A stretch of DNA of 64,000 nucleotides from Bacteroidota bacterium (GTDB lineage Bacteria; Bacteroidota; Bacteroidia; B-17B0; Aurantibacillaceae), in contig JAQZBQ010000016.1 in NCBI GenBank assembly GCA_029237825.1, positions 1-64,000 on the forward strand. The letters are read 5' to 3'. The notes beneath the pieces were generated by a model. It was not told the origin of the DNA. It did not search any database and was given only the letters and a program-made list of their open reading frames with translations. Numbering within the stretch: position 1 is the stretch's first letter; each line of letters starts with the position of its first letter. Shown here piece after piece: positions 1 to 64,000 of the stretch. The position numbers and the translations under genes were made by a program.

Positions 1-69
1 AAAGACGGGTCTCGAACCCGCGACCTTAACCTTGGCAAGGTTACGCTCTACCAACTGAGCTACTTTCGC
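1..69 (-). tRNA. tRNA-Gly (anticodon GCC), 3' end cut by the window edge
   Basis: Read on the minus strand, the 5' acceptor strand GCGAAAG is followed by a D-arm, an anticodon stem UAACC/GGUUA closing the loop UUGCCAA (anticodon GCC), and a T-arm with loop TTCGAGA. Only CTTT of the 3' acceptor strand lies inside the window; it pairs with AAAG of the 5' strand. The last three acceptor bases, the discriminator and the CCA end fall outside. The fold is standard, so the identity is secure. Confidence 0.93.
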
Positions 70-186
70 TTGTAATTTTATTTAAAAGAACAACCAATTA
101 TTAATCGGGAGTGCAAAGATAAATGATTTTTTAGTTTGGCAAAATTTTTTTTGAAAAAAATGATGACCTGCTCAGTACAGGTGCGC

Positions 187-275
187 AAGGGATGCAAGCG
201 TAAATCCTTTGCCTGCATCCTGCAAAGATTGCAGCGACAGCCCGCTTCCTGCCTGCTTCTTGCAGGAATGCGCCA
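187..275 (-). repeat. Solo arm of a dispersed palindromic intergenic element (copy A)
   Basis: On the minus strand this segment matches the left arm of the full element at 11465-11698. The shared blocks are GGGCTGTCRCTKCAATCTTTGC, a GCAGGCAAAGGATTT stretch and a closing TTGCATCCC. The core sits at 227-245. It lies in the 283-base gene-free stretch between the tRNA and the end of mutS, and no second arm is visible beside it. No coding potential was seen. The identification rests on comparison with copies B and C in this window only. Confidence 0.7.
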
Positions 276-352
276 CTAAGGATTAATTATTATTAGAAAA
301 CCAGGATATTTTTAAAACCAACAATAGGGACACTAACCCGTCCTTATAGAAT

Positions 353-2998
353 CTATCCTCCAATTAGTCTCTTAATATCATTTAACTTCATTAAAGCTTC
401 AACAGGCGTAAGGGTATTGATATCGGTTTTAATCATCTCGTCTTTTACTTGCTCCAATACCGGATCGTTTAGCTGAAAGAAACTTAACTGGTAATCACTT
501 TTGCTTTTAGTTTGAGAGCCAATACTTTGCTGCATATTTCCCGAACTCGTTACTTCAACTTCCGATAATTCCAGTTCGTGATCTTTTTCCAATTTCTTTA
601 AAATAGCATTTGCTCTTTCCACCACTTGTTTAGGCATACCTGCCATGCGCGCCACATGAATACCGAAGCTATGTTCGCTGCCACCTTCCTGAAGTTTGCG
701 CAGAAAAATTATTTTATTATTGACTTCCTTTACCGAAACATTAAAATTTTTAATGCGCGGAAAATAAGTTGTCATTTCATTGAGTTCATGATAATGGGTT
801 GCGAAAAGGGTTTTTGCTCTGTTTTTTGCTTGAGAATGTATGTATTCTGCTATGGCCCAGGCTATTGAAATTCCGTCGTACGTGGAAGTTCCACGACCTA
901 TTTCGTCCAGTAAAATTAAACTGCGTTCGCTTAAGTTATTTAAGATACTGGCCGTTTCATTCATTTCCACCATAAAGGTAGATTCGCCACTCGAAATATT
1001 ATCACTGGCGCCAACGCGTGTAAAAATTTTATCAACGATCCCGATTTCTGCGCTCTTAGCAGGAACATAACACCCAATTTGCGCCATCAGTGTAATGAGC
1101 GCAACCTGGCGTAACAGGGCAGATTTTCCGCTCATGTTGGGGCCAGTGATCATCATCACCTGTTGTGTATCATTATCGAGGTAAACCGAATTGCTTACAT
1201 AATCGAGCCCCAAAGGCAATTGCTTTTCAATAACCGGGTGGCGCCCATCCTCAATGTTGATTGCAAATTCATTTGTTAACACCGGGCGAACGTACTGGTT
1301 ATCCAGGGCTAGCTTTGCAAACGATAACAGGCAATCCAGTTTTGCAATGAGGGAGGCATTTAACTGAATAGGAATAATGTAGTCAATGAGGTCACGCACC
1401 AGCGCCTCATACAGGGTTTGTTCAAGAACCGCTATTTTATCTTCGGCACCAAGAATTTTCTCTTCATAAACTTTCAACTCCGGAGTTATGTAACGCTCAG
1501 CTGTAGTAAGGGTTTGCTTGCGAATCCAGTCGGCCGGAACTTTATCTTTATGTACGTTGGTTACTTCGAGGTAATAACCAAACACATTATTGTAGGACAC
1601 TTTTAGTGAAGAGATTCCGGTTCGTTCCACTTCGCGTTGCTGAATCTGCAATAAATAATCCTTTCCGCTGAAAGCAATGGCCCGCAGTTCATCCAGTTCA
1701 TCATTAACTCCCTTGCAAATCACATTGCCTTTCGATAACAAAACCGGGGCTTCTTCGTTCAGTTCTTTCTGCAAGCGGTCGCGCATCAACATGCATGGAT
1801 TCAGCTGTTCGGCAATTTTTTGCAATGCGTGGTTCTCGCATACGCTTGTTGATGTTTTAATGTGTTCAATCAGATTAAGTGCACGCTTTAACTGTACCAG
1901 TTCACGTGGATTAATTTTTCCTGCAGCAACTTTTGATATGAGCCGTTCGAGGTCACCTATTTCTTTAAATTGCGCAATCAATTCATTCTGCAATTGGGCA
2001 TGTTCGCCAAAATAATGCACAACATCCAACCGTTCGTTGATTAATTCAAGTTGTTTCAAAGGCAAGGCCAGCCAGCGCTTTAATAGCCTTGATCCCATTG
2101 GCGTTACCGTTGCGTCAATGATATCAATAAGGCATTTTCCATTGTCATGACTGCTGCCAAACAACTCCAGGTTTCGAACCGTAAAGCGATCAAGCCAAAC
2201 ATACTGATCTTCTTCTACCCTCGAAACTGCTGTAATGTGCTGAAGCTTGTCATGCTTCGTTTCTCCAAGATAATGAAGAATGGCGCCGCATGAATGAATC
2301 GCAAGAGACAAATGTTCAATTCCAAATCCTTTGAGTGAGCTGGTTCCAAATTGCTTGGTGAGCGCTTCGTAACCAAAGTCACGTGTAAAAGCCCAGTCAT
2401 CCAACCCAAAGATGTAAAAGCGATCGCCTATTAAATTGAGTAGTGTTTGGCGCTTATTTTTTTCAAAAAGTATTTCGTTTGGTTTAAAACTCTGGATGAG
2501 TTTTTCAATGTAAGTGAAGGTACCTTCTGCAACTAAAAACTCGCCGGTAGACACATCTAAAAACGAGACGCCAGCACGTTCCTTATCCAAATGTACACTG
2601 GCCAGAAAATTATTTGTTTTATGTTCAAGTACTTTATCATTAAAACTCACGCCGGGCGTCACTAGTTCAGTAACACCACGCTTTACTATTCCCTTCACCA
2701 TTTTAGGGTCTTCCAGTTGGTCGCAGATAGCAACACGGTATCCTGCACGTACTAATTTTGGTAAATACGTGTCAACAGAATGATGCGGAAACCCTGCGAG
2801 CTCAATGTGCGACGCCGAACCATTTGCACGTTTGGTTAATGTGATCCCTAGTATTTGCGAAGCTTTAATAGCGTCTTCCCCAAACGTTTCATAAAAATCA
2901 CCTACACGAAACAATAAAATAGCATCAGGATATTTTCCCTTTACTTCATTGTATTGAATCATCAACGGGGTTTGTTTGGTTTCAGAGGTTTTAGCCAT
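353..2998 (-). CDS. mutS: DNA mismatch repair ATPase MutS
   Basis: MutS recognises base mismatches and small loops and starts methyl-independent or MutL-dependent repair in the cytoplasm. The 881-residue length is normal for the family. The N-terminal mismatch-binding motif F-Y-E is at residues 35-37. The Walker A motif GPNMSGKS is at 619-626, followed by the family signature [12 protein letters not shown] and the ATP-loop FATHYHEL. The C-terminal tail is present, so the protein looks complete. The start is ATG, with the tRNA and a repeat arm downstream of the TAG stop. MutL is not in the window. The gene appears to be monocistronic. Confidence 0.97.
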
Positions 2999-3095
2999 GG
3001 TGTCAGAAGGTTAAAGATACAATATCAGTGGGCTGTAGCAGGATTTAATTTTTAACAGACTTCAGCAGATTGTTAATATTATTTTGAAGATGGAT

Positions 3096-3322
3096 TTGGG
3101 CGTGTCCCTCCTGATGTCGGGTCAGGCTTTCGGCACTCGCTTTTTTATTTACCCTCCGGGATAAATAAAAAGAGCTCAAACAAAGCCGCAATCCTTCACG
3201 CGCTATATATTTAAGTCCGGAGTTTAATTTTCAAATTTGCCATTTAACTACAAACGGAAATCTTTTTTTGTGAAACAAAGCAAGATTGGAGCGACAGACT
3301 GGCTGCCGAAAGACGTGCCCAA
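3096..3322. repeat. Full copy of the dispersed palindromic element (copy B)
   Basis: This fills most of the 385-base gap between mutS and the Gre-like gene. The ends are inverted: TTGGGCGTGTC on the left and GACGTGCCCAA on the right. The right arm carries the family core GATTGGAGCGACAG (3284-3297), which corresponds to GATTGAAGTGATAG in copy C. The centre is divergent and AT-rich. No open reading frame of note was seen. Its function is unknown; a structured RNA or a REP/MITE-like relic are both possible. Confidence 0.7.
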
Positions 3323-3383
3323 TAATTTTCGTCTAAAGCAAAATGTAAAACTCAATTAAAAATAAAACAGCATCTTTACCGCA

Positions 3384-3830
3384 ATGCAAAAACAAAAACT
3401 TATAGAGGCCTGTAACCATTATTTCAGAAACAAAATAGCATCTTTAATGTCCATTATCGGGGATATTGAAAACTCTTCAAATTCAGAAAACAAAAGTTCC
3501 GCAGGCGATAAACATGAAACATCCAAAGCGATGATGCAATTAGAAAGGGAAAAGTTAGGCACACAATTGAGAGAGGCAGAAAATCAATTAGCTGAATTTG
3601 AAAAAATTGATTTCAATAGATCCTTTCAGGTAGTAGAGCAGGGGTGTTTGGTAGAAACCGGCGAAGGTTTGTTTTTCATAGCTGGTTCAGCAGGAAGGCT
3701 TGTATTGGATGATCAGACAGCTTTCGTGATTTCGATTAAATCTCCTCTGGCAAACGTAATGTTAGGCCATAAAAAAGGAGACACCGTTTTGTTTAATGGT
3801 GTCTCCTATTTTATAAAAAGCGTTTCCTGA
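3384..3830 (+). CDS. GreA/GreB C-terminal-like small protein of unknown function
   Basis: This is a 148-residue cytoplasmic protein without signal peptide. Residues 1-75 are polar and helical, with a coiled-coil stretch containing KSSAGDKHETSKAMMQLE. Residues 76-148 are beta-rich, with VVEQGCLVETGEGLFFIAG and a closing GHKKGDTVLFNGVSYFI, like the FKBP-fold C-terminal domain of Gre transcript-cleavage factors. The N-terminal hairpin is shorter than in true GreA. I recall homologues across Bacteroidota, some under misleading names. It ends in TGA, one of only two TGA stops found among complete genes here. A terminator-like hairpin lies within its last 20 codons. A role at RNA polymerase is inference. 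Confidence 0.75.
   Translation: MQKQKLIEACNHYFRNKIASLMSIIGDIENSSNSENKSSAGDKHETSKAMMQLEREKLGTQLREAENQLAEFEKIDFNRSFQVVEQGCLVETGEGLFFIAGSAGRLVLDDQTAFVISIKSPLANVMLGHKKGDTVLFNGVSYFIKSVS
3771..3812. terminator. Terminator-like hairpin inside the end of the Gre-like coding sequence
   Basis: The arms 3771-3785 and 3798-3812 pair over 15 bases with one mismatch (GGAGACACC/GGTGTCTCC is perfect), separated by a 12-base loop. A-rich and T-rich flanks make it look bidirectional. The two convergent genes abut exactly at 3830/3831, so there is no intergenic room for a conventional terminator. Confidence 0.7.
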
Positions 3831-5984
3831 TTATTTGCTTAATACCACGCGTTTTACAGTTGTCGTTTTTTCAGAAGCAATCTTTACAAAATAAACGCCG
3901 GTTGTGAGCTTGCTTAAATCAATTGATGAATGGGGGCCATTTATCTGATCTTCGAATACAGTTTGACCAATTGAATTTATCACAGTAATGATGCTGTTTT
4001 CTTTTTCTGGCGAAGAATGGATGATATTAAGGATGCCTGAACTTGGGTTTGGATACACATCCCATCCATTGTCGCCGCTAACTTGTGATTTGATACCGGT
4101 TACGGTTTCAATAGTATTCACGGCAGTATTGGTTACAACTGGCTCGTTGAAATCGAAGTATATGTAGGCGGTATTTTTAATTTGCGTACCTGGTGTATTA
4201 TTAGTAGTTCTCTTAATACGGTACTGAATGTATCCATGACTTCCCGGCTCATTGCTGTTACTGTCTGGTAACATGATATTATTGAATTTCCAACGTAATA
4301 CATTTCCCGGAAGTATTTCAACGTTATAGGCATGGCTTGAACCCAGCATTTCAAAGCTGTTTACATTTACATTTGTTGAAAGTGTATCTTTGACTACGAT
4401 GTTTACCGCAGGGCCATTACCTGTGTTCTGAAAACGAATGAGGTAGGTAAGATCCGTTACACTGGCAGCAATAGTTCCGTTTGATCCCACGCCAATCGGC
4501 GATGGTGTTTTATCGTTTGGATCATAGGATCCTGTAACGGTGCGGTTGTAGCAAAATGCGTTGTCAATCGGATTGAAATCTGCAACTGTAGGCTTGGCAT
4601 ATGCACAACTTGTGAAAATACTGCCCAAAGGCGTACTCATAGGTACAGTGAAATAAACAGTGAAAAACGTGCTGTAATTGCTTGTATAATTAAGGTTAGT
4701 AAAATTCCACATCACTGTATCTCCTGACAGGGTATAGGTTGCCGGACTCGCCATAGTGATATTTGGAATAAAGGAGGTTGGCAGAACGGCTTTAAAGATA
4801 CCGCTTGCGCTCACGTTATTTTGATTCACCAGTGAATAATGCATATTGCAGGCGAAGCCAGGAACGATACCGTTATTCCATGCTGTTACTTTTAAATCGG
4901 GTTGTGTGTTTGAGTTAAAGCCTGCCGATAAATTATTACCATATGAATTTGGTTGGCCGGAATTGATTGTTGTATTGATCGTAGTTGTACAAGTAGCAAT
5001 AATACCGCCGTACGTGTTGCCGATTGATAATGAATAAGTGCCGTATGGTAGGTTGCTAATGATATAATCTCCGTTTGAATTTGTGTATCCATAGCGGTTT
5101 CCTGGATTCGCAATTACAAAACCATTCATCCAGCCATCATCACCCGTGTTATTCATGCAATCAGAGTTATTATCGATGAATACATTTCCGTATATCGTTC
5201 CACAATTCAGTCCGGTTGCATAAATTGAGTCGGCATAAGTTTTGCAATTCATAGCGCCGTCATAAATGGTTACTGAATAGTAGTTGGAACTAAGGTTTAC
5301 AATGTCCTGTGACGTAGCTCCATTATTCCACTGATAAGTAAATGGCCCCGGATTTGAGCCGCCAAGCGTTAAATCAATTGACCCGTCACCCGAGTAGAGG
5401 CAAGTTTCATTATAAGATGTTAAGGTAGCAGTTACACCGGCTAATGTTCCTGTACCAGTACTGTTAACTGTTGTTCCTGAATTTACCATACATCCGTTTA
5501 TGTCTACAATAGTAACGGAATACGGACCTGCACATACATTAGTTAATACCGGTCCTCCTCCAATAGGTGGTGACCACATATAATTATAAGGAGGTGTTCC
5601 GCCAGTTGCCATTCCTAATACTGAACCATCGCAGGTATTTCCGCAGGAGGTGTTATTCGAACTCATAAACATGCTTAATAAAGGCGGTTGATTTACCATG
5701 AATGTAAACGTACCGGCTGCCAAATTAGCATCTTCAACCATTACTGTGTAGGTTCCCGAACAAAGTCCGGAAATTGTACCCATAGAGGTGAACATACCTG
5801 AAGTATTATTAGGGACTAACGTGTAGGTATATGGCATGGTTCCACCAGACGCTGTTATATTGGCCGAACCATCACATAGGCCGAAACAGGTTACATGGTT
5901 TTGTACGGTAACACTGGGGGTAATTTGTGCTGTGGAAGCCAGAAGTCCCAAGCAAAATGAAATACATAATAGCGTTTTTTTCAT
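3831..5984 (-). CDS. Secreted T9SS-sorted protein with SprB-like repeats
   Basis: The start was placed at the internal ATG (5984), because it yields a clean signal peptide (MKKTLLCISFCLGLLASTAQ); the longer reading adds 11 unlikely residues. After the signal come three Cys-containing SprB-like repeats with the pattern TCxGxCDGS and PPYxYxW (residues 20-260). Next are a repeat resembling SdrD/Cna-B (GNVFIDNNSDC... SNGDYIISNLPYGTYSL), a DUF11-like beta-domain and a YDPNDKTPSP segment. A C-terminal sorting domain (VYPNPSSGILNI to VKRVVLSK) closes the protein. The 717-residue product is expected to be exported by the Sec and type IX systems and attached to, or released from, the cell surface. Its binding target is unknown. 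Confidence 0.9.
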   Translation of the reverse strand: MKKTLLCISFCLGLLASTAQITPSVTVQNHVTCFGLCDGSANITASGGTMPYTYTLVPNNTSGMFTSMGTISGLCSGTYTVMVEDANLAAGTFTFMVNQPPLLSMFMSSNNTSCGNTCDGSVLGMATGGTPPYNYMWSPPIGGGPVLTNVCAGPYSVTIVDINGCMVNSGTTVNSTGTGTLAGVTATLTSYNETCLYSGDGSIDLTLGGSNPGPFTYQWNNGATSQDIVNLSSNYYSVTIYDGAMNCKTYADSIYATGLNCGTIYGNVFIDNNSDCMNNTGDDGWMNGFVIANPGNRYGYTNSNGDYIISNLPYGTYSLSIGNTYGGIIATCTTTINTTINSGQPNSYGNNLSAGFNSNTQPDLKVTAWNNGIVPGFACNMHYSLVNQNNVSASGIFKAVLPTSFIPNITMASPATYTLSGDTVMWNFTNLNYTSNYSTFFTVYFTVPMSTPLGSIFTSCAYAKPTVADFNPIDNAFCYNRTVTGSYDPNDKTPSPIGVGSNGTIAASVTDLTYLIRFQNTGNGPAVNIVVKDTLSTNVNVNSFEMLGSSHAYNVEILPGNVLRWKFNNIMLPDSNSNEPGSHGYIQYRIKRTTNNTPGTQIKNTAYIYFDFNEPVVTNTAVNTIETVTGIKSQVSGDNGWDVYPNPSSGILNIIHSSPEKENSIITVINSIGQTVFEDQINGPHSSIDLSKLTTGVYFVKIASEKTTTVKRVVLSK

Positions 5985-6130
5985 AAGAATTATTTTTATA
6001 GGGCGAATATAAAGCAATAAATTTTGCCGACGAATCCCATTTAGGGAATGACTATTTTGAATGAGTTAAGTTTTTTTGAGGATCGATCTCATTCGGCGAG
6101 ATTACAATGTCTAAATCTTTTCAGGTAAGA

Positions 6131-8962
6131 TCATTCACTTTTTCTTTTCTTTTTTCCTTCAGGTTCTGCCGGCTCAACATCATCTTTTTGACCAAAATAT
6201 TTTTTGAAGTTATAAGTGAAGGTGAGCATGTAATAGCGGTTCAATACATTAGTTTGTGAATCCTGTATATAACTGTCGGTGTTGGTACGCGACACGCTAT
6301 TGTTTTCATTTAAAAGATCGTATACGGTTAGCCGTATCTCAGCCTGTCGGTTTTTTAAAAATTTATAACCGATGCCAGCATTCCAAAGTGAAATCGATTG
6401 ATTGAAAGCACCGGTTAAACCTGAGTAGTAAGTGTGAGTATATTCGCTTTGAAAAACAAATCCTTTATAGGGGTTTAGGTTCAATTTTACCTTTGATAAT
6501 TGTGAAAAATAACTGGTATTGGACTGCGACTGAATGGAATTTTCAATCGTGCTGTAAGAGGAGTTGGATGACAGTGTAAAATCAATTTTCTCACTGACGT
6601 TACTGCTTAAAACCAGCCCGAGTACTCCGGTAGCTGTATTGGCGAAATTTATTTTAGTGTTAATTAATCCGGGTACATGTGTGTAGTTACCTGAAAGGTT
6701 TAGACTTAAATTGGTTTTGATTTTTTTGACCGGGAACGTATAATTTAAAAATGAGCGTAAGGAATAATAGCCGTTTAAATTTACCGGTCTCACTATTTGT
6801 GCTCCCCGCTGAAGTGAGATGCCGTTATACACTACTGTATCCTGATTTGCAATGAGGGTGCTGTTTCCTATGTAGCTGTCGGAATAATTGCCTCCTAATA
6901 GGGCGAAAAAAGAAGTTGCTTTTTCCGTATTCACACCTGAATAGCGGATGTTTAAATTATTTTGAAAATCCTGTTTCAGTTCTGGATTCCCCGTGCTCAA
7001 TTGAAGAGGGTTGCTGTTATTAATCACATCCTGAAGCTGATCAATGCCTGGGGGGTTATTGCTGGTTCTGTAATTGATGCGCAGGTTTTTTTTAGGCGAA
7101 AACTTGTATTGTAACTGCGCAGACGGTAAAATGGATTCAAAGGTTTTGCTTAGCTCGTATCGGCTTGGAATCTCCTGTTGCTTTGAGAGTATCGCCCATT
7201 GATAAGCAGCGTTTACTGAAAAATTAAACTTTTCTTTTTGGAATCGGTATCCCGCACTACCTGAATGAGACTGGTATTGATTTCTGAAAACGTTGGTTAA
7301 ATTGGAATCGAGGTCATCATATTTAAAGTCTATGGAATCTCTGTTATTCGTACGCTTGGATGAATAATTGTCATTATAGTTTGAGGTATAATTAAATAAT
7401 AGAAAGTTGCTTTTACTTAAAGGTTCCGTATAAGAGATATTGGTGGTTAAACTGTTTCCTTGCTTGAGAATCCCAGCTTTTTGATTCAACGAATCTCCGT
7501 ATGAAACACTGTCTCGGTAATAATTATTCATAGAATAGAGTTTGTTTTCGCCCGAACTGCGGGATGTTCCAGGAGTTAAATTAATAGAGAATGTTCTCCC
7601 TCTTTTCGCAAAGGAATGGCGGTATAAAATGGAAGTAGATAGGTTATATCCGAAAAGCTTGCCCGAAGTTTGGTTTTGAGTACTGTTTAACAGCGTATTT
7701 TCATGCGTATTGCTACCAGATAAATTTTTTGAGGAATTGTTTAATTGCATGGAAAGCCGTGGTTGAATTACCAACGAATTCATCGAATCAATTTTTGTTT
7801 CCAATTTAAAATTGAGACGATGGTTAAAGTTGTCACTTTGTGTGGTGTTTGCTTCGTTGTACACCATGCCATTATTGGAACCGACAATGTATTGCTGTAA
7901 CAGCGATGACCGTGAATCGTTATGGGTACCATTAAAAAAGTAACTCCCGTTAACCTCTGTTTTTTTACCCCATTTATCGGCATAATTCAAGCCAAATAAT
8001 GAGGTTGTGTTAATTCCGTTTTGATTATTAACCTGAAAATTATCATTGCCATTGGAAGGTGGGCCACCCTGCCCGCCGCCTCGTCTTCCGCGGCCTCCAC
8101 CGCCACTATTTGAAACCCCAACAAGATCTTCTGATGAAAAATTTTGTTCATTGATATTGTTTGACTGGGCTAAAATAGTAATACGTCGATCACCTTTAAA
8201 AATATTGACATTACCACCGGTTTTAAATTTGTCTTCATAGCCGTAGCCGGCGAACACTTTTCCAAAAATTCCGTTTCGAAACTGAGCCTTGGTAACAATG
8301 TTTATTGTCTTACTTGCATTTCCGTCATCAAAGCCCGTAAACTGGGATTGATCACTTTTCTTGTCAAAGACCTGAACTTTGTCAATGATTTCTGCCGGGA
8401 TATTTTTCAAAACAGCGTTGGCGTCGTCACCAAAAAATGGCTTTCCATCCACTAAAACTTTCTTCACTTCTTCCCCCTGCGCCTGAACTTTTCCATCTAC
8501 CACCGTTACGCCGGGCATTTTACCCACGAGGTCTTCGGCCGTGGCGTCTTTATTTACTTTATATGCTTTCGAATTAAAACTGGTGGTGTCTCCGTTTTGA
8601 GTTGCCAGTGCCATTTGGGCTTCTACGGTCACTTCTTTTAAATTAGTAAGGTTGGGCTTAAGTGAAATAATTCCAAGGTCTAACAGCGGGGCGTTTAACT
8701 CTATGTTTTTATAAACCGGCTTATAACCCAGATTTAATATTTTAAGTATGTACTTATCCGGTACAGCATCTTCCAGTGAAAAAAAACCTTCCAGATCACT
8801 CGTAGTCCCTTTTACAAAGGCAGAGTCTGTTTTTATTAAAATTACTGAGGATCCTATAGCCGGCTGTTTAGTTTCATCAATAATTTTTCCCTTAACGGAA
8901 AACGTTTGTGCGTTTAAGAACAGCGGGATACAGGAAATTAAAAATATCAGAAATTTCAGCAT
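6131..8962 (-). CDS. TonB-dependent-receptor-like outer-membrane beta-barrel protein
   Basis: This 943-residue protein has a signal peptide (MLKFLIFLISCIPLFLNAQ). A carboxypeptidase-regulatory-like/beta-sandwich domain follows at about 21-100 (GKIIDETKQPAIGSSVILI). The plug domain, about 120-225, contains KMPGVTVVDGKVQAQGEEVKKVLVDGK, and a long C-terminal barrel is rich in alternating aromatic strands. A Gly/Arg-rich stretch (GGGGRGRRGGGQGGPP) lies near residues 286-301. The C-terminus is highly charged (KKKRKSE) rather than ending in a typical aromatic residue. No SusD partner lies beside it, so it belongs to the solitary barrel type rather than a polysaccharide-uptake locus. The substrate cannot be told. 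It ends in TGA. Confidence 0.9.
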   Translation of the reverse strand: MLKFLIFLISCIPLFLNAQTFSVKGKIIDETKQPAIGSSVILIKTDSAFVKGTTSDLEGFFSLEDAVPDKYILKILNLGYKPVYKNIELNAPLLDLGIISLKPNLTNLKEVTVEAQMALATQNGDTTSFNSKAYKVNKDATAEDLVGKMPGVTVVDGKVQAQGEEVKKVLVDGKPFFGDDANAVLKNIPAEIIDKVQVFDKKSDQSQFTGFDDGNASKTINIVTKAQFRNGIFGKVFAGYGYEDKFKTGGNVNIFKGDRRITILAQSNNINEQNFSSEDLVGVSNSGGGGRGRRGGGQGGPPSNGNDNFQVNNQNGINTTSLFGLNYADKWGKKTEVNGSYFFNGTHNDSRSSLLQQYIVGSNNGMVYNEANTTQSDNFNHRLNFKLETKIDSMNSLVIQPRLSMQLNNSSKNLSGSNTHENTLLNSTQNQTSGKLFGYNLSTSILYRHSFAKRGRTFSINLTPGTSRSSGENKLYSMNNYYRDSVSYGDSLNQKAGILKQGNSLTTNISYTEPLSKSNFLLFNYTSNYNDNYSSKRTNNRDSIDFKYDDLDSNLTNVFRNQYQSHSGSAGYRFQKEKFNFSVNAAYQWAILSKQQEIPSRYELSKTFESILPSAQLQYKFSPKKNLRINYRTSNNPPGIDQLQDVINNSNPLQLSTGNPELKQDFQNNLNIRYSGVNTEKATSFFALLGGNYSDSYIGNSTLIANQDTVVYNGISLQRGAQIVRPVNLNGYYSLRSFLNYTFPVKKIKTNLSLNLSGNYTHVPGLINTKINFANTATGVLGLVLSSNVSEKIDFTLSSNSSYSTIENSIQSQSNTSYFSQLSKVKLNLNPYKGFVFQSEYTHTYYSGLTGAFNQSISLWNAGIGYKFLKNRQAEIRLTVYDLLNENNSVSRTNTDSYIQDSQTNVLNRYYMLTFTYNFKKYFGQKDDVEPAEPEGKKKRKSE

Positions 8963-9028
8963 GAGTTTTAAATGTACAATAAACGGAAACGGTATGATGT
9001 TTAAAAAAGTTAAATAAAGATTTAAAAC

Positions 9029-9061
9029 AAAAAAACATCCACCGTTAAACGGCAGATGTTT
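9029..9061 (-). terminator. Rho-independent terminator downstream of pyrG
   Basis: On the minus strand the arms AAACATC and GATGTTT pair, as do inner CCG/CGG, followed by a run of T. It sits 23 bases past the pyrG stop. Confidence 0.7.
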
Positions 9062-9083
9062 GAATTATTATAAGAATGATAAA

Positions 9084-10685
9084 CTAGTGTAGGCAGGCTT
9101 TTACAAAACTCACAAATAATGGATGTGGATTTTCAACAGTACTCTTGTATTCTGGATGAAATTGCACGCCAATGAAAAATGGATGAGTTGGTATCTCAAC
9201 AATTTCAGCCAAACCAGCGCTCGGGTTAACTCCCGATAAAACCATCCCGGCATCCTTAAACAATTTGGTGTACTCGTTGTTGAATTCGTAACGATGGCGG
9301 TGCCGTTCATTAATTTCTGTTTTACCATAAATCTTGTGAGCCAGTGTGCCTTCTTCCACATGGCAGGGATATGATCCCAAACGCATTGTGCCACCCATAT
9401 GTGAAATATTTTTTTGAGCTTCCAGAAGGTCAATAACCGGTGCGCTGGTCGCAGGATTCATTTCCCGGCTATGCGCATCTTTTAATCCTAATACATTTCT
9501 GGCGAATTCAATTACTGAACATTGCATGCCTAAGCAAATGCCTAAAAACGGGATGTTATTTTCACGCGCGAATTTTATGGCCGATATTTTTCCTTCAATA
9601 CCACGGTTTCCAAATCCTGGTGCAACTAAAATACCTTTGAGGTTCTTCAGTTTATCCTTTACATTATCATCTGTTAAACCATCGCTGTGAATCCATTCTA
9701 CTTTAACTTTGCAATCATTTACTGCTCCTGCATGAATAAAAGCTTCTGCAATGGATTTGTATGACTCTTTTAGTTCCACATACTTCCCAACAAGCCCTAT
9801 TGTTACCTCTTTCGAGGGATTATGAAACTGATGGAGGAATTTTTTCCACTTATCGAGTTTCACTTCGGTTGGCGTGGTAACATTTAATTTTTTTAATACA
9901 ATTTCATCCAGTTTCTCTTTTTCCATTAATAAAGGAACTTCATAAATGGTAGAAGCATCCAGCGCTTCAATTACCGAATCAGGAGAAACGTTACAGAACA
10001 ATGCAATTTTCCTTCTGATTTCTGAGCTGATTTCATATTCTGAACGGCATACCAGTATATCCGGTTGTACACCATATTCCAGAAGTAATTTTACAGAATG
10101 CTGGGTAGGTTTGGTTTTTAATTCGCCTGATGTTGCTAAATATGGTAACAGTGTTAAATGCACTACCGTGCAATTCTCTCCCAACTCCCACTTCAACTGA
10201 CGAACAGCTTCAATATAGGGCAAGGATTCAATATCGCCCACCGTTCCGCCAATTTCTGTAATGACAAATTGGTATTGCCCGGTTTTGCCCAGGATTTTGA
10301 TCCGGTTTTTAATTTCATCAGTTATATGCGGAATGACTTGTACTGTCTTTCCAAGGAACTCGCCTTTTCTTTCCTTTTCAATAACGGATTGATAAATGCG
10401 GCCAGTGGTCACGTTATTTGCCTGGGAAGTAGGAACATTTAAAAAACGTTCATAATGTCCAAGGTCAAGATCAGTTTCAGCACCATCTTCGGTTACATAG
10501 CATTCTCCATGTTCATAGGGATTGAGCGTGCCCGGATCGATATTGATATAAGGATCTAGTTTTTGGATGGTAACAGTAAATCCCCGGGCCTGTAATAATT
10601 TGGCCAGAGATGCTGCGATAATTCCTTTTCCGAGAGAAGATGTTACCCCACCGGTAACGAAGATATATTTAGTGTTGGTTGGCAT
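9084..10685 (-). CDS. pyrG: CTP synthase
   Basis: CTP synthase converts UTP to CTP using ATP and glutamine, the last step of pyrimidine nucleotide synthesis. The ATG at 10685 was chosen because [13 protein letters not shown] aligns with the family N-terminus; the upstream in-frame extension of 12 residues is unlikely. The 533 residues comprise an amidoligase domain with [10 protein letters not shown] at 12-21 and a class I glutamine amidotransferase domain with nucleophile Cys384 in GICLGMQ and a catalytic QFHPE motif. All key residues are visible. It is followed by its own terminator and is apparently a single-gene unit. Confidence 0.97.
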
Positions 10686-10834
10686 ACAGTTTTTTATAAA
10701 CTGTACGTAAAGGTAAGTCATTTTTTTTGATTTGAAGCCAGCAACTTTTAAGCATTTTATTAAAATAAGCCAATTGGTGGATACAGATCATAACTTAGTC
10801 TAATTCCTTTGAACAAGCTTTTGTCACTTCTTCA

Positions 10835-11449
10835 TTAAAGCTTTTTGAGTTCATCATCTGTAAAGTGTTTTTTCGTTTTATCTTTTGAAAACTTGTCGGC
10901 ATTATAATCTTTCGACTTGTTTTTAGGAATAGACAAGCTGTCCCACTCCGATTTCTTCAATAGTTTGGCGTAAAATACAATTTGTCCTATATGATATGGG
11001 TAATGCGCCAATTGTCGGTTGATGGCCTCCAATACTGTGTGGCCTTCATTCCGGATATAAATAATCTGTGACAAGTCTTCGGGTTTTAAACTGTTTAAAG
11101 CATTGAACAAACAATCCCAGCCTTCGTTCCAGGTTTTTAGCATCAGTGCTTTTTTCTCTGTCACACTGAGTGCTGTGCCCGACTGCTGGCGGTTAGTCGA
11201 AGTGTCAGCACAAAACTCTTCATCCCTGTTTCTCCATTCTTTTTCCCCATCCGTCGTTAAAAAATCCGTCCAGCGTGAAAGCATATTACCCTGCAAATGT
11301 TTAACAATAACAGCAATACTGTTGGTATCTTCGTTCAGGGAAATAAAGAGTTGATCTGGATCCAACTGTTCCATTGCCTTCTCACCTAATGTTTTATAGT
11401 ATAAAAACTGGCGGCGAGCACTTATTAAAAAATCTTCGGATATTGTCAT
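10835..11449 (-). CDS. DinB-like (DUF1572) four-helix protein
   Basis: This is a 204-residue helical cytoplasmic protein. The likely metal ligands are His51 (VKHLQGN), His149 and His153 (LAHYPYHIGQIV), the three-histidine pattern of the DinB/YfiT superfamily. This fits the DUF1572 branch. Some DinB relatives are bacillithiol- or mycothiol-dependent transferases, but nothing here fixes a substrate. The C-terminus is lysine-rich. The repeat element copy C fills the gap between it and the upstream E1 gene. Confidence 0.85.
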   Translation of the reverse strand: MTISEDFLISARRQFLYYKTLGEKAMEQLDPDQLFISLNEDTNSIAVIVKHLQGNMLSRWTDFLTTDGEKEWRNRDEEFCADTSTNRQQSGTALSVTEKKALMLKTWNEGWDCLFNALNSLKPEDLSQIIYIRNEGHTVLEAINRQLAHYPYHIGQIVFYAKLLKKSEWDSLSIPKNKSKDYNADKFSKDKTKKHFTDDELKKL

Positions 11450-11464
11450 GTTTAAATTTTAGTT

Positions 11465-11698
11465 TTGGGCGTGCCCCCGCAAAAAGGAAGCGGGGTCGGG
11501 CTGTCACTTCAATCTTTGCAAGAGGCAGGCAAAGGATTTTCGTTTGCATCCCTCACACGATATATTTCAAATACGAAATTAAACTTCATAATTTTAAAGT
11601 GATCTGCGTGAGGGATAGAACGAAAATCCTTTTATGTAACGTAGTGAAATAAAAGATTGAAGTGATAGCCCGACCCGACGGAAGAGGGGCTCGCCCAA
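11465..11698. repeat. Full copy of the dispersed palindromic element (copy C)
   Basis: This is the best-preserved copy. The ends are TTGGGCGTGCCCC and GGGGCTCGCCCAA. The left core TCGGGCTGTCACTTCAATC (11496-11514) is mirrored by the right core GATTGAAGTGATAGCCCGA (11655-11673). Further in, AAAGGATTTTCGTT pairs with AACGAAAATCCTTTT, and ATCCCTCAC with GTGAGGGAT. Each arm also has a small hairpin near its tip (CCCCGC/GCGGGG in the left arm). The right end touches the stop codon of the E1 gene, and the left end lies 15 bases upstream of the DinB-like start. The whole could fold as one long cruciform or RNA. Confidence 0.85.
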
Positions 11699-13699
11699 TT
11701 AATAAGTAATCAATTTTATCAATTTCTCTTTAAAGCGTTCTTTCGGTAAGAAATTAATTTCCAGGTCCGCATTCATCGGAACCGGTGTATCCAAACTTCC
11801 TTCGCGCATCACGGGTGCATCCAGGTATTCAAAACAATGTTCTGTTATCAATGCGCTGATTTCACCACCTATACCTCCTGTTAACGTATCTTCGTGTAAT
11901 ACGAAGGCGCGGCCTGTTTTCTTTACAGAATCATAAATTGTTTGTATATCCAAAGGTGCCAGAGTCCTTAAATCGATCAGGTCTGCAGAAATCTCCGGGT
12001 TATTTTTTAATACTTCCAAAGCCCAGTGTACACCTAATCCATAAGTTACGATGGTTACCTGTGATCCTTCCTTTACCAAGCGGGCTTTTCCAAACGGTAT
12101 CGTATAATATTCATCTAAAATATCTTCATCGATGCTCCTGTACAAGGCTTTATGTTCAAAAAACATAACCGGATTCGGGTCTTCGAAAGAGGAAAGTAAT
12201 AAACCTTTGGCATCACTAGGAAAAGCCGGATAAGCAATTTTTAATCCAGGAGTTTTAAAAAACCAGGCTTCGTTACTCTGACTGTGGAAAGGCCCAGCAG
12301 CAACTCCCGCACCGGTTGGCATACGAACTACCACGTCGGCGTTTTGCCCCCAACGGTAATGAGATTTAGCTAAATTATTTATAATTTGGGTCATACCTTC
12401 TGACACGAAATCGGCGAACTGCATTTCTACCATGGCTTTGTGTTTATTGATGGATAAACCAAAACCTGCTCCAAGAATAGCCGATTCGCACAATGGGGTA
12501 TTCCTAACGCGCTCCTTTCCAAACTCATCAACAAATCCATCAGTTATTTTAAAAACTCCTCCGTAATCGGCAATGTCTTGCCCCATTAAAACCAGGTTTT
12601 CATGTTTGCGCATTGCCAGGCGAAGCCCGTCCGAAATGGCATCAATCATCCGTTTAGTGGTTTTTGCGCCCTCATTTCCTGAAGTATCTTCGGCTTCAAA
12701 AGGCATATACATTTCAGCCAGTTCTTTTTTAGTATCTGGTGGAGGTAACACTTCAGCGAATGTTTCTTCAAGACCCTGTTCTATTTCAGCTTTGATTTCT
12801 GCGCGCAACTTATCAATGATTTCTTCTGTTAAAACGCCTTCATTGATTAAAAATGTTTCAAAGGTGTTTACAGGGTCTTTACGCCCCCACACATCAAATA
12901 ATTCTTTTGGAACATATTTTGTACCTGAGGCTTCTTCATGCCCGCGCATCCTGAATGTAACGCATTCAAGTAATACCGGGCGCGGGTTTTCTCTGATTGA
13001 TTCCGCGAGATTTTTAACAGTTTCGTAAACTTTTAAAACATTGTTCCCGTCAACCGTAACTCCTTCAATGCCGTATCCAATTGCTTTATCAGCAAAGGAT
13101 TTGCAACGAAACTGTTCATTACTTGGAGTGGACAACCCGTAACCGTTATTCTCAATTACAAATATTACCGGCAGATCCCAAACCGCAGCGGTATTGATGC
13201 TTTCATGAAAATCACCTTCACTCGCACCACCGTCGCCACTAAAAACAACGGTTACCTTTTTCTCTTTCCGTAATTTGTTTCCTAGCGCAATGCCGTCTGC
13301 TACGCCCATTTGCGGACCTAAATGAGAAATCATTCCGACAATATTATATTCCTGGGTGCCGAAATGGAAGCTTCGGTCACGTCCTTGAGTAAACCCGCTT
13401 GGCTTACCCTGGAACTGGCAGAATAACCGTTTCATTGGAATGCCGCGCGTAGTAAACACGCCAAGGTTGCGGTGCATTGGTAAAATAAATTCATCTTTAT
13501 TTAAAGCGGTTGCCACGCCAACAGAAATTGCTTCCTGTCCGATACCACTGAACCACTTGGCTATTCTACCCTGACGAAGAAGAAGTAACATTTTTTCTTC
13601 GATCATTCGGGGAGTTAAAATATTTTTATAAAGTTGAAGCAAGGTGTCATCTTTTTGCTTGCGACGGTCGAACTTAACGGGTGATTCTGCTGTGATCAT
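11699..13699 (-). CDS. Fused alpha-beta E1 component of a 2-oxoacid dehydrogenase (probably branched-chain type)
   Basis: This is a thiamine-diphosphate-dependent decarboxylase that feeds acyl groups to the lipoyl E2 of a 2-oxoacid dehydrogenase complex. Residues 1 to about 330 are the E1-alpha half, with the TPP-binding motif GDGGASEGDF starting at 155 and ending in ENN (183-185). Residues from about 345 to 666 are the E1-beta half (RLAMRKHENLVLMGQDIADYGG... LIDLRTLAPLD). The fusion in one chain is common in Bacteroidota. The fold alone does not separate 2-oxoisovalerate from pyruvate preference. E2 and E3 are not in the window. The gene ends in TAA directly beside the palindromic element. 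Confidence 0.9.
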   Translation of the reverse strand: MITAESPVKFDRRKQKDDTLLQLYKNILTPRMIEEKMLLLLRQGRIAKWFSGIGQEAISVGVATALNKDEFILPMHRNLGVFTTRGIPMKRLFCQFQGKPSGFTQGRDRSFHFGTQEYNIVGMISHLGPQMGVADGIALGNKLRKEKKVTVVFSGDGGASEGDFHESINTAAVWDLPVIFVIENNGYGLSTPSNEQFRCKSFADKAIGYGIEGVTVDGNNVLKVYETVKNLAESIRENPRPVLLECVTFRMRGHEEASGTKYVPKELFDVWGRKDPVNTFETFLINEGVLTEEIIDKLRAEIKAEIEQGLEETFAEVLPPPDTKKELAEMYMPFEAEDTSGNEGAKTTKRMIDAISDGLRLAMRKHENLVLMGQDIADYGGVFKITDGFVDEFGKERVRNTPLCESAILGAGFGLSINKHKAMVEMQFADFVSEGMTQIINNLAKSHYRWGQNADVVVRMPTGAGVAAGPFHSQSNEAWFFKTPGLKIAYPAFPSDAKGLLLSSFEDPNPVMFFEHKALYRSIDEDILDEYYTIPFGKARLVKEGSQVTIVTYGLGVHWALEVLKNNPEISADLIDLRTLAPLDIQTIYDSVKKTGRAFVLHEDTLTGGIGGEISALITEHCFEYLDAPVMREGSLDTPVPMNADLEINFLPKERFKEKLIKLITY

Positions 13700-13749
13700 T
13701 TACATTATTTTGTAGCGAAAATACCAATTTTAGCTTTACTTTTGAGGAT

Positions 13750-13765
13750 AAATAGTTAACTATTT
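13750..13765. promoter_or_regulatory. Perfect 16-bp palindrome between divergent genes (possible operator)
   Basis: AAATAGTTAACTATTT reads identically on both strands. It sits 51 bases upstream of the E1 gene and 74 bases upstream of the GH16 gene, in a divergent promoter region. No regulator gene is adjacent. An operator role is inference. Confidence 0.4.
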
Positions 13766-13838
13766 GTTACGGATAAAAGTTTCTTGGTGGCTATCAAAAA
13801 GTCTACTTAGCATCCAATAAAATGTTACAACTTATGTT

Positions 13839-15104
13839 ATGATGAAATATAAAATCTTGTTCTTGTTCGGTAGCGTAATTTCTTTTTCGATACACTCCCA
13901 GGTAATGTGGCAGGTTAAATCCAACACTTCCACAAAATGGTATTTAAAGGAACACGATGAATTTACCGATGAAGGGTTAGACATGCAAAAGTGGAAATCC
14001 GGTTTACCATGGGGCAATTACTTTTATGTATATGATTTGTTATTCATGTCTGAAAACCTCGGTTTTAAAGATGGAACCATTTCACTGAATACTAATAAAC
14101 CTTCCTTGCCACAACCGATTGTAGGTGAAAATCTGGACATGGAATTTTTGAAAGGCAAGAATCGTCTCCCCAATGAAAAAGGAGAATTCACTTATAATTA
14201 TTCTGGTGGGTGCATTAGTTCGCTGAAAAAATTTAAATATGGATATTTCGAAATGCGATTTAAATCGGCTGCTGAAAAAGGCATATGGCCGGCGTTTTGG
14301 TTATATGGAGGAAGTCCGAATGAAGAAATTGATTTTTTTGAAGGAAAAGGCGAACGGGATAACCAGGTTCATATTGATGTGCATTGTCCTAACGGATGCG
14401 AAAACTACAAGGGTGGTTTTTTAAATTTGAAGAAGAACTGGGGTGCCTGGATTAAAACGACAAAAGGTTTATCAAACGACTGGAATATTATTTCAGGGGA
14501 GTGGCAACCCAATTACGTGAAGTTTTTTTTAAACGGCCATGCCATTGGATATTTTGAAGGTGAATTTAAAACGGCGCAACATTTAATCATCAACAATGGC
14601 GTTTCCAAAGATGGAGAGCCTTTCCACCCTGGGCCAGATGGGACAACAAAATTCCCGAACGCATTGCAGGTTGATTATGTGCGCATCTGGAGCCAGGAGG
14701 ACACAATTTATAATTTGAAGGACCGTTATAAATTATTTGAATATACGGCAGCTACAATAAAAGATAACAACTTGCACGACACAAAGCCAAAAAAGAAAGT
14801 GAAATTTGTTTACGATAAAACTGCATTAAACCAGGAGGAGGGTTTTATTACATTATTACCGGTATTTTATAATCAATATAGTTTGTCGATGGCAGGTAAA
14901 AACCTGGGTAAAATTCAGGTTGACGTAATGAATCGTTTTGATGTTAAGGTTGCCCGTTTTACCATTGAAAACTCGGAGTATTATATTATGGACTTAAGCG
15001 CACTTGAAACTGGTCCTTATCAGATTATAATCAAAGTTTTGAATCAGGAATTATTGCATAAAGTACCGGTTTTGAATCCGGCAAAAATGGGGGAACATAA
15101 GTAA
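13839..15104 (+). CDS. Secreted GH16-family glucanase/galactanase-like hydrolase
   Basis: This 421-residue protein has an N-terminal signal peptide (residues 1-20). The GH16 catalytic signature EIDFFE places the nucleophile Glu163, Asp165 and acid/base Glu168 in the order expected for the family. Flanking motifs are also present: KFKYGYFEMRFK, GIWPAFWLYG and a late QVDYVRIW strand. GH16 enzymes cleave beta-1,3 or mixed glucans, or galactans. Residues 285-421 form a C-terminal extension without a T9SS consensus that I can recognise; the late part (VKVARFTIENSEYYIMDLS) vaguely resembles a sorting domain. Either of two adjacent ATG codons could be used. The stop codon overlaps the start of the next small gene (TAATG). 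Confidence 0.88.
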   Translation: MMKYKILFLFGSVISFSIHSQVMWQVKSNTSTKWYLKEHDEFTDEGLDMQKWKSGLPWGNYFYVYDLLFMSENLGFKDGTISLNTNKPSLPQPIVGENLDMEFLKGKNRLPNEKGEFTYNYSGGCISSLKKFKYGYFEMRFKSAAEKGIWPAFWLYGGSPNEEIDFFEGKGERDNQVHIDVHCPNGCENYKGGFLNLKKNWGAWIKTTKGLSNDWNIISGEWQPNYVKFFLNGHAIGYFEGEFKTAQHLIINNGVSKDGEPFHPGPDGTTKFPNALQVDYVRIWSQEDTIYNLKDRYKLFEYTAATIKDNNLHDTKPKKKVKFVYDKTALNQEEGFITLLPVFYNQYSLSMAGKNLGKIQVDVMNRFDVKVARFTIENSEYYIMDLSALETGPYQIIIKVLNQELLHKVPVLNPAKMGEHK

Positions 15105-15217
15105 TGCAGGATATTATTGTTACTATATTATTAATCGCAGCAATTTCTTATATCGGATACCGCGCTTATCGATCGTACCACAAGAAAAAATGTGGAGATA
15201 AAGATTGTGGCTGTTAA
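15104..15217 (+). CDS. FeoB-associated-type Cys-rich small membrane protein
   Basis: This 37-residue reading frame begins in the stop of the GH16 gene (TAATG overlap) and ends exactly where the convergent nadC ends. Its sequence is one membrane helix (MQDIIVTILLIAAISYIGYR) followed by a basic linker and the tail CGDKDCGC. This matches the small FeoB-associated Cys-rich membrane protein family, usually found beside ferrous-iron transporter genes. No feoA or feoB lies in this window. A metal-handling role is inference from the cysteine tail. Translational coupling to the GH16 gene is suggested by the overlap. Confidence 0.72.
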   Translation: MQDIIVTILLIAAISYIGYRAYRSYHKKKCGDKDCGC

Positions 15218-16087
15218 TTACTTTATCGCTTTCAAACTCAAATCCATGCTTTTTACATGGTGCGTTAAAGCGCCAACTGATATAAAATCAACTCCGCATT
15301 TTGCATAAGAGGCAATCGTTTTTTCAGTAATACCGCCTGAACTTTCAACCTCATATTTGCCCGCAATTAAAGCCACTGCTTTTTTAGTATCAGTGACGCT
15401 GTAATTATCGAGCATGATACGCTGGAAGCCACTTTTTTCTAAAATGAGTTTAATGTCGTTTAAATTTCGGGTTTCCACTTCAATGGCTAATTTTTTTTTT
15501 GTTTTTTTTAGGTATGCATGCGTGGCATCAATGGCTTCGATAATTCCACCCGCAAAATCAATATGATTGTCCTTAATCATGATCATATCATACAAACCAA
15601 AACGATGGTTGGCACCACCGCCAATCACCACTGCCCATTTTTCGAAGAACCGAAAACCAGGCGTAGTTTTTCGGGTGTCAATTACTTTTGTTTTAGTGCC
15701 TTTGCATAAATGCTGTAAATAATCAGTTTTGGTCGCTATGGCACTCATGCGTTGCATAATGTTTAATACGAGCCGCTCTAAGGTTAATAGTTTGCGGGTA
15801 TTTCCTTCAACAACAAAGGCAATATCGCCCACTTTTACCTTTTCGCCATCATTTATGTATTGGGTAAATTTAAATTTAGGATCAACTATTTTGAAAATTT
15901 GTTTTGCCGCTTCTATCCCGGCAATGATGCCATTTTCTTTTACCAGTAAATGGCATTTCCCTTTTTTGGAAGCAGGAATAGTAGCCAAAGCTGTATGATC
16001 TCCATCGCCCACATCTTCCTGTAAAGCGCTTTTTATGAAGTTTTTAAAATTGAAATGCTTCCTGTGTTCTGAAATGTAATTATTCAT
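15218..16087 (-). CDS. nadC: Nicotinate-nucleotide pyrophosphorylase (quinolinate phosphoribosyltransferase)
   Basis: NadC makes nicotinate mononucleotide from quinolinate and PRPP, releasing carbon dioxide, in de novo NAD synthesis. The 289 residues show the family pattern: EDVGDGDHTALATIP near the N-terminus, RKTTPGFRFFEKWAVVIGGGANHRFGLYD in the middle, the KDNH motif, EVETRN, and a final ESSGGI...SVGALTHH segment. The length is typical. The start overlaps the end of the upstream DUF4783 gene by 8 bases, so the two are probably co-transcribed. nadA and nadB are not in the window. Confidence 0.96.
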   Translation of the reverse strand: MNNYISEHRKHFNFKNFIKSALQEDVGDGDHTALATIPASKKGKCHLLVKENGIIAGIEAAKQIFKIVDPKFKFTQYINDGEKVKVGDIAFVVEGNTRKLLTLERLVLNIMQRMSAIATKTDYLQHLCKGTKTKVIDTRKTTPGFRFFEKWAVVIGGGANHRFGLYDMIMIKDNHIDFAGGIIEAIDATHAYLKKTKKKLAIEVETRNLNDIKLILEKSGFQRIMLDNYSVTDTKKAVALIAGKYEVESSGGITEKTIASYAKCGVDFISVGALTHHVKSMDLSLKAIK

Positions 16088-16454
16088 TATCGTGTTCTAT
16101 TCTGAACTGCGAAATTACATTTCCTCTCACTAATACGGAAATCCTGTATTTTCCCGTGCTGGTGTCCAGCGAGCCCGTAATAAATTGTTGATTTCCATTT
16201 ACGATGCTTGTATGGGAAGTCTGGTAGTTTTTGACTTTATTTTTTAAAAAGAAATCCTGGATCAGGGCCTGCGATTGAGACTTACTTAATAAATCTTCCT
16301 GGTTTAACACCTTAATGGATACTTTTTCGGAAAAATGCTTGACAAGTTCTGCTGCACTACCTTGTTTGAGGGCATTAGCAATTTCATCGGTTATGTCTTT
16401 TGAGTTAAAAGACAAACTGAAAATGCTAAGTAAAGTAATAACAAATAGTTTCAT
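16080..16454 (-). CDS. DUF4783 family exported protein
   Basis: This 124-residue protein has an N-terminal signal peptide (MKLFVITLLSIFSLSFNS). The mature part resembles the cystatin/NTF2-like DUF4783 family seen in Bacteroidota: ITDEIANALKQGSAAELVKHF, then SKSQSQALIQDFFLKN, then a beta-rich end closing with RGNVISQFRIEHDNE. It overlaps the nadC start by 8 bases. Homologues are often found next to nadC as I recall, but the function is unknown. The position suggests a co-transcribed pair rather than a shared pathway. Confidence 0.82.
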   Translation of the reverse strand: MKLFVITLLSIFSLSFNSKDITDEIANALKQGSAAELVKHFSEKVSIKVLNQEDLLSKSQSQALIQDFFLKNKVKNYQTSHTSIVNGNQQFITGSLDTSTGKYRISVLVRGNVISQFRIEHDNE

Positions 16455-16521
16455 TAATATTGTAATTTGAGACCTAAGAAAGCAATTATTGTGCCCAAAA
16501 CGAAACAGATTACTCTCCAGA

Positions 16522-16995
16522 ATGAAAATACTGCTTATACAAATCGAAAAGACAACTGATTCATACCTTACGGAAGGCGTGAAAATCTATACGGAACGTC
16601 TTAAGAATTATGTTTCATTTTCTACAGAAACCATATCAATGCCCAAAAATGTCCGACAAAAGCCTTTTGAAGAGCAAAAAAGAGCCGAGGGACTCGAAAT
16701 ACAAAAATTGTTAGAACCATCTGATTTTTTAGTTTGCATGGATGAACACGGGAAACAATTTACCTCAGTTCAATTTGCCGATTTCCTGAATAAACGCATG
16801 GTTTCAGGTTGCAAACGGCTTGTTTTTTTAATTGGCGGCCCGTTCGGAATTGATAAAAGCATTTTAGAAAGAAGTTCATTTGTTTTGTCATTATCCGAAA
16901 TGACATTTTCTCACCAGATGATCCGTTTATTTTTCTGTGAGCAATTGTACAGAGGATTTTCCATTTTGAAAAACGAAAAGTACCATCATGAATAG
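16522..16995 (+). CDS. rlmH: 23S rRNA (pseudouridine-1915-N3)-methyltransferase RlmH
   Basis: RlmH is a SPOUT-fold methyltransferase that modifies pseudouridine 1915 in helix 69 of 23S rRNA on assembled 70S ribosomes. The ATG at 16522 gives MKILLIQIEKTTDSY, the family N-terminus; the upstream in-frame TTG adds eleven unlikely residues. The 157-residue length is typical. The knotted C-terminal half shows LVFLIGGPFGID and LSLSEMTFSHQMIRLFFCEQLYRGFSI, the S-adenosylmethionine site. It is transcribed divergently from the DUF4783-nadC pair and followed by a strong hairpin. Confidence 0.96.
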   Translation: MKILLIQIEKTTDSYLTEGVKIYTERLKNYVSFSTETISMPKNVRQKPFEEQKRAEGLEIQKLLEPSDFLVCMDEHGKQFTSVQFADFLNKRMVSGCKRLVFLIGGPFGIDKSILERSSFVLSLSEMTFSHQMIRLFFCEQLYRGFSILKNEKYHHE

Positions 16996-17016
16996 TAATG
17001 TAATATTTATAAAAAA

Positions 17017-17050
17017 AAAGGATAAAAGATGAGTTCATCTATTATCCTTT
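17017..17050. terminator. Bidirectional terminator between rlmH and the transketolase C-half
   Basis: The 16-base arms 17017-17032 and 17035-17050 pair with one mismatch. A-runs on the left and T-rich sequence on the right suit both strands. It separates convergent genes. Confidence 0.75.
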
Positions 17051-17073
17051 ATCTTAAATCCTGGATAAAAAAA

Positions 17074-18030
17074 TTATTTCCTTTTCATTACCGAATTAAC
17101 GGCTTCTATAATGTTAATGGTATCCAAACCATATTTGGTCATTAACTGATCGGGCGTTCCGCTCTCACCGAAACTGTCATTTACCGCAACAAATTCCTGG
17201 GGTGTTGGTAATCGGCGTGATAGCAATTGTGCCACACTGTCGCCAAGTCCGCCATTCATTTGATGTTCTTCGGCGGTCACTACACATTTCGTTTTTGTAA
17301 CGGACTTTAAAATGGCATCATCATCAAGCGGTTTGATCGTATGAATGTTAATAATTTCAGCAGAAATTCCCTGTTCCGCAAGCTGTTCACCCGCCTCAAT
17401 GGCTTTCCAAACTAAATGTCCGGTAGCTATGATAGTAACATCTGTACCTTCATTCAGCATAATCGCTTTTCCAATTTCAAATTTTTGATCCGCTGGGGTA
17501 AAATTTGGAACCGTTGGCCGTCCAAAGCGTAAATAAACCGGGCCGTGATGATCAGCAATTGCAATAGTTGCAGCCTTAGTCTGGTTATAGTCGCAAGGAT
17601 TTATTACGCACATGTGCGGGAGCATTTTCATAAGTCCAATGTCTTCCAGGATCTGGTGGGTTGCACCATCTTCCCCAAGGGTTAAACCTGCATGAGAGGC
17701 GCAGATTTTTACATTTTTTCCGGAATACGCTACGCTCTGACGAATCTGATCGTATACACGACCCGTACTGAAATTAGCAAATGTTCCGGTAAATGGTATC
17801 TTTCCACCAATGGTGAGGCCCGCTGCAAGGCCAATCATATTGGCTTCTGCAATTCCCACCTGAAAAAATCGGTCGGGGTTTTCTGCTTTGAAAGCATCCA
17901 TTTTTAAAGAACCAATCAAATCGGCGCAAAGTGCCACAACGTTAGGGTTCGTTTTACCCAAATGCTGCAATCCTGCGCCAAATCCAGAGCGGGTGTCTTT
18001 TTTTTCTGTATAAGTATATTTTTTCATCAT
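17074..18030 (-). CDS. Transketolase, C-terminal (pyrimidine-binding) subunit
   Basis: This 318-residue protein carries the pyrimidine-binding and C-terminal domains of transketolase. Visible motifs include GIAEANMIGLAAGLTIGGK with the catalytic Glu, then FANFSTGRVYDQIRQSVAYS, then CASHAGLTLGEDGATHQ, and a C-terminal VTAEEHQMNGGLGDSV. Transketolase moves two-carbon units in the pentose phosphate pathway. The N-terminal TPP-binding subunit is encoded separately at 19450-20298, as in other split transketolases, but a vWA gene lies between the halves. Five bases separate it from that gene, so all three are probably co-transcribed. The start can be either of two adjacent ATG codons. Confidence 0.93.
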   Translation of the reverse strand: MMKKYTYTEKKDTRSGFGAGLQHLGKTNPNVVALCADLIGSLKMDAFKAENPDRFFQVGIAEANMIGLAAGLTIGGKIPFTGTFANFSTGRVYDQIRQSVAYSGKNVKICASHAGLTLGEDGATHQILEDIGLMKMLPHMCVINPCDYNQTKAATIAIADHHGPVYLRFGRPTVPNFTPADQKFEIGKAIMLNEGTDVTIIATGHLVWKAIEAGEQLAEQGISAEIINIHTIKPLDDDAILKSVTKTKCVVTAEEHQMNGGLGDSVAQLLSRRLPTPQEFVAVNDSFGESGTPDQLMTKYGLDTINIIEAVNSVMKRK

Positions 18031-18035
18031 GGTAG

Positions 18036-19418
18036 TTAATTTAATTTCACGTTTGTTGTTATGGCTGATGTGATTGCAAATTTTTTCTCGATAGTATTTA
18101 AGGTTTGTTTTGCATTCTCGTACCTGAATTCAAGTTTATAATTTCCCGGTTGAAGATAAATAATTTCAGTCTGCAAGGAAGGGTTTAAATTGCATACCCA
18201 GGTCATTTTTTTTCCGTCATCTAAAAAAATACTGCCAAATCCTGAGCCTCCTTTGGTAATGTAAGCATTTCCGGAGGTAGGAATTTTAATTGTATTGGTT
18301 GTGCTCTGTTGAATATCGACATCGTAGAGTTTTATGCGTGGAAGTGTGAGTACTTCGATGTCATATTTCCCAACTATGTACTTATCTACTTTGCCAAAAT
18401 CCTGAATGTTCAGCGTGTTCATTTCACCTTTTTTCCGTATCACGCATGTAGGGAAATATTTACTTAATGTACCATCTAATTCAAGTTTCAAATAACCTTG
18501 TGGAGCATCAACAGGTATTACATTATGTTTCCCCTGCTGGATAGTAATGTTTTTTTTCTCGATCGGAGGAATGGTGTGCACGATTAAATCATAAGTAATA
18601 TTCGGACTTAACACTAACGTATCTGGGTTTCCCCGATGGTTGAGCGTATGTAAATAATTATACCTGACTTGTTTCGTATTGGCATCGTAAAAAGTCATAT
18701 TCACATCCGTTTCCGTAGGTTTCTTTAAAATATCTAAAAGATCCACCTGAACGGTGGTTTGAGAAATTGCCTCAGTCAGCACCAGGTTCAATACGTCTTT
18801 AAAATTAGCTTCATTGCTTACATCATAAAACTTACCCATACACCCGAATACATCAGCAAATTTTACATCTAATCCAACCCCAATCACAAACGGCCGTAGA
18901 AAAATCCCTTTCTTTTGCAATTCGGCAGAAACTTCACACGGCACACCACCACATTCTTCAATGCCATCAGTGATTAAAATAATAATATTCCGGCAATTTC
19001 CACAGGGTGTAAAATCCGCAGCGCTTTCACCAAGTGAATAGGCGATTGGCGTAGTGCCGAGGGGTTCTAATTTTTGAATGCGCTGTTTAATAAGCGGAGC
19101 AGATTTTGAAGCTGTATTAAATGGCACTTCAAGTTTTGTATCCTTACAGTTTCGGGTGGGTTTAATAAAGGTTTGATGGCCATAACAACGCAGGGCTAAT
19201 TCTAAATTAGGAATGGTTTTTAAGCTGTCAAGAAATTCACCCATGATTTTTTTAGCAACTTCGATTTTTATATTGCTGTTCCAGGGAGCATACATACTGT
19301 AGGAATCATCAAAAATAAATAGGATACGGTTGGTAGGTTGTGATAGTCCAATAAAGAACAGAAAATGAAAAAGAATCACCAAAGAAGATACGTTCATCTT
19401 TAAGGTGAAAGGTTTCAT
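18036..19418 (-). CDS. Exported von Willebrand factor A domain protein
   Basis: ATG at 19418 was chosen because it lies beyond the transketolase N-half stop and precedes a signal peptide (MNVSSLVILFHFLFFIGLSQ); a second ATG at 19397 is also possible. The vWA domain follows directly: LFIFDDSYSM holds the metal-binding D-x-S-x-S site, with a later IIILITDGIEECGG. The rest (about residues 240-460) is beta-rich and resembles carboxypeptidase-regulatory-like repeats. No transmembrane anchor or lipobox was seen. The partner and function are unknown. It is sandwiched between the two transketolase subunit genes with short spacers, an unusual position for an envelope protein. Confidence 0.85.
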   Translation of the reverse strand: MKPFTLKMNVSSLVILFHFLFFIGLSQPTNRILFIFDDSYSMYAPWNSNIKIEVAKKIMGEFLDSLKTIPNLELALRCYGHQTFIKPTRNCKDTKLEVPFNTASKSAPLIKQRIQKLEPLGTTPIAYSLGESAADFTPCGNCRNIIILITDGIEECGGVPCEVSAELQKKGIFLRPFVIGVGLDVKFADVFGCMGKFYDVSNEANFKDVLNLVLTEAISQTTVQVDLLDILKKPTETDVNMTFYDANTKQVRYNYLHTLNHRGNPDTLVLSPNITYDLIVHTIPPIEKKNITIQQGKHNVIPVDAPQGYLKLELDGTLSKYFPTCVIRKKGEMNTLNIQDFGKVDKYIVGKYDIEVLTLPRIKLYDVDIQQSTTNTIKIPTSGNAYITKGGSGFGSIFLDDGKKMTWVCNLNPSLQTEIIYLQPGNYKLEFRYENAKQTLNTIEKKFAITSAITTNVKLN

Positions 19419-19449
19419 TTTTAAATATTGAATGTTCAAGTTGAAATGT

Positions 19450-20298
19450 TTAGTAATCGGCTTCGTTACCAACCAATTGATCTAATGCTTTTTGTAATTG
19501 CTCATCGTTTGGAGCTGAGCCGTGCCACTTGTGGGTACCCATCATAAAGTCAACACCTGCACCCATTTCGGTTTTCATGATATTAACAATGGGTTTACCT
19601 TTTCCAATGAATGTTTTTGCGTTTGCCAATCCTTCTAAAACTGCCGTCATGTTATTTCCTTCCTCGGTTTCAATAACTTCCCAGCCAAAAGCCTCAAATT
19701 TGGCTTTTAAGTTGCCAAGAGATAAAACATCTTCCACATTCCCATCAATTTGTCGCCCATTATAATCAATGGTCGCAATAAAATTATCAACCTTGTTCGC
19801 AGCAGCATAGAGCACCGCTTCCCAGATCTGTCCTTCTTGCAATTCACCGTCACCATGTAAACTGTAAACGATGGAATTGTCTTTATTTAATTTTTTTGCT
19901 AAGGCTGCACCGATGGCAACGCTCATTCCCTGGCCAAGTGACCCGCTGGCAATTCGAACTCCCGGTAAATTATCATGGGTGGTTGGATGACCTTGTAACC
20001 GGGAATTTATTTTCCTGAATGTTTTTAATTCATCTACCGGGAAATATCCACTTCTCGCTAAAACACTATAAAAAACCGGGGAAATATGACCGTTACTTAA
20101 GAAAAACAAATCTTCACCAATTCCGTCCATTGAAAAATTCTTTGGATTGTGATTCATCACTTCCTGATAGAGTGCAACTAAAAATTCAGTACAGCCTAAT
20201 GAACCGCCCGGATGCCCTGAACTAACTGCATGCACCATGCGAACGATATCTCTGCGAACCTGAACACAGGTTGTTTGAAGTTTTGCTAAATCTGCCAT
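19450..20298 (-). CDS. Transketolase, N-terminal (TPP-binding) subunit
   Basis: This 282-residue protein is the thiamine-diphosphate-binding half of transketolase. It has the GHPGGSLG segment near the N-terminus, then FLSNGHISPVFYSVL. The TPP motif SLHGDGELQEGQIWEA ends in TIDYNGRQIDG, and a late GTHKWHGSAP follows. It should assemble with the subunit at 17074-18030. It is the first gene of a three-gene minus-strand unit. No other pentose phosphate gene is in the window. Confidence 0.94.
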   Translation of the reverse strand: MADLAKLQTTCVQVRRDIVRMVHAVSSGHPGGSLGCTEFLVALYQEVMNHNPKNFSMDGIGEDLFFLSNGHISPVFYSVLARSGYFPVDELKTFRKINSRLQGHPTTHDNLPGVRIASGSLGQGMSVAIGAALAKKLNKDNSIVYSLHGDGELQEGQIWEAVLYAAANKVDNFIATIDYNGRQIDGNVEDVLSLGNLKAKFEAFGWEVIETEEGNNMTAVLEGLANAKTFIGKGKPIVNIMKTEMGAGVDFMMGTHKWHGSAPNDEQLQKALDQLVGNEADY

Positions 20299-20477
20299 AA
20301 GTGTTGATTTTGCTGCAAAAATAGCAATAGAAAAGGGTCAACCATGTAAATGTTGATAATAATAACAGGTTGTTAAAAAGTAAAAGCTTGTATTTTTTTT
20401 ACACAGTAACTTGCCAAAATTGTTAAAAACTGCGCAACAATGCTGGTATTATCGCAAAGCATAGTAAGCGATTTTAA

Positions 20478-20485
20478 TATATTTG
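20478..20485 (+). promoter_or_regulatory. -7 box (TATATTTG) upstream of ychF
   Basis: TATATTTG fits the Bacteroidota TAnnTTTG element and lies 83 bases upstream of the ychF start. No convincing TTG was seen 19 bases before it. The rest of the 270-base divergent gap shows nothing else recognisable. Confidence 0.4.
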
Positions 20486-20568
20486 CAGATTATTTTATTA
20501 ATTTTTTCTTGTTCAATCTGCTGGTATTATAAAAAGCATGTGAATAAGAACCATCAAACAGATCTGAA

Positions 20569-21669
20569 ATGGCTTTAAAATGTGGAATTGTTGGGTTGCC
20601 AAATGTGGGAAAATCAACCTTGTTTAATTGTTTAAGTAATGCAAAGGCTCAGGCTGCTAATTTTCCGTTTTGCACCATTGAGCCAAATGTTGGCGTAATA
20701 ACCGTTCCTGATGAGCGATTAAATAAACTGGCTGAGCTCGTTAAACCTCAGGCAATATTGCCGACAACCGTAGAAATTGTCGACATTGCTGGTTTAGTAA
20801 AAGGGGCGAGTAAAGGCGAAGGTTTAGGCAATAAGTTTTTGGCGAACATTAGGGAATGTAACGCGATTCTGCATGTTTTACGTTGTTTCGACGATGATAA
20901 TATCATTCATGTGGATGGCAGTGTAAATCCAGTGCGTGATAAAGAAATAATTGATACGGAGTTGCAATTGAAAGATCTAGAGGCGGTTGACGCCAAAATG
21001 AAGAAGTTTGAGAAACAGGCAAAAACCGGAAACGACAAGGATGCTGTGAAAACTTACGCAGCCTGTTCGAAGTTGAAAGAAACATTAGAAAGTGGGCAAT
21101 CTGCTCGTGCCTGTAAACTTGAAGAGAGTGAATTGCCTTTTATCGCAGACTTACATTTGCTTACAATTAAACCGGTAATGTACGTGTGTAATGTGGATGA
21201 GGCTTCTGCAAAAACCGGAAATAAATATGTTGACGCTGTAAAGGAAGCTGTTAAAAATGAAGGCGCAGAGATACTCGTTATCACTGCTGCTATGGAAAGT
21301 GAAATTGCGTCCCTTGAATCTTATGAAGAAAAGCAAATGTTTTTAAGTGAAATGGGTTTGGATGAGCCAGGCGTCAATAAACTGATCAAGCAGGCGTATA
21401 GTTTATTGCAATTGCAAACGTATTTTACAGCTGGGGTAAAGGAAGTTCGTGCATGGACAATTGAAAAGGGCATGACAGCTCCACAGGCAGCCGGTGTTAT
21501 TCATACTGATTTTGAAAAAGGTTTTATCAGGGCGGAGGTAATTGGCTATAACGATTACGTAACTTATGGTTCAGAAAACGCTTGTAAAGAAGTTGGGAAA
21601 TTAAGGATTGAAGGTAAAGAATACATTGTTGCAGATGGCGATGTGATGCATTTCCGCTTTAATGTTTAG
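20569..21669 (+). CDS. ychF: Redox-responsive ATPase/GTPase YchF
   Basis: YchF is an Obg-related P-loop protein that prefers ATP, binds ribosomes and is linked to stress responses and translation fidelity. The 366-residue length is typical. The P-loop is GLPNVGKST at residues 8-16. Switch and G3 regions include VEIVDIAGLVKGASKGEGLGNKFL. The middle is a coiled-coil region, and the C-terminal TGS-like domain includes TFTAG-like TYFTAGVKEVRAWTI and HTDFEKGFIRAEV. Start ATG is clear. It lies upstream of a TIGR00266 gene, with a palindromic hairpin in between. Confidence 0.96.
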   Translation: MALKCGIVGLPNVGKSTLFNCLSNAKAQAANFPFCTIEPNVGVITVPDERLNKLAELVKPQAILPTTVEIVDIAGLVKGASKGEGLGNKFLANIRECNAILHVLRCFDDDNIIHVDGSVNPVRDKEIIDTELQLKDLEAVDAKMKKFEKQAKTGNDKDAVKTYAACSKLKETLESGQSARACKLEESELPFIADLHLLTIKPVMYVCNVDEASAKTGNKYVDAVKEAVKNEGAEILVITAAMESEIASLESYEEKQMFLSEMGLDEPGVNKLIKQAYSLLQLQTYFTAGVKEVRAWTIEKGMTAPQAAGVIHTDFEKGFIRAEVIGYNDYVTYGSENACKEVGKLRIEGKEYIVADGDVMHFRFNV

Positions 21670-21684
21670 AGAAAATCTTGTCAG

Positions 21685-21738
21685 TTCGAGCGGAGTCGGG
21701 AACAAAGAGTTTTAGTACGCTTCCCGATTACGCTCGAA
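21685..21738. repeat. Inverted repeat between ychF and the TIGR00266 gene
   Basis: The arms TTCGAGCGGAGTCGGGAA (21685-21702) and TTCCCGATTACGCTCGAA (21721-21738) pair over 18 bases with two mismatches around an 18-base loop. Similar TTCGAGCG-type palindromes are, as I recall, dispersed in many Bacteroidota genomes. No second copy was seen in this window. It could act as a terminator or REP-like element. Confidence 0.65.
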
Positions 21739-21763
21739 AGGAAAAAATAAAAAAATATAAGCT

Positions 21764-22540
21764 ATGAACAATCACGAAATCGATTACAAATTATTTGGAG
21801 AGGAAATGCAGTGTGTGGAGATCGAATTGGATCCCCAGGAAGCTGTTGTAGCAGAGCCGGGTAGCTTCATGATGATGACTGATGGGATCCAAATGCAAAC
21901 GTTATTTGGAGACGGGAATCAAACGGGGTTTATGAGTAAATTATTTACCGCCGGTAAGCGCCTGTTAACTGGAGAGAATTTATTCATGACTGTTTACACA
22001 AACATTTCTCAACAAAAACGCCAGGTTACGTTTGCCGCACCTTATGCAGGTAAAATTATTCCTATGGATTTATCCCATCTTGGGCATAAAATTATTTGTC
22101 AGAAAGACAGTTTTTTATGCGCGGCAAAAGGTGTACAGGTAGGAATAGAATTCCAGAAAAAACTTGGTACAGGTTTGTTTGGTGGGGAAGGCTTTATCAT
22201 GCAGAAGCTCGAGGGTGATGGTATGGCCTTTGTTCACAGTGGAGGGCACGTGATAGAAAAAGCGTTACAGGCAGGCGAACTATTAAAAATTGATACAGGT
22301 TGTATTGTAGCATTCACAAGTGATGTGAATTACGATATTCAGTTTGTAGGAGGGATCAAAAATACCTTATTTGGAGGGGAAGGCGTTTTTTACGCTGTTC
22401 TTCGCGGGCCAGGAAAAGTATGGATCCAAACCTTGCCAATTAGTCGTTTGGCCGGAAGAATTTTATCTTATGGTTCAGGCGCACGTAAAGAAGAAGGGAG
22501 CCTCTTAGGTGGCTTAGGTAATTTATTGGATGGGGATTAA
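21764..22540 (+). CDS. TIGR00266 family (AIM24-like) protein
   Basis: This 258-residue soluble protein is dominated by glycine-rich beta-strands: EPGSFMMMTDGIQMQT, TGENLFMTVYTN, LFGGEGFIMQKLEGDG and a final GPGKVWIQTLPISRLA. These are hallmarks of the TIGR00266/AIM24 family, a double-stranded beta-helix-like fold. Its molecular role in bacteria is not established. There is no signal peptide or membrane segment. It lies 52 bases upstream of parE and on the same strand, so co-transcription with the topoisomerase genes is possible. Confidence 0.88.
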   Translation: MNNHEIDYKLFGEEMQCVEIELDPQEAVVAEPGSFMMMTDGIQMQTLFGDGNQTGFMSKLFTAGKRLLTGENLFMTVYTNISQQKRQVTFAAPYAGKIIPMDLSHLGHKIICQKDSFLCAAKGVQVGIEFQKKLGTGLFGGEGFIMQKLEGDGMAFVHSGGHVIEKALQAGELLKIDTGCIVAFTSDVNYDIQFVGGIKNTLFGGEGVFYAVLRGPGKVWIQTLPISRLAGRILSYGSGARKEEGSLLGGLGNLLDGD

Positions 22541-22592
22541 TTAATCTGCGTTTGAATGTAGTTTTTTGAATTTTAAATTTTGACTAAACAGG

Positions 22593-24458
22593 ATGGCAAA
22601 ACAGGTAGCAAGTTATAACGAAGATAGCATCAAATCCCTTGATTGGAAAGAACATATCCGGATGCGCCCGGGAATGTATATCGGGAAATTGGGAGATGGA
22701 TCAGCGTTTGATGATGGAATTTATGTACTCATTAAAGAGGTAATGGATAACTCAATTGATGAGTTTATGATGGGTGCGGGGAATCGAATTGATGTAGCCG
22801 TAAAAGATGGGGTGATTTCCGTACGCGATTACGGGCGGGGTATCCCATTAGGTAAGTTAGTTGAAGTAGTTTCTAAAATTAATACCGGTGGTAAGTACGA
22901 TAGCGATGCCTTTAAAAAATCCATTGGATTAAATGGAGTGGGAACAAAAGCCGTGAACGCGTTATCAATTAACTTTAAGGTAACAGCTTTCAGAGATGGT
23001 CAGTCAAAAACGGCGGAGTTTTCCTGTGGTAATTTAGTGAAGGAATCCAAGCTTGAAAAAACTTCGGAAGCCAATGGTACCTATGTTGAATTCAGACCAG
23101 ATGACACCATCTTCAAAAAATACCATTATGTTCATGAGTATATTGATAAAATGCTCTGGAACTATGCGTTTTTAAATACAGGCCTTACACTTTATTTTAA
23201 TGGCCAGGTTTATAAATCTGACAACGGATTAAAAGATTTATTGGAGAAAAACATTACCGGTGAAATCATTTATCCAATCATTCATTTAAAAGGAGATGAT
23301 ATTGAACTGGCGATGACTCACAGTAATGAACATTACTCAGAAGAATATTATTCATATGTAAATGGTCAGTATACAACACAGGGAGGAACCCATCAGGCTG
23401 CCTTCCGTGAGGCGGTTGTAAAAACAATTCGCGAGTTCTATAAAAAAGATTTTGACCCTGCTGATGTACGGAAATCCATAGTTGCCGCTATTTCGGTGCG
23501 CGTACAGGAACCTGTCTTCGAATCGCAAACCAAAACCAAATTAGGATCACAGGAAATTGCGCCGGGCGGACAAACGATGCGATCCTTTGTGAATGATTTT
23601 ATCAAGCAGAATTTGGATAATTTCCTCCACAAGAATCCTGAAACTGCCAAAGCCATTGAAGCAAAAATCATTGCAAATGAACGTGAGCGAAAAGAGTTAT
23701 CGGGTATTCAAAAGCTGGCAAGAGACCGTGCAAAAAAATCAAACCTGCATAATAAAAAATTGCGTGACTGCCGCATCCATTTGGATGACTCCAAAAACCC
23801 ACGGGCCATTGAAACAACTCTTTTTATCTGTGAGGGAGATTCAGCCAGCGGATCCATTACAAAAACACGTGATGTTAATACGCAGGCAGTTTTCAGCCTG
23901 AAGGGTAAGCCATTGAATTCATTTGGGCTAGGAAAGAAAATTGTGTATGAAAATGAGGAGTTTAACCTTCTGCAGGCGGCTTTAAATATTGAAGACAGTC
24001 TGGAAGATTTAAGGTATAACAATGTGGTAATAGCAACTGATGCCGATGTGGATGGCATGCACATCCGTTTGTTACTATTAACATTCTTTCTTCAGTTTTT
24101 TCCGGATTTGGTAAAGAACAGGCATGTTTATATTTTACAAACGCCTTTGTTCCGTGTGCGTAATAAGAAAGAAACCCTTTATTGTTATAGTGACGAAGAG
24201 CGGAAAGCAGCCATCGCTAAACTGGGCCCTAAACCCGAAATCACACGATTTAAAGGGTTAGGTGAAATTTCTCCTGATGAATTCAAACATTTTATTGGCA
24301 AGGATATCAGGTTGGAGCCGGTTTTACTTGATCAACAGGCTTCAGTGCAGCAGTTGTTAAGTTATTATATGGGAAAAAATACACAAGACCGTCAGGAATT
24401 CATCATTGATAATTTGCGCATTGAAGTAGACGCGGAAGAAGAATTATTGAAAGTGTAA
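22593..24458 (+). CDS. parE: DNA topoisomerase IV subunit B (type IIA, GHKL ATPase)
   Basis: This is the ATPase subunit of a type IIA topoisomerase that unlinks daughter chromosomes. The GHKL ATP site shows [18 protein letters not shown] and [13 protein letters not shown]. The transducer holds QTKTKLGS. The TOPRIM domain shows [12 protein letters not shown] and DADVDGMHI, the magnesium site. At 621 residues it is short, like the ParE form of Bacteroidota, and lacks the insert of many GyrB proteins. The partner subunit follows 93 bases downstream. GyrB versus ParE assignment rests on length and on the partner lacking a recognisable GyrA box. Confidence 0.93.
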
Positions 24459-24551
24459 CAAAGTCAAATTAGTGAGGAAGAAGTTTTAATTGCGGTCAAA
24501 TTAAATACATTTTTGGTATGAACTCGCGTTAAGACAGTTAAATGAAATACA

Positions 24552-27176
24552 ATGGAAGAAAACACACATAACGACCACAACGAATTGAGTACAGTAAAGC
24601 ATGTTTCTGGAATGTTTAAAAACTGGTTTATTGATTATGCCAGTTATGTAATCCTGGAACGCGCTGTTCCGGCCATGGAAGATGGTTTAAAACCGGTGCA
24701 ACGTCGTATTCTGCACAGTATGTGGGAGCTCGAAGACGGACGATATAATAAAGTTGCCAACCTGATTGGTAATACAATGAAGTACCACCCGCATGGTGAT
24801 GCCAGCATTGGCGACGCACTCGTGGCGATGGGACAAAAAGATCTCTTAATTGATTGCCAGGGTAACTGGGGAAATATTTTAACGGGCGATAGTGCTGCCG
24901 CCCCTCGTTATATTGAAGCGCGTTTATCAAAATTAGGCCAGGAAATCATTTTCAATCCAAAAACTACCAACTGGGGATTGAGTTATGACGGGCGGAACAA
25001 AGAACCTATTACGTTGCCGGTTAAATTTCCCTTGGTACTGGCTCATGGTGTTGAAGGTATTGCTGTAGGACTGGCGACGAAGATCTTACCTCATAATTTC
25101 AATGAATTGATCGATGCATCGATTCAGATTTTGCGCGGCCGAAAAGCAGTTATTTATCCTGACTTCATAACTGGTGGTATTGCTGATTTCAGTGATTATA
25201 AAGACGGCTTGCGTGGTGGGAAAATTAAGATCAGGGCGCGTGTTAAAGAATTAAATTCAAAAACCCTTATCATCAGCGAGATTCCATTTGGGACAACTAC
25301 CAGTTCTCTGATCGATTCGATTATCGCAGCGAACGATAAAGGAAAAATTAAGATAAAGAAGGTTGAAGATAATACTTCTGAAAATGTAGAAATTTTAGTT
25401 CACCTGCAACCGGGCATTTCAACTGATAAAACAATTGATGCATTATACGCATTCACAAACTGCGAGGTCAGTATTTCTCCAAATGCCTGCATCATTGAAG
25501 ATCAAAAGCCACGTTTTATTGGGGTAAGCGAAATTCTTAAAATTTCAACGCAGCAAACGTTGGCATTGCTAAAACGTGAGCTGGAAATTGAACAGGCTGA
25601 GCTTGAAGAAAAATGGCACTTCTCTTCTCTTGAAAAGTTATTCATCAAGGAAGAGATGTACATCGATTTCAAAAAGTATGCAAACCGCGAAACGTTATAT
25701 GAATATTTGTATGAACGCTTTAAACCGCACCGTAAAAAGCTAATCAGAGAAATTACAGACGATGATTTGCAGCGTTTAACCCAGATTCCGATGATCCGGA
25801 TTACTCGTTTCGATAGCATCAAAGCTGAAGAGCACATGAAGGAACTGGATGCTAAAATTGCTACTGTCAAAAATCATTTATTGAATTTAACTGACTACGC
25901 AGTTGAGTATTTTAAAAACCTGAAAAAAAAGTATGGTGCAGGAAGGGAACGTAAAACGGAAACCAAGGAGTTGGAAACCATTGTGGCAACAGAAGTTATC
26001 ATGGCCAACGAAAAGTTATACGTTAACCGTGCTGAAGGATTTGCCGGAAAGAGCCTAAAGAAGGATGAATTTGTTTGCGACTGTTCGGATCTGGACGATA
26101 TCATTGCCTTTACGAAAGATGGTAAAATGAAAGTATTTAAAGTCTCAGATAAAGTATTTATCGGCAAGGATATTATTTACATCGCCATCTTTAAGAAGAA
26201 TGATGAACGCACGACGTATAATATGATTTACACGGATGGCCCTAAAGGTGTAACTTTCATCAAACGGTTTAATGTTACCGGTGTAACCCGTGAAAAAGAA
26301 TATGATCTAACCAAAGGAACTGCTAATTCAACCGTACACTGGTTTACGATCAATCCAAACGGAGAGGCAGAAAAAGTTCAGGTCATTTTAAAACCTGTAG
26401 CAGGTTTACGTAAAATGGAACTCGATGTAGACTTTGCCGAGATACCAGTTAAAGGGAGGGCATCAACCGGAAACATCGTTACCAAATATGCGGTTAAAAA
26501 AGTTTTATTAAAAACCAAGGGTACTTCAACCCTTGCGGCAGAAGATTACTGGTTCAATGATACGGTTCATCGTTTGAACAAAGAAAATAAAGGAACATAC
26601 CTCGGTAAGTTTGCAGGAGATGATAAAATTCTCACAGTTACCAGTAAGGGATTTTATAAGTTGTATACTTATGATGTATTAAATCATTTTGACGAGGATA
26701 CCATATTGATTGAAAAATATTACCCGGAACTGGTACTTTCCTGCATTTATTATGATGGTGAAAGTAAATCCTATATCACAAAACGGTTTGTTCCCGAACA
26801 TACAACCAATAAAACCCTCATCATCACTGAACATGAGAATTCACGGATTGAGTTAATCACCTCACAGATTTTGCCAATTGTTGATATTAAATTCAATAAG
26901 GAAAAGGATAAAGTGATTCCCGATGAAGCGGTTAACCTGGTTGAGTTTGCTCCTTTGGTAAATATGAAGGCGAAGGGTAAAAAACTTACCTCTTATAAAG
27001 TAAAAGAAATCAACCTGCGAATGTCAGAGGAGATCATGCATGAAGATTATGATGAGGGTGATGAACAGATTGGTGCCAATGGAATGTCGCCGATGGAATT
27101 ACACCGAAGGGCAATGGAAAAACTGAACTCTAAAAACTATAAGGATAAAGACGGGCAAATTAATTTTGACTTTTAA
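24552..27176 (+). CDS. parC: DNA topoisomerase IV subunit A
   Basis: This is the DNA-cleaving subunit partnering ParE. The active-site tyrosine is Tyr120 in AAPRYIEARL, with the quinolone-region sequence HPHGDASIGDALV just before. A winged-helix and tower region follows, then a coiled-coil (about 330-470), and a beta-propeller C-terminal domain from about 490. I saw no QRRGGKG-type GyrA box, which favours topoisomerase IV over gyrase. The 874-residue length is typical. The acidic C-terminus (HEDYDEGDEQ) is followed by a short basic tail. It ends 23 bases upstream of waaA. Confidence 0.93.
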   Translation: MEENTHNDHNELSTVKHVSGMFKNWFIDYASYVILERAVPAMEDGLKPVQRRILHSMWELEDGRYNKVANLIGNTMKYHPHGDASIGDALVAMGQKDLLIDCQGNWGNILTGDSAAAPRYIEARLSKLGQEIIFNPKTTNWGLSYDGRNKEPITLPVKFPLVLAHGVEGIAVGLATKILPHNFNELIDASIQILRGRKAVIYPDFITGGIADFSDYKDGLRGGKIKIRARVKELNSKTLIISEIPFGTTTSSLIDSIIAANDKGKIKIKKVEDNTSENVEILVHLQPGISTDKTIDALYAFTNCEVSISPNACIIEDQKPRFIGVSEILKISTQQTLALLKRELEIEQAELEEKWHFSSLEKLFIKEEMYIDFKKYANRETLYEYLYERFKPHRKKLIREITDDDLQRLTQIPMIRITRFDSIKAEEHMKELDAKIATVKNHLLNLTDYAVEYFKNLKKKYGAGRERKTETKELETIVATEVIMANEKLYVNRAEGFAGKSLKKDEFVCDCSDLDDIIAFTKDGKMKVFKVSDKVFIGKDIIYIAIFKKNDERTTYNMIYTDGPKGVTFIKRFNVTGVTREKEYDLTKGTANSTVHWFTINPNGEAEKVQVILKPVAGLRKMELDVDFAEIPVKGRASTGNIVTKYAVKKVLLKTKGTSTLAAEDYWFNDTVHRLNKENKGTYLGKFAGDDKILTVTSKGFYKLYTYDVLNHFDEDTILIEKYYPELVLSCIYYDGESKSYITKRFVPEHTTNKTLIITEHENSRIELITSQILPIVDIKFNKEKDKVIPDEAVNLVEFAPLVNMKAKGKKLTSYKVKEINLRMSEEIMHEDYDEGDEQIGANGMSPMELHRRAMEKLNSKNYKDKDGQINFDF

Positions 27177-27199
27177 CGCGGAAATATTCAGAAGCCTGT

Positions 27200-28453
27200 A
27201 TGTTTATGTATAACTTCGGTATATATGCGTTTCAATTTGGCTTAAGACTTGCTTCATGGTTTAATCCAAAAGCAAAACTTTGGATAGAGGGCAGAAGAGA
27301 TTGGAAAGCGAAATTATCCGAAAAAGTAAATTCCTTACAGCTTGATAATTCGGTTTGGTTTCATTGTGCGTCGTTAGGTGAGTTTGAGCAGGGCAGAACA
27401 GTTATTGAAAAGATAAAGAGGGAATACCCGCATCAGAAAATTGTTCTTACTTTCTTTTCGCCCTCGGGTTATGAAATCCAAAAAAATTATCCGTTCGCGG
27501 ATTTAGTAACCTATTTGCCAACAGATACTCCTTCCAATGTAAAAGCTTTTATTGAAATTTTAAATCCAAAAGTTGCTGTTTTTGTAAAGTATGAATTTTG
27601 GTTAAATTTTTTGTTTGAGTTAAAGAAGAGGGAAATTCCCGCCATCTTAATTTCAACTGTGATTAAGAAGCACCAGCCTTTTTTTAAATGGTATGGAAGA
27701 AACTTTAGAAAGGCCTTGCAAACGTATAAAACCATTTACACGCAGGATGTTCATTCAATAAAATTGCTGCGTGTATTGCGCATTGGCACTGGGGTATTGG
27801 CAGGTGACACGCGATTTGACAGGGTTTTACAGGTTTGTTCTGCACCGAAAACAATAAGGGAAATAGAAGAATTCTCGAGGAATGCGTTTGTGATTATTGC
27901 CGGTAGTTCCTGGCAAAAAGATGAAGAGTATTTAATAGAGGCATTTTTGCGATTAAAGCCGAATCATCCCAACTTAAAATTAATTATTGCGCCACATGAG
28001 ATTGATCGTAAAAATATTGATCGTTTAAAAAATCTTTTAGCAAAAAACGGATTATCTTATCATCTTTTTTCTGATAATTCAACGGTCTATACGCATTCCA
28101 TCCTAGTAATTAATGCCATTGGTTTTCTTTCTTCTGTTTACCAATATGGTACGGTTGGCGTGATTGGTGGCGGATTTAATAATGGTATTCATAACATCCT
28201 TGAACCGACCGTTTTTGGTTTGCCTGTGATTTTCGGGCCGAACTACAAAAAATTTAATGAGGCCTATGAAACTATTGATTTAAGCGTAGGTTTTGTAATG
28301 AACAATTCTGATGAACTGCAAGTCAAACTGCAAGAACTTATAAGTAATAACATGTTACTTTCAGAATCTTCACGGCTTGCTAAAAATTATGTTTTGAAAA
28401 ATTCGGGTGCAACTTCAAAAATTGTGAACGACTTGAAAGCTTATGTAAGCTAG
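27200..28453 (+). CDS. waaA: 3-deoxy-D-manno-octulosonic acid (Kdo) transferase
   Basis: WaaA adds Kdo from CMP-Kdo to lipid A precursor on the inner face of the cytoplasmic membrane, which makes the LPS inner core. The 417 residues show a short N-terminal hydrophobic region, then VWFHCASLGEFEQGR with the catalytic Glu, LTFFSPSGYE, and later IAGSSWQKDEEYL, the IIAPHEID motif and VIGGGFNNGIHNILEP. These are the GT30 signatures. The start is the first ATG, with a second two codons later. It follows parC closely on the same strand. It implies an LPS-bearing outer membrane. Confidence 0.94.
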   Translation: MFMYNFGIYAFQFGLRLASWFNPKAKLWIEGRRDWKAKLSEKVNSLQLDNSVWFHCASLGEFEQGRTVIEKIKREYPHQKIVLTFFSPSGYEIQKNYPFADLVTYLPTDTPSNVKAFIEILNPKVAVFVKYEFWLNFLFELKKREIPAILISTVIKKHQPFFKWYGRNFRKALQTYKTIYTQDVHSIKLLRVLRIGTGVLAGDTRFDRVLQVCSAPKTIREIEEFSRNAFVIIAGSSWQKDEEYLIEAFLRLKPNHPNLKLIIAPHEIDRKNIDRLKNLLAKNGLSYHLFSDNSTVYTHSILVINAIGFLSSVYQYGTVGVIGGGFNNGIHNILEPTVFGLPVIFGPNYKKFNEAYETIDLSVGFVMNNSDELQVKLQELISNNMLLSESSRLAKNYVLKNSGATSKIVNDLKAYVS

Positions 28454-28470
28454 TTATTGCTTTCTCTGGC

Positions 28471-29940
28471 TTAGCCCAGAATCAGAAAACAAAAAACTGT
28501 GATCAATATTATTCCAATTACATCTAAAACAATCCCCACCCTAAACATGTCTTTGATATCTATACGTTTTGTACCAAATACAATGGTGTTTGCAGCAGTC
28601 GCTACGGGCAGCATAAATCCGAGTGATGCGGCAAATGTAGCCGGAATCATAAGTAGGAGCGGAGGCAGGTCAAGGTCTTTTTGCAGTGCTACCATAACAG
28701 GAATTGCCAATTGAATACTGGCGATATTCGATGCAAATTCGCTGATAAGAGTAACAATAAGGCAAATTCCAAGAATAATAAAGAAGAGAGGAATTCCTTT
28801 AAGAGCAGCTAAACAATGTGCAAGCCATTCGCTCAACCCGGATACATCAAATCCATAGGCCAGTGCGAAGCCACTTCCAAACATTAAAATTATATCATAA
28901 CGGATTTTTTTAGCGTCTTCCCACTCCAGGAGGGCCTCGCCTTTATTTTGCTTACTTGGAATAAGAAACAGAAGTAATGCAGCAGCTATGGCAACGGTAG
29001 CATCATCCACCAACTTAGGATTTGAGAATATATGGTTCCATCCTCTAAATGTGAACGTTTCAAATGGAAGGTCTGCACGCGTAAACCATAATAGCATACA
29101 GGCTATGAATATTGAAGCAATCCATTTTTCTTCGTATGAGAATCGTCCCAGAGTACCATAGTGTCTTTTAAAATGATTTTTATCTAAATTGGTAATTATT
29201 ACCTTATTTCTCAGAAAATAAAACCGTAAAACGAGGAACGTACATATAAGGAACACTGCAGATAAGGGAAAACCAATAGTTGCCCATTTTAAAAAGGTCA
29301 GGTCATTAAGTGAAGGAAATGCTTCTTTATATGCTTTGAAAAAATACATATTAGGCGGAGTTCCTACAGGTGTTGCCATACCGCCGATAGTTGCGGAAAA
29401 TGCCAATCCTAATAGAATTGCGGCTGCAAAATGGTTTTTACTTTTACTATTATGTATGAATTCATCGGTTTCACTGATAAGTGCCAATACCGCTCCAAAC
29501 AACATCATCGTGGTTGCAGTATTTGAGATCCAGTTACTGATAAGGTATGAAGAAAGCATCACTCCCAACAAGATATTATGAGGCCGCGTGCCTACAACCG
29601 ACAATATTTTTATGGCAATGCGTTTATGTAAATTCCATTTTTCAATTGCAAAAGCCAGCATGAATCCGCCAATAAATAAAAATATAATACTGTCGGTATA
29701 TTGTTGTGCCACAGATTTTGTGTCTGCTAGTCCCAAAAGAGGCATTACTAAAAAAGGTACCAGTGCAGTAACAGCTAAACCAACAGCTTCGGTGAACCAC
29801 CAAATACTCATCCATAGGGCTATTCCTGCCATATGCGACACTTTAGGATTGGAAGGATCCAATTCGGTAAATGTCCACATACAAATGGCAACCAGCGGGC
29901 CTAATGCAATAAAGAGATATTTAGTGAGATTTCGATCCAT
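28471..29940 (-). CDS. SLC13/DASS-family anion symporter
   Basis: This 489-residue inner-membrane protein has around a dozen hydrophobic helices. The DASS-family signature SNTATTMMLFGAV (about 138-150) is a substrate/sodium clamp loop. A second one is SEFASNIASIQLAIPVM in the C-terminal half, and LPVATAANTIVFGT follows. The family imports di- and tricarboxylates or sulfate with sodium. The anion cannot be predicted from the sequence. It is convergent with waaA, with 17 bases between the stops. Confidence 0.9.
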   Translation of the reverse strand: MDRNLTKYLFIALGPLVAICMWTFTELDPSNPKVSHMAGIALWMSIWWFTEAVGLAVTALVPFLVMPLLGLADTKSVAQQYTDSIIFLFIGGFMLAFAIEKWNLHKRIAIKILSVVGTRPHNILLGVMLSSYLISNWISNTATTMMLFGAVLALISETDEFIHNSKSKNHFAAAILLGLAFSATIGGMATPVGTPPNMYFFKAYKEAFPSLNDLTFLKWATIGFPLSAVFLICTFLVLRFYFLRNKVIITNLDKNHFKRHYGTLGRFSYEEKWIASIFIACMLLWFTRADLPFETFTFRGWNHIFSNPKLVDDATVAIAAALLLFLIPSKQNKGEALLEWEDAKKIRYDIILMFGSGFALAYGFDVSGLSEWLAHCLAALKGIPLFFIILGICLIVTLISEFASNIASIQLAIPVMVALQKDLDLPPLLLMIPATFAASLGFMLPVATAANTIVFGTKRIDIKDMFRVGIVLDVIGIILITVFCFLILG

Positions 29941-29992
29941 TTATAAATGAAAACAAATTTAAGATTTTAACTTTACCAAAATTTTGAATGGC

Positions 29993-30934
29993 ATGCGCAT
30001 TATATTTATGGGAACACCCGAATTTGCAGTAGCAAGTTTAGATATTTTAATTCAAAACAAGTATGATGTGGTTGCCGTGGTTACCGTTCCCGATAAGCCA
30101 GCAGGACGTGGCCAGGTAATCCAGCAATCGGCTGTAAAGAAATACGCCGTTGAAAAAGGTTTGAAGGTTTTGCAGCCGGAAAAATTGAAAGATGAAAATT
30201 TTTTAAACGAATTAAAGGAACTAAAGGCCGATTTGCAAATTGTAGTGGCGTTTCGCATGCTACCTGAAGTTGTTTGGGATATGCCACCGTTAGGAACTTA
30301 TAATCTCCATGGTTCATTGCTCCCAAAATACAGAGGCGCAGCTCCTATCAATTGGGCAATCATTAATGGTGATACAGAAAGTGGTGTAACCACTTTTAAA
30401 TTGAAGCAGGAAATAGATACCGGAAATGTTCTCTTTCAGGCAAAAACCCCCATAGCACACACAACAACAGCAGGTGAACTTCACGACTGTTTAATGGGAA
30501 TAGGGGCCGACTTAATTTTAAAAACAGTGAGGGCGATTGAGAGCGGAAAATATGAATTAATGCCCCAGGATGATTCTCAAAGTATTCACGCCCCAAAAAT
30601 ATTTAAGGAAACTTGCAGGATACAATGGACACAATCAGCCGAGAAAATTTATAATTTAATTCGCGGCTTATCTCCTTACCCAGCAGCTTTTACCGAATTC
30701 AGGGATAAACATGATGCCTTGATAAGTGTAAAGATTTTTAAAGCTGATTACGAGAAAAAGACTTCCGGTTTTGAACCGGGAACTGCAATCTGTGATGGAA
30801 AGAGTTTTTTGAGAATTGCCTGCGCCGACGGTCTAATAACAATACAGGAATTACAAATGGCCGGAAAGAAGCGCATGAGTGTTGAGGATTTTTTACGTGG
30901 CTTTCATGTAGACGGTAATTTGGTTTTTCGTTAA
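29993..30934 (+). CDS. fmt: Methionyl-tRNA formyltransferase
   Basis: Fmt formylates initiator Met-tRNA using 10-formyltetrahydrofolate. The ATG at 29993 was chosen because MRIIFMGTPEFAV is the canonical N-terminus; an in-frame TTG three codons earlier is unlikely. The catalytic region shows HGSLLPKYRGAAPINWAI with the Asn-His-Asp type loop, followed by the expected GVTTFKLKQEIDTGNVL. The C-terminal OB-like domain is present. At 313 residues the length is typical. A TAACTTTACC -7-like box precedes it. Peptide deformylase is not in the window. Confidence 0.96.
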   Translation: MRIIFMGTPEFAVASLDILIQNKYDVVAVVTVPDKPAGRGQVIQQSAVKKYAVEKGLKVLQPEKLKDENFLNELKELKADLQIVVAFRMLPEVVWDMPPLGTYNLHGSLLPKYRGAAPINWAIINGDTESGVTTFKLKQEIDTGNVLFQAKTPIAHTTTAGELHDCLMGIGADLILKTVRAIESGKYELMPQDDSQSIHAPKIFKETCRIQWTQSAEKIYNLIRGLSPYPAAFTEFRDKHDALISVKIFKADYEKKTSGFEPGTAICDGKSFLRIACADGLITIQELQMAGKKRMSVEDFLRGFHVDGNLVFR

Positions 30935-31111
30935 CGTATAGAAGCTTTATTAGTAGTAAACCCCGTTCATGGGTGGTTGGAAAAGCTTTGTAACAGTCAT
31001 TTTACGATTCAAAATGGCTTAAAAGTCCCGCTATAAAGGCGTTTCGGGGCTCTACTTATTAACAATGAGTCGTTTTATTAACAAAATCACCACTTTTTTT
31101 ACTGAAAACAC

Positions 31112-31141
31112 TTGACAAATAGGGATTACCGTATACATTTG
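31112..31141 (+). promoter_or_regulatory. Strong Bacteroidota-type promoter of the HU gene
   Basis: TTG (within TTGACA, 31112-31117) is followed after exactly 19 bases by TACATTTG (31134-31141). This is the TTG-N19-TAnnTTTG arrangement of the primary sigma factor in Bacteroidota. The leader to the ATG is about 40 bases and A-rich. Confidence 0.85.
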
Positions 31142-31186
31142 TAGTGTAATTAATTTAAAAAGTTTAACCCTTAAAAACAAAACAAA

Positions 31187-31468
31187 ATGAACAAAGCAGA
31201 ATTAATCGAAGCAATTGCAAACAGTTCAAAATTAACTAAAGCTGACGCAGGTCGTGCATTAGATTCTACTATCGAAGCAGTAGGAAAAGCATTGAAAAAA
31301 GGAGACAGAATTTCTTTAGTAGGATTCGGTTCTTTCTCAGTTGCTAAGCGTGCTGCACGTTTAGGTCGTAACCCTCAAACAGGAAAAGAAATTAAAATTG
31401 CTGCTAAGAAAGTAGTTAAATTTAAAGCTGGTACTGAGTTAGCGACTAACGTTAACAAAGGAAAATAA
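31187..31468 (+). CDS. HU-family DNA-binding protein
   Basis: This 93-residue histone-like protein dimerises and bends DNA non-specifically to help organise the nucleoid. Residues 1-45 are the helical dimer base (MNKAELIEAIANSSKLTKADA). GFGSFSVAKRAARLGRNPQTG forms the beta-arm with its Arg-Asn-Pro tip, followed by a lysine-rich strand. The length and motifs are complete. The gene has an excellent promoter and a strong terminator and stands alone, consistent with high expression. Its codon use looks optimised (many CGT, GGT, GCT), unlike the neighbours. Confidence 0.95.
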   Translation: MNKAELIEAIANSSKLTKADAGRALDSTIEAVGKALKKGDRISLVGFGSFSVAKRAARLGRNPQTGKEIKIAAKKVVKFKAGTELATNVNKGK

Positions 31469-31486
31469 TTAGGAAACTAATTACTT

Positions 31487-31525
31487 AAAAAACCCCCGGG
31501 CAAAAGCTCAGGGGTTTTTTGTTTT
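31487..31525 (+). terminator. Rho-independent terminator of the HU gene
   Basis: AAAAAACCCC pairs with GGGGTTTTTT around a partly paired GGGC-AAAA-GCTC centre and ends in a T-run. It lies 18 bases past the stop codon. Confidence 0.85.
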
Positions 31526-31626
31526 CTGTAATGTTTCGTGAAACTACGCGATTCCATACATAGCAACTGATTTAACAAAATGTCTTGAATTTGAATACAC
31601 ATAATTAAACCGTATTTTTATATTTC

Positions 31627-32553
31627 GTGATCAACAGGGAACTTATAGAACCGTTTTCTAAACTTGAGTTACTTGCCAAGCAGGTAGTTGAAGGTTTTAT
31701 TACAGGATTGCACAAAAGTCCTTTTCATGGTTTCTCAGTGGAATTTGCCGAGCACAGAATTTACAATAAAGGCGAGAGTACCAAACATATTGATTGGAAA
31801 TTGTTTGGCAAGACTGATAAACTTTATATTAAACGTTATGAAGAAGAAACAAACCTCCGTTGTCAAATCATAATTGATACATCCAATTCGATGCTTTTTC
31901 CCTTGAACCAAAAGGACGAGAACAGCCTGAATAAATTAAGTTTTTCGGTTTATGCAGCGGCTGCATTGATTCAACTTCTAAAAAATCAGCGCGACGCAGT
32001 AGGGATCACTTTCTTTGATAAGGAAATCCATAAACACTTTCCGGCAAAAAGTAATCCATCACAACAAAAAATAATGTACCATGAACTCGAACTTTTATTG
32101 AATAAACACGTTCTTGAAGATACGAGTTCAACCCAATCGGCAAGAGCATTGGACCAGGTGTCGGAAATTGTACACAGACGATCTCTCATCGTCATATTCA
32201 GCGATATGTTTGAAGAAAATTCTGATCTTGAAGCAGTATTCGCCGCTCTTCAACATCTGAAATATAAGAAGCACGAAGTTGTTCTGTTTCATGTAACGGA
32301 TAAAAAGCAAGAGCTTGATTTTGAATTTGAAAATAGGCCGTATCACTTTATTGATATTGAAACACGGGAGGAAATCAAGTTAAATCCCAATCAGGTTAAG
32401 GAATTTTATAAGAAGAAAATTACCGAATATACGGAAGCAATTAAATTAAAATGTGGTCAGTATAAAATTGATTTTGTGGAAGCAGATATCAACCAGGGAT
32501 TCGATCTTATCCTTCAAACGTATCTAGTGAAGCGCGGTTCGATGCTCAAATAA
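31627..32553 (+). CDS. DUF58 family protein with a vWA-like fold
   Basis: This 308-residue soluble protein has the DUF58 signature: a conserved FHGFSVEFAEHRIYNKGESTKHIDWKLFGKTDKLYIKRYEEE block (residues 37-78). Then comes IIDTSNSMLFPL, a metal-binding D-x-S-x-S site of the vWA fold. The start must be the GTG at 31627, because an in-frame stop lies 21 bases upstream and no ATG is usable. In many Bacteroidota these genes sit beside a MoxR ATPase and Bat proteins; here it stands alone. A role in complex assembly or stress is inference. Confidence 0.86.
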   Translation: MINRELIEPFSKLELLAKQVVEGFITGLHKSPFHGFSVEFAEHRIYNKGESTKHIDWKLFGKTDKLYIKRYEEETNLRCQIIIDTSNSMLFPLNQKDENSLNKLSFSVYAAAALIQLLKNQRDAVGITFFDKEIHKHFPAKSNPSQQKIMYHELELLLNKHVLEDTSSTQSARALDQVSEIVHRRSLIVIFSDMFEENSDLEAVFAALQHLKYKKHEVVLFHVTDKKQELDFEFENRPYHFIDIETREEIKLNPNQVKEFYKKKITEYTEAIKLKCGQYKIDFVEADINQGFDLILQTYLVKRGSMLK

Positions 32554-32565
32554 GGTCAAAGCTTT

Positions 32566-33768
32566 TTATTTTTCTAAGGTGAAAACAAACTTGGCGCCCC
32601 CTTTGTGTTCAGAGTCTATGTAAATTGTTCCACCAAGCGATTCAATGGTTTTTTTTACAATGGCTAGCCCGATCCCATTCCCGCTTCTTCCATACTTGTC
32701 AACGGTATTGAAGGTTTCAAAGATGTCAAATGCTTTGTCTAATTTTTCATTTGTGAATCCTGGTCCGTTATCTATAAAATGGAATTCATAACGGTCACCC
32801 TGATCTGTAATATGTAAATCAATTTTCACAATGTCTTTATCGCTGTATTTAATTGCGTTAGCAATGAGGTTCAGTAAAATCTGGTCAATAGCTATTTTGT
32901 TCACTGTGATCGTCGAGAGTGACGACAGGACTCGAAAATTAAAATTGTCTTTAAACTTAAAAAGACCGGAGAGTTCATTTCTTAAATTCGTAAGGTCAAC
33001 ATCGGTTTTAGTATGTTTCACTACCTGTGTTGCCTTACTGTAATTGAGCAGTGCATCAATCAGGGTTTTCAATTTATCTGAGGAGCTTTCAATATGGCTG
33101 ATGATTTGTTGAGTTTCATCCGATATTTCTGAACCCATGCTATCCCTTAATATTCCGGTTAAAGCCGAGATATTATTTAATGGTGACTTTAAATCATGGG
33201 CAGCGATGTAGGCAAAACGTTCGAGTTCAAAGTTGTTTTCTTGTACAATTTTCAACGCTTTTTCAAGATCGTTTTTGTTTTTTCGAAGTTCCAAGAGGTT
33301 CATCACCTGTGAGGCCAGTGCCTTTAATGAGGTAATTTGGCGTTCGTTTAAATTGCGCGGTTTGTGATCAATTACGCACAAGGTACCAAGGGGTAATCCT
33401 TCATGATTGATTAAAGGAACGCCAGCATAAAAAATGACATGGGGTGAATGAGTAACTAATGGGTTATCGTGAAACCTCTCGTCTTCTCTTGAATCATTAA
33501 CAATAAATATTTTTTCTGAACTGCTTATTGTATGTGAGCAAAATGCATATTCAATAGGTGTTTCGGTTATATTAACTCCATGGTGGGATTTAAACCATTG
33601 CCTGTTTTCGTCAACAAGAGTAACCAAGGAAATCGGCGTTCCGCAAATTTCAGCTGCTATCGTTGTTAAGTCGTCGTAGTCTTTTTCGGGCAATGAATCG
33701 AGAATCGAATACGACTCAAGGCTTTTCAGCCGTTCTTTCTCCCTTTCGTGTTTGTCAGGTACAACCAT
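32566..33768 (-). CDS. GAF-domain sensor histidine kinase
   Basis: This 400-residue soluble kinase has no membrane segment. Residues about 20-160 form a GAF domain (GTPISLVTLVDENRQWFKSH, FCSHTI, FYAGVPLINHEGLPLGTLCVID). A HisKA phospho-acceptor helix contains His191 in AYIAAHDLKSPLNN. The HATPase region has NLIANAIKYSD, FIDNGPGF and GNGIGLAIVKK. No response-regulator gene is adjacent. It is the last gene of a minus-strand run and lies 39 bases beyond the M48 protease. The signal sensed by the GAF domain is unknown. Confidence 0.92.
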   Translation of the reverse strand: MVVPDKHEREKERLKSLESYSILDSLPEKDYDDLTTIAAEICGTPISLVTLVDENRQWFKSHHGVNITETPIEYAFCSHTISSSEKIFIVNDSREDERFHDNPLVTHSPHVIFYAGVPLINHEGLPLGTLCVIDHKPRNLNERQITSLKALASQVMNLLELRKNKNDLEKALKIVQENNFELERFAYIAAHDLKSPLNNISALTGILRDSMGSEISDETQQIISHIESSSDKLKTLIDALLNYSKATQVVKHTKTDVDLTNLRNELSGLFKFKDNFNFRVLSSLSTITVNKIAIDQILLNLIANAIKYSDKDIVKIDLHITDQGDRYEFHFIDNGPGFTNEKLDKAFDIFETFNTVDKYGRSGNGIGLAIVKKTIESLGGTIYIDSEHKGGAKFVFTLEK

Positions 33769-33807
33769 TTACTTATTCTGGTTAAAACAAATTAGAATAA
33801 GATGAGT

Positions 33808-34614
33808 TTATCTTGCTGTCGGAGTATAATACTTCTTTGCTTCCGGCATAAATTCTTTCAGTGTTTTCATCCGTGTTTCGTCACTTGGATGGGTACTTAA
33901 AAATTCAGGAGGTGCCTGTCCGCTTCCGGCCTGCGCCATCCTTTGCCAAAATGCAATTGCGGCTTCAGGGTTATATCCGGCCATGGCAGCGAATACCAGT
34001 CCCATTTTATCAGCCTCAGTCTCATGAGTACGGCTGTATTTTAAAACTCCCAAGGTTGTACTCATCCCGTAGGCCTGTTGAAATAAAGCCTGTGTAAGTG
34101 CCGGTTTTTGCTGTAGGGCAACAGATAATGCGGCCGCACCGAACTGTACAATCAAACCCTGTGTCATTCGTTCATTTCCATGCCTTGCAATTGCGTGCGC
34201 AATTTCATGGCCCATTACAATTGCCAGGCTTGGTTCATCCTGAGTTACCGGTAATAAACCGGTATACACTACTACTTTACCGCCCGGCATACACCAGGCA
34301 TTCACTGGTGCCTCATCTACAACATTGAACGTCCACTGAAAACCTTCCAATTGATCACTCAGGCCTTTATCCTTATAATATTTTTCAACCGATTTCTGAA
34401 TTTTAGTTCCTACGGTTCTCACGAGTATGGTTCGCTGGTCGGTTGCGGGCAATGGTTTGTGTTCAGCTAAGAATTTGTCGTATTCTGTCAAACTCATTCC
34501 TATCAGGTCGGTTTCAGGCATTAAATTAGCTGACCGACGGCCGGTTATGGCGTTTTTGTGGCAAGCCGTTACCAGGGTTGCAACGGTAAACATAGAAAGC
34601 AGTACTTTTTTCAT
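33808..34614 (-). CDS. M48-family metalloprotease lipoprotein
   Basis: This 268-residue protein has a lipoprotein signal, MKKVLLSMFTVATLVTAC, with Cys18 as the lipidation site. The zinc protease motif HEIAH (His136, Glu137, His140) is followed by the third ligand Glu200 in HETEADKMGL, the M48 arrangement seen in BepA/YfgC-like periplasmic proteases. No TPR tail follows, unlike BepA. It is probably attached to the outer or inner membrane facing the periplasm, where such proteins clear misassembled outer-membrane proteins. It lies 9 bases downstream of clpS. Confidence 0.92.
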   Translation of the reverse strand: MKKVLLSMFTVATLVTACHKNAITGRRSANLMPETDLIGMSLTEYDKFLAEHKPLPATDQRTILVRTVGTKIQKSVEKYYKDKGLSDQLEGFQWTFNVVDEAPVNAWCMPGGKVVVYTGLLPVTQDEPSLAIVMGHEIAHAIARHGNERMTQGLIVQFGAAALSVALQQKPALTQALFQQAYGMSTTLGVLKYSRTHETEADKMGLVFAAMAGYNPEAAIAFWQRMAQAGSGQAPPEFLSTHPSDETRMKTLKEFMPEAKKYYTPTAR

Positions 34615-34623
34615 AGAAAAAAA

Positions 34624-34911
34624 TTAATTTAGTTCAACACTTAATCCTTTTTCCAACAGTGTTTCACAGATAGGCTTCAGTTTTTCAAACGCTCCTGATT
34701 TCACTGCGCATTTTCCACTAAAATGGACGATAAAAGCGCATTGCTCTGCCTGTATTGCATCGTGTCCGCAATATTTCACCAGGCAATCAATTACCCATTC
34801 AAATGTATTTATATCATCGTTATATAAAACAATTGTATTAATCTCATCTTCTTTTGTGATAATATCAAGTTCTAATAACTCGTCCGTATCTGAGAAATGA
34901 TTTATGATCAT
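34624..34911 (-). CDS. clpS: ClpS-type adaptor for the Clp protease
   Basis: ClpS delivers N-degron substrates to a Clp ATPase-peptidase complex. The 95 residues have a flexible acidic N-terminus. The core then shows VLYNDDINTFEWVIDCLVKY and the later VHFSGKCAVKSG, which correspond to the NDD-T-phi-phi and V(H)xxG(K) positions that form the N-end pocket. It lies between the giant TPR/SPOR gene (19 bases away) and the M48 protease gene (9 bases away). clpA is not adjacent. The fit to the family is good but the sequence is divergent. Confidence 0.85.
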   Translation of the reverse strand: MIINHFSDTDELLELDIITKEDEINTIVLYNDDINTFEWVIDCLVKYCGHDAIQAEQCAFIVHFSGKCAVKSGAFEKLKPICETLLEKGLSVELN

Positions 34912-34930
34912 GCTGCAAAACTAAGTAATT

Positions 34931-37900
34931 TTATCGGTTAAGGTATTGCATCGATTCTGCTCCGTACAATTTTTTTCCGTCTTTATAAACTGTTATAAAT
35001 GCATCGTTAATTCCCAGGGAAACCGCTTCATCCTTTAATTTTTTTGCAAATTCAAAGGCATTAAAATTTCCTATGGTGTAAATATATAAGCCGTTTATGA
35101 CAACATTCTGTACTGGCCAGGTTTTTATATTTAAGAATTTTGAGGCTACTTCGTTTGGTACCTGATTCTTATAGGCCCCGATTTGCACTTTAAATGAAAT
35201 TCCTGTATCATCCGTTTTCACACCATTTTCAGGGGTTGGCGTTGGACCAGAAACGACACCGTTTGAGAACGCATTTGCAGTATTTGTATTATTTACAGGT
35301 GCCTGAACATTTGGGTTTGTAATTGTATTTGTACGTGCAGAGTTGTGGTCATTCGAGGTTACCGCAGATCCTGGAAAAATAATTGGATTTTCTTTTTCCA
35401 TTTGCAAATTATTATTTTCCGCTTGTAGTTTCTGAGCATCAGCGAAAGAAATTCGTTTCGCATTATAATATGCCGAAACAAAAGCATCTTTTACGCCAAG
35501 GTCAACAACCTTCCGCTTATCCTCAATTAATTTTCCGGTTTGGTTATAAATTCCAGCAGTGTAACGGTAAAGTCCGCTTGGTAATTTTTCCGTATAAATT
35601 GGTTTTAAATTGTTCAGCTGGGTTTTTGTGATTTGTTTAGAATAAACGCCAATCTGAACCGTGTACAACAAACCATTCAGCTTTTCTAGCTCACTGGTTA
35701 TTTCAACCGGTTGAGAATCGGTAGTGGTTGCGATAGCATTGTTTGTTGGGGCTGGAAATGGATTTCTTGGAACATTTGAGTTCGCTGTTAAACCAGCGCT
35801 TGTGTTTGTAAGTGGATCGATGATTTGTCCAGAATTTTTAGCTTGCTCCAGAGCCTCATTCAAATTGATTCGTTTTCCGTTCAAATAGGCAACTACAAAA
35901 GCATCCAAATATCCAAGATTCCTCAGGTCATTCTTTACCGCATTAGCACCAGAGTACTCGTCAAAATTTCCTGCCATGTAACGGATATATCCATTTGGTG
36001 TGGTTTGTGCAATTACCGGACTTAAACCTTTGAAGGTAGTATTTGGCAAGGGTGCTTTAAATGCGCCAATTTGTACTTTAAAAACAAGACCGTCGGGGAT
36101 TTTTTCGTCTATAGGGATAGGTTTTTCAGCAGAATAGGCGTTCGCGTTTTTCACTTCCAGTCCCTTCACTTTTATTTTAACGATATTAGCTGCTGTACTG
36201 TTATTTACAGGATTGGTAGTTTCGGATGAATTTGTTCGGTTAGCTGTATTATTCGTTGTTGCATTGTTATTGGCATTTGATCCCTGATTTGTACCTGACC
36301 TGTTTGTTTCATTTCCTGCAATAGTGGAACTATTTTGCGCCGAATTCGGATTCGAAATTTTGTTCAACGTATTGATTGCTTCGTGACCGGATTTATTGGC
36401 ATCAATTAATAGGTTTTTCTTTTTAAACGGATCGGATGTTTGGTTAGCTTCCGCTACAAGATTTTGCTGTTTTTTATAAGCCGCCTGTGCATTTGTTTTC
36501 TGTACAGATTGGTTGGAGTTTAATGCTGATGGTAGATTTAGAAGAAGCGTCTTAAATTCTTTTTCATTGGCTTGTGCTAAAAGTGATAAACCTTCAATAT
36601 GATTTTGGTTGGTTGTGTTTAGCTTATTTTTTGTTTCACTTAACTTCTGAAGAGCCTCAGGGTTACTCTCATTAATTTCAGCTTTCCTTGGAATATAATT
36701 CGGGAAATGTTTTTTATAGATTTCCAGTATTGCTTGTTGTTTTGCAATGGCTTCATTTTCTTTTTCCTCAGCATTATTAAAACCGCCAAGTTTAGCTGCA
36801 TCATTCGGGTAACCATTTGCTTCTGTTCTTAAATTGTTAGCTTGTTTCAATAGAAGCGTAGCTTCATTAAGTTGCATGTCTACCGTACCGAGATCGCCTA
36901 TATTTTTACCTTTTGCTAAAACGGCTAGTTCTTCAAGACTACTTTTATTGGCTTCAAATACTGCCTTGTTCAACTGCAGTTGTTTGTTTGCAGCTTCTAA
37001 CTTTTTTTCAATAGCAGCAGCTTCCATTCTCTTAGCATTAGCAATATCGCTTTCTTTTTCTGCCGTGGATTTTGATATAGCTGATTTTCGCAAGGCCGAA
37101 GCATCTTCATTCAACTTGTCTGCTTCAGATACTAAGGCGGAAATTGTTTGTTGATTCAACGGTGCTTTTTCGGACTGATCAGATAAAGTATTAATATTGT
37201 CAAGCTCAGAACTAATCTTTCGATCTTCCTCTAACGCCGAATTGATTTTTATTACAGCGTCGTTTTTCAATGTAATTGCCTCGTTATTTGAATACGCATC
37301 GAAAGCTGTTAGGCTCGATTCAGCACTGTTATTTAAGGTTGATTTTATTTTTGATACTTCATCACCAATCCCTTTAGCGTTAATGGTTGCTAAGTTGGTA
37401 AGTTCCGTTGCGGAGTTAGTGTTTTCTTTTCCAGCATTCGCAGAATTATTTGCCGTTATTTGAGTGTTTGGATTCTCTGCGTTGTTGTTATTATTTTCCG
37501 TTGGATTGGCTGTGACGTTTGTGGTTGTCGCATTACCATTATCGGAATTGGTAGTAACCTGGTTGTTTGATGACTGATCGGCAGATGTCTGATTTCCGGC
37601 ATCCTTATTCGAATTTGTATTTTCGTTTGTCGTACGATTTGTCGCACTTGTCTCATTCCCGTTATTTTTGCTCCCGTTATCGGTCACACCATTTATATTA
37701 CTGGTCTTAGATTCCTGATTTGATGCAACTGCCGTTGTAGATTTCAATAGTTCCGTTGCCTGGTCAAACGATTTTAGGGCTGCAATTTCTTTTTCATTTG
37801 CCTTTAATAACAGATTCGCTTTTTCGGTTGGTGTTTTTGCTAAAACCGATTGACCAATCAGTGTTTTGGCTTCTGAATTGAGTTGATCTGCTGAAGCTTT

Positions 37901-40900
37901 TAAATTTTGAGCCTCTTTGTTTTCCGGAGACTTAAATAAAGGGTTCTGTATCAATTGATTGTTTTGATTCGCCAGTTGTGCCTGATTTACTTTACTTAAT
38001 TCTAAATAGGCGTCGATTTGTGATTGAGATGTTTTTGTAATTTGATTATTGATAGCATTGATTATTTCTGTTGAATTTGGAGCTGCATCCACAGCTTTCA
38101 TTTTGTAAGTTGGGTTTACTTTTAATAATATATTCAGTGCTTTCTGTTGTTTTGCGAGGACTTCATTTTCTTTTTCTTCCGCGTTTTCTAAGCCACCCAA
38201 TTTAGCTGCGCCAGCTGGATAATTCTCAGCCTCGGTTCTTAATTTCTGAGCCTGTTTAAAGTTTAATGCAGCTTCGTCTATGAGTAAGTTTGCCTGCGAA
38301 ATATCATTGCCGGTTTTGTCGCCTGTTAATTTTTTTAATTCAGTAAGGTTTAACGCATTGTTTTCAAAATTCGATTTATTTTTAGTAAGCGTTAGGTTTG
38401 CAGCTTCAAGCTTTTTATCGGTAGCGAGTTTTTCATTCTCGGTTGCAAGTTTAACGAGGTCATCTTTTTCTGAACCGGTTTTACCTGCGGATTCTTTCCT
38501 TTGTTCAAGCGCCTTCGCATTCAGGTTTTCTGCCTCTGTTAAAATACTTTCGGGCGATTGAACCGTAGCTTGGGAGAACATGTTTTCTGCTGAAGTAATT
38601 AATTTAGAAAGTTCATTCTCATTATTTTTTGCTGTCTCAAATTTTTGTGATAGTGTTCCTTTACTTATTGTGATGTTTTTTTCATTGTTACTGTTATAAG
38701 CGAAAATTTCTTTTGCAGCATTTGAGTTCTCACTTAAAGCGCTTTTTACTGTTTTGATTTCATTAAGGATGGCTTTTTTGTCGCTATTAGAATTAATGCT
38801 GATTGGTTTAATAGGTGCATTATCGGCCGCCAAACTATTCGTATTATTAATGGTTTCACTGGCATTTTCGTTTCCGGATGAAGTATTATTAGCGTTTGAA
38901 TTCGGATTGGAACTGTTGGTGTTACCTGATTCAGTTTGGCTGTTGCGTGCAACCGATTCTGTTTCGTTTAGTGCCGCGGTATTGGATGCAAGCAGCTTGT
39001 TATTTTCTGTTACCAGGGCCTGAATCTTGGAAACTTCCTTATTAAAACTTTCCTTAATTTGTTGATCGGTTGTTTGGGAGGCCTGGTTTTCAATAGAAGA
39101 AATTAAATTGGTTAACTCGTTATTATACGAATTCAATGCCTCATTTTGGGCACTTAAGGATGCGTTATCGGTTTTATTAGAGTTTGTATTTATTTGACTG
39201 GCGTACTTATTTTTAATTTCATTAAAGGTTTCCGAAACTTTTGTTATTGCGTCAACATTGTTATTAGATTGGGTATCGCCACTTTTATTTTCTGTACTGT
39301 TTGAATTAATGGCGACGTTTGCCCCGTTTAATTCATTTAAGGTTGAATTATTGGAAGCAATACGTGCATTGTTTTGGTTTTTTTGATTCTCAAGTTGAAT
39401 TACCAGCTGGTTTAATTTTTTCTTCGCATCACTATCAGATGTTTTAGAAATCTGAGCTTTCACTGAGTTCATTTGTTCATCGACTTCGTTATTGTAGGAA
39501 TTCAAAATGTCATTCTCTTTTGTAATACTTTCAGGGTGTGTTTTATTAATGGCTGCGTTATTAAGTTCTGAATCAAATTTATTTTTGAGGTCATTAAATG
39601 CAGTACTCGATTTATCAAATGGGTTAGGTGTGTTTGAAGATTCGGGTTGTTGTTGTGTTCCGTTAGAAACTGGTTCTGTGGTGCTCGTGTTGCTCGTATT
39701 TGTAGTAAGTTCACCAGAAGATTCATTAAGGATTTTTGAAGCGATATTTAGTTCCTGATTTAAACCAGCAACTTCATTTTTAAGATTCTCAATTTTTTGA
39801 TTATTTGTCGCCAGGTCTTTGTTTTTTAATTCAACTTCCGAATTCAGTTCGCGTATTTGAGCGGAAATATTTTCTTTGATTGCTTTATCACTCTCGTTTG
39901 CTAAATCTTTTTCAAGATTTTCGGCTTCCGTTCTAATAGCATTAATTTCATTCTGTATACCTGCGCTTTTCTTTTCAGAATTTGTTAATTCCTGTTGTTT
40001 TAAACTGGCTTCAGCTTTTAAAGAATTGAGCAATTCATTTGACTGATTTTTTTCTTGTGAAATTGCATCAAGTTCTTTTTGGATCTCCGCTAGTTTTGCA
40101 AGGGACTCTTTATTGTTTTTGTTCTTAATAACAGCCTCCAATTGCTTGATGTATTGATTGGTAAGTTCGGCTTCTTTTTGTTGAATAGAAGCGTCTACTT
40201 CCAGCTTTTTAGCAAGGTTTGTGGCAGTGTTTGCAACGTTAGTAGCAATTTTAGCTTCTTCTTTTAACTGATTAGCCTTCGTTAGTTCTTCATTCTTTTT
40301 AACTACATCCGAGATCAGATTTGCATTCGCGAGAGCTTCATCCGCTGCTTTTTGTTTTTCCACGGATTCCGCAGTCATTTGGGTTGCCAGGCCAAACGCG
40401 TCCTGTGCTTCTTGTTTAAGTTTTGCCGCTTCATTACTGGCTTCCTGCGCGTCTGATTTTGCGATGTCTAATAATTGTTCGTTTGTTACGTTTTTGGTAG
40501 TGTTGTCCTCGCTTTGAACAGTTGGATTCGTTGTGCTGACAGAATTTAATGGTTGTTTTTCGCTAGTGGCGTTTTGATTTTTCTGGCCGTCTTTTAGTAA
40601 ACTATTATTATAAGGTTCTGTTTCGTTCACCTCAAGCTTCGCCTTTTTTTCGATGAAATCAATCATCATGGAGTAATTTTCATCAGTAACTTCACCGTCG
40701 AAATAATTGATAATTTTCAGGATTTTATTATCGTAAGAAATAAGTTGCTTATAGGGTTTCAAGGTATAAGCAACAGGAATCTGAACCGCGTCTGATTGTG
40801 TCGCGATACCCGGTGTTTCCACTGTGAAAAGAAATTTACCGCCATTAGGCAGTTCCAAATTATAATCTCCATTATCCAGCGCGAGGAAAACGCCAACGAT

Positions 40901-42070
40901 TTCTCCGTTTTCCATATTTTTAACTGAAATTTTTGATTTCACACTTTGCGACGCTTCTTCTTTAACTACAGAACCTTTAACCACAGCTGAATTCATCGGG
41001 CGCCGTTCGGTATTAATTTTTAGAACATCCAGTTTTCCATAAGGGCTATATCGTCCCGTACTGAAAAAAGCTGTTTTCTCAAGTGAGTCAGTTACAAATA
41101 GAATATCGTCATCCGGCGAGTTAATCGGGAATTCAAGGTTCTCGGGCTTACTCCAGGTTTGGGTGGTTTCATCGTATGTGGTTTTAAACACGTCATAACC
41201 TCCCATACTGTTAAAACCTTTTGAACTAAAGTAAAGTGTTTTACCATTGGGATGCAGAAATGGATAGTCTTCGTCAAATTCCGTATTTATGGTAGCCGGT
41301 AACATTGTAGGTTTGCTCCAGGTTCCGTTCGGAAGTTTATTAACAAAATAAATATCTCTTCCCGTATTGCCACTTTCTCCGTAACTTGAATAATAAAGGC
41401 GTTCGGCTTTTCGGGAGAGATACACCACCGATTTGTCTTTCTTCTTTTTATCATAGGGGGTTTTGTAATCGTCGGGTTTCACCAGTAATTTCCCGCCAAT
41501 ATCTTTCACATCATACCCTCTGTAATAGTCGGCTTCATTCAGCTGTTTCTTAGACATAACCACTAAGTCAGTAAGGTTTGAAAGAAGTCGTTTCCCGTTT
41601 TTACATGCCTGTATCTCACGGTCAACCTGAAGTTTTTTTATGGATGAAGAACTGGCAGTTTTTTTATAATCAGTATAGAGTTTTATCGCTTCATCAAAAC
41701 GGTAATTGATGTGGTAGGTTTTAGCAAGGTAAAAAAGGGCGTCCTTAGGTGCGTCAGTTGGATTCTTTGTAGCAATTTGCAGGTATGAGAATGGCTTTTT
41801 CTTGTCCGGCTCCGTATATAACATGCACACACCCAATTTGTAATTATATTCGGGATCTTTTGGATAGAGCGAAACGAGTTGTGCAAAATGTTTATAGGCC
41901 AGGTTGTAATCCTCGTCCTCGAAATGTTTTTCGGCTTGTTTTTTAAGGTCATCTTCGCTTTTCACCTGCGAAAAAGCTAATTGGGAATAAAACAGAAAAC
42001 AAAAAATTAATAAAAAGCCAGAATAAGCCCTTTTAACCGGAAATATATATGTGATCTGATACAGATTCAA
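34931..42070 (-). CDS. Giant envelope protein: TPR, PD40 propeller, duplicated coiled-coil blocks, three SPOR domains
   Basis: This 2379-residue protein starts at TTG (42070), as no ATG precedes the signal-like segment SGFLLIFCFLFYSQLAFSQ. Residues about 36-160 are TPR-like. Residues 215-360 hold PD40/WD40-like propeller blades (LYFSSKGFNSMGGYDVFK). A beta-domain at about 370-440 comes before a long coiled coil at 533-790. Two related blocks follow at about 813-920 and 935-1043, then two larger related blocks at about 1097-1447 and 1565-1903, each flanked by Asn/Thr-rich linkers. Three SPOR domains end the protein, starting near 1990, 2133 and 2290 (FKVQIGAFK, YTVQIGVYS, FKVQIGAYK). The N-terminal order resembles PorE-type T9SS proteins, but the OmpA domain is absent. 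SPOR domains bind denuded peptidoglycan; a cell-envelope anchoring role is inferred. Confidence 0.85.
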   Translation of the reverse strand: MNLYQITYIFPVKRAYSGFLLIFCFLFYSQLAFSQVKSEDDLKKQAEKHFEDEDYNLAYKHFAQLVSLYPKDPEYNYKLGVCMLYTEPDKKKPFSYLQIATKNPTDAPKDALFYLAKTYHINYRFDEAIKLYTDYKKTASSSSIKKLQVDREIQACKNGKRLLSNLTDLVVMSKKQLNEADYYRGYDVKDIGGKLLVKPDDYKTPYDKKKKDKSVVYLSRKAERLYYSSYGESGNTGRDIYFVNKLPNGTWSKPTMLPATINTEFDEDYPFLHPNGKTLYFSSKGFNSMGGYDVFKTTYDETTQTWSKPENLEFPINSPDDDILFVTDSLEKTAFFSTGRYSPYGKLDVLKINTERRPMNSAVVKGSVVKEEASQSVKSKISVKNMENGEIVGVFLALDNGDYNLELPNGGKFLFTVETPGIATQSDAVQIPVAYTLKPYKQLISYDNKILKIINYFDGEVTDENYSMMIDFIEKKAKLEVNETEPYNNSLLKDGQKNQNATSEKQPLNSVSTTNPTVQSEDNTTKNVTNEQLLDIAKSDAQEASNEAAKLKQEAQDAFGLATQMTAESVEKQKAADEALANANLISDVVKKNEELTKANQLKEEAKIATNVANTATNLAKKLEVDASIQQKEAELTNQYIKQLEAVIKNKNNKESLAKLAEIQKELDAISQEKNQSNELLNSLKAEASLKQQELTNSEKKSAGIQNEINAIRTEAENLEKDLANESDKAIKENISAQIRELNSEVELKNKDLATNNQKIENLKNEVAGLNQELNIASKILNESSGELTTNTSNTSTTEPVSNGTQQQPESSNTPNPFDKSSTAFNDLKNKFDSELNNAAINKTHPESITKENDILNSYNNEVDEQMNSVKAQISKTSDSDAKKKLNQLVIQLENQKNQNNARIASNNSTLNELNGANVAINSNSTENKSGDTQSNNNVDAITKVSETFNEIKNKYASQINTNSNKTDNASLSAQNEALNSYNNELTNLISSIENQASQTTDQQIKESFNKEVSKIQALVTENNKLLASNTAALNETESVARNSQTESGNTNSSNPNSNANNTSSGNENASETINNTNSLAADNAPIKPISINSNSDKKAILNEIKTVKSALSENSNAAKEIFAYNSNNEKNITISKGTLSQKFETAKNNENELSKLITSAENMFSQATVQSPESILTEAENLNAKALEQRKESAGKTGSEKDDLVKLATENEKLATDKKLEAANLTLTKNKSNFENNALNLTELKKLTGDKTGNDISQANLLIDEAALNFKQAQKLRTEAENYPAGAAKLGGLENAEEKENEVLAKQQKALNILLKVNPTYKMKAVDAAPNSTEIINAINNQITKTSQSQIDAYLELSKVNQAQLANQNNQLIQNPLFKSPENKEAQNLKASADQLNSEAKTLIGQSVLAKTPTEKANLLLKANEKEIAALKSFDQATELLKSTTAVASNQESKTSNINGVTDNGSKNNGNETSATNRTTNENTNSNKDAGNQTSADQSSNNQVTTNSDNGNATTTNVTANPTENNNNNAENPNTQITANNSANAGKENTNSATELTNLATINAKGIGDEVSKIKSTLNNSAESSLTAFDAYSNNEAITLKNDAVIKINSALEEDRKISSELDNINTLSDQSEKAPLNQQTISALVSEADKLNEDASALRKSAISKSTAEKESDIANAKRMEAAAIEKKLEAANKQLQLNKAVFEANKSSLEELAVLAKGKNIGDLGTVDMQLNEATLLLKQANNLRTEANGYPNDAAKLGGFNNAEEKENEAIAKQQAILEIYKKHFPNYIPRKAEINESNPEALQKLSETKNKLNTTNQNHIEGLSLLAQANEKEFKTLLLNLPSALNSNQSVQKTNAQAAYKKQQNLVAEANQTSDPFKKKNLLIDANKSGHEAINTLNKISNPNSAQNSSTIAGNETNRSGTNQGSNANNNATTNNTANRTNSSETTNPVNNSTAANIVKIKVKGLEVKNANAYSAEKPIPIDEKIPDGLVFKVQIGAFKAPLPNTTFKGLSPVIAQTTPNGYIRYMAGNFDEYSGANAVKNDLRNLGYLDAFVVAYLNGKRINLNEALEQAKNSGQIIDPLTNTSAGLTANSNVPRNPFPAPTNNAIATTTDSQPVEITSELEKLNGLLYTVQIGVYSKQITKTQLNNLKPIYTEKLPSGLYRYTAGIYNQTGKLIEDKRKVVDLGVKDAFVSAYYNAKRISFADAQKLQAENNNLQMEKENPIIFPGSAVTSNDHNSARTNTITNPNVQAPVNNTNTANAFSNGVVSGPTPTPENGVKTDDTGISFKVQIGAYKNQVPNEVASKFLNIKTWPVQNVVINGLYIYTIGNFNAFEFAKKLKDEAVSLGINDAFITVYKDGKKLYGAESMQYLNR

Positions 42071-42213
42071 CGAAATATAGACTAAATATACCTAAATTCT
42101 TTAGGATTTAGATGCTAGTTAACAAGAATTTGCATAAAAAGCTTAGCCAATTTGTTGAATTTATACATCGCAATTGTTAATAATGGAGTCTGATTACCAT
42201 TTTTAATCCAGTA

Positions 42214-42244
42214 TTTCTTTTATAAATATATTCTGTTACATTTG
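42214..42244 (+). promoter_or_regulatory. Probable promoter of the 42270 T9SS gene
   Basis: TACATTTG (42237-42244) is a clean -7 box, with TTTC (42214-42217) at the correct 19-base spacing as a weak -33 element. The leader to the ATG is 25 bases and A-rich. The remaining part of the 199-base divergent gap shows nothing recognisable. Confidence 0.6.
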
Positions 42245-42269
42245 GCCAAATAAATTTAAAAAAACACAT

Positions 42270-43385
42270 ATGAAAAAAATTTACTCTGTTTTAGCTCTCT
42301 GCTCTCTTGGTTATGGAGCATCTGCGCAACAATTGCAAAAGCCAAATTTTACAGCTATTCACCCTACAACTTCTGCGTGGAATGTATCAACTGATGGTGC
42401 TTCTAAAGTTGCTGTTACAAACACGTTGATGCCTGCTACAATGATGGGATCCGGGTGTGGAACAAACACGGCAAATGTTGTTTACTATTCCAATTTTGGA
42501 ACAGCTGCAACTACTGATTATACATTAAATGCGGTGGGTTACCTTTTCGGTACAAACAGATCTACTTATGTTTTATCTCCGGCAAATGCAACTGCATTAG
42601 GGACGCCTACTTTAACTTCGGAAACTACTAAACTTGCCCAGAAATATAATGTTACTGGAAATGTCTCTGTAACACAAATTTTAATAGCAAATGCTATTGG
42701 CGAAGGAGCTGGTACTGTTGGTGCTTCGATTTATTCAGAAAATACAACCACTAAAAAACCAAATACCCAAATAGGTAGTACTTCCACTTTGGCATTGTCT
42801 TCTATGACTGGGTATGACGCTGTAACGTTCACCTCTCCGATCGCTGTTTCTTCAGGAAACTTTTTTGCGGCTGTAGAAGTGCCGACAATCGGTGGTTCAA
42901 ATCTTGACTCATTGGCAGTTCTATCTACATCTTTCGGATGTTCTTCTACCGATACTTTATCCTGGATTTTTAATACAGTAGCACCTGCACAAGCTGCTTT
43001 CGTTTTACCTTCAGGTTGGATGTCAGTTAAAATGTTTGCTGGAAATACAACAGCTGATAATTTAGATTTATTGATTTTCCCAGTGGTAGATATTACTACT
43101 AGTTTAAGTAGCATTAGCAGAGGTAATTTAACATTGTTAGCAGCTTTCCCAAATCCTGCAAACAACGAAATCTCAATCAACTTTTCATTGAATCAATCAA
43201 GTAAAGTTGAAATTGAAATTTATGACGTTACTGGTAAAATAGTAAATGTTATTAAAATGGATAATTTAGCTTCTGGAAAACATTCAACAAAAATCAATAC
43301 TGAGAATTTAAATTCTGGTGTTTATTTATATTCAGTTAAATCTGAAAACGCTAAAATGTTCAGCAAATTCACTATTTCTAAATAG
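42270..43385 (+). CDS. Secreted T9SS-sorted protein of unknown function
   Basis: This 371-residue protein has a signal peptide (MKKIYSVLALCSLGYGASAQ) and a Ser/Thr/Ala/Gly-rich beta body. Only a few Cys are present (GSGCGTN, FGCSSTDT). The end is a type IX sorting domain: LLAAFPNPANNEISINF, then VEIEIYDVTGKIV, GKHSTKINTENLNSGVYLYSV and a final KFTISK. The middle shows no catalytic motif that I recognise; it resembles carbohydrate-binding or surface-exposed beta-sandwich proteins. It has its own promoter and terminator and codon use suggesting strong expression. Confidence 0.85.
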   Translation: MKKIYSVLALCSLGYGASAQQLQKPNFTAIHPTTSAWNVSTDGASKVAVTNTLMPATMMGSGCGTNTANVVYYSNFGTAATTDYTLNAVGYLFGTNRSTYVLSPANATALGTPTLTSETTKLAQKYNVTGNVSVTQILIANAIGEGAGTVGASIYSENTTTKKPNTQIGSTSTLALSSMTGYDAVTFTSPIAVSSGNFFAAVEVPTIGGSNLDSLAVLSTSFGCSSTDTLSWIFNTVAPAQAAFVLPSGWMSVKMFAGNTTADNLDLLIFPVVDITTSLSSISRGNLTLLAAFPNPANNEISINFSLNQSSKVEIEIYDVTGKIVNVIKMDNLASGKHSTKINTENLNSGVYLYSVKSENAKMFSKFTISK

Positions 43386-43407
43386 TTATTTTTTTTCGTT
43401 AATTATT

Positions 43408-43439
43408 AAAAAAGTTCCGCAGACCGCGGGACTTTTTTT
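43408..43439 (+). terminator. Rho-independent terminator after the 42270 gene
   Basis: AAAAAGTTCCGC pairs with GCGGGACTTTTT (one G-T pair) around a five-base loop and ends in a T-run. It is 22 bases past the stop. Confidence 0.85.
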
Positions 43440-43462
43440 GTTTATAAACGTATCTTTACAGG

Positions 43463-44602
43463 ATGATAAAAGAATCCAGTGAGCTTGTTCTACAATCCAG
43501 TAAGGTTGATGAAACCTTAAAGAGTATAGCCCAAAAAGTTTTTACAAGTCAAAGGATATTGCCTTCCGAAGGTGTATACTTATTTGAGCATGCCAGTCTT
43601 TCCTATCTTGGTGTACTGGCAAATTTTGTCCGTGAACAGAAGAATAAAAATTTCGTTTACTTTAACCGCAATTTTCATATTGAACCCACAAATATTTGCG
43701 TTTATACTTGTTCCTTTTGTGCCTATTCGCGCCTAATTAAACAACGAGAAGAAGGCTGGGAACTCTCCATCGACCAGATGATGGAGTTGATAAAAAAATA
43801 CGACGGAAAAGAAGTGACGGAAGTTCATATAACAGGCGGAGTAATTCCTAAACAAGACCTTAATTTCTATACTTCGTTATTCAGGGCAATTAAATCCCAC
43901 CGGCCTGATCTGCATATAAAAGCATTAACGCCTGTGGAATGCCACTATATTTTTAAGAAAGCAAAAGTTTCCTACGAGGAAGGTTTGCGCCTATTAAAAG
44001 AATCGGGACTTGATTCGATGCCCGGTGGTGGCGCCGAAATTTTTGATAAAGATATCCGTGATAAAATTGCTGGCGGTAAATGCTCTGCTGAAGAATGGCT
44101 GAAAGTGCATGAACTTTGGCACTCTATGGGAATGTACTCTAATGCTACTATGTTATATGGCCATATCGAAACTTTCTCTCATCGGATCGATCACTTGGAA
44201 AGGTTACGACAGCTCCAGGATAAAACAAAAGGATTTAATGCGTTTATTCCATTGAAATTCAGAAATGGAAATAACGAAATGTCCGACGTGCCTGAAGTAA
44301 GTGTCATTGAAGATTTAAGGAATTACGCCATTAGCCGCATTTATCTGGATAATTTTGATCACATAAAATCCTATTGGGCGATGATTGGAAGAAGCACTGC
44401 CCAACTCTCATTAAATTTTGGAGTTGACGACATGGATGGAACCATTGACGATACAACAAAGATTTATAGCATGGCCGGTGCCGAGGAGCAAAATCCTAAA
44501 TTGACCACTCAGGAATTAGTGGATTTAATCAGTCAGGTTAAACGAACGCCGGTTGAGCGGGACACTCTGTACCATATCATCAAAGAATATTCGGATAATT
44601 AA
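43463..44602 (+). CDS. mqnE: Aminofutalosine synthase (radical SAM, menaquinone pathway)
   Basis: MqnE joins the enolpyruvyl side chain to the adenosine part in the futalosine route to menaquinone. The 379 residues include the radical SAM cluster motif C-x3-C-x2-C at Cys79, Cys83 and Cys86 (ICVYTCSFCAYSR). Family features EVHITGGV, KALTPVECHY and the DSMPGGGAEIF loop follow; the last is closest to MqnE rather than MqnC. The length is typical. A TATCTTTA box ends only four bases before the ATG. No other mqn gene lies in the window. A glycosyltransferase follows seven bases later. Confidence 0.92.
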   Translation: MIKESSELVLQSSKVDETLKSIAQKVFTSQRILPSEGVYLFEHASLSYLGVLANFVREQKNKNFVYFNRNFHIEPTNICVYTCSFCAYSRLIKQREEGWELSIDQMMELIKKYDGKEVTEVHITGGVIPKQDLNFYTSLFRAIKSHRPDLHIKALTPVECHYIFKKAKVSYEEGLRLLKESGLDSMPGGGAEIFDKDIRDKIAGGKCSAEEWLKVHELWHSMGMYSNATMLYGHIETFSHRIDHLERLRQLQDKTKGFNAFIPLKFRNGNNEMSDVPEVSVIEDLRNYAISRIYLDNFDHIKSYWAMIGRSTAQLSLNFGVDDMDGTIDDTTKIYSMAGAEEQNPKLTTQELVDLISQVKRTPVERDTLYHIIKEYSDN

Positions 44603-44609
44603 TTGGTTC

Positions 44610-45785
44610 ATGACCGTAATTCTTCTAATACTATTTGCTATTTGCCTATTGATTCCTGTTTGGACATATCTGGTGTTTCCGCTGTTTATGAAATATTCTA
44701 CAAAGTCTCTTAAACGAAACAGGTTAGATTACTCCACCGTCGCTGAATGGCCGGAGGTGACAATTGTATTTTCAGTTTTTAATGAGGAAAAAGTAATTAA
44801 AAGAAAACTGGATTCTATTCTGTATTCCGATTATCCATCAGAAAAATTAAAAATTTTAATAGGCTCAGATAATTCTACAGACAATACTAATGCGATAATT
44901 AACTCGTACGTATTAGAATATCCGCAGATACAATTAATAGCTAAATATTCACGCCACGGTAAACTCAAAATCATTAATGAATTGGTGAACTTAACTACTA
45001 CTCAGCATCTGATTTTTACCGATGCGAATGTTTTTTTTGAACCACAAACCATTAAAGCGTTAGTCTACCACCTCGTATCAAGTGATGCCAGGATGGTAGG
45101 AGGAAACATTCACAAATTTTCCCCAAAAAATAAGGGTATTTCTGACCAGGAAATTTTTTATATGAATTTTGAAAACGAGTTAAAATACCATGAAAGTTTA
45201 AAATATGGATTTTGTGTCGGTGTGGAAGGTGGTTGCTATGCGATATTAAAAGAGCATTTTGTTAAAGTGCCTGATGGTTTTATAATGGACGACTTTTTTA
45301 TTACACTCGATGTGATATCAAAAAATGGTAAGGTTTGGTTTGAGCCGGAAGCTTTGTGTTTTGAAGACGTGAATGACTCGCCGCTTATAGAATTTAAGAG
45401 AAAAGTTCGTATTTCACTTGGGAATTTTAGAAACCTGAGTTATTATAAGACTATGTTATTTCCACTGTATTCGGATTTTGCGTTTGCTTTTCTATCGCAT
45501 AAAGTGTTACGGTGGTTTACGCCTTTTGCCCTGATCATATCTTTTTTTATTTCATTGGCTCTTGCATTCTACGAGCCGCTTTTTGTATTTATTACAATCA
45601 GTTACAGTGGGTTGCTTTTATTTCCTGTAATGGCAATTTGGTTGGAAAGAATCAATCTTAAAATACCGGTGATAAATTCCTTGGGGCATTTCCTTCTCAT
45701 GAATTTTGGGTTATTTATTGGGTATATTAAATTTATTGTTGCCTCACAGGACAGTGCCTGGGAACCACCCAAACGTAATGTTTAG
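44610..45785 (+). CDS. Membrane-bound family 2 glycosyltransferase
   Basis: The start was placed at the ATG at 44610, which gives a first membrane helix (MTVILLILFAICLLIP); the earlier reading overlaps mqnE. The GT-A catalytic domain shows VTIVFSVFNEEKVI, LIGSDNSTDNT, FTDANVFFEP (DxN/D site), EGGCYAI and MDDFFITLDVI. The C-terminal part has membrane helices (about residues 300-375). The order resembles processive or undecaprenyl-linked GT2 enzymes such as those making exopolysaccharides. The sugar cannot be predicted. It follows mqnE by seven bases and overlaps the convergent SpoIIE gene by four. Confidence 0.88.
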   Translation: MTVILLILFAICLLIPVWTYLVFPLFMKYSTKSLKRNRLDYSTVAEWPEVTIVFSVFNEEKVIKRKLDSILYSDYPSEKLKILIGSDNSTDNTNAIINSYVLEYPQIQLIAKYSRHGKLKIINELVNLTTTQHLIFTDANVFFEPQTIKALVYHLVSSDARMVGGNIHKFSPKNKGISDQEIFYMNFENELKYHESLKYGFCVGVEGGCYAILKEHFVKVPDGFIMDDFFITLDVISKNGKVWFEPEALCFEDVNDSPLIEFKRKVRISLGNFRNLSYYKTMLFPLYSDFAFAFLSHKVLRWFTPFALIISFFISLALAFYEPLFVFITISYSGLLLFPVMAIWLERINLKIPVINSLGHFLLMNFGLFIGYIKFIVASQDSAWEPPKRNV

Positions 45786-47752
45786 TCAATTCTTATTCCA
45801 ATCAACAACACATCGTCCACTTGTTCAAGATCACCTTTCCAGCGGTTAAATTCATTCTTCATAAGCTTGCGTTGTTCTGATAAAGGAAGATTTGATATGG
45901 ATACCAGCTTTTGTTGGAACGGAGCATATTTATATTTCTTCCCATTACCACCGCCAAATTGATCGGCAAAGCCATCCGAAAACAAATAAATAAAATCCCC
46001 TTTTTCAACGGTAAAGCGTTTCGTAGTGAACTTTTGGATCTTATCTTCAACGAATGCGCCAACGGGAAATTTATCTCCCTTTATTTGCTTAAGTTCACCA
46101 TTCGAAATTATATAGATTGGGTTATTGGCTCCAGTAAATAATACTTCGTTTGAATGTTTATGAATTGCAATAAGGGTAACGTCCATTCCGTCCCTCACCG
46201 CGCTCTCCCTGTAAGTTTGATGCAGGCTTTCTGTTAACCATAAATTTACGGCATCCAATATATCTGAGGGAAGAACTAAACCTTTTTCTAATACAGCCTT
46301 ATTCAGTAAATTGTAATTTACGATTGATATTAATGCGCCGGGAACTCCATGCCCCGTACAATCCGCTGCAGCTACATAAACATAATCTTTTGTCTCTTCT
46401 ATCCAGTAGAAATCACCGCTTAAGATGTCTTTTGGCATATATAACACAAATGAATTTGGCAGAATTTTTTCCCACAAATTCTTAGGAGGCAATATAGCTC
46501 CCTGAATACGCTGTGCATACTTGATGCTATCTGTGATGTCTTGGTGTTGTTCTTCAACCAACGCTTTTTGCTGTTCAATTATCAGGTTTTTTTCACGCAA
46601 AAGGAAATTAGCTTTTTTCTTGGTACGGTACCCTTTAAAAATGAAAAACACCAAACCTGATAACAGCGCACACCCCCCAAAGGCGAAATAAATTATAAGC
46701 TGTTTATTTTTATTTGCCAGAGATAAAACCTGGTTTTCCTGTTCTTTCTTGTCCGACTCATATTTGATGGACATTTCATGGATTGTATTTTTTGTGTCTT
46801 CATCAAACAGTGAATCTTTTAAGTGTACATACGAACTGTAGTAAGAATTTGAGGATTTATAATCGCCTATTTTTGCATAATAATCCGCAATTGATTCGTA
46901 CGTATTATATAGGTTTCTCGTATCATTTAATTTTAAAAATAGTTCTGCAGCTCGTTTGCAACTTTCTATGCCCTTTTCAAAATTTCCCATTTGGGCATTA
47001 ACCTGGCCAATATTTTGAAGCGCCACGGCAATATTAAGCAAGTCGTTAGGATTGTTTTTTAAGGTATGATTATAGAATTGAAGATAATAACCTAGTGCGT
47101 CTTCATATTTTTTAAGCTGGAAATTCACACCTCCTAGGCAATTGTAACAGTTAGGTAGAATTAAAGAATCGTTTTGAGTTATTAAATAATATTCAGCTCT
47201 TTTGTAATGAAACATGGCATTAGAATAATCACCTTTATAATAGAAGTAATTCCCTAAATTCAATGTTGAGTACGCCAAACCGATTGTATCTTTTAGAAGG
47301 GTGTAATATTGTTGTGAGCGTTTCCCTTTGATAATCGCGAGATCATAATTATTAAGTTTACAATAAACGCTTGCGAGTCCATTGTAAACTTCAGCAAGAA
47401 TTTTTTCATTTTCAGGTGATTTTAATTTTTGAGCATAGTTTTCAGCTAAAAAATAGGCGTCCAAACTCTTTTTATAATTTCCTGTAGACTTATAAAGCCA
47501 TGCTAAATTATCATACGCTCTTTCAATTTTATAATTAAGAGTGTGACAAAGTTTAACTTCCTCCTTTGCCAGTTCAAGAGCCTTCATTGGGTCGTGAGTA
47601 AGCTTGTCTGATACAAAAGAATGTAGGAGCTTGACTTTATTTGTATCGTTTGTTAGCCTCGCAAAATAATATGAAACCGTATCAGAATTAGAATTTTGAA
47701 CAAATGCATATAATGGGAGAATTGTAAAGATTACTGCAAAACATTTGTACAT
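45782..47752 (-). CDS. TPR-containing membrane SpoIIE/PP2C-type serine phosphatase
   Basis: This 656-residue protein begins with a signal peptide (MYKCFAVIFTILPLYAFVQ), then about seven TPR-like helical repeats (residues 60-330). One membrane helix (LIIYFAFGGCALLSGLVFFIF) leads into a coiled coil. The cytoplasmic SpoIIE domain (about 410-656) shows the metal-binding LSGDFYWIEE, ADCTGHGVPGALISI and YLFSDGFADQFGG. Related proteins act in partner-switching regulation of sigma factors, but no anti-sigma or STAS gene is adjacent. Periplasmic TPR sensing with cytoplasmic output is inferred from the topology. Confidence 0.92.
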   Translation of the reverse strand: MYKCFAVIFTILPLYAFVQNSNSDTVSYYFARLTNDTNKVKLLHSFVSDKLTHDPMKALELAKEEVKLCHTLNYKIERAYDNLAWLYKSTGNYKKSLDAYFLAENYAQKLKSPENEKILAEVYNGLASVYCKLNNYDLAIIKGKRSQQYYTLLKDTIGLAYSTLNLGNYFYYKGDYSNAMFHYKRAEYYLITQNDSLILPNCYNCLGGVNFQLKKYEDALGYYLQFYNHTLKNNPNDLLNIAVALQNIGQVNAQMGNFEKGIESCKRAAELFLKLNDTRNLYNTYESIADYYAKIGDYKSSNSYYSSYVHLKDSLFDEDTKNTIHEMSIKYESDKKEQENQVLSLANKNKQLIIYFAFGGCALLSGLVFFIFKGYRTKKKANFLLREKNLIIEQQKALVEEQHQDITDSIKYAQRIQGAILPPKNLWEKILPNSFVLYMPKDILSGDFYWIEETKDYVYVAAADCTGHGVPGALISIVNYNLLNKAVLEKGLVLPSDILDAVNLWLTESLHQTYRESAVRDGMDVTLIAIHKHSNEVLFTGANNPIYIISNGELKQIKGDKFPVGAFVEDKIQKFTTKRFTVEKGDFIYLFSDGFADQFGGGNGKKYKYAPFQQKLVSISNLPLSEQRKLMKNEFNRWKGDLEQVDDVLLIGIRID

Positions 47753-47803
47753 AAAAGATTTTAGTTACATTTATCACACTATAAAACTTAAAAATACAAA
47801 AAT

Positions 47804-48016
47804 ATGGCAGCAGAACAAAAAACAGGGGTAATCCATTCATTTTTTGATTCGGAAACCGGATCTATTCAGGAAACAGATGGGCCGATAAGGGATTTTTATC
47901 ATCCAGGTGCACAAACAGTGTTTAACGTAGGCGAAGAGGTAACGTATTTGTTGATAACGTTTCCAAATGGGAAGCCACCGGTTGTAATAGATATTAAAAA
48001 GCCGAGTAGATTATAG
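47804..48016 (+). CDS. Small cold-shock-domain-like protein
   Basis: This 70-residue protein begins KTGVIHSFFDSETGSIQ and continues DFYHPGAQTVFNVGEEVTYLLI. The pattern G-x-I-x-x-F-(5)-G-x-I with a later F-x-V-G-E-x-V-x-Y is that of a cold-shock/OB beta-barrel. The usual RNP1 and RNP2 aromatic motifs are not clear, so nucleic acid binding is only possible. It ends in a PPVVIDIKKPSRL tail. I recall similar small proteins in Bacteroidota. It is divergent from the SpoIIE gene (51-base gap) and has its own terminator. Confidence 0.7.
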   Translation: MAAEQKTGVIHSFFDSETGSIQETDGPIRDFYHPGAQTVFNVGEEVTYLLITFPNGKPPVVIDIKKPSRL

Positions 48017-48068
48017 TCTATCATTTAAATATTTAAAGAAAACTTATAGTTTATAAAATAAACGGAAG

Positions 48069-48090
48069 AGCCCTCTTAAGGGCTTTTTTT
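48069..48090 (+). terminator. Rho-independent terminator after the 70-residue gene
   Basis: AGCCCT pairs with AGGGCT around a four-base loop and ends in a run of seven T, 53 bases past the stop. Confidence 0.8.
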
Positions 48091-48172
48091 ATTTTGCTTA
48101 ATTTGGATAAGCACCGCCCGTTATTCCTTTACAAATCACTATCTTTACCGCCTTAATTTAATTTGTTTTCTC

Positions 48173-50101
48173 ATGGTTTCTGTTAACAATGTCACCGTTT
48201 CATTTGGTGGATATAATTTATTTGACAATGTTTCTTTTCTGATCAATCCGAAAGACAGGATTGGTTTAGCGGGAAAGAATGGTGCAGGAAAGAGTACCAT
48301 GCTCAAATTGTTAGCCGGACACCAATCGCCGACAAAAGGCGAGGTTACGATTCCAAAAGATTGTAAGATTGGTTACCTGCCTCAGGATATGACCCATCAG
48401 CATGGGAGAACTGTATTTGAAGAAACAGAAACGGCCTTTGCCGAAATACAGGCCATGCAGATTCGTCTTGATGAAATTAATCATCAGTTGGAAACGCGTA
48501 CGGATTATGAAAGTGACGCGTACATGAAACTTATTGAAGATTTAACCGAAATTAATACCCGCCTTGATATTGTTGGGGCAAGCAACACTACCGAGGAAAT
48601 TGAAAAAATTTTAATAGGACTGGGATTTGAGCGTAAGGAATTTTCGCGCCAGACTTCAGAATTCAGTGGTGGGTGGAGAATGCGTATAGAACTGGCAAAA
48701 TTACTGTTGCAAAAGCCGGATGTGTTAATGCTGGATGAGCCTACCAACCACCTTGATATTGAAGCGATTCAGTGGCTCGAAGAATTTATGGAAACGTTTA
48801 GTGGTGCAGTGGTATTAATCAGCCACGATAAAACGTTCCTGGATACTGTTACTAAAAGAACCATCGAAATTGTAAATCAGAAGATTTACGATTATCGTAC
48901 CAATTATTCCCATTACCTTGAATTACGAAAGGAACGTAAAGAACAACAGGAGAATGCAGCGAAAAATCAACAACGCATCATAAACCAATACGAAACGCTA
49001 ATTGACAAAAACAGGGCAAAAGCGAGTAAAGCGGCTTTTGCTCAGTCATTGATTAAAAAGCTTGATAAGATGGAGCGGGTAGAAGTGGATGATTTAGAAA
49101 CTGCTTCTGTGCGATTTCGTTTTCCTGCACCGGCCCACAGTGGAAAAATTGTGATTACCGCAGAACACGCTGGAAAAAAGTACGGCGAAAAGAGGATATT
49201 TTCAGATGCAAATTTCATCATTACCAAAGGTGAGAAAATAGGTTTGGTGGGTCGTAACGGGGAAGGAAAATCTACGATGATGAAAATGATTGCAAAGAAA
49301 ATACCTTTTGAAGGTTCTGTGCAATTAGGGCACAGCGTGTTGATGGGTTATTTTGAGCAGGACCAGGAAGAAAAGTTGAATTTAGATAAGACCGTTTTTG
49401 AAACCATTGATGAGCTGGCCGTTGGTGATGTTCGTCGCCAGGTACGTAGTTTATTAGGGTCGTTTTTATTTGGTGGCGAAGATATTGATAAAAAAGTGAA
49501 AGTGTTAAGTGGGGGCGAACGTGGTCGACTTGCCTTATGTAAATTATTGTTAGAACCTTATAATTTATTGTTGCTCGACGAGCCTACCAATCACTTAGAT
49601 ATTAAATCCAAAGAAGTTTTAAAACAGGCGTTGATGGATTATGAAGGAACTATTGTGATGGTTAGTCATGACAGGGATTTTATGACTGGCTTATGCGACC
49701 GGTTGTTTGAATTCAGGGACGGTCACGTAAAAGAATACTTATGTGACATTAAAGAATTTATGGAAATACGAAAAGTGGAGCGTTTGAACCAATTGGATTT
49801 GGATAAATCCGGTGTTAAGGCTGTTCCTGTTGCTGAAAAGAAAGTCACTTCAACTTCCGATTTTGAAGCTGCTGAAAAGAAGAAACAGCAAATTCAGATT
49901 CAATCTCAAATAAAAAAGACGGAGGAAAACATTGAACGGCTGGAAGCAGAAATTAAATTATTAGATGAGAAGCTTGCCATCCCTGCGTCTTATGAAGAAC
50001 TCACGAAAGATCCGCAGTTTTTTAACGGGTATAACAAATTAAAAAAGGAATTAGAATCTGAGATGGGTAAATGGGAAGAATTAAGTTCCAAGCTGAGTTA
50101 A
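48173..50101 (+). CDS. ABC-F family ribosome-associated ATPase
   Basis: This 642-residue soluble protein has two ABC ATPase domains and no membrane part. The Walker A sites are GLAGKNGAGKST and GLVGRNGEGKST. The signature motifs are FSGGWRMR and LSGGERGRL, and both Walker B motifs read MLDEPTNHLD or LLDEPTNHLD. A linker with a P-site tRNA-interaction motif sits near residues 240-300. The C-terminus is a charged coiled coil. ABC-F proteins act on ribosomes, easing stalled translation or giving antibiotic protection; which subfamily this is cannot be fixed by eye. A TATCTTTA box lies 25 bases upstream. Confidence 0.93.
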   Translation: MVSVNNVTVSFGGYNLFDNVSFLINPKDRIGLAGKNGAGKSTMLKLLAGHQSPTKGEVTIPKDCKIGYLPQDMTHQHGRTVFEETETAFAEIQAMQIRLDEINHQLETRTDYESDAYMKLIEDLTEINTRLDIVGASNTTEEIEKILIGLGFERKEFSRQTSEFSGGWRMRIELAKLLLQKPDVLMLDEPTNHLDIEAIQWLEEFMETFSGAVVLISHDKTFLDTVTKRTIEIVNQKIYDYRTNYSHYLELRKERKEQQENAAKNQQRIINQYETLIDKNRAKASKAAFAQSLIKKLDKMERVEVDDLETASVRFRFPAPAHSGKIVITAEHAGKKYGEKRIFSDANFIITKGEKIGLVGRNGEGKSTMMKMIAKKIPFEGSVQLGHSVLMGYFEQDQEEKLNLDKTVFETIDELAVGDVRRQVRSLLGSFLFGGEDIDKKVKVLSGGERGRLALCKLLLEPYNLLLLDEPTNHLDIKSKEVLKQALMDYEGTIVMVSHDRDFMTGLCDRLFEFRDGHVKEYLCDIKEFMEIRKVERLNQLDLDKSGVKAVPVAEKKVTSTSDFEAAEKKKQQIQIQSQIKKTEENIERLEAEIKLLDEKLAIPASYEELTKDPQFFNGYNKLKKELESEMGKWEELSSKLS

Positions 50102-50104
50102 TTT

Positions 50105-50131
50105 AAAAAGCCCGCATTAAGCGGGCTTTTT
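50105..50131. terminator. Bidirectional terminator between the ABC-F and SPFH genes
   Basis: AAAAAGCCCGC and GCGGGCTTTTT form a perfect stem around ATTAA. It lies between convergent genes. Confidence 0.9.
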
Positions 50132-50152
50132 ATCTAAATGAAAATATTAAAC

Positions 50153-51073
50153 TTATTTTACAGACACAATCGTACTGGCATTATTTCCTAATACAGTTGT
50201 TGGTGTTTTTCCATCCCATTGCTGAATTTTCACATATTCAATGTACAATGGACTTAAGGTCATTTGTTTTCGTTTGATGGATTCAGCTTCCCCTGAAGCT
50301 TCAATAACCATTCGGGCAGAATCCCCGCGGGCAATGGCAATTTTTCTCAATGCGTCAGCAATGGCAACCTGTTTTTGATTCTCTGCAACCTGAACATCCT
50401 GTAATGCTTTGGTTTTAGCTTCAATAGCCGACTGCAATGCCGGGGGCGGTGTGATATTGGTTCTTAACTGGCTAACGGTAAACCATTTTGAAATTCGTTT
50501 GTTACATTCCAACACAATTGATGATTCAAATAATTCACGATGGTTGAAAATGCTGTCAACAGCCCATTTATTTGCAACATCATTCACTGAGCCTACAATA
50601 GCTGTTTTAAGCCAGCCTTGTTCAACTTCCCGGATAGGTAATCGTAAATTCTGGAACATATCTCCTAGTGTGGTTGATACAAGTGCGTAATTAAAAGACG
50701 GCTTAATTTCCGCACTAAAACCGCCTTTGGTTATCACAGTTTGAGCATTATAGTCAATGTGCTGCTGAAACGTTGGAAATTCGTACAGTTTTTCTGTCCA
50801 GCTGTTGAAAACAACCCATCCGGTTTTGTAGGTATAATCAGAAACACCTCGTGCGTCACCTGTCAAATTCACTTTCAAACCTAAATGGCCGGCATCTACA
50901 CGTTCTAAAGAAAACGGATTTATAAAACTGAGAAGCACACCTAGACCAATAATTAGAATGGGTTTGGTAATCCAAACGCCTTTTTCCTGGCGAAGGTTAT
51001 AGCGCGTCCGTGTTATAAAAAGTAGTCCAAGGCCAGCGATTAAAAATGATAAGAAAATGAAAAGAGAAATCAT
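50153..51073 (-). CDS. Prohibitin/SPFH (Band 7) family membrane protein
   Basis: This 306-residue protein has two N-terminal membrane helices (MISLFIFLSFLIAGLGLLFI and PILIIGLGVLLSFI). An SPFH domain follows at about 55-230 (VDAGHLGLKVNLTGDARG, VITKGGFSAEIKPSFNYAL, REVEQGWLKTAIVGSVNDVANK). The helical tail shows NQKQVAIADALRKIAIARGDS and ASGEAESIKRKQ, the prohibitin-like coiled segment. SPFH proteins scaffold membrane microdomains and can regulate membrane proteases. A small two-helix membrane protein gene lies one base upstream on the same strand, so the two are likely linked. Confidence 0.88.
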   Translation of the reverse strand: MISLFIFLSFLIAGLGLLFITRTRYNLRQEKGVWITKPILIIGLGVLLSFINPFSLERVDAGHLGLKVNLTGDARGVSDYTYKTGWVVFNSWTEKLYEFPTFQQHIDYNAQTVITKGGFSAEIKPSFNYALVSTTLGDMFQNLRLPIREVEQGWLKTAIVGSVNDVANKWAVDSIFNHRELFESSIVLECNKRISKWFTVSQLRTNITPPPALQSAIEAKTKALQDVQVAENQKQVAIADALRKIAIARGDSARMVIEASGEAESIKRKQMTLSPLYIEYVKIQQWDGKTPTTVLGNNASTIVSVK

Positions 51074-51074
51074 A

Positions 51075-51269
51075 TTATTTTGAGTTTATTAGGTTACTTA
51101 TTTGTTTTAACAAGAAGGAGACATACCACAAAATCAGAATGAAGATCGCCACTAAAAGCGGATATTGAATGTAAACACTCACGGGCCTGTTAATGCAATA
51201 TTCAAAAAAGATACTGCATATAGCGATAATGAGCGCAGTAACCAGAATAAGTTTAATGATAACTTTCAT
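51075..51269 (-). CDS. Small two-helix membrane protein
   Basis: The ATG at 51269 was chosen because the upstream in-frame TTG adds seven unlikely residues. The 64-residue product is MKVIIKLILVTALIIAICSI (helix 1), a short polar loop, PLLVAIFILILWYVSFLL (helix 2) and a short C-terminal tail. It resembles no family that I can name. It ends one base before the SPFH gene start on the same strand, so it is probably co-transcribed and may act with the SPFH protein. Confidence 0.6.
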   Translation of the reverse strand: MKVIIKLILVTALIIAICSIFFEYCINRPVSVYIQYPLLVAIFILILWYVSFLLKQISNLINSK

Positions 51270-51329
51270 GTTAAATATTAATTTGAACAAAGATATGAAA
51301 TCAAAGTATCTAAGGAAATCAAGAATGTC

Positions 51330-52055
51330 CTAATGGAAATTTTCAATCCGGGATTTAAATGACGTTATGCTTGTATTTTGATTATCCGATTCTACTTTAC
51401 CATCCTTTAACCGCACAATCCGGTGCGCATGCATTGCTATATCTTCCTCGTGAGTTACAAGTATGATGGTATTACCGTTTTTGTGAATTTCTTCCAGTAA
51501 TCCCATAATTTCAACGGAAGTTTTACTGTCTAAGTTGCCGGTGGGTTCATCCGCTAATATGATAGCAGGATTGTTAACTAATGCTCTGGCAATAGCCACA
51601 CGCTGGCGCTGGCCACCGGAAAGTTCATTGGGTCGATGGTTCATGCGGTTTCCCAATCCAACCTGCTCTAAAACTTTTTTTGCCATTTCTTCCCGTTTAC
51701 TTTTCTCAATGCCTGCGTAAACTAATGGAAGCATCACATTTTCCAAAGTGGTGGAACGCGGTAATAAATTAAAGGTTTGAAATACAAAGCCGATTTGCTT
51801 ATTCCTTACTTCTGCCAGCTCATTATCACTCATTTTAGCAACGGCAAGGTTGTTAAGGATGTATTCTCCAGAAGTTGGTGAATCCAGGCATCCCAGCATG
51901 TTCATTAAAGTCGATTTTCCACTTCCGCTGGGACCCATTAACGCAACATATTCATTTTTGAATATTTTAAGCGAAACCCCGCTCAGCGCGTGAATTTCTT
52001 CGGTTCCGATCTTGTATTCTTTCTTTATGTCACTGAGCTCAATAATGGGTTCCAT
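51330..52055 (-). CDS. ABC transporter ATPase (LolD/MacB-like)
   Basis: This 241-residue ATPase has Walker [10 protein letters not shown], the Q-loop [11 protein letters not shown], the signature [15 protein letters not shown], Walker [14 protein letters not shown] and the H-loop VTHEEDIA. The pattern is that of the LolD/MacB/FtsE-like group that works with FtsX-type permeases in lipoprotein release or efflux. No permease gene is adjacent, so its partner is encoded elsewhere. The gene ends in TAG, 60 bases beyond the start of the small membrane protein. Confidence 0.92.
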
Positions 52056-52120
52056 AACGTAAAGATAGTTATTTTGAAGATGGGCATCCCTGATATTTAA
52101 TATGATGTCGTTGAGCCCTT

Positions 52121-53359
52121 CTAAAGTTTCATTATTTTGAAATTCTTATTAAACGAATTCTGTTTAATGATCAGGTTATAAGCGCCTGGATTCAAGGTTT
52201 CAATATCGATTGTATAGGATTCATTGTGGTTGGATTTTTTTTCCTCTGTTAAATCGATGATTAATTTTCCAAACATATCGTATATTTTAAATTGGATGGA
52301 ACCTTCATCAGGCGTTGAATGTAAAATCTGGAGTTTATACTCCGATGGATTCGGGAAAACGGTGAAGGGATTCTCATCGTCCTGCGATTTTATTCCGGTT
52401 GTAAGGCAGGCAATGGAACCAGTAATTTTAACACCAGCCCTGTCTGTAGAAGGGTTTTGAATCAAGTTCATAAACGCATTTCCTGCTGCGCAATCATTTT
52501 TTAATTGATTGGCTAAAAAAGGTTCAAGATGGCTCATATATCTTGAAAAAAGAATCGCATTACAGCCGGTTCCGGAACAAGCAGGTTGTCCGAATGTACA
52601 GGTACCACTGGTTCCATTCCCGAAATCACAATGTTTAGCCCCTGTAACAATAACGTGAAACTTTTTAGAAGATGCAGTAGCGTTATAATGACTATTTTGT
52701 ACAGTCGTATCTGCGACATTATCCTGTTCTCCGGAAATCATTAATGTGGGTAAGGTTACCAGGCTTGCAGAATTGATAGAAGATGGATTTGTGGTTGCCG
52801 CACACATATTGAATAGACAGGTTACGGTCGAATTCGATGCGGTTGCAAGGAAAGAACTGCCTGCGCCCATAGAATGGCCACCAATTGCGGACTTTTGAAG
52901 TACTTTGCCATTGAATATAGTCAACGACGGATTGGAAATAGAATTTAAACCCATACCTGCAGATGCTAAAAATTTCAGGTCACTTCCAAACTCGGAATGA
53001 GAAGGAGAAAAACTACCTTCTGTGCGAGGCATTAGGACGATATAGCCGAGGGATGGGAGGCGATTATAGATGTTGTCATAGGCATCGTAGGTCATCACAA
53101 ATCCATGACCGAAAACCACGATAGGAAACTGTCCGTTGGCAAGCGCTACATTATCACCCGCAGTAGTTGCAGGGTAATACACTTCCGTTCCTACGTTTCT
53201 GCCCGATGCTGTATTGGTTGTTATACCTCCGGAAATAGCATAGCCGGAAGAACTCCGCGCCACATCTTTAAAATTAATACTCACATGGCCCACCTGGTGC
53301 GGCTGAGCGAGAATACATAAGTTTGCTAAAATGAAGGCGGCTGTAATTATTTTTTTCAT
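52121..53359 (-). CDS. Secreted alpha/beta hydrolase with a T9SS sorting domain
   Basis: This 412-residue protein has a signal peptide ([19 protein letters not shown]). The hydrolase core shows IVVFGHGF (oxyanion region), the nucleophile elbow GHSMGAG with Ser163, an acid site in [12 protein letters not shown] and a His site in [10 protein letters not shown]. It resembles the PET-hydrolase/chlorophyllase-type clan of esterases. The C-terminal part ([13 protein letters not shown] to NKNFKIMKL) is a type IX sorting domain, so it is exported to the surface. Several Cys residues ([13 protein letters not shown]) may form disulfides. The substrate is unknown, with an ester most likely. Confidence 0.88.
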
Positions 53360-53465
53360 GTTCTTTTTTTTATGTTGCGAACGCTAAATAATTAGTTAAG
53401 AATCAATAAAGCAAATCTCTAATTTTCATTTTATCAGATGAGCAACCACGCGGGTTTATAACAAA

Positions 53466-53491
53466 AAAACCTGATCGTTGAGACCAGGTTT
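53466..53491 (-). terminator. Terminator of the coiled-coil lipoprotein gene
   Basis: AAACCTG pairs with CAGGTTT, and on the minus strand the hairpin is followed by a T-run. It lies 30 bases past the stop at 53521. Confidence 0.75.
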
Positions 53492-53520
53492 AAAAGGCTT
53501 TTTGTAGGAATTCTGAAAAA

Positions 53521-54381
53521 TTATTCAGTAATGATTACTAAATATTTTGAATTTGACCAGAAATCCTCTGTATTGGTAATTTCAATTTTCTCAACTGATT
53601 TTTCTCCGATCAGTTTATAGGAACTTGATGGATGACTAGTAATGATTTTCGCTTTCTTAGCACGAATATCTATGGATGTGGTTTGAGACGCGTTTACTTT
53701 AGTGAAGTATTCTTTATTAAAATCGTCTTTCAGTTTAGTGGATTTTCCCATCCCAATAAACCCGCCTTCTTTTGTAATGACGTTCTTTTCCTTTAACTCT
53801 TTTGATGTTCCAAAAGCATAATACACCGAATTCATTTTTTCAGTTTTAGCTGAACTTTCAGCTTCCACGTTTTCAAGGTTCATTACTATATTGCTCAGCT
53901 CAATGTTTTTAGCTTCTAATTGTGATTTGAGATCTGATATCTCACCATCTTTCGCATCAATCTGCGCCTGTAACGTCGCAATCATTTGCTCTAAACCGGT
54001 AATTTTTGATTTTGAATCCTTCAGTTTTTTTGTTAATGAACTGATGCGGTTCTTATTCTTAGCTAAGAGGTCATAAATAGCCTGGATATCTTCTTTAATG
54101 CTTTCTTCTTTGCTTTTAACATCGCCGCTTTGCGATTGAGATGTAACAATTTTTTCTTTTTCTTTAATCGCATTTAAGTTTTCCTGAATCTCATTAAAGG
54201 AATTCACGAATTCCTGAAGGGCAATTTCTTTTTCAGATAATTGACCACTCAACTCACCGTTAACGTTCGCTAAACTATCTGCTAAAGGGTTAGCTTCTTT
54301 TTCGGAACCTCCGCAAGAAATGGTAAACAAGCTTGATGCAGAGATTACTGCAGCCACAATAACTAATTTTAATGTTTTCAT
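53521..54381 (-). CDS. Coiled-coil lipoprotein of unknown function
   Basis: The ATG at 54381 was chosen because it gives the lipoprotein signal MKTLKLVIVAAVISASSLFTISC, with Cys23 as the likely acylation site. The 286-residue product is a long coiled coil from about 45 to 190 (ISEKEIALQEF, RISSLTKKLKDS, GEISDLKSQLEAKN). A beta-rich C-terminal domain follows (ENVEAESSAKTEKMNSVYYAFGTSKELKEKNV... VIITE). Nothing catalytic was seen. It resembles Bacteroidota envelope proteins that I cannot name. It has its own terminator and is divergent from prfB. Confidence 0.8.
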   Translation of the reverse strand: MKTLKLVIVAAVISASSLFTISCGGSEKEANPLADSLANVNGELSGQLSEKEIALQEFVNSFNEIQENLNAIKEKEKIVTSQSQSGDVKSKEESIKEDIQAIYDLLAKNKNRISSLTKKLKDSKSKITGLEQMIATLQAQIDAKDGEISDLKSQLEAKNIELSNIVMNLENVEAESSAKTEKMNSVYYAFGTSKELKEKNVITKEGGFIGMGKSTKLKDDFNKEYFTKVNASQTTSIDIRAKKAKIITSHPSSSYKLIGEKSVEKIEITNTEDFWSNSKYLVIITE

Positions 54382-54541
54382 CGTAAGTGTTAAAATTTTG
54401 TGCAAATGTATACATTAATACGAACCTCCGATTTTCGTAACCTTAAATTTTGCTTTTTTTTTCGAAATGTTGGATTTATACAATCCACCGTCATTTTAAT
54501 AAAGCTATTTTATTTACAAAGATTAATTTTAACTTTACCGC

Positions 54542-55465
54542 ATGTTTACAACAGACCAACTTAAGGACCTTCACGAACGACATGCCGCTCTGAAGGGGTT
54601 TCTTTGACTACGATAAGAAGAGCCACGAGTTAAAGGAACTCGAAGAAAAAACCCTTGACCCCAATTTTTGGACAGATTCTAAGAAAGCTGAGGCGGTGTT
54701 AAAAGAAGTAAAGGCCCGGAAATCGTGGGTTACTTCTTACGACAAGCTTACTGCAGCTATTGACGACCTTGATACTATGTTCGAATTTTATGCATGCTGG
54801 AGCGTATGTATATGATGTGGGCAGAAAAAAATGGGTTTAAACTCACTGAACTCGATCGTACAGATGGTGATGTCGCAGGTATTAAGTCTGTTTCCATTCA
54901 AATTGATGGAGAATATGCTTATGGTAACCTGAAAGGCGAAAACGGTGTTCACCGCTTAGTTAGAATTAGTCCGTTTGACAGTAACGCTAAGCGCCATACG
55001 TCGTTTGCTTCGGTATATGTTTATCCCGTGGTAGATGATACGATTGAGATCAATATCCATCCAAATGATATTGAAATGAGCACTTCCAGGAGTGGAGGCG
55101 CAGGAGGACAGAACGTGAATAAAGTGGAATCAAAAGTTCAGCTCACGCACAAACCAACAGGAATTGTGGTTGTTTGTCAGGTTGAACGGTCTCAGCTTGG
55201 GAACCGTGAAAAGGCCATGCAAATGTTACGCTCACAGTTATATGAACTTGAGATGAGAAAGCGGAACGAAGCGCGCGATGCAGTGGAAGAAGGTAAAATG
55301 AAGATTGAATGGGGCTCACAGATTCGAAGTTACGTGTTACATCCCTACAAAATGGTAAACGATCACCGTACTGAATTAAAAATTACTGATGCCGAAGGCG
55401 TTTTAAATGGTAACATTGATGAATTATTAAAAACGTTTTTAATGAGTCAGGGTAAAAGGAAATAA
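54542..55465 (+). pseudogene. prfB: Peptide chain release factor 2, disrupted by an internal deletion
   Basis: Release factor 2 ends translation at TGA and TAA. The N-terminus MFTTDQLKDLHERHAALKGFL stops at TGA (54605), followed in +1 frame by DYDKKSHELKELEEK up to FEFY, where the frame breaks at about 54792. The frame then jumps to [14 protein letters not shown] (54794), which continues to a normal end and contains the stop-codon tripeptide SPF and the catalytic [10 protein letters not shown]. Compared with the family, about 57 residues (from the FY-E-G segment to the AGAGGTES..DW segment before MLxRMYxMW) are missing, and the join is not in frame. Net loss is about 169 bases. Without the deleted part, domain 1 is broken. 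Assembly error or real deletion cannot be separated here. Confidence 0.85.
54593..54608 (+). promoter_or_regulatory. Programmed +1 frameshift site of prfB
   Basis: AAGGGG (Shine-Dalgarno-like) is followed three bases later by CTT TGA C, the canonical RF2 autoregulatory shift. The ribosome slips from CTT (54602-54604) by one base past the TGA stop when RF2 is scarce. The site is intact although the downstream gene is damaged. Confidence 0.92.
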
Positions 55466-55516
55466 TCCTGTTGGTGCGTACAATTGATACTCAATGTAGT
55501 TGAGAAAATAAAAAAT

Positions 55517-55876
55517 ATGAGTAAGAATAAAATTCAGATATTGTATAATCCCCGATGCAGTAAATGCCGGGAGGCTTTGAGTTTATTGGAAGGTGAAAAT
55601 TGTGAAGTAGAAATCAAAGAGTACTTGAAGGAATCTTTAACCAAAAAGGAATTGAAAAATATTCTGGCAAAATTAGGCTTAAAAGCGTTTGATATTGTTC
55701 GTCAAAAGGAAAGTGTATTTATCAAAAAATTTAAAAATAAGAAGTTTACAAATGAAGAATGGATTCAAATTTTGCTTGAAAATCCTGTTTTGATTGAAAG
55801 ACCTATTGTAATAGATGGATACAAGGCTATAATTGGAAGACCGCCCGAATTGGTTATTGATCTGGTTAACCGCTAA
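55517..55876 (+). CDS. ArsC/Spx-like thioredoxin-fold protein
   Basis: The ATG at 55517 begins the thioredoxin-like fold MSKNKIQILYNPRCSKCREAL, with Cys14 and Cys17 as a C-x-x-C pair; the in-frame upstream extension is unlikely. The 119-residue length fits the ArsC/Spx family. Features NILAKLGLKAFDIVRQKE and the late PIVIDGYKAIIGRPPELV match the arsenate reductase (glutaredoxin type) pattern. True arsenate reduction versus a Spx-like or unrelated thiol role cannot be decided. No ars genes are adjacent. Confidence 0.85.
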   Translation: MSKNKIQILYNPRCSKCREALSLLEGENCEVEIKEYLKESLTKKELKNILAKLGLKAFDIVRQKESVFIKKFKNKKFTNEEWIQILLENPVLIERPIVIDGYKAIIGRPPELVIDLVNR

Positions 55877-56035
55877 CTTTGTTTGATACAGTTAATTCCC
55901 CGGTGTACTGCAGAAAAGTACCTCGAAAATTTGCCATAGGTTTTTTGGATTTTTTTTCCGGTTAACGGTAACTAACACGATTCCCTAAAATGTGAATAAA
56001 ACAGTCTCATTATTCGACTAAAATATCCGATTGGC

Positions 56036-57599
<1,564 letters not shown>

Positions 57600-57610
57600 T
57601 AGTATTCAAC

Positions 57611-57647
57611 GTTTAAGGTTCAGGATTTATAAGCTTGAACCTTAAAC
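57611..57647 (+). promoter_or_regulatory. Intercistronic hairpin between atpD and atpC
   Basis: GTTTAAGGTTCA (57611-57622) and TGAACCTTAAAC (57636-57647) are perfect 12-base inverted arms around a 13-base loop, entirely within the 68-base spacer. There is no T-run, so it is not a normal terminator. It may stabilise the atpD mRNA or reduce atpC expression. Confidence 0.7.
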
Positions 57648-57667
57648 CTTAAATCTGAATTTGTAAA

Positions 57668-57904
57668 ATGAAACTAGAAATTATAACACCCGATAAAAAG
57701 TTATTCGATGGACAGGTAAAATCTGCTGTTTTTCCTGGATCTGAAGGATCATTCGGAGTTCAGAATAACCATGCGGCCATGATTGCTACTTTAAAAAAAG
57801 GAACTATCGAAGTGGTGGAAGAAAATAATACCCCGCATAGTTTTGCTGTAAAGGGTGGAGTAGTTGAAGTGTTTAAAAATAAAGTAATTGTTTTGGCTGA
57901 GTAA
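57668..57904 (+). CDS. atpC: F1 ATP synthase epsilon subunit
   Basis: This 78-residue protein is the N-terminal beta-sandwich of the ATP synthase epsilon subunit, with KLEIITPDKKLFDGQVKSAVFPGSEGSFGVQNNHAAMIA. The C-terminal helical hairpin present in E. coli epsilon is absent, as is usual for Bacteroidota. Epsilon links the rotor to F1. It is co-transcribed with atpD and followed by a strong terminator. Confidence 0.95.
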   Translation: MKLEIITPDKKLFDGQVKSAVFPGSEGSFGVQNNHAAMIATLKKGTIEVVEENNTPHSFAVKGGVVEVFKNKVIVLAE

Positions 57905-57925
57905 TTTTAAAGATTTTTCGAACCG

Positions 57926-57957
57926 AAAAGCCTGCATGATGAATGCAGGCTTTTTTT
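57926..57957 (+). terminator. Rho-independent terminator after atpC
   Basis: AAAAGCCTGCAT and ATGCAGGCTTTT form a perfect stem around GATGA and end in seven T. The remaining 150 bases before the cyanophycinase-like gene show no clear feature. Confidence 0.93.
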
Positions 57958-58111
57958 ATAACTTATTCTTTAATATTCTGTAAGGTATCACAAGTGTGCC
58001 GCGGCGGCTTCACCCAACGAAATACAGTTCACATCGAAATTATATTTTTTAGCTTTCAACTGCATTTATTTTTATAATAAACACGTTTTCAGTTACTAAA
58101 GAACTACAAAG

Positions 58112-58924
58112 ATGCGAACAAAAAGAGTTGTTAGGCCAAAAGGAATATTAATGCCGATCGGAGGAGGGGAAGACAGTCAGCTTATTCTAGAACGAATTAT
58201 TAAAGAAACAGGGAAAAAGCGCCCTAAGATATGTTATGTAACCGTAGCCACTACATCTCCAAGGGAAGCCGCTCAAAAGCATAAAAAATTTTTCAGGGAC
58301 ATGGGGATGAAAAACGTTACCATCATCCATTTTGATACCCGTAAAGAAGCAGATCTCCCCTCTAATTTATTAAAAATTAAAGAATGTAATGCAGTGTTTC
58401 TTGGCGGCGGTGATCAATTACGGCTGAGCAGCCTTATTGGTGGAACAAAATTTATTTCCCTTCTTAGAAAGCGTTACCTGAATGAACCTAAATTTGTAAT
58501 TTGTGGCAACAGTGCCGGTGCAGCCGCTATGTCGGATACAATGATCATATCCGGTAGTAGCCAGGACGCATTAATCAAAGGAGAACTGGAGCTTACAAAC
58601 GGCTTAAATTTAATTAATAATGTGTTCATCGACACGCATTTCACCCAGCGGGGACGGTTCGGCAGGCTTATCCAAACCTTAACCTATAATCCGGGAGTAC
58701 TTGGACTGGGTTTAAGTTTGGATACTGGTGTTGTTATATATGGTGGTGATGAACTTGAAGTTGTTGGAACGGGTTTAGTTGTGATAGCAGATGGAACCGA
58801 GATCATTTACACAGATCTAACTGAAATTGATAACGGATACCCGATAACTGTAGAAGGCGTAAAGATGCACGTTCTAGGGCCAGGAAAGCGCTTTTCCATC
58901 AGCGAACGCAAGTTGTTGTTTTAG
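58112..58924 (+). CDS. Cyanophycinase-like S51 peptidase
   Basis: This 270-residue soluble protein has the S51 pattern: MPIGGGED near the start, FLGGGDQLRL, and the nucleophile elbow GNSAGAAAMS with Ser134. THFTQRGRFGRLIQ follows with the catalytic His, and the end has VEGVKMHVLGPGKRF. Cyanophycinase cuts the Asp-Arg storage polymer cyanophycin to dipeptides. No cyanophycin synthetase or isoaspartyl dipeptidase gene lies in the window. No signal peptide is visible, so the cytoplasmic type is favoured. Breakdown of imported dipeptides or a different isopeptide is possible. Confidence 0.88.
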   Translation: MRTKRVVRPKGILMPIGGGEDSQLILERIIKETGKKRPKICYVTVATTSPREAAQKHKKFFRDMGMKNVTIIHFDTRKEADLPSNLLKIKECNAVFLGGGDQLRLSSLIGGTKFISLLRKRYLNEPKFVICGNSAGAAAMSDTMIISGSSQDALIKGELELTNGLNLINNVFIDTHFTQRGRFGRLIQTLTYNPGVLGLGLSLDTGVVIYGGDELEVVGTGLVVIADGTEIIYTDLTEIDNGYPITVEGVKMHVLGPGKRFSISERKLLF

Positions 58925-58958
58925 GAACTAATTGTACTTATAATATAACGCTCAATAA

Positions 58959-60347
58959 CTATTTAAGGCGTGCAATCAATTGATCGTGATTAAGCTCTTC
59001 CTGTGTCCCTGCTGACATATCTTTAAGCATCACAGTATTTTTTTCCATTTCGTTACTGCCAATAACTCCCACAAAAGGTATTTGCTTTTTATCAGCATAC
59101 TCAAATTGCTTTCCAATTTTCTTTACAACGTCGGGATAAACCTCCGCGTTAATTCCTGCGGTTCTCAGTTTTGACGCAAGGGTAAGGCAGTGCATTAATT
59201 CCGCTTTTCCAAAGTTTGCCAGTAACACTTTGGTAGTGGAGGATTTATTTATGGATTCAGGAAATAACTCCAGTTCTTCCATCACATCATAAATGCGGTC
59301 AATACCGAACGAAATTCCTACTCCCGATAATCCTTTTAATCCGAAAATGCCCGTAAGGTCATCATAACGCCCGCCACCGAGAATACTTGGAGTAAAGGTT
59401 CCGGCGTTAGCTTTGGCTTCAAAAATCGTCCCTGTGTAATAATTCAACCCGCGCGCTAAGGTGATATCCATTTCAATAGTTGCATGCTTAATAGCAATGG
59501 TTCTCAGGTGATCCAGTAAAAAATAAATTTCTTCAATTCCCTTTTTTCCGATTTCGCTGTGTGATAAAAATTGTGTCAATACTTTTAATTTCTCTTCGTT
59601 GGAGCCCGAAAGATCAATCAGTGGTTTTAATTTCTCAATGGATTCTGGCGAAATACCCTTTTCGGCTAATTCTTTAATCACGCCATCTTTCCCAATTTTA
59701 TCCAACTTATCTATGGCCACTGTAATATCAATGATCTTATCACTGGAATTAAGAATTTCAGCTATGCCACTTAATATTTTCCGGTTATTAAATTTTATCA
59801 GAACAGGAATGTTTAACTCGTGAAAGGTTTTATCCATCATGGACAAAAGCTCCAATTCATTTACGAGGGAATCCGACCCGATGACATCAGCATCGCATTG
59901 GTAAAATTCCCGGTAACGGCCCTTCTGAGGTTTGTCGGCACGCCAAACGGGTTGAATTTGGTAACGTTTAAAAGGATAGGCGAGTTTGTTATGATTCATC
60001 ACCACGTAACGCGCGAACGGGACGGTTAAATCGTAACGTAACGCTTTTTCAGTGAGCAATTCAGTGTTATAGGGCCTCTGAATGGATGCGTCAAATTCTT
60101 GTCTTAATTCTTCTTTTTTATCCTCTTTACTTTCGTGAATGCGGGAGTTTAAAATTTTAAAAATCAACTGATCACCTTCTTCCCCGTACTTTCCCGTTAA
60201 TGTAGAAATGTTTTCCATACTTGGGGTTTCAATGGGAGCAAACCCAAACAACCGGAAATTGGCTTTTACAATATCAAAAATGTATTGACGTTTCTGCATT
60301 TCCGCAGGACCAAAATCACGCGTACCTCTAGGAATGGATGGTTTCAT
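58959..60347 (-). CDS. hisS: Histidyl-tRNA synthetase
   Basis: HisS charges tRNA-His. The 462 residues show class II motifs: PRGTRDFGP at the N-terminus (motif 1 area), the motif 2 loop RYREFYQCDADVIG, and the histidine A/B sequences LARGLNYYTGTIFE and GGGRYDDL. Motif 3 is GVGISFGIDRIYDV. The C-terminal anticodon-binding domain follows (VLLANFGKAELMHCLTLA). It is longer than the usual 420 residues because of an insertion of charged helices between motif 2 and the histidine motifs (about 180-280). It is apparently transcribed alone. Confidence 0.97.
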   Translation of the reverse strand: MKPSIPRGTRDFGPAEMQKRQYIFDIVKANFRLFGFAPIETPSMENISTLTGKYGEEGDQLIFKILNSRIHESKEDKKEELRQEFDASIQRPYNTELLTEKALRYDLTVPFARYVVMNHNKLAYPFKRYQIQPVWRADKPQKGRYREFYQCDADVIGSDSLVNELELLSMMDKTFHELNIPVLIKFNNRKILSGIAEILNSSDKIIDITVAIDKLDKIGKDGVIKELAEKGISPESIEKLKPLIDLSGSNEEKLKVLTQFLSHSEIGKKGIEEIYFLLDHLRTIAIKHATIEMDITLARGLNYYTGTIFEAKANAGTFTPSILGGGRYDDLTGIFGLKGLSGVGISFGIDRIYDVMEELELFPESINKSSTTKVLLANFGKAELMHCLTLASKLRTAGINAEVYPDVVKKIGKQFEYADKKQIPFVGVIGSNEMEKNTVMLKDMSAGTQEELNHDQLIARLK

Positions 60348-60608
60348 AAGTTTTGAATAAAGTGTAAAAATATCAATAAAAGCCGTCCGGACAAAATCAC
60401 GTTGTGCCCAGTGGACTTTAAACCCATAGCTTTAAGTGCGGGAAAAACTTCTACCGAGAGAAAAGGTATTAAGACGATAATTAATTGAAAAGGGATAGTA
60501 GTAAATTTCGTATAGGGCAAGTCAGATTAATGAACGCTCAAATCTGGTCCGGAAAGCGCGAAGCGACCGAAAATAAAAAGCAATATAAACTGAGAAATAG
60601 AATGGAGA
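60348..60608. other. Gene-free stretch upstream of hisS
   Basis: These 261 bases hold the presumed hisS promoter region and the downstream side of the TlpA-like gene. No tRNA, hairpin terminator or plausible gene was seen. Short runs such as AAAGCGCGAAGCGACCG do not match the palindromic elements convincingly. Confidence 0.5.
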
Positions 60609-61121
60609 TTAATGATCGATTTTCTCGCCTTTGGCCACTTTTCTTACATTTTCGAATAAGACTTTTTCATCACCTTCTGCGTAAGAATTATGACTCCATA
60701 CAATTTTTCCATTCCCGTCGACTAGAAATGTGTGTGGTACGTTGTTCACTTGCATTGCATTTTTAAATTGCTGCGCATCGTCAATATACACTTCAAATTC
60801 CCACCCTTTTGATTTAATGTCTGTAAGCACTTTGGCCGCGCTTCTTGCATCATCAATGGAAACGGCCACTACCTTCACTCCGGTTTTCGCTTTCAGTTCT
60901 GCATAGCCAGCCTGAATAGCATCTAGTTCTTTTTTGCAAGGCTTACACCAGGTGGCCCAAAAACTAATGACCATAGGTTTTCCCTTATTGTGCCATGTAT
61001 TCGTTTTTACAGTTTTTCCATCAAGGCTTTTCACTTCAGTATCTGGAACCTGCATTCCTTCCGATTTTTGAAATGCGGAAAGGAAAATTGTAAGTATAAA
61101 AAAGAACAGGATGTTTTTCAT
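60609..61121 (-). CDS. TlpA-like periplasmic thioredoxin-fold protein
   Basis: This 170-residue protein has a signal peptide (MKNILFFFILTIFLSAFQKS). The thioredoxin active site is WATWCKPCKKE, with Cys59 and Cys62. A TlpA/ResA-type fold follows, with VVAVSIDDARSA and the cis-Pro loop NNVPHTFLVDGNGKIVW. Such proteins reduce disulfides in the periplasm, including in cytochrome c maturation. No cyt c gene is adjacent. The C-terminal part is short but complete. Confidence 0.92.
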   Translation of the reverse strand: MKNILFFFILTIFLSAFQKSEGMQVPDTEVKSLDGKTVKTNTWHNKGKPMVISFWATWCKPCKKELDAIQAGYAELKAKTGVKVVAVSIDDARSAAKVLTDIKSKGWEFEVYIDDAQQFKNAMQVNNVPHTFLVDGNGKIVWSHNSYAEGDEKVLFENVRKVAKGEKIDH

Positions 61122-61209
61122 AGCGTATTTTCTAACAAATATAACGGGTTTACAGTTTTATCTCAAGCTCCTCGTACCGTTCACGACTTAATTAATGTTA
61201 ATCTGACTG

Positions 61210-63261
61210 TTATACCCGGCCATTATATTTCCTCAGAAACCATTCAACTGATAAAAATGCAAGGATGATAAAAAATATCCATTTTAAATTTACGAGATCT
61301 GTCAATTGTCTATGAGAATAGGTGATTGACTTAAAAGAGTCATTCGATAGAATTTCTTGTTGTAAACGGGTTAGTTCATTTTTGTAAAACAGTTTTCCCC
61401 CACTTTGACTTGCAAGTTGATAGAGCAAGTGATGGTTAGCAACTGTATTCACACGTTCGGAAACAATCTCTTTCACCGTTATCGTTCCTTTTTTAGTGTA
61501 GAGTTGATCTCCATACTTTACCTGAGCTTCAAAACTGTATTCACCCGGCGGAAACTGACCAGCAGACAATGAATACAAAGTTTGCTTTTTGCTGAATGTG
61601 TAATTAAAGGTTTTGTTTTTAGAATCCCTGATGACAAGAGTCACGTCTGGTTCGGTGACCAGTTCATAACTCTGGTTGTACACTTCTGCCGTAAAATCCA
61701 GGGATTCGTTTTCGTTTATTATTTTTTTTGAAAACACCCTGAAAAAGCTTTTGTCAGCCTTTACGGATAAATATTGAACCGTTTTGCTTATGAGTTCATT
61801 GAACAGGTTGTGATTATTATGATCCTGGTAATCCCGCATTCGCCACCGCCATAAACCATCTCCTGAAAATATTCCTGTTTTAATACCATTGATCTCTGAA
61901 AAGGCCCATAATGGGTCTTCGGTTTCAACCATACCAACTTTTTGTGAAATGAGTGTTTGAGTACCCATTTGCTGGGTATTGGTTTTAAACGGCGTTATCA
62001 CAGCAGGAAAATCTTTGATGAAGTTTTTCAGTTCTTCGCTTATAGTAAAAAGTGAAAATTCCTTTTGATACACTCCTTCCACTTCATTGGATTTTGAATT
62101 AAAAATACCCTTGGATGAACCTGCATTTAAAGGGCTTCCTCCAATATAAAAAACAGACTGGTTATTGGCTTTTAATTCATTACTGATGCGTTGAGGCAAA
62201 CTATTCCCCTGATGTATTATGACCAGTGAATAAGGTTTTAAAGGTTTTGTAAATTCCGAAAGTGCAGCAACTTCAACTTCATAGGTTTGAGCAGATGAAA
62301 TACTTTGTTCCAACGCAGCTATGTCGGGATGCGGGGCGTTCGCTAGTATTAATATTTTTTCACGGTTATCAATTACGTCAATTACAAAAGATTGGGTATT
62401 ATTCTGTTTATTTTTGTCTTCACTTAATTGTGAAACAGAAACCGTGTATTTTTGCACGCCTGCATCGCTGGCATCAAGCAAAAAGTTCAAGGTTTTATTA
62501 AAAGAATTTGAGTTTATCGTAACCGTCTCAGATTTGAGGATTTTCCCTTTGTGGCTTAATGAAACTTGAACTTCTTTTCCTTTCAAATCAATCGCATTTA
62601 CATTGACCTCAGCGGGGAATACATTTCCTAAATAAGCGACCTGGTTATGATTTATCGATTGAATCCAGATATCTTTTAACGGAGCTGTGTCACCCAGGGC
62701 AATGGTGAAAATTGGTGCGTTTAATTTGTCGGTGCTATATAACGGGTTTGCGCCTTTATTGTAAATGCCGTCGGTTGAAAGAATGATGGCTCCAATATTT
62801 TTATTGGCATAATTATTCTCAATATCAGAAAATAACTTTGCAATGTCTGTTTCTTTACCAGTATAATTAAAGGAGTTAGATGGTTTTGGTTCTGAATCAA
62901 ACTGGTAGGTTCGGACTTCATATTTTTCTTTAATCGCATCTATTAAAGCGGCAAGTTCTTGATTGTAAGTTGAGCGGATATACAAGGAGTCTTTTCCTGA
63001 AACAATGGACGTGGAATTGTCCTGTGCTAAAATAATAACTGGTTTTTCGGTTTCGTTAACCAGCCTTTTTATGAAAATATCTAATAGCAATAACGCAATT
63101 AAACTAACCGATACAAGACGGAGAACGAATAACCCGTATACCAGGTATGCCGTTCGTTCAGCATTTTGTTTGTCTCTATAATATAATAGGCCCGAAAAAA
63201 CAAACCCTGCTACCAGACATAACAGGGTGTAATACCAGGGAAAATTAGAGATGAATTGCAT
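61210..63261 (-). CDS. Membrane vWA-like protein (Bat/batA-related architecture)
   Basis: This 683-residue protein has two N-terminal membrane helices (FPWYYTLLCLVAGFVFSGLLYY and LVYGLFVLRLVSVSLIALLLLDIF). A vWA-like domain follows, with AQDNSTSI (a D-x-S-x-S metal site) and GAIILSTDGIYNKG. A beta-sandwich region and a periplasmic body of about 400 residues come next. One C-terminal membrane helix (WIFFIILAFLSVEWFLR) ends the protein. The order resembles Bacteroidota Bat-type or alpha-2-macroglobulin-like envelope proteins without a MoxR partner here. The function is unknown. It is distinct from the other vWA protein at 18036-19418. Confidence 0.82.
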   Translation of the reverse strand: MQFISNFPWYYTLLCLVAGFVFSGLLYYRDKQNAERTAYLVYGLFVLRLVSVSLIALLLLDIFIKRLVNETEKPVIILAQDNSTSIVSGKDSLYIRSTYNQELAALIDAIKEKYEVRTYQFDSEPKPSNSFNYTGKETDIAKLFSDIENNYANKNIGAIILSTDGIYNKGANPLYSTDKLNAPIFTIALGDTAPLKDIWIQSINHNQVAYLGNVFPAEVNVNAIDLKGKEVQVSLSHKGKILKSETVTINSNSFNKTLNFLLDASDAGVQKYTVSVSQLSEDKNKQNNTQSFVIDVIDNREKILILANAPHPDIAALEQSISSAQTYEVEVAALSEFTKPLKPYSLVIIHQGNSLPQRISNELKANNQSVFYIGGSPLNAGSSKGIFNSKSNEVEGVYQKEFSLFTISEELKNFIKDFPAVITPFKTNTQQMGTQTLISQKVGMVETEDPLWAFSEINGIKTGIFSGDGLWRWRMRDYQDHNNHNLFNELISKTVQYLSVKADKSFFRVFSKKIINENESLDFTAEVYNQSYELVTEPDVTLVIRDSKNKTFNYTFSKKQTLYSLSAGQFPPGEYSFEAQVKYGDQLYTKKGTITVKEIVSERVNTVANHHLLYQLASQSGGKLFYKNELTRLQQEILSNDSFKSITYSHRQLTDLVNLKWIFFIILAFLSVEWFLRKYNGRV

Positions 63262-63318
63262 TTAATTCAAAAATTTAAGAATAAATTGTCAGACAAAACG
63301 TGTACGGGCTCAATTCTA

Positions 63319-64000
63319 TTAAGTTAGCATTCCACCGCATACGTTAATGCATTGCCCGGTAATATAAGAACTCATATCACTGGCTAAAAATAGCGTAAGA
63401 TTAGCTACATCTTCGGATGTACCCCCACGTTTTAATGGTATAGAATCCCGCCATCCCTGAACAACTTTTTCATCGAGCGCACCCGTCATTTCAGTTTCTA
63501 TAAATCCCGGTGCAATGGCATTACTTCGAATGTTCCTGGAGCCTAATTCTAAAGCAACAGATTTTGTGAATCCGATAATTCCGGCTTTAGAAGCCGAGTA
63601 ATTTGCCTGTCCGGCGTTTCCTTTTACCCCCACAACTGAACTCATATTGATAATGGATCCTGAACGGGCTTTCAACATGGGTTTTTGAACAGCTTTGGTT
63701 AAATTAAAAACGGATTTCAGGTTGGCATTTATTACCTCATCCCATTGCTGTTCGCTCATACGCATAAGGAGGGTATCCCGGGTAATTCCGGCATTATTCA
63801 CTAATACATCAACGGTTCCAAATTCTGCCACCACATCGGTTACAAGTTGGTCCGCCGCTTTAAAATCGGCGGCATCACTTTGATAGCCTTTCGCTTTAAT
63901 GCCATACCCGGCAAGTTCAGATTCAAATGCTTTTGCCTTTTCAACTGAGCTAAGGTAAGTAAACGCAATGTTACAACCTTGTTCTGCAAATTTCAACGCA
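63319..64000 (-). CDS. fabG: 3-oxoacyl-ACP reductase FabG (N-terminus cut by the window edge)
   Basis: FabG reduces 3-oxoacyl-ACP with NADPH in fatty acid elongation. The short-chain dehydrogenase core is visible: VLVNNAGITRDTLL, the serine site in INMSSVVGVKGNAG, the catalytic NYSASKAG (Tyr-x3-Lys), and the end SSYITGQCINVCGGML. The frame continues off the window end (ALKFAEQG), so the N-terminal GxxxGxG cofactor loop is outside. It ends in TAA. Orientation and residues make FabG likely, though other short-chain dehydrogenases share these motifs. Confidence 0.9.
   Translation of the reverse strand, partial: ALKFAEQGCNIAFTYLSSVEKAKAFESELAGYGIKAKGYQSDAADFKAADQLVTDVVAEFGTVDVLVNNAGITRDTLLMRMSEQQWDEVINANLKSVFNLTKAVQKPMLKARSGSIINMSSVVGVKGNAGQANYSASKAGIIGFTKSVALELGSRNIRSNAIAPGFIETEMTGALDEKVVQGWRDSIPLKRGGTSEDVANLTLFLASDMSSYITGQCINVCGGMLT

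Follow-up and report, generated by a model that had tools for sequence, protein, structure and literature searches.

How does a bacterium end its UGA-terminated genes when prfB, the gene for release factor 2 (RF2), is written in its genome as a broken gene? The question is raised by positions 54542-55465 (+ strand) of the window, the whole 64,000-nucleotide stretch of DNA analysed here (positions 1-64,000 of the forward strand of contig JAQZBQ010000016.1, assembly GCA_029237825.1), which belongs to a Bacteroidota bacterium of the Aurantibacillaceae. RF2 is essential in E. coli, and presumably in this organism as well.

The prfB locus and its missing bases

The start codon, the +1 frameshift site, the SPF tripeptide and the GGQ motif were all retained in prfB, as the first-pass annotation had stated (Table 1). 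SPF and GGQ, which we take to be the RF2 motifs of the RF-1 domain, are both present in that domain, as in a functional RF2, and the C-terminal part of the gene was 97% identical to a same-genus RF2. The frameshift site is present but joins no continuous frame: the shifted frame reaches FEFY, runs past the join into a tail of seven out-of-frame codons (ACWSVCI) and closes at TGA 54813-54815. As written, the zero frame gives 21 residues and the shifted frame a 90-residue fragment, with the remainder of the protein in another frame. The PCRF domain is incomplete and split over two frames, and the GAGGTE-type segment required for a complete PCRF domain is absent. A normal RF2 cannot come from prfB as written in the window. 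Directly downstream, before atpD, lies an ArsC-family gene (55517-55876), and this stretch was matched in eight of 10 relatives' loci, two of which are the same record.

Table 1. Features of the prfB locus, in window coordinates.
Feature	Position	Strand	Basis or remark
prfB zero frame, start ATG to in-frame TGA (21 codons, then TGA)	54542..54607	+	ORF reading
Programmed +1 frameshift motif AAGGGG-TTT-CTT-TGA-C	54593..54608	+	TGA at 54605-54607
+1 frame, RF2 N-terminal fragment, 69 codons then TGA	54606..54815	+	PCRF profile positions 3-55 of 194
Join, 169 bases of relatives missing here	54791..54792	+	Alignment and BLAST against relatives
RF2 C-terminal part, 223 codons, SPF and GGQ, unshifted frame	54794..55465	+	PCRF positions 121-194 of 194; RF-1 domain 2-116 of 116

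Alignment with 18 same-genus prfB genes, all of them whole, placed the loss at 169 columns after TTTTAT (ending at 54791), beyond which the window continues with GC (54792-54793) and then ATGCTG. An equal offset of 169 bases was obtained by BLAST in the relatives' loci that matched both sides of the join. A jump after FEFY with about 57 residues gone, a net loss of about 169 bases (1 modulo 3) and a change of frame had all been proposed from the window alone. The alignment bears them out: exactly 169 columns are gone, equivalent to 57 codons less two bases, and the frame after the join is the unshifted frame of the start. The window keeps 62 shifted-frame and 223 downstream codons, compared with 342 after the shift in relative L005, and residues 63-119 of that 342-residue chain are missing, 57 of them whole or in part, including the segment GAGGTES-DWA. 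Aligned with a solved RF2, the missing residues correspond to about residues 87-145 of chain 9fy1_8.

The sequence TATGCATGC had been put forward as a deletion microhomology or a collapsed repeat, and found no support in the sequences of relatives. With relatives' sequences standing in for the species' own intact prfB, no base was shared across the join in 15 relatives (their bases are AAR just after the left end of the lost piece, and AGY or GAA just before the ATG or ATT at its right end), and no flanking repeat with the right spacing was found in L005 or L020; on these comparisons, ATGCATGC is not shown to be a microhomology. The lack of a shared base and the wrong spacing of the repeats argue against a simple repeat collapse, leaving as sources an error in gap closing, a read that is chimeric, or a molecule that truly carries the deletion. 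The 12-base word spanning the join has only one other occurrence in the genome. Because this word is nearly unique and no repeat or shared word is present, there are probably reads, genuine or chimeric, that cross the join.

prfB in relatives and conservation of the remaining codons

Twenty genomes of the genus, this one included, were searched with the PCRF profile, with prfB and prfA told apart by location or by score. Eighteen relatives had one prfB each, in a single frame of 343 or 346 aa; three of these (L010, L013, and L019) showed one stop under a fixed-length reading, their open frames being 343 aa nonetheless. All 18 same-genus genes had TTT-CTT-TGA-C at the equivalent place, preceded by the purine run AAGGGG in 11, AAGGGA in five, AAGGGT in one and AGGGGG in one. 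A single open frame with the GAGGTE-type segment lying 70 residues ahead of SPF was found in 18/18 loci of the genus, 11/11 of the family and 79/80 of the genome_contigs set, the last being the best 80 of the 589 matches listed; the sole miss (L066) was full length with SPY instead of SPF. Twelve records occur both among the 29 genus and family loci and among the 80, so that these make 97 distinct Bacteroidota loci, none of which had a deletion like that in the window or a split prfB. A search of phage sequences gave distant matches only, one of them the prfB of L114 (CAKLQF020000016.1). This 94-kb contig, in which the gene is annotated as prfB, goes under the label Acinetobacter phage and may be a mislabelled piece of chromosome.

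Six further relatives with a poor or no DNA match were rechecked with the PCRF profile, and four had a full prfB-like match; G055, with no match in the DNA search, yet gave two full PCRF matches. The other two had prfA-like matches only: G022 (same family, 93% complete) had one full match at a contig end, prfA by score, and no prfB was found in it, while G030 (85% complete) had one full match, prfA by score, and one weak partial. In G015 (same genus, 87% complete), neither prfB nor atpD was found, the latter being a near neighbour of prfB in G004. Conversely, prfB was present and no PCRF match was found for prfA in four drafts of the genus that are 84-99% complete (G001, G002, G011, and G014). 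Their prfA is probably missing from the drafts, with G014, at 99%, the hardest to explain. A trend toward RF2 loss in the lineage was rejected, as drafts of the genus often lack one release-factor gene, prfA as well as prfB; a single absence therefore says little.

The 285 retained prfB codons had a dN of 0.028-0.086 to 15 of the 18 genus sequences (L010, L013, and L019 were omitted), with dS saturated over the whole gene. The mean dN of the window gene, 0.052, fell inside the relatives' range of 0.044-0.086. The remaining codons being as conserved as those of relatives, the break is either very young or absent from the cells.

The rest of the sampled DNA (38.7% G+C over the whole sample) does not look error-ridden. 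When 70 proteins of relatives matching it at 60% or more were scanned for split genes, nine were split, all among the 10 prfB queries, which overlap in part (L034 and L131 are one place, as are L036 and L177), and none among the other 60. Stricter settings flagged two of the 10 prfB queries and laxer settings nine. In the reverse scan, none of 40 proteins of this genome that matched relatives was split, and the AlaRS gene was found once, as an open single copy. Six stretches of >350 bases in the window, including one at prfB, had no ORF of 100 aa. Elsewhere in the window, a 2379-codon ORF (34931-42070) had only weak PD40 and TPR matches, and a tRNA cut by the window edge (1-69) was found by Rfam and missed by ARAGORN.

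Other release factors and UGA stops

The assembly (3.55 Mb in 33 contigs, not closed, and estimated to be 99.69% complete) was searched for another RF2. The RF-1 profile had three matches, namely prfB, prfA and an ArfB-like gene of 138 codons; the PCRF profile found prfA complete and prfB as two pieces; and with a relative's RF2 as query, the two prfB pieces, prfA and the ArfB-like gene were recovered and nothing else. The second prfB that the first-pass annotation had allowed for is thus missing from the assembly by all three queries, and a second RF2 elsewhere in it was rejected. Relocation of the lost piece was rejected as well, since a relative's DNA for that piece gave chance matches only (best E 0.165).

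RF1 of this genome carries P-A-T as its tripeptide (P-A-T in two and P-S-T in three of five relatives) together with GGQ, and had private amino acids in four of 357 columns, compared with 2-13 in the others. With nothing unusual in the tripeptide, GGQ or the number of private columns, a compensating change in RF1 does not appear likely from the sequence and was rejected.

UGA behaves as an ordinary stop codon in this genome. Among mechanically predicted ORFs of at least 150 aa in 457 kb of its DNA, TGA ended 27 of 305. Under the same rule, the counts in four relatives with an intact prfB were 11/155 (G004), 12/130 (G016), 5/50 (G012), and 3/38 (G017), 31/373 in sum, so that UGA is a rare stop (7-10% of sampled ORFs) in these relatives too. 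UGA is therefore neither absent nor much reduced as a stop, in contrast to what reassignment would entail, and an altered genetic code was rejected. A Pfam domain (E 1e-5 or better) was found in 22 of the 27 TGA-ended ORFs (8/10, 8/9, and 6/8 in three batches). The TGA of dxs lies 19 residues past the last domain, and TAA is the stop in its two orthologues, which are 95% identical. Aligned ends of 34 genes (63 pairs, with relatives partly repeated) had TGA on this genome's side in four and on the relatives' side in three; TAA in a relative stood opposite TGA in three pairs, dxs accounting for two. Within the window, TGA ended two of 42 ORFs of at least 100 aa, a proportion that looks low yet is usual by the larger sample and by the relatives. 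In G015 (L129, G015:C49), TGA ended five of 141 ORFs; this genome, with no prfB found and few TGA stops, is probably an incomplete draft. An altered translation termination, another option of the earlier annotation, is accordingly not supported, TGA being as common as in the four relatives and RF1 ordinary.

Readings of the gap and known systems

Since UGA still serves this organism as a stop and no other RF2 was found, the living population most likely has an intact prfB. We put at about 0.85 the probability that the gap either arose as an artefact, in assembly or through a chimeric read, or is an inactivating deletion of very recent date carried by part of the population. The gene would then be an ordinary Bacteroidota prfB with the usual +1 autoregulatory site, its assembled sequence short by 169 bases, and the living population would carry an intact, frameshift-regulated copy that the record fails to show. 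The cells most likely hold such an intact allele. Within this reading, an artefact of assembly or of a chimeric read is the more probable cause; a dead allele of very recent origin, present in some of the sampled cells, is less probable. Against an artefact count the lack of a repeat or shared word through which an assembly graph could collapse and the clean state of the rest of the sampled DNA, which together lean towards a real molecule. The assembly error suggested at first thus persists as the best reading together with a very recent dead allele, and its proposed form, a collapse at TATGCATGC, is unsupported.

If instead the deletion were fixed and the remnant still worked, the 223-residue part could be translated from ATG 54794 by coupling, giving a truncated RF2 that the N-terminal fragment might assist in trans. 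In favour of this, there is a 22-base overlap between the new start and the upstream frame, whose stop is at 54813-54815, and the RF-1 domain is retained whole, SPF and GGQ included. Codons of both parts are still conserved, although a very recent break would show equal conservation. Such a protein would lack the first 120 of the 194 PCRF positions, and since each of the 97 distinct loci has the GAGGTE-type segment lost here and none is split in this way, we regard it as very unlikely. A further intact prfB, located on an unbinned replicon or in genomic sequence that was not assembled, is highly improbable: the assembly is not closed, its 33 contigs leave room, and genus drafts do miss single release-factor genes, whereas its estimated completeness of 99.69%, the absence of a second copy from it and the single prfB in each of the 18 relatives having one speak against this. 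Least probable of all is a true loss of RF2, in which RF1, rescue factors or drop-off would deal with UGA while it drifts to reassignment. The rarity of UGA stops even in relatives with an intact prfB would lower the cost of such a loss, and the genome has an ArfB-like gene; yet UGA is as frequent here as in the four relatives, three TGA ends face TAA in a relative (dxs twice), and the amount of change in RF1 is not unusual. It is very doubtful that normal RF2 was recently lost from a Bacteroidota lineage whose genome is of full size, and that UGA stops are dealt with there by a two-piece or shortened RF2 from overlapping frames, or by RF1 and rescue factors.

The gap in prfB is most likely not a new way to end translation. 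If real and fixed, it would mean that this bacterium lacks normal RF2 yet goes on using UGA as a stop, a condition that is expected only as a passing stage before codon reassignment. For now its chief value is as a caution: when one draft genome shows an essential gene broken, the reads should be consulted before any biological meaning is drawn from it. Hodgkinia is one reduced symbiont known to lack RF2 and to read UGA as Trp.

A literature search, which was not exhaustive, found no prfB with a comparable break. The window shares motif order, spacing, the TGA stop and the following C with the ordinary bacterial +1-frameshift prfB (PMC12421855), and differs in lacking 169 bases, with no full RF2 possible. 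The same source reports 34 genomes, mostly the only one of their species, in which prfA is annotated as a pseudogene with no other functional copy, and leaves sequencing error open. These likewise have an apparently broken release-factor gene, although there it is prfA, with premature stops needing a frameshift, and here prfB, with an internal deletion. RF2-less genomes that read UGA as Trp are described for Mycoplasmatota (PMC12421855) and for a reduced symbiont (PMC2704378). The present assembly resembles them in being without an intact RF2; in contrast to them, its genome uses UGA stops at the rate of its relatives and, at 3.55 Mb, is not reduced.
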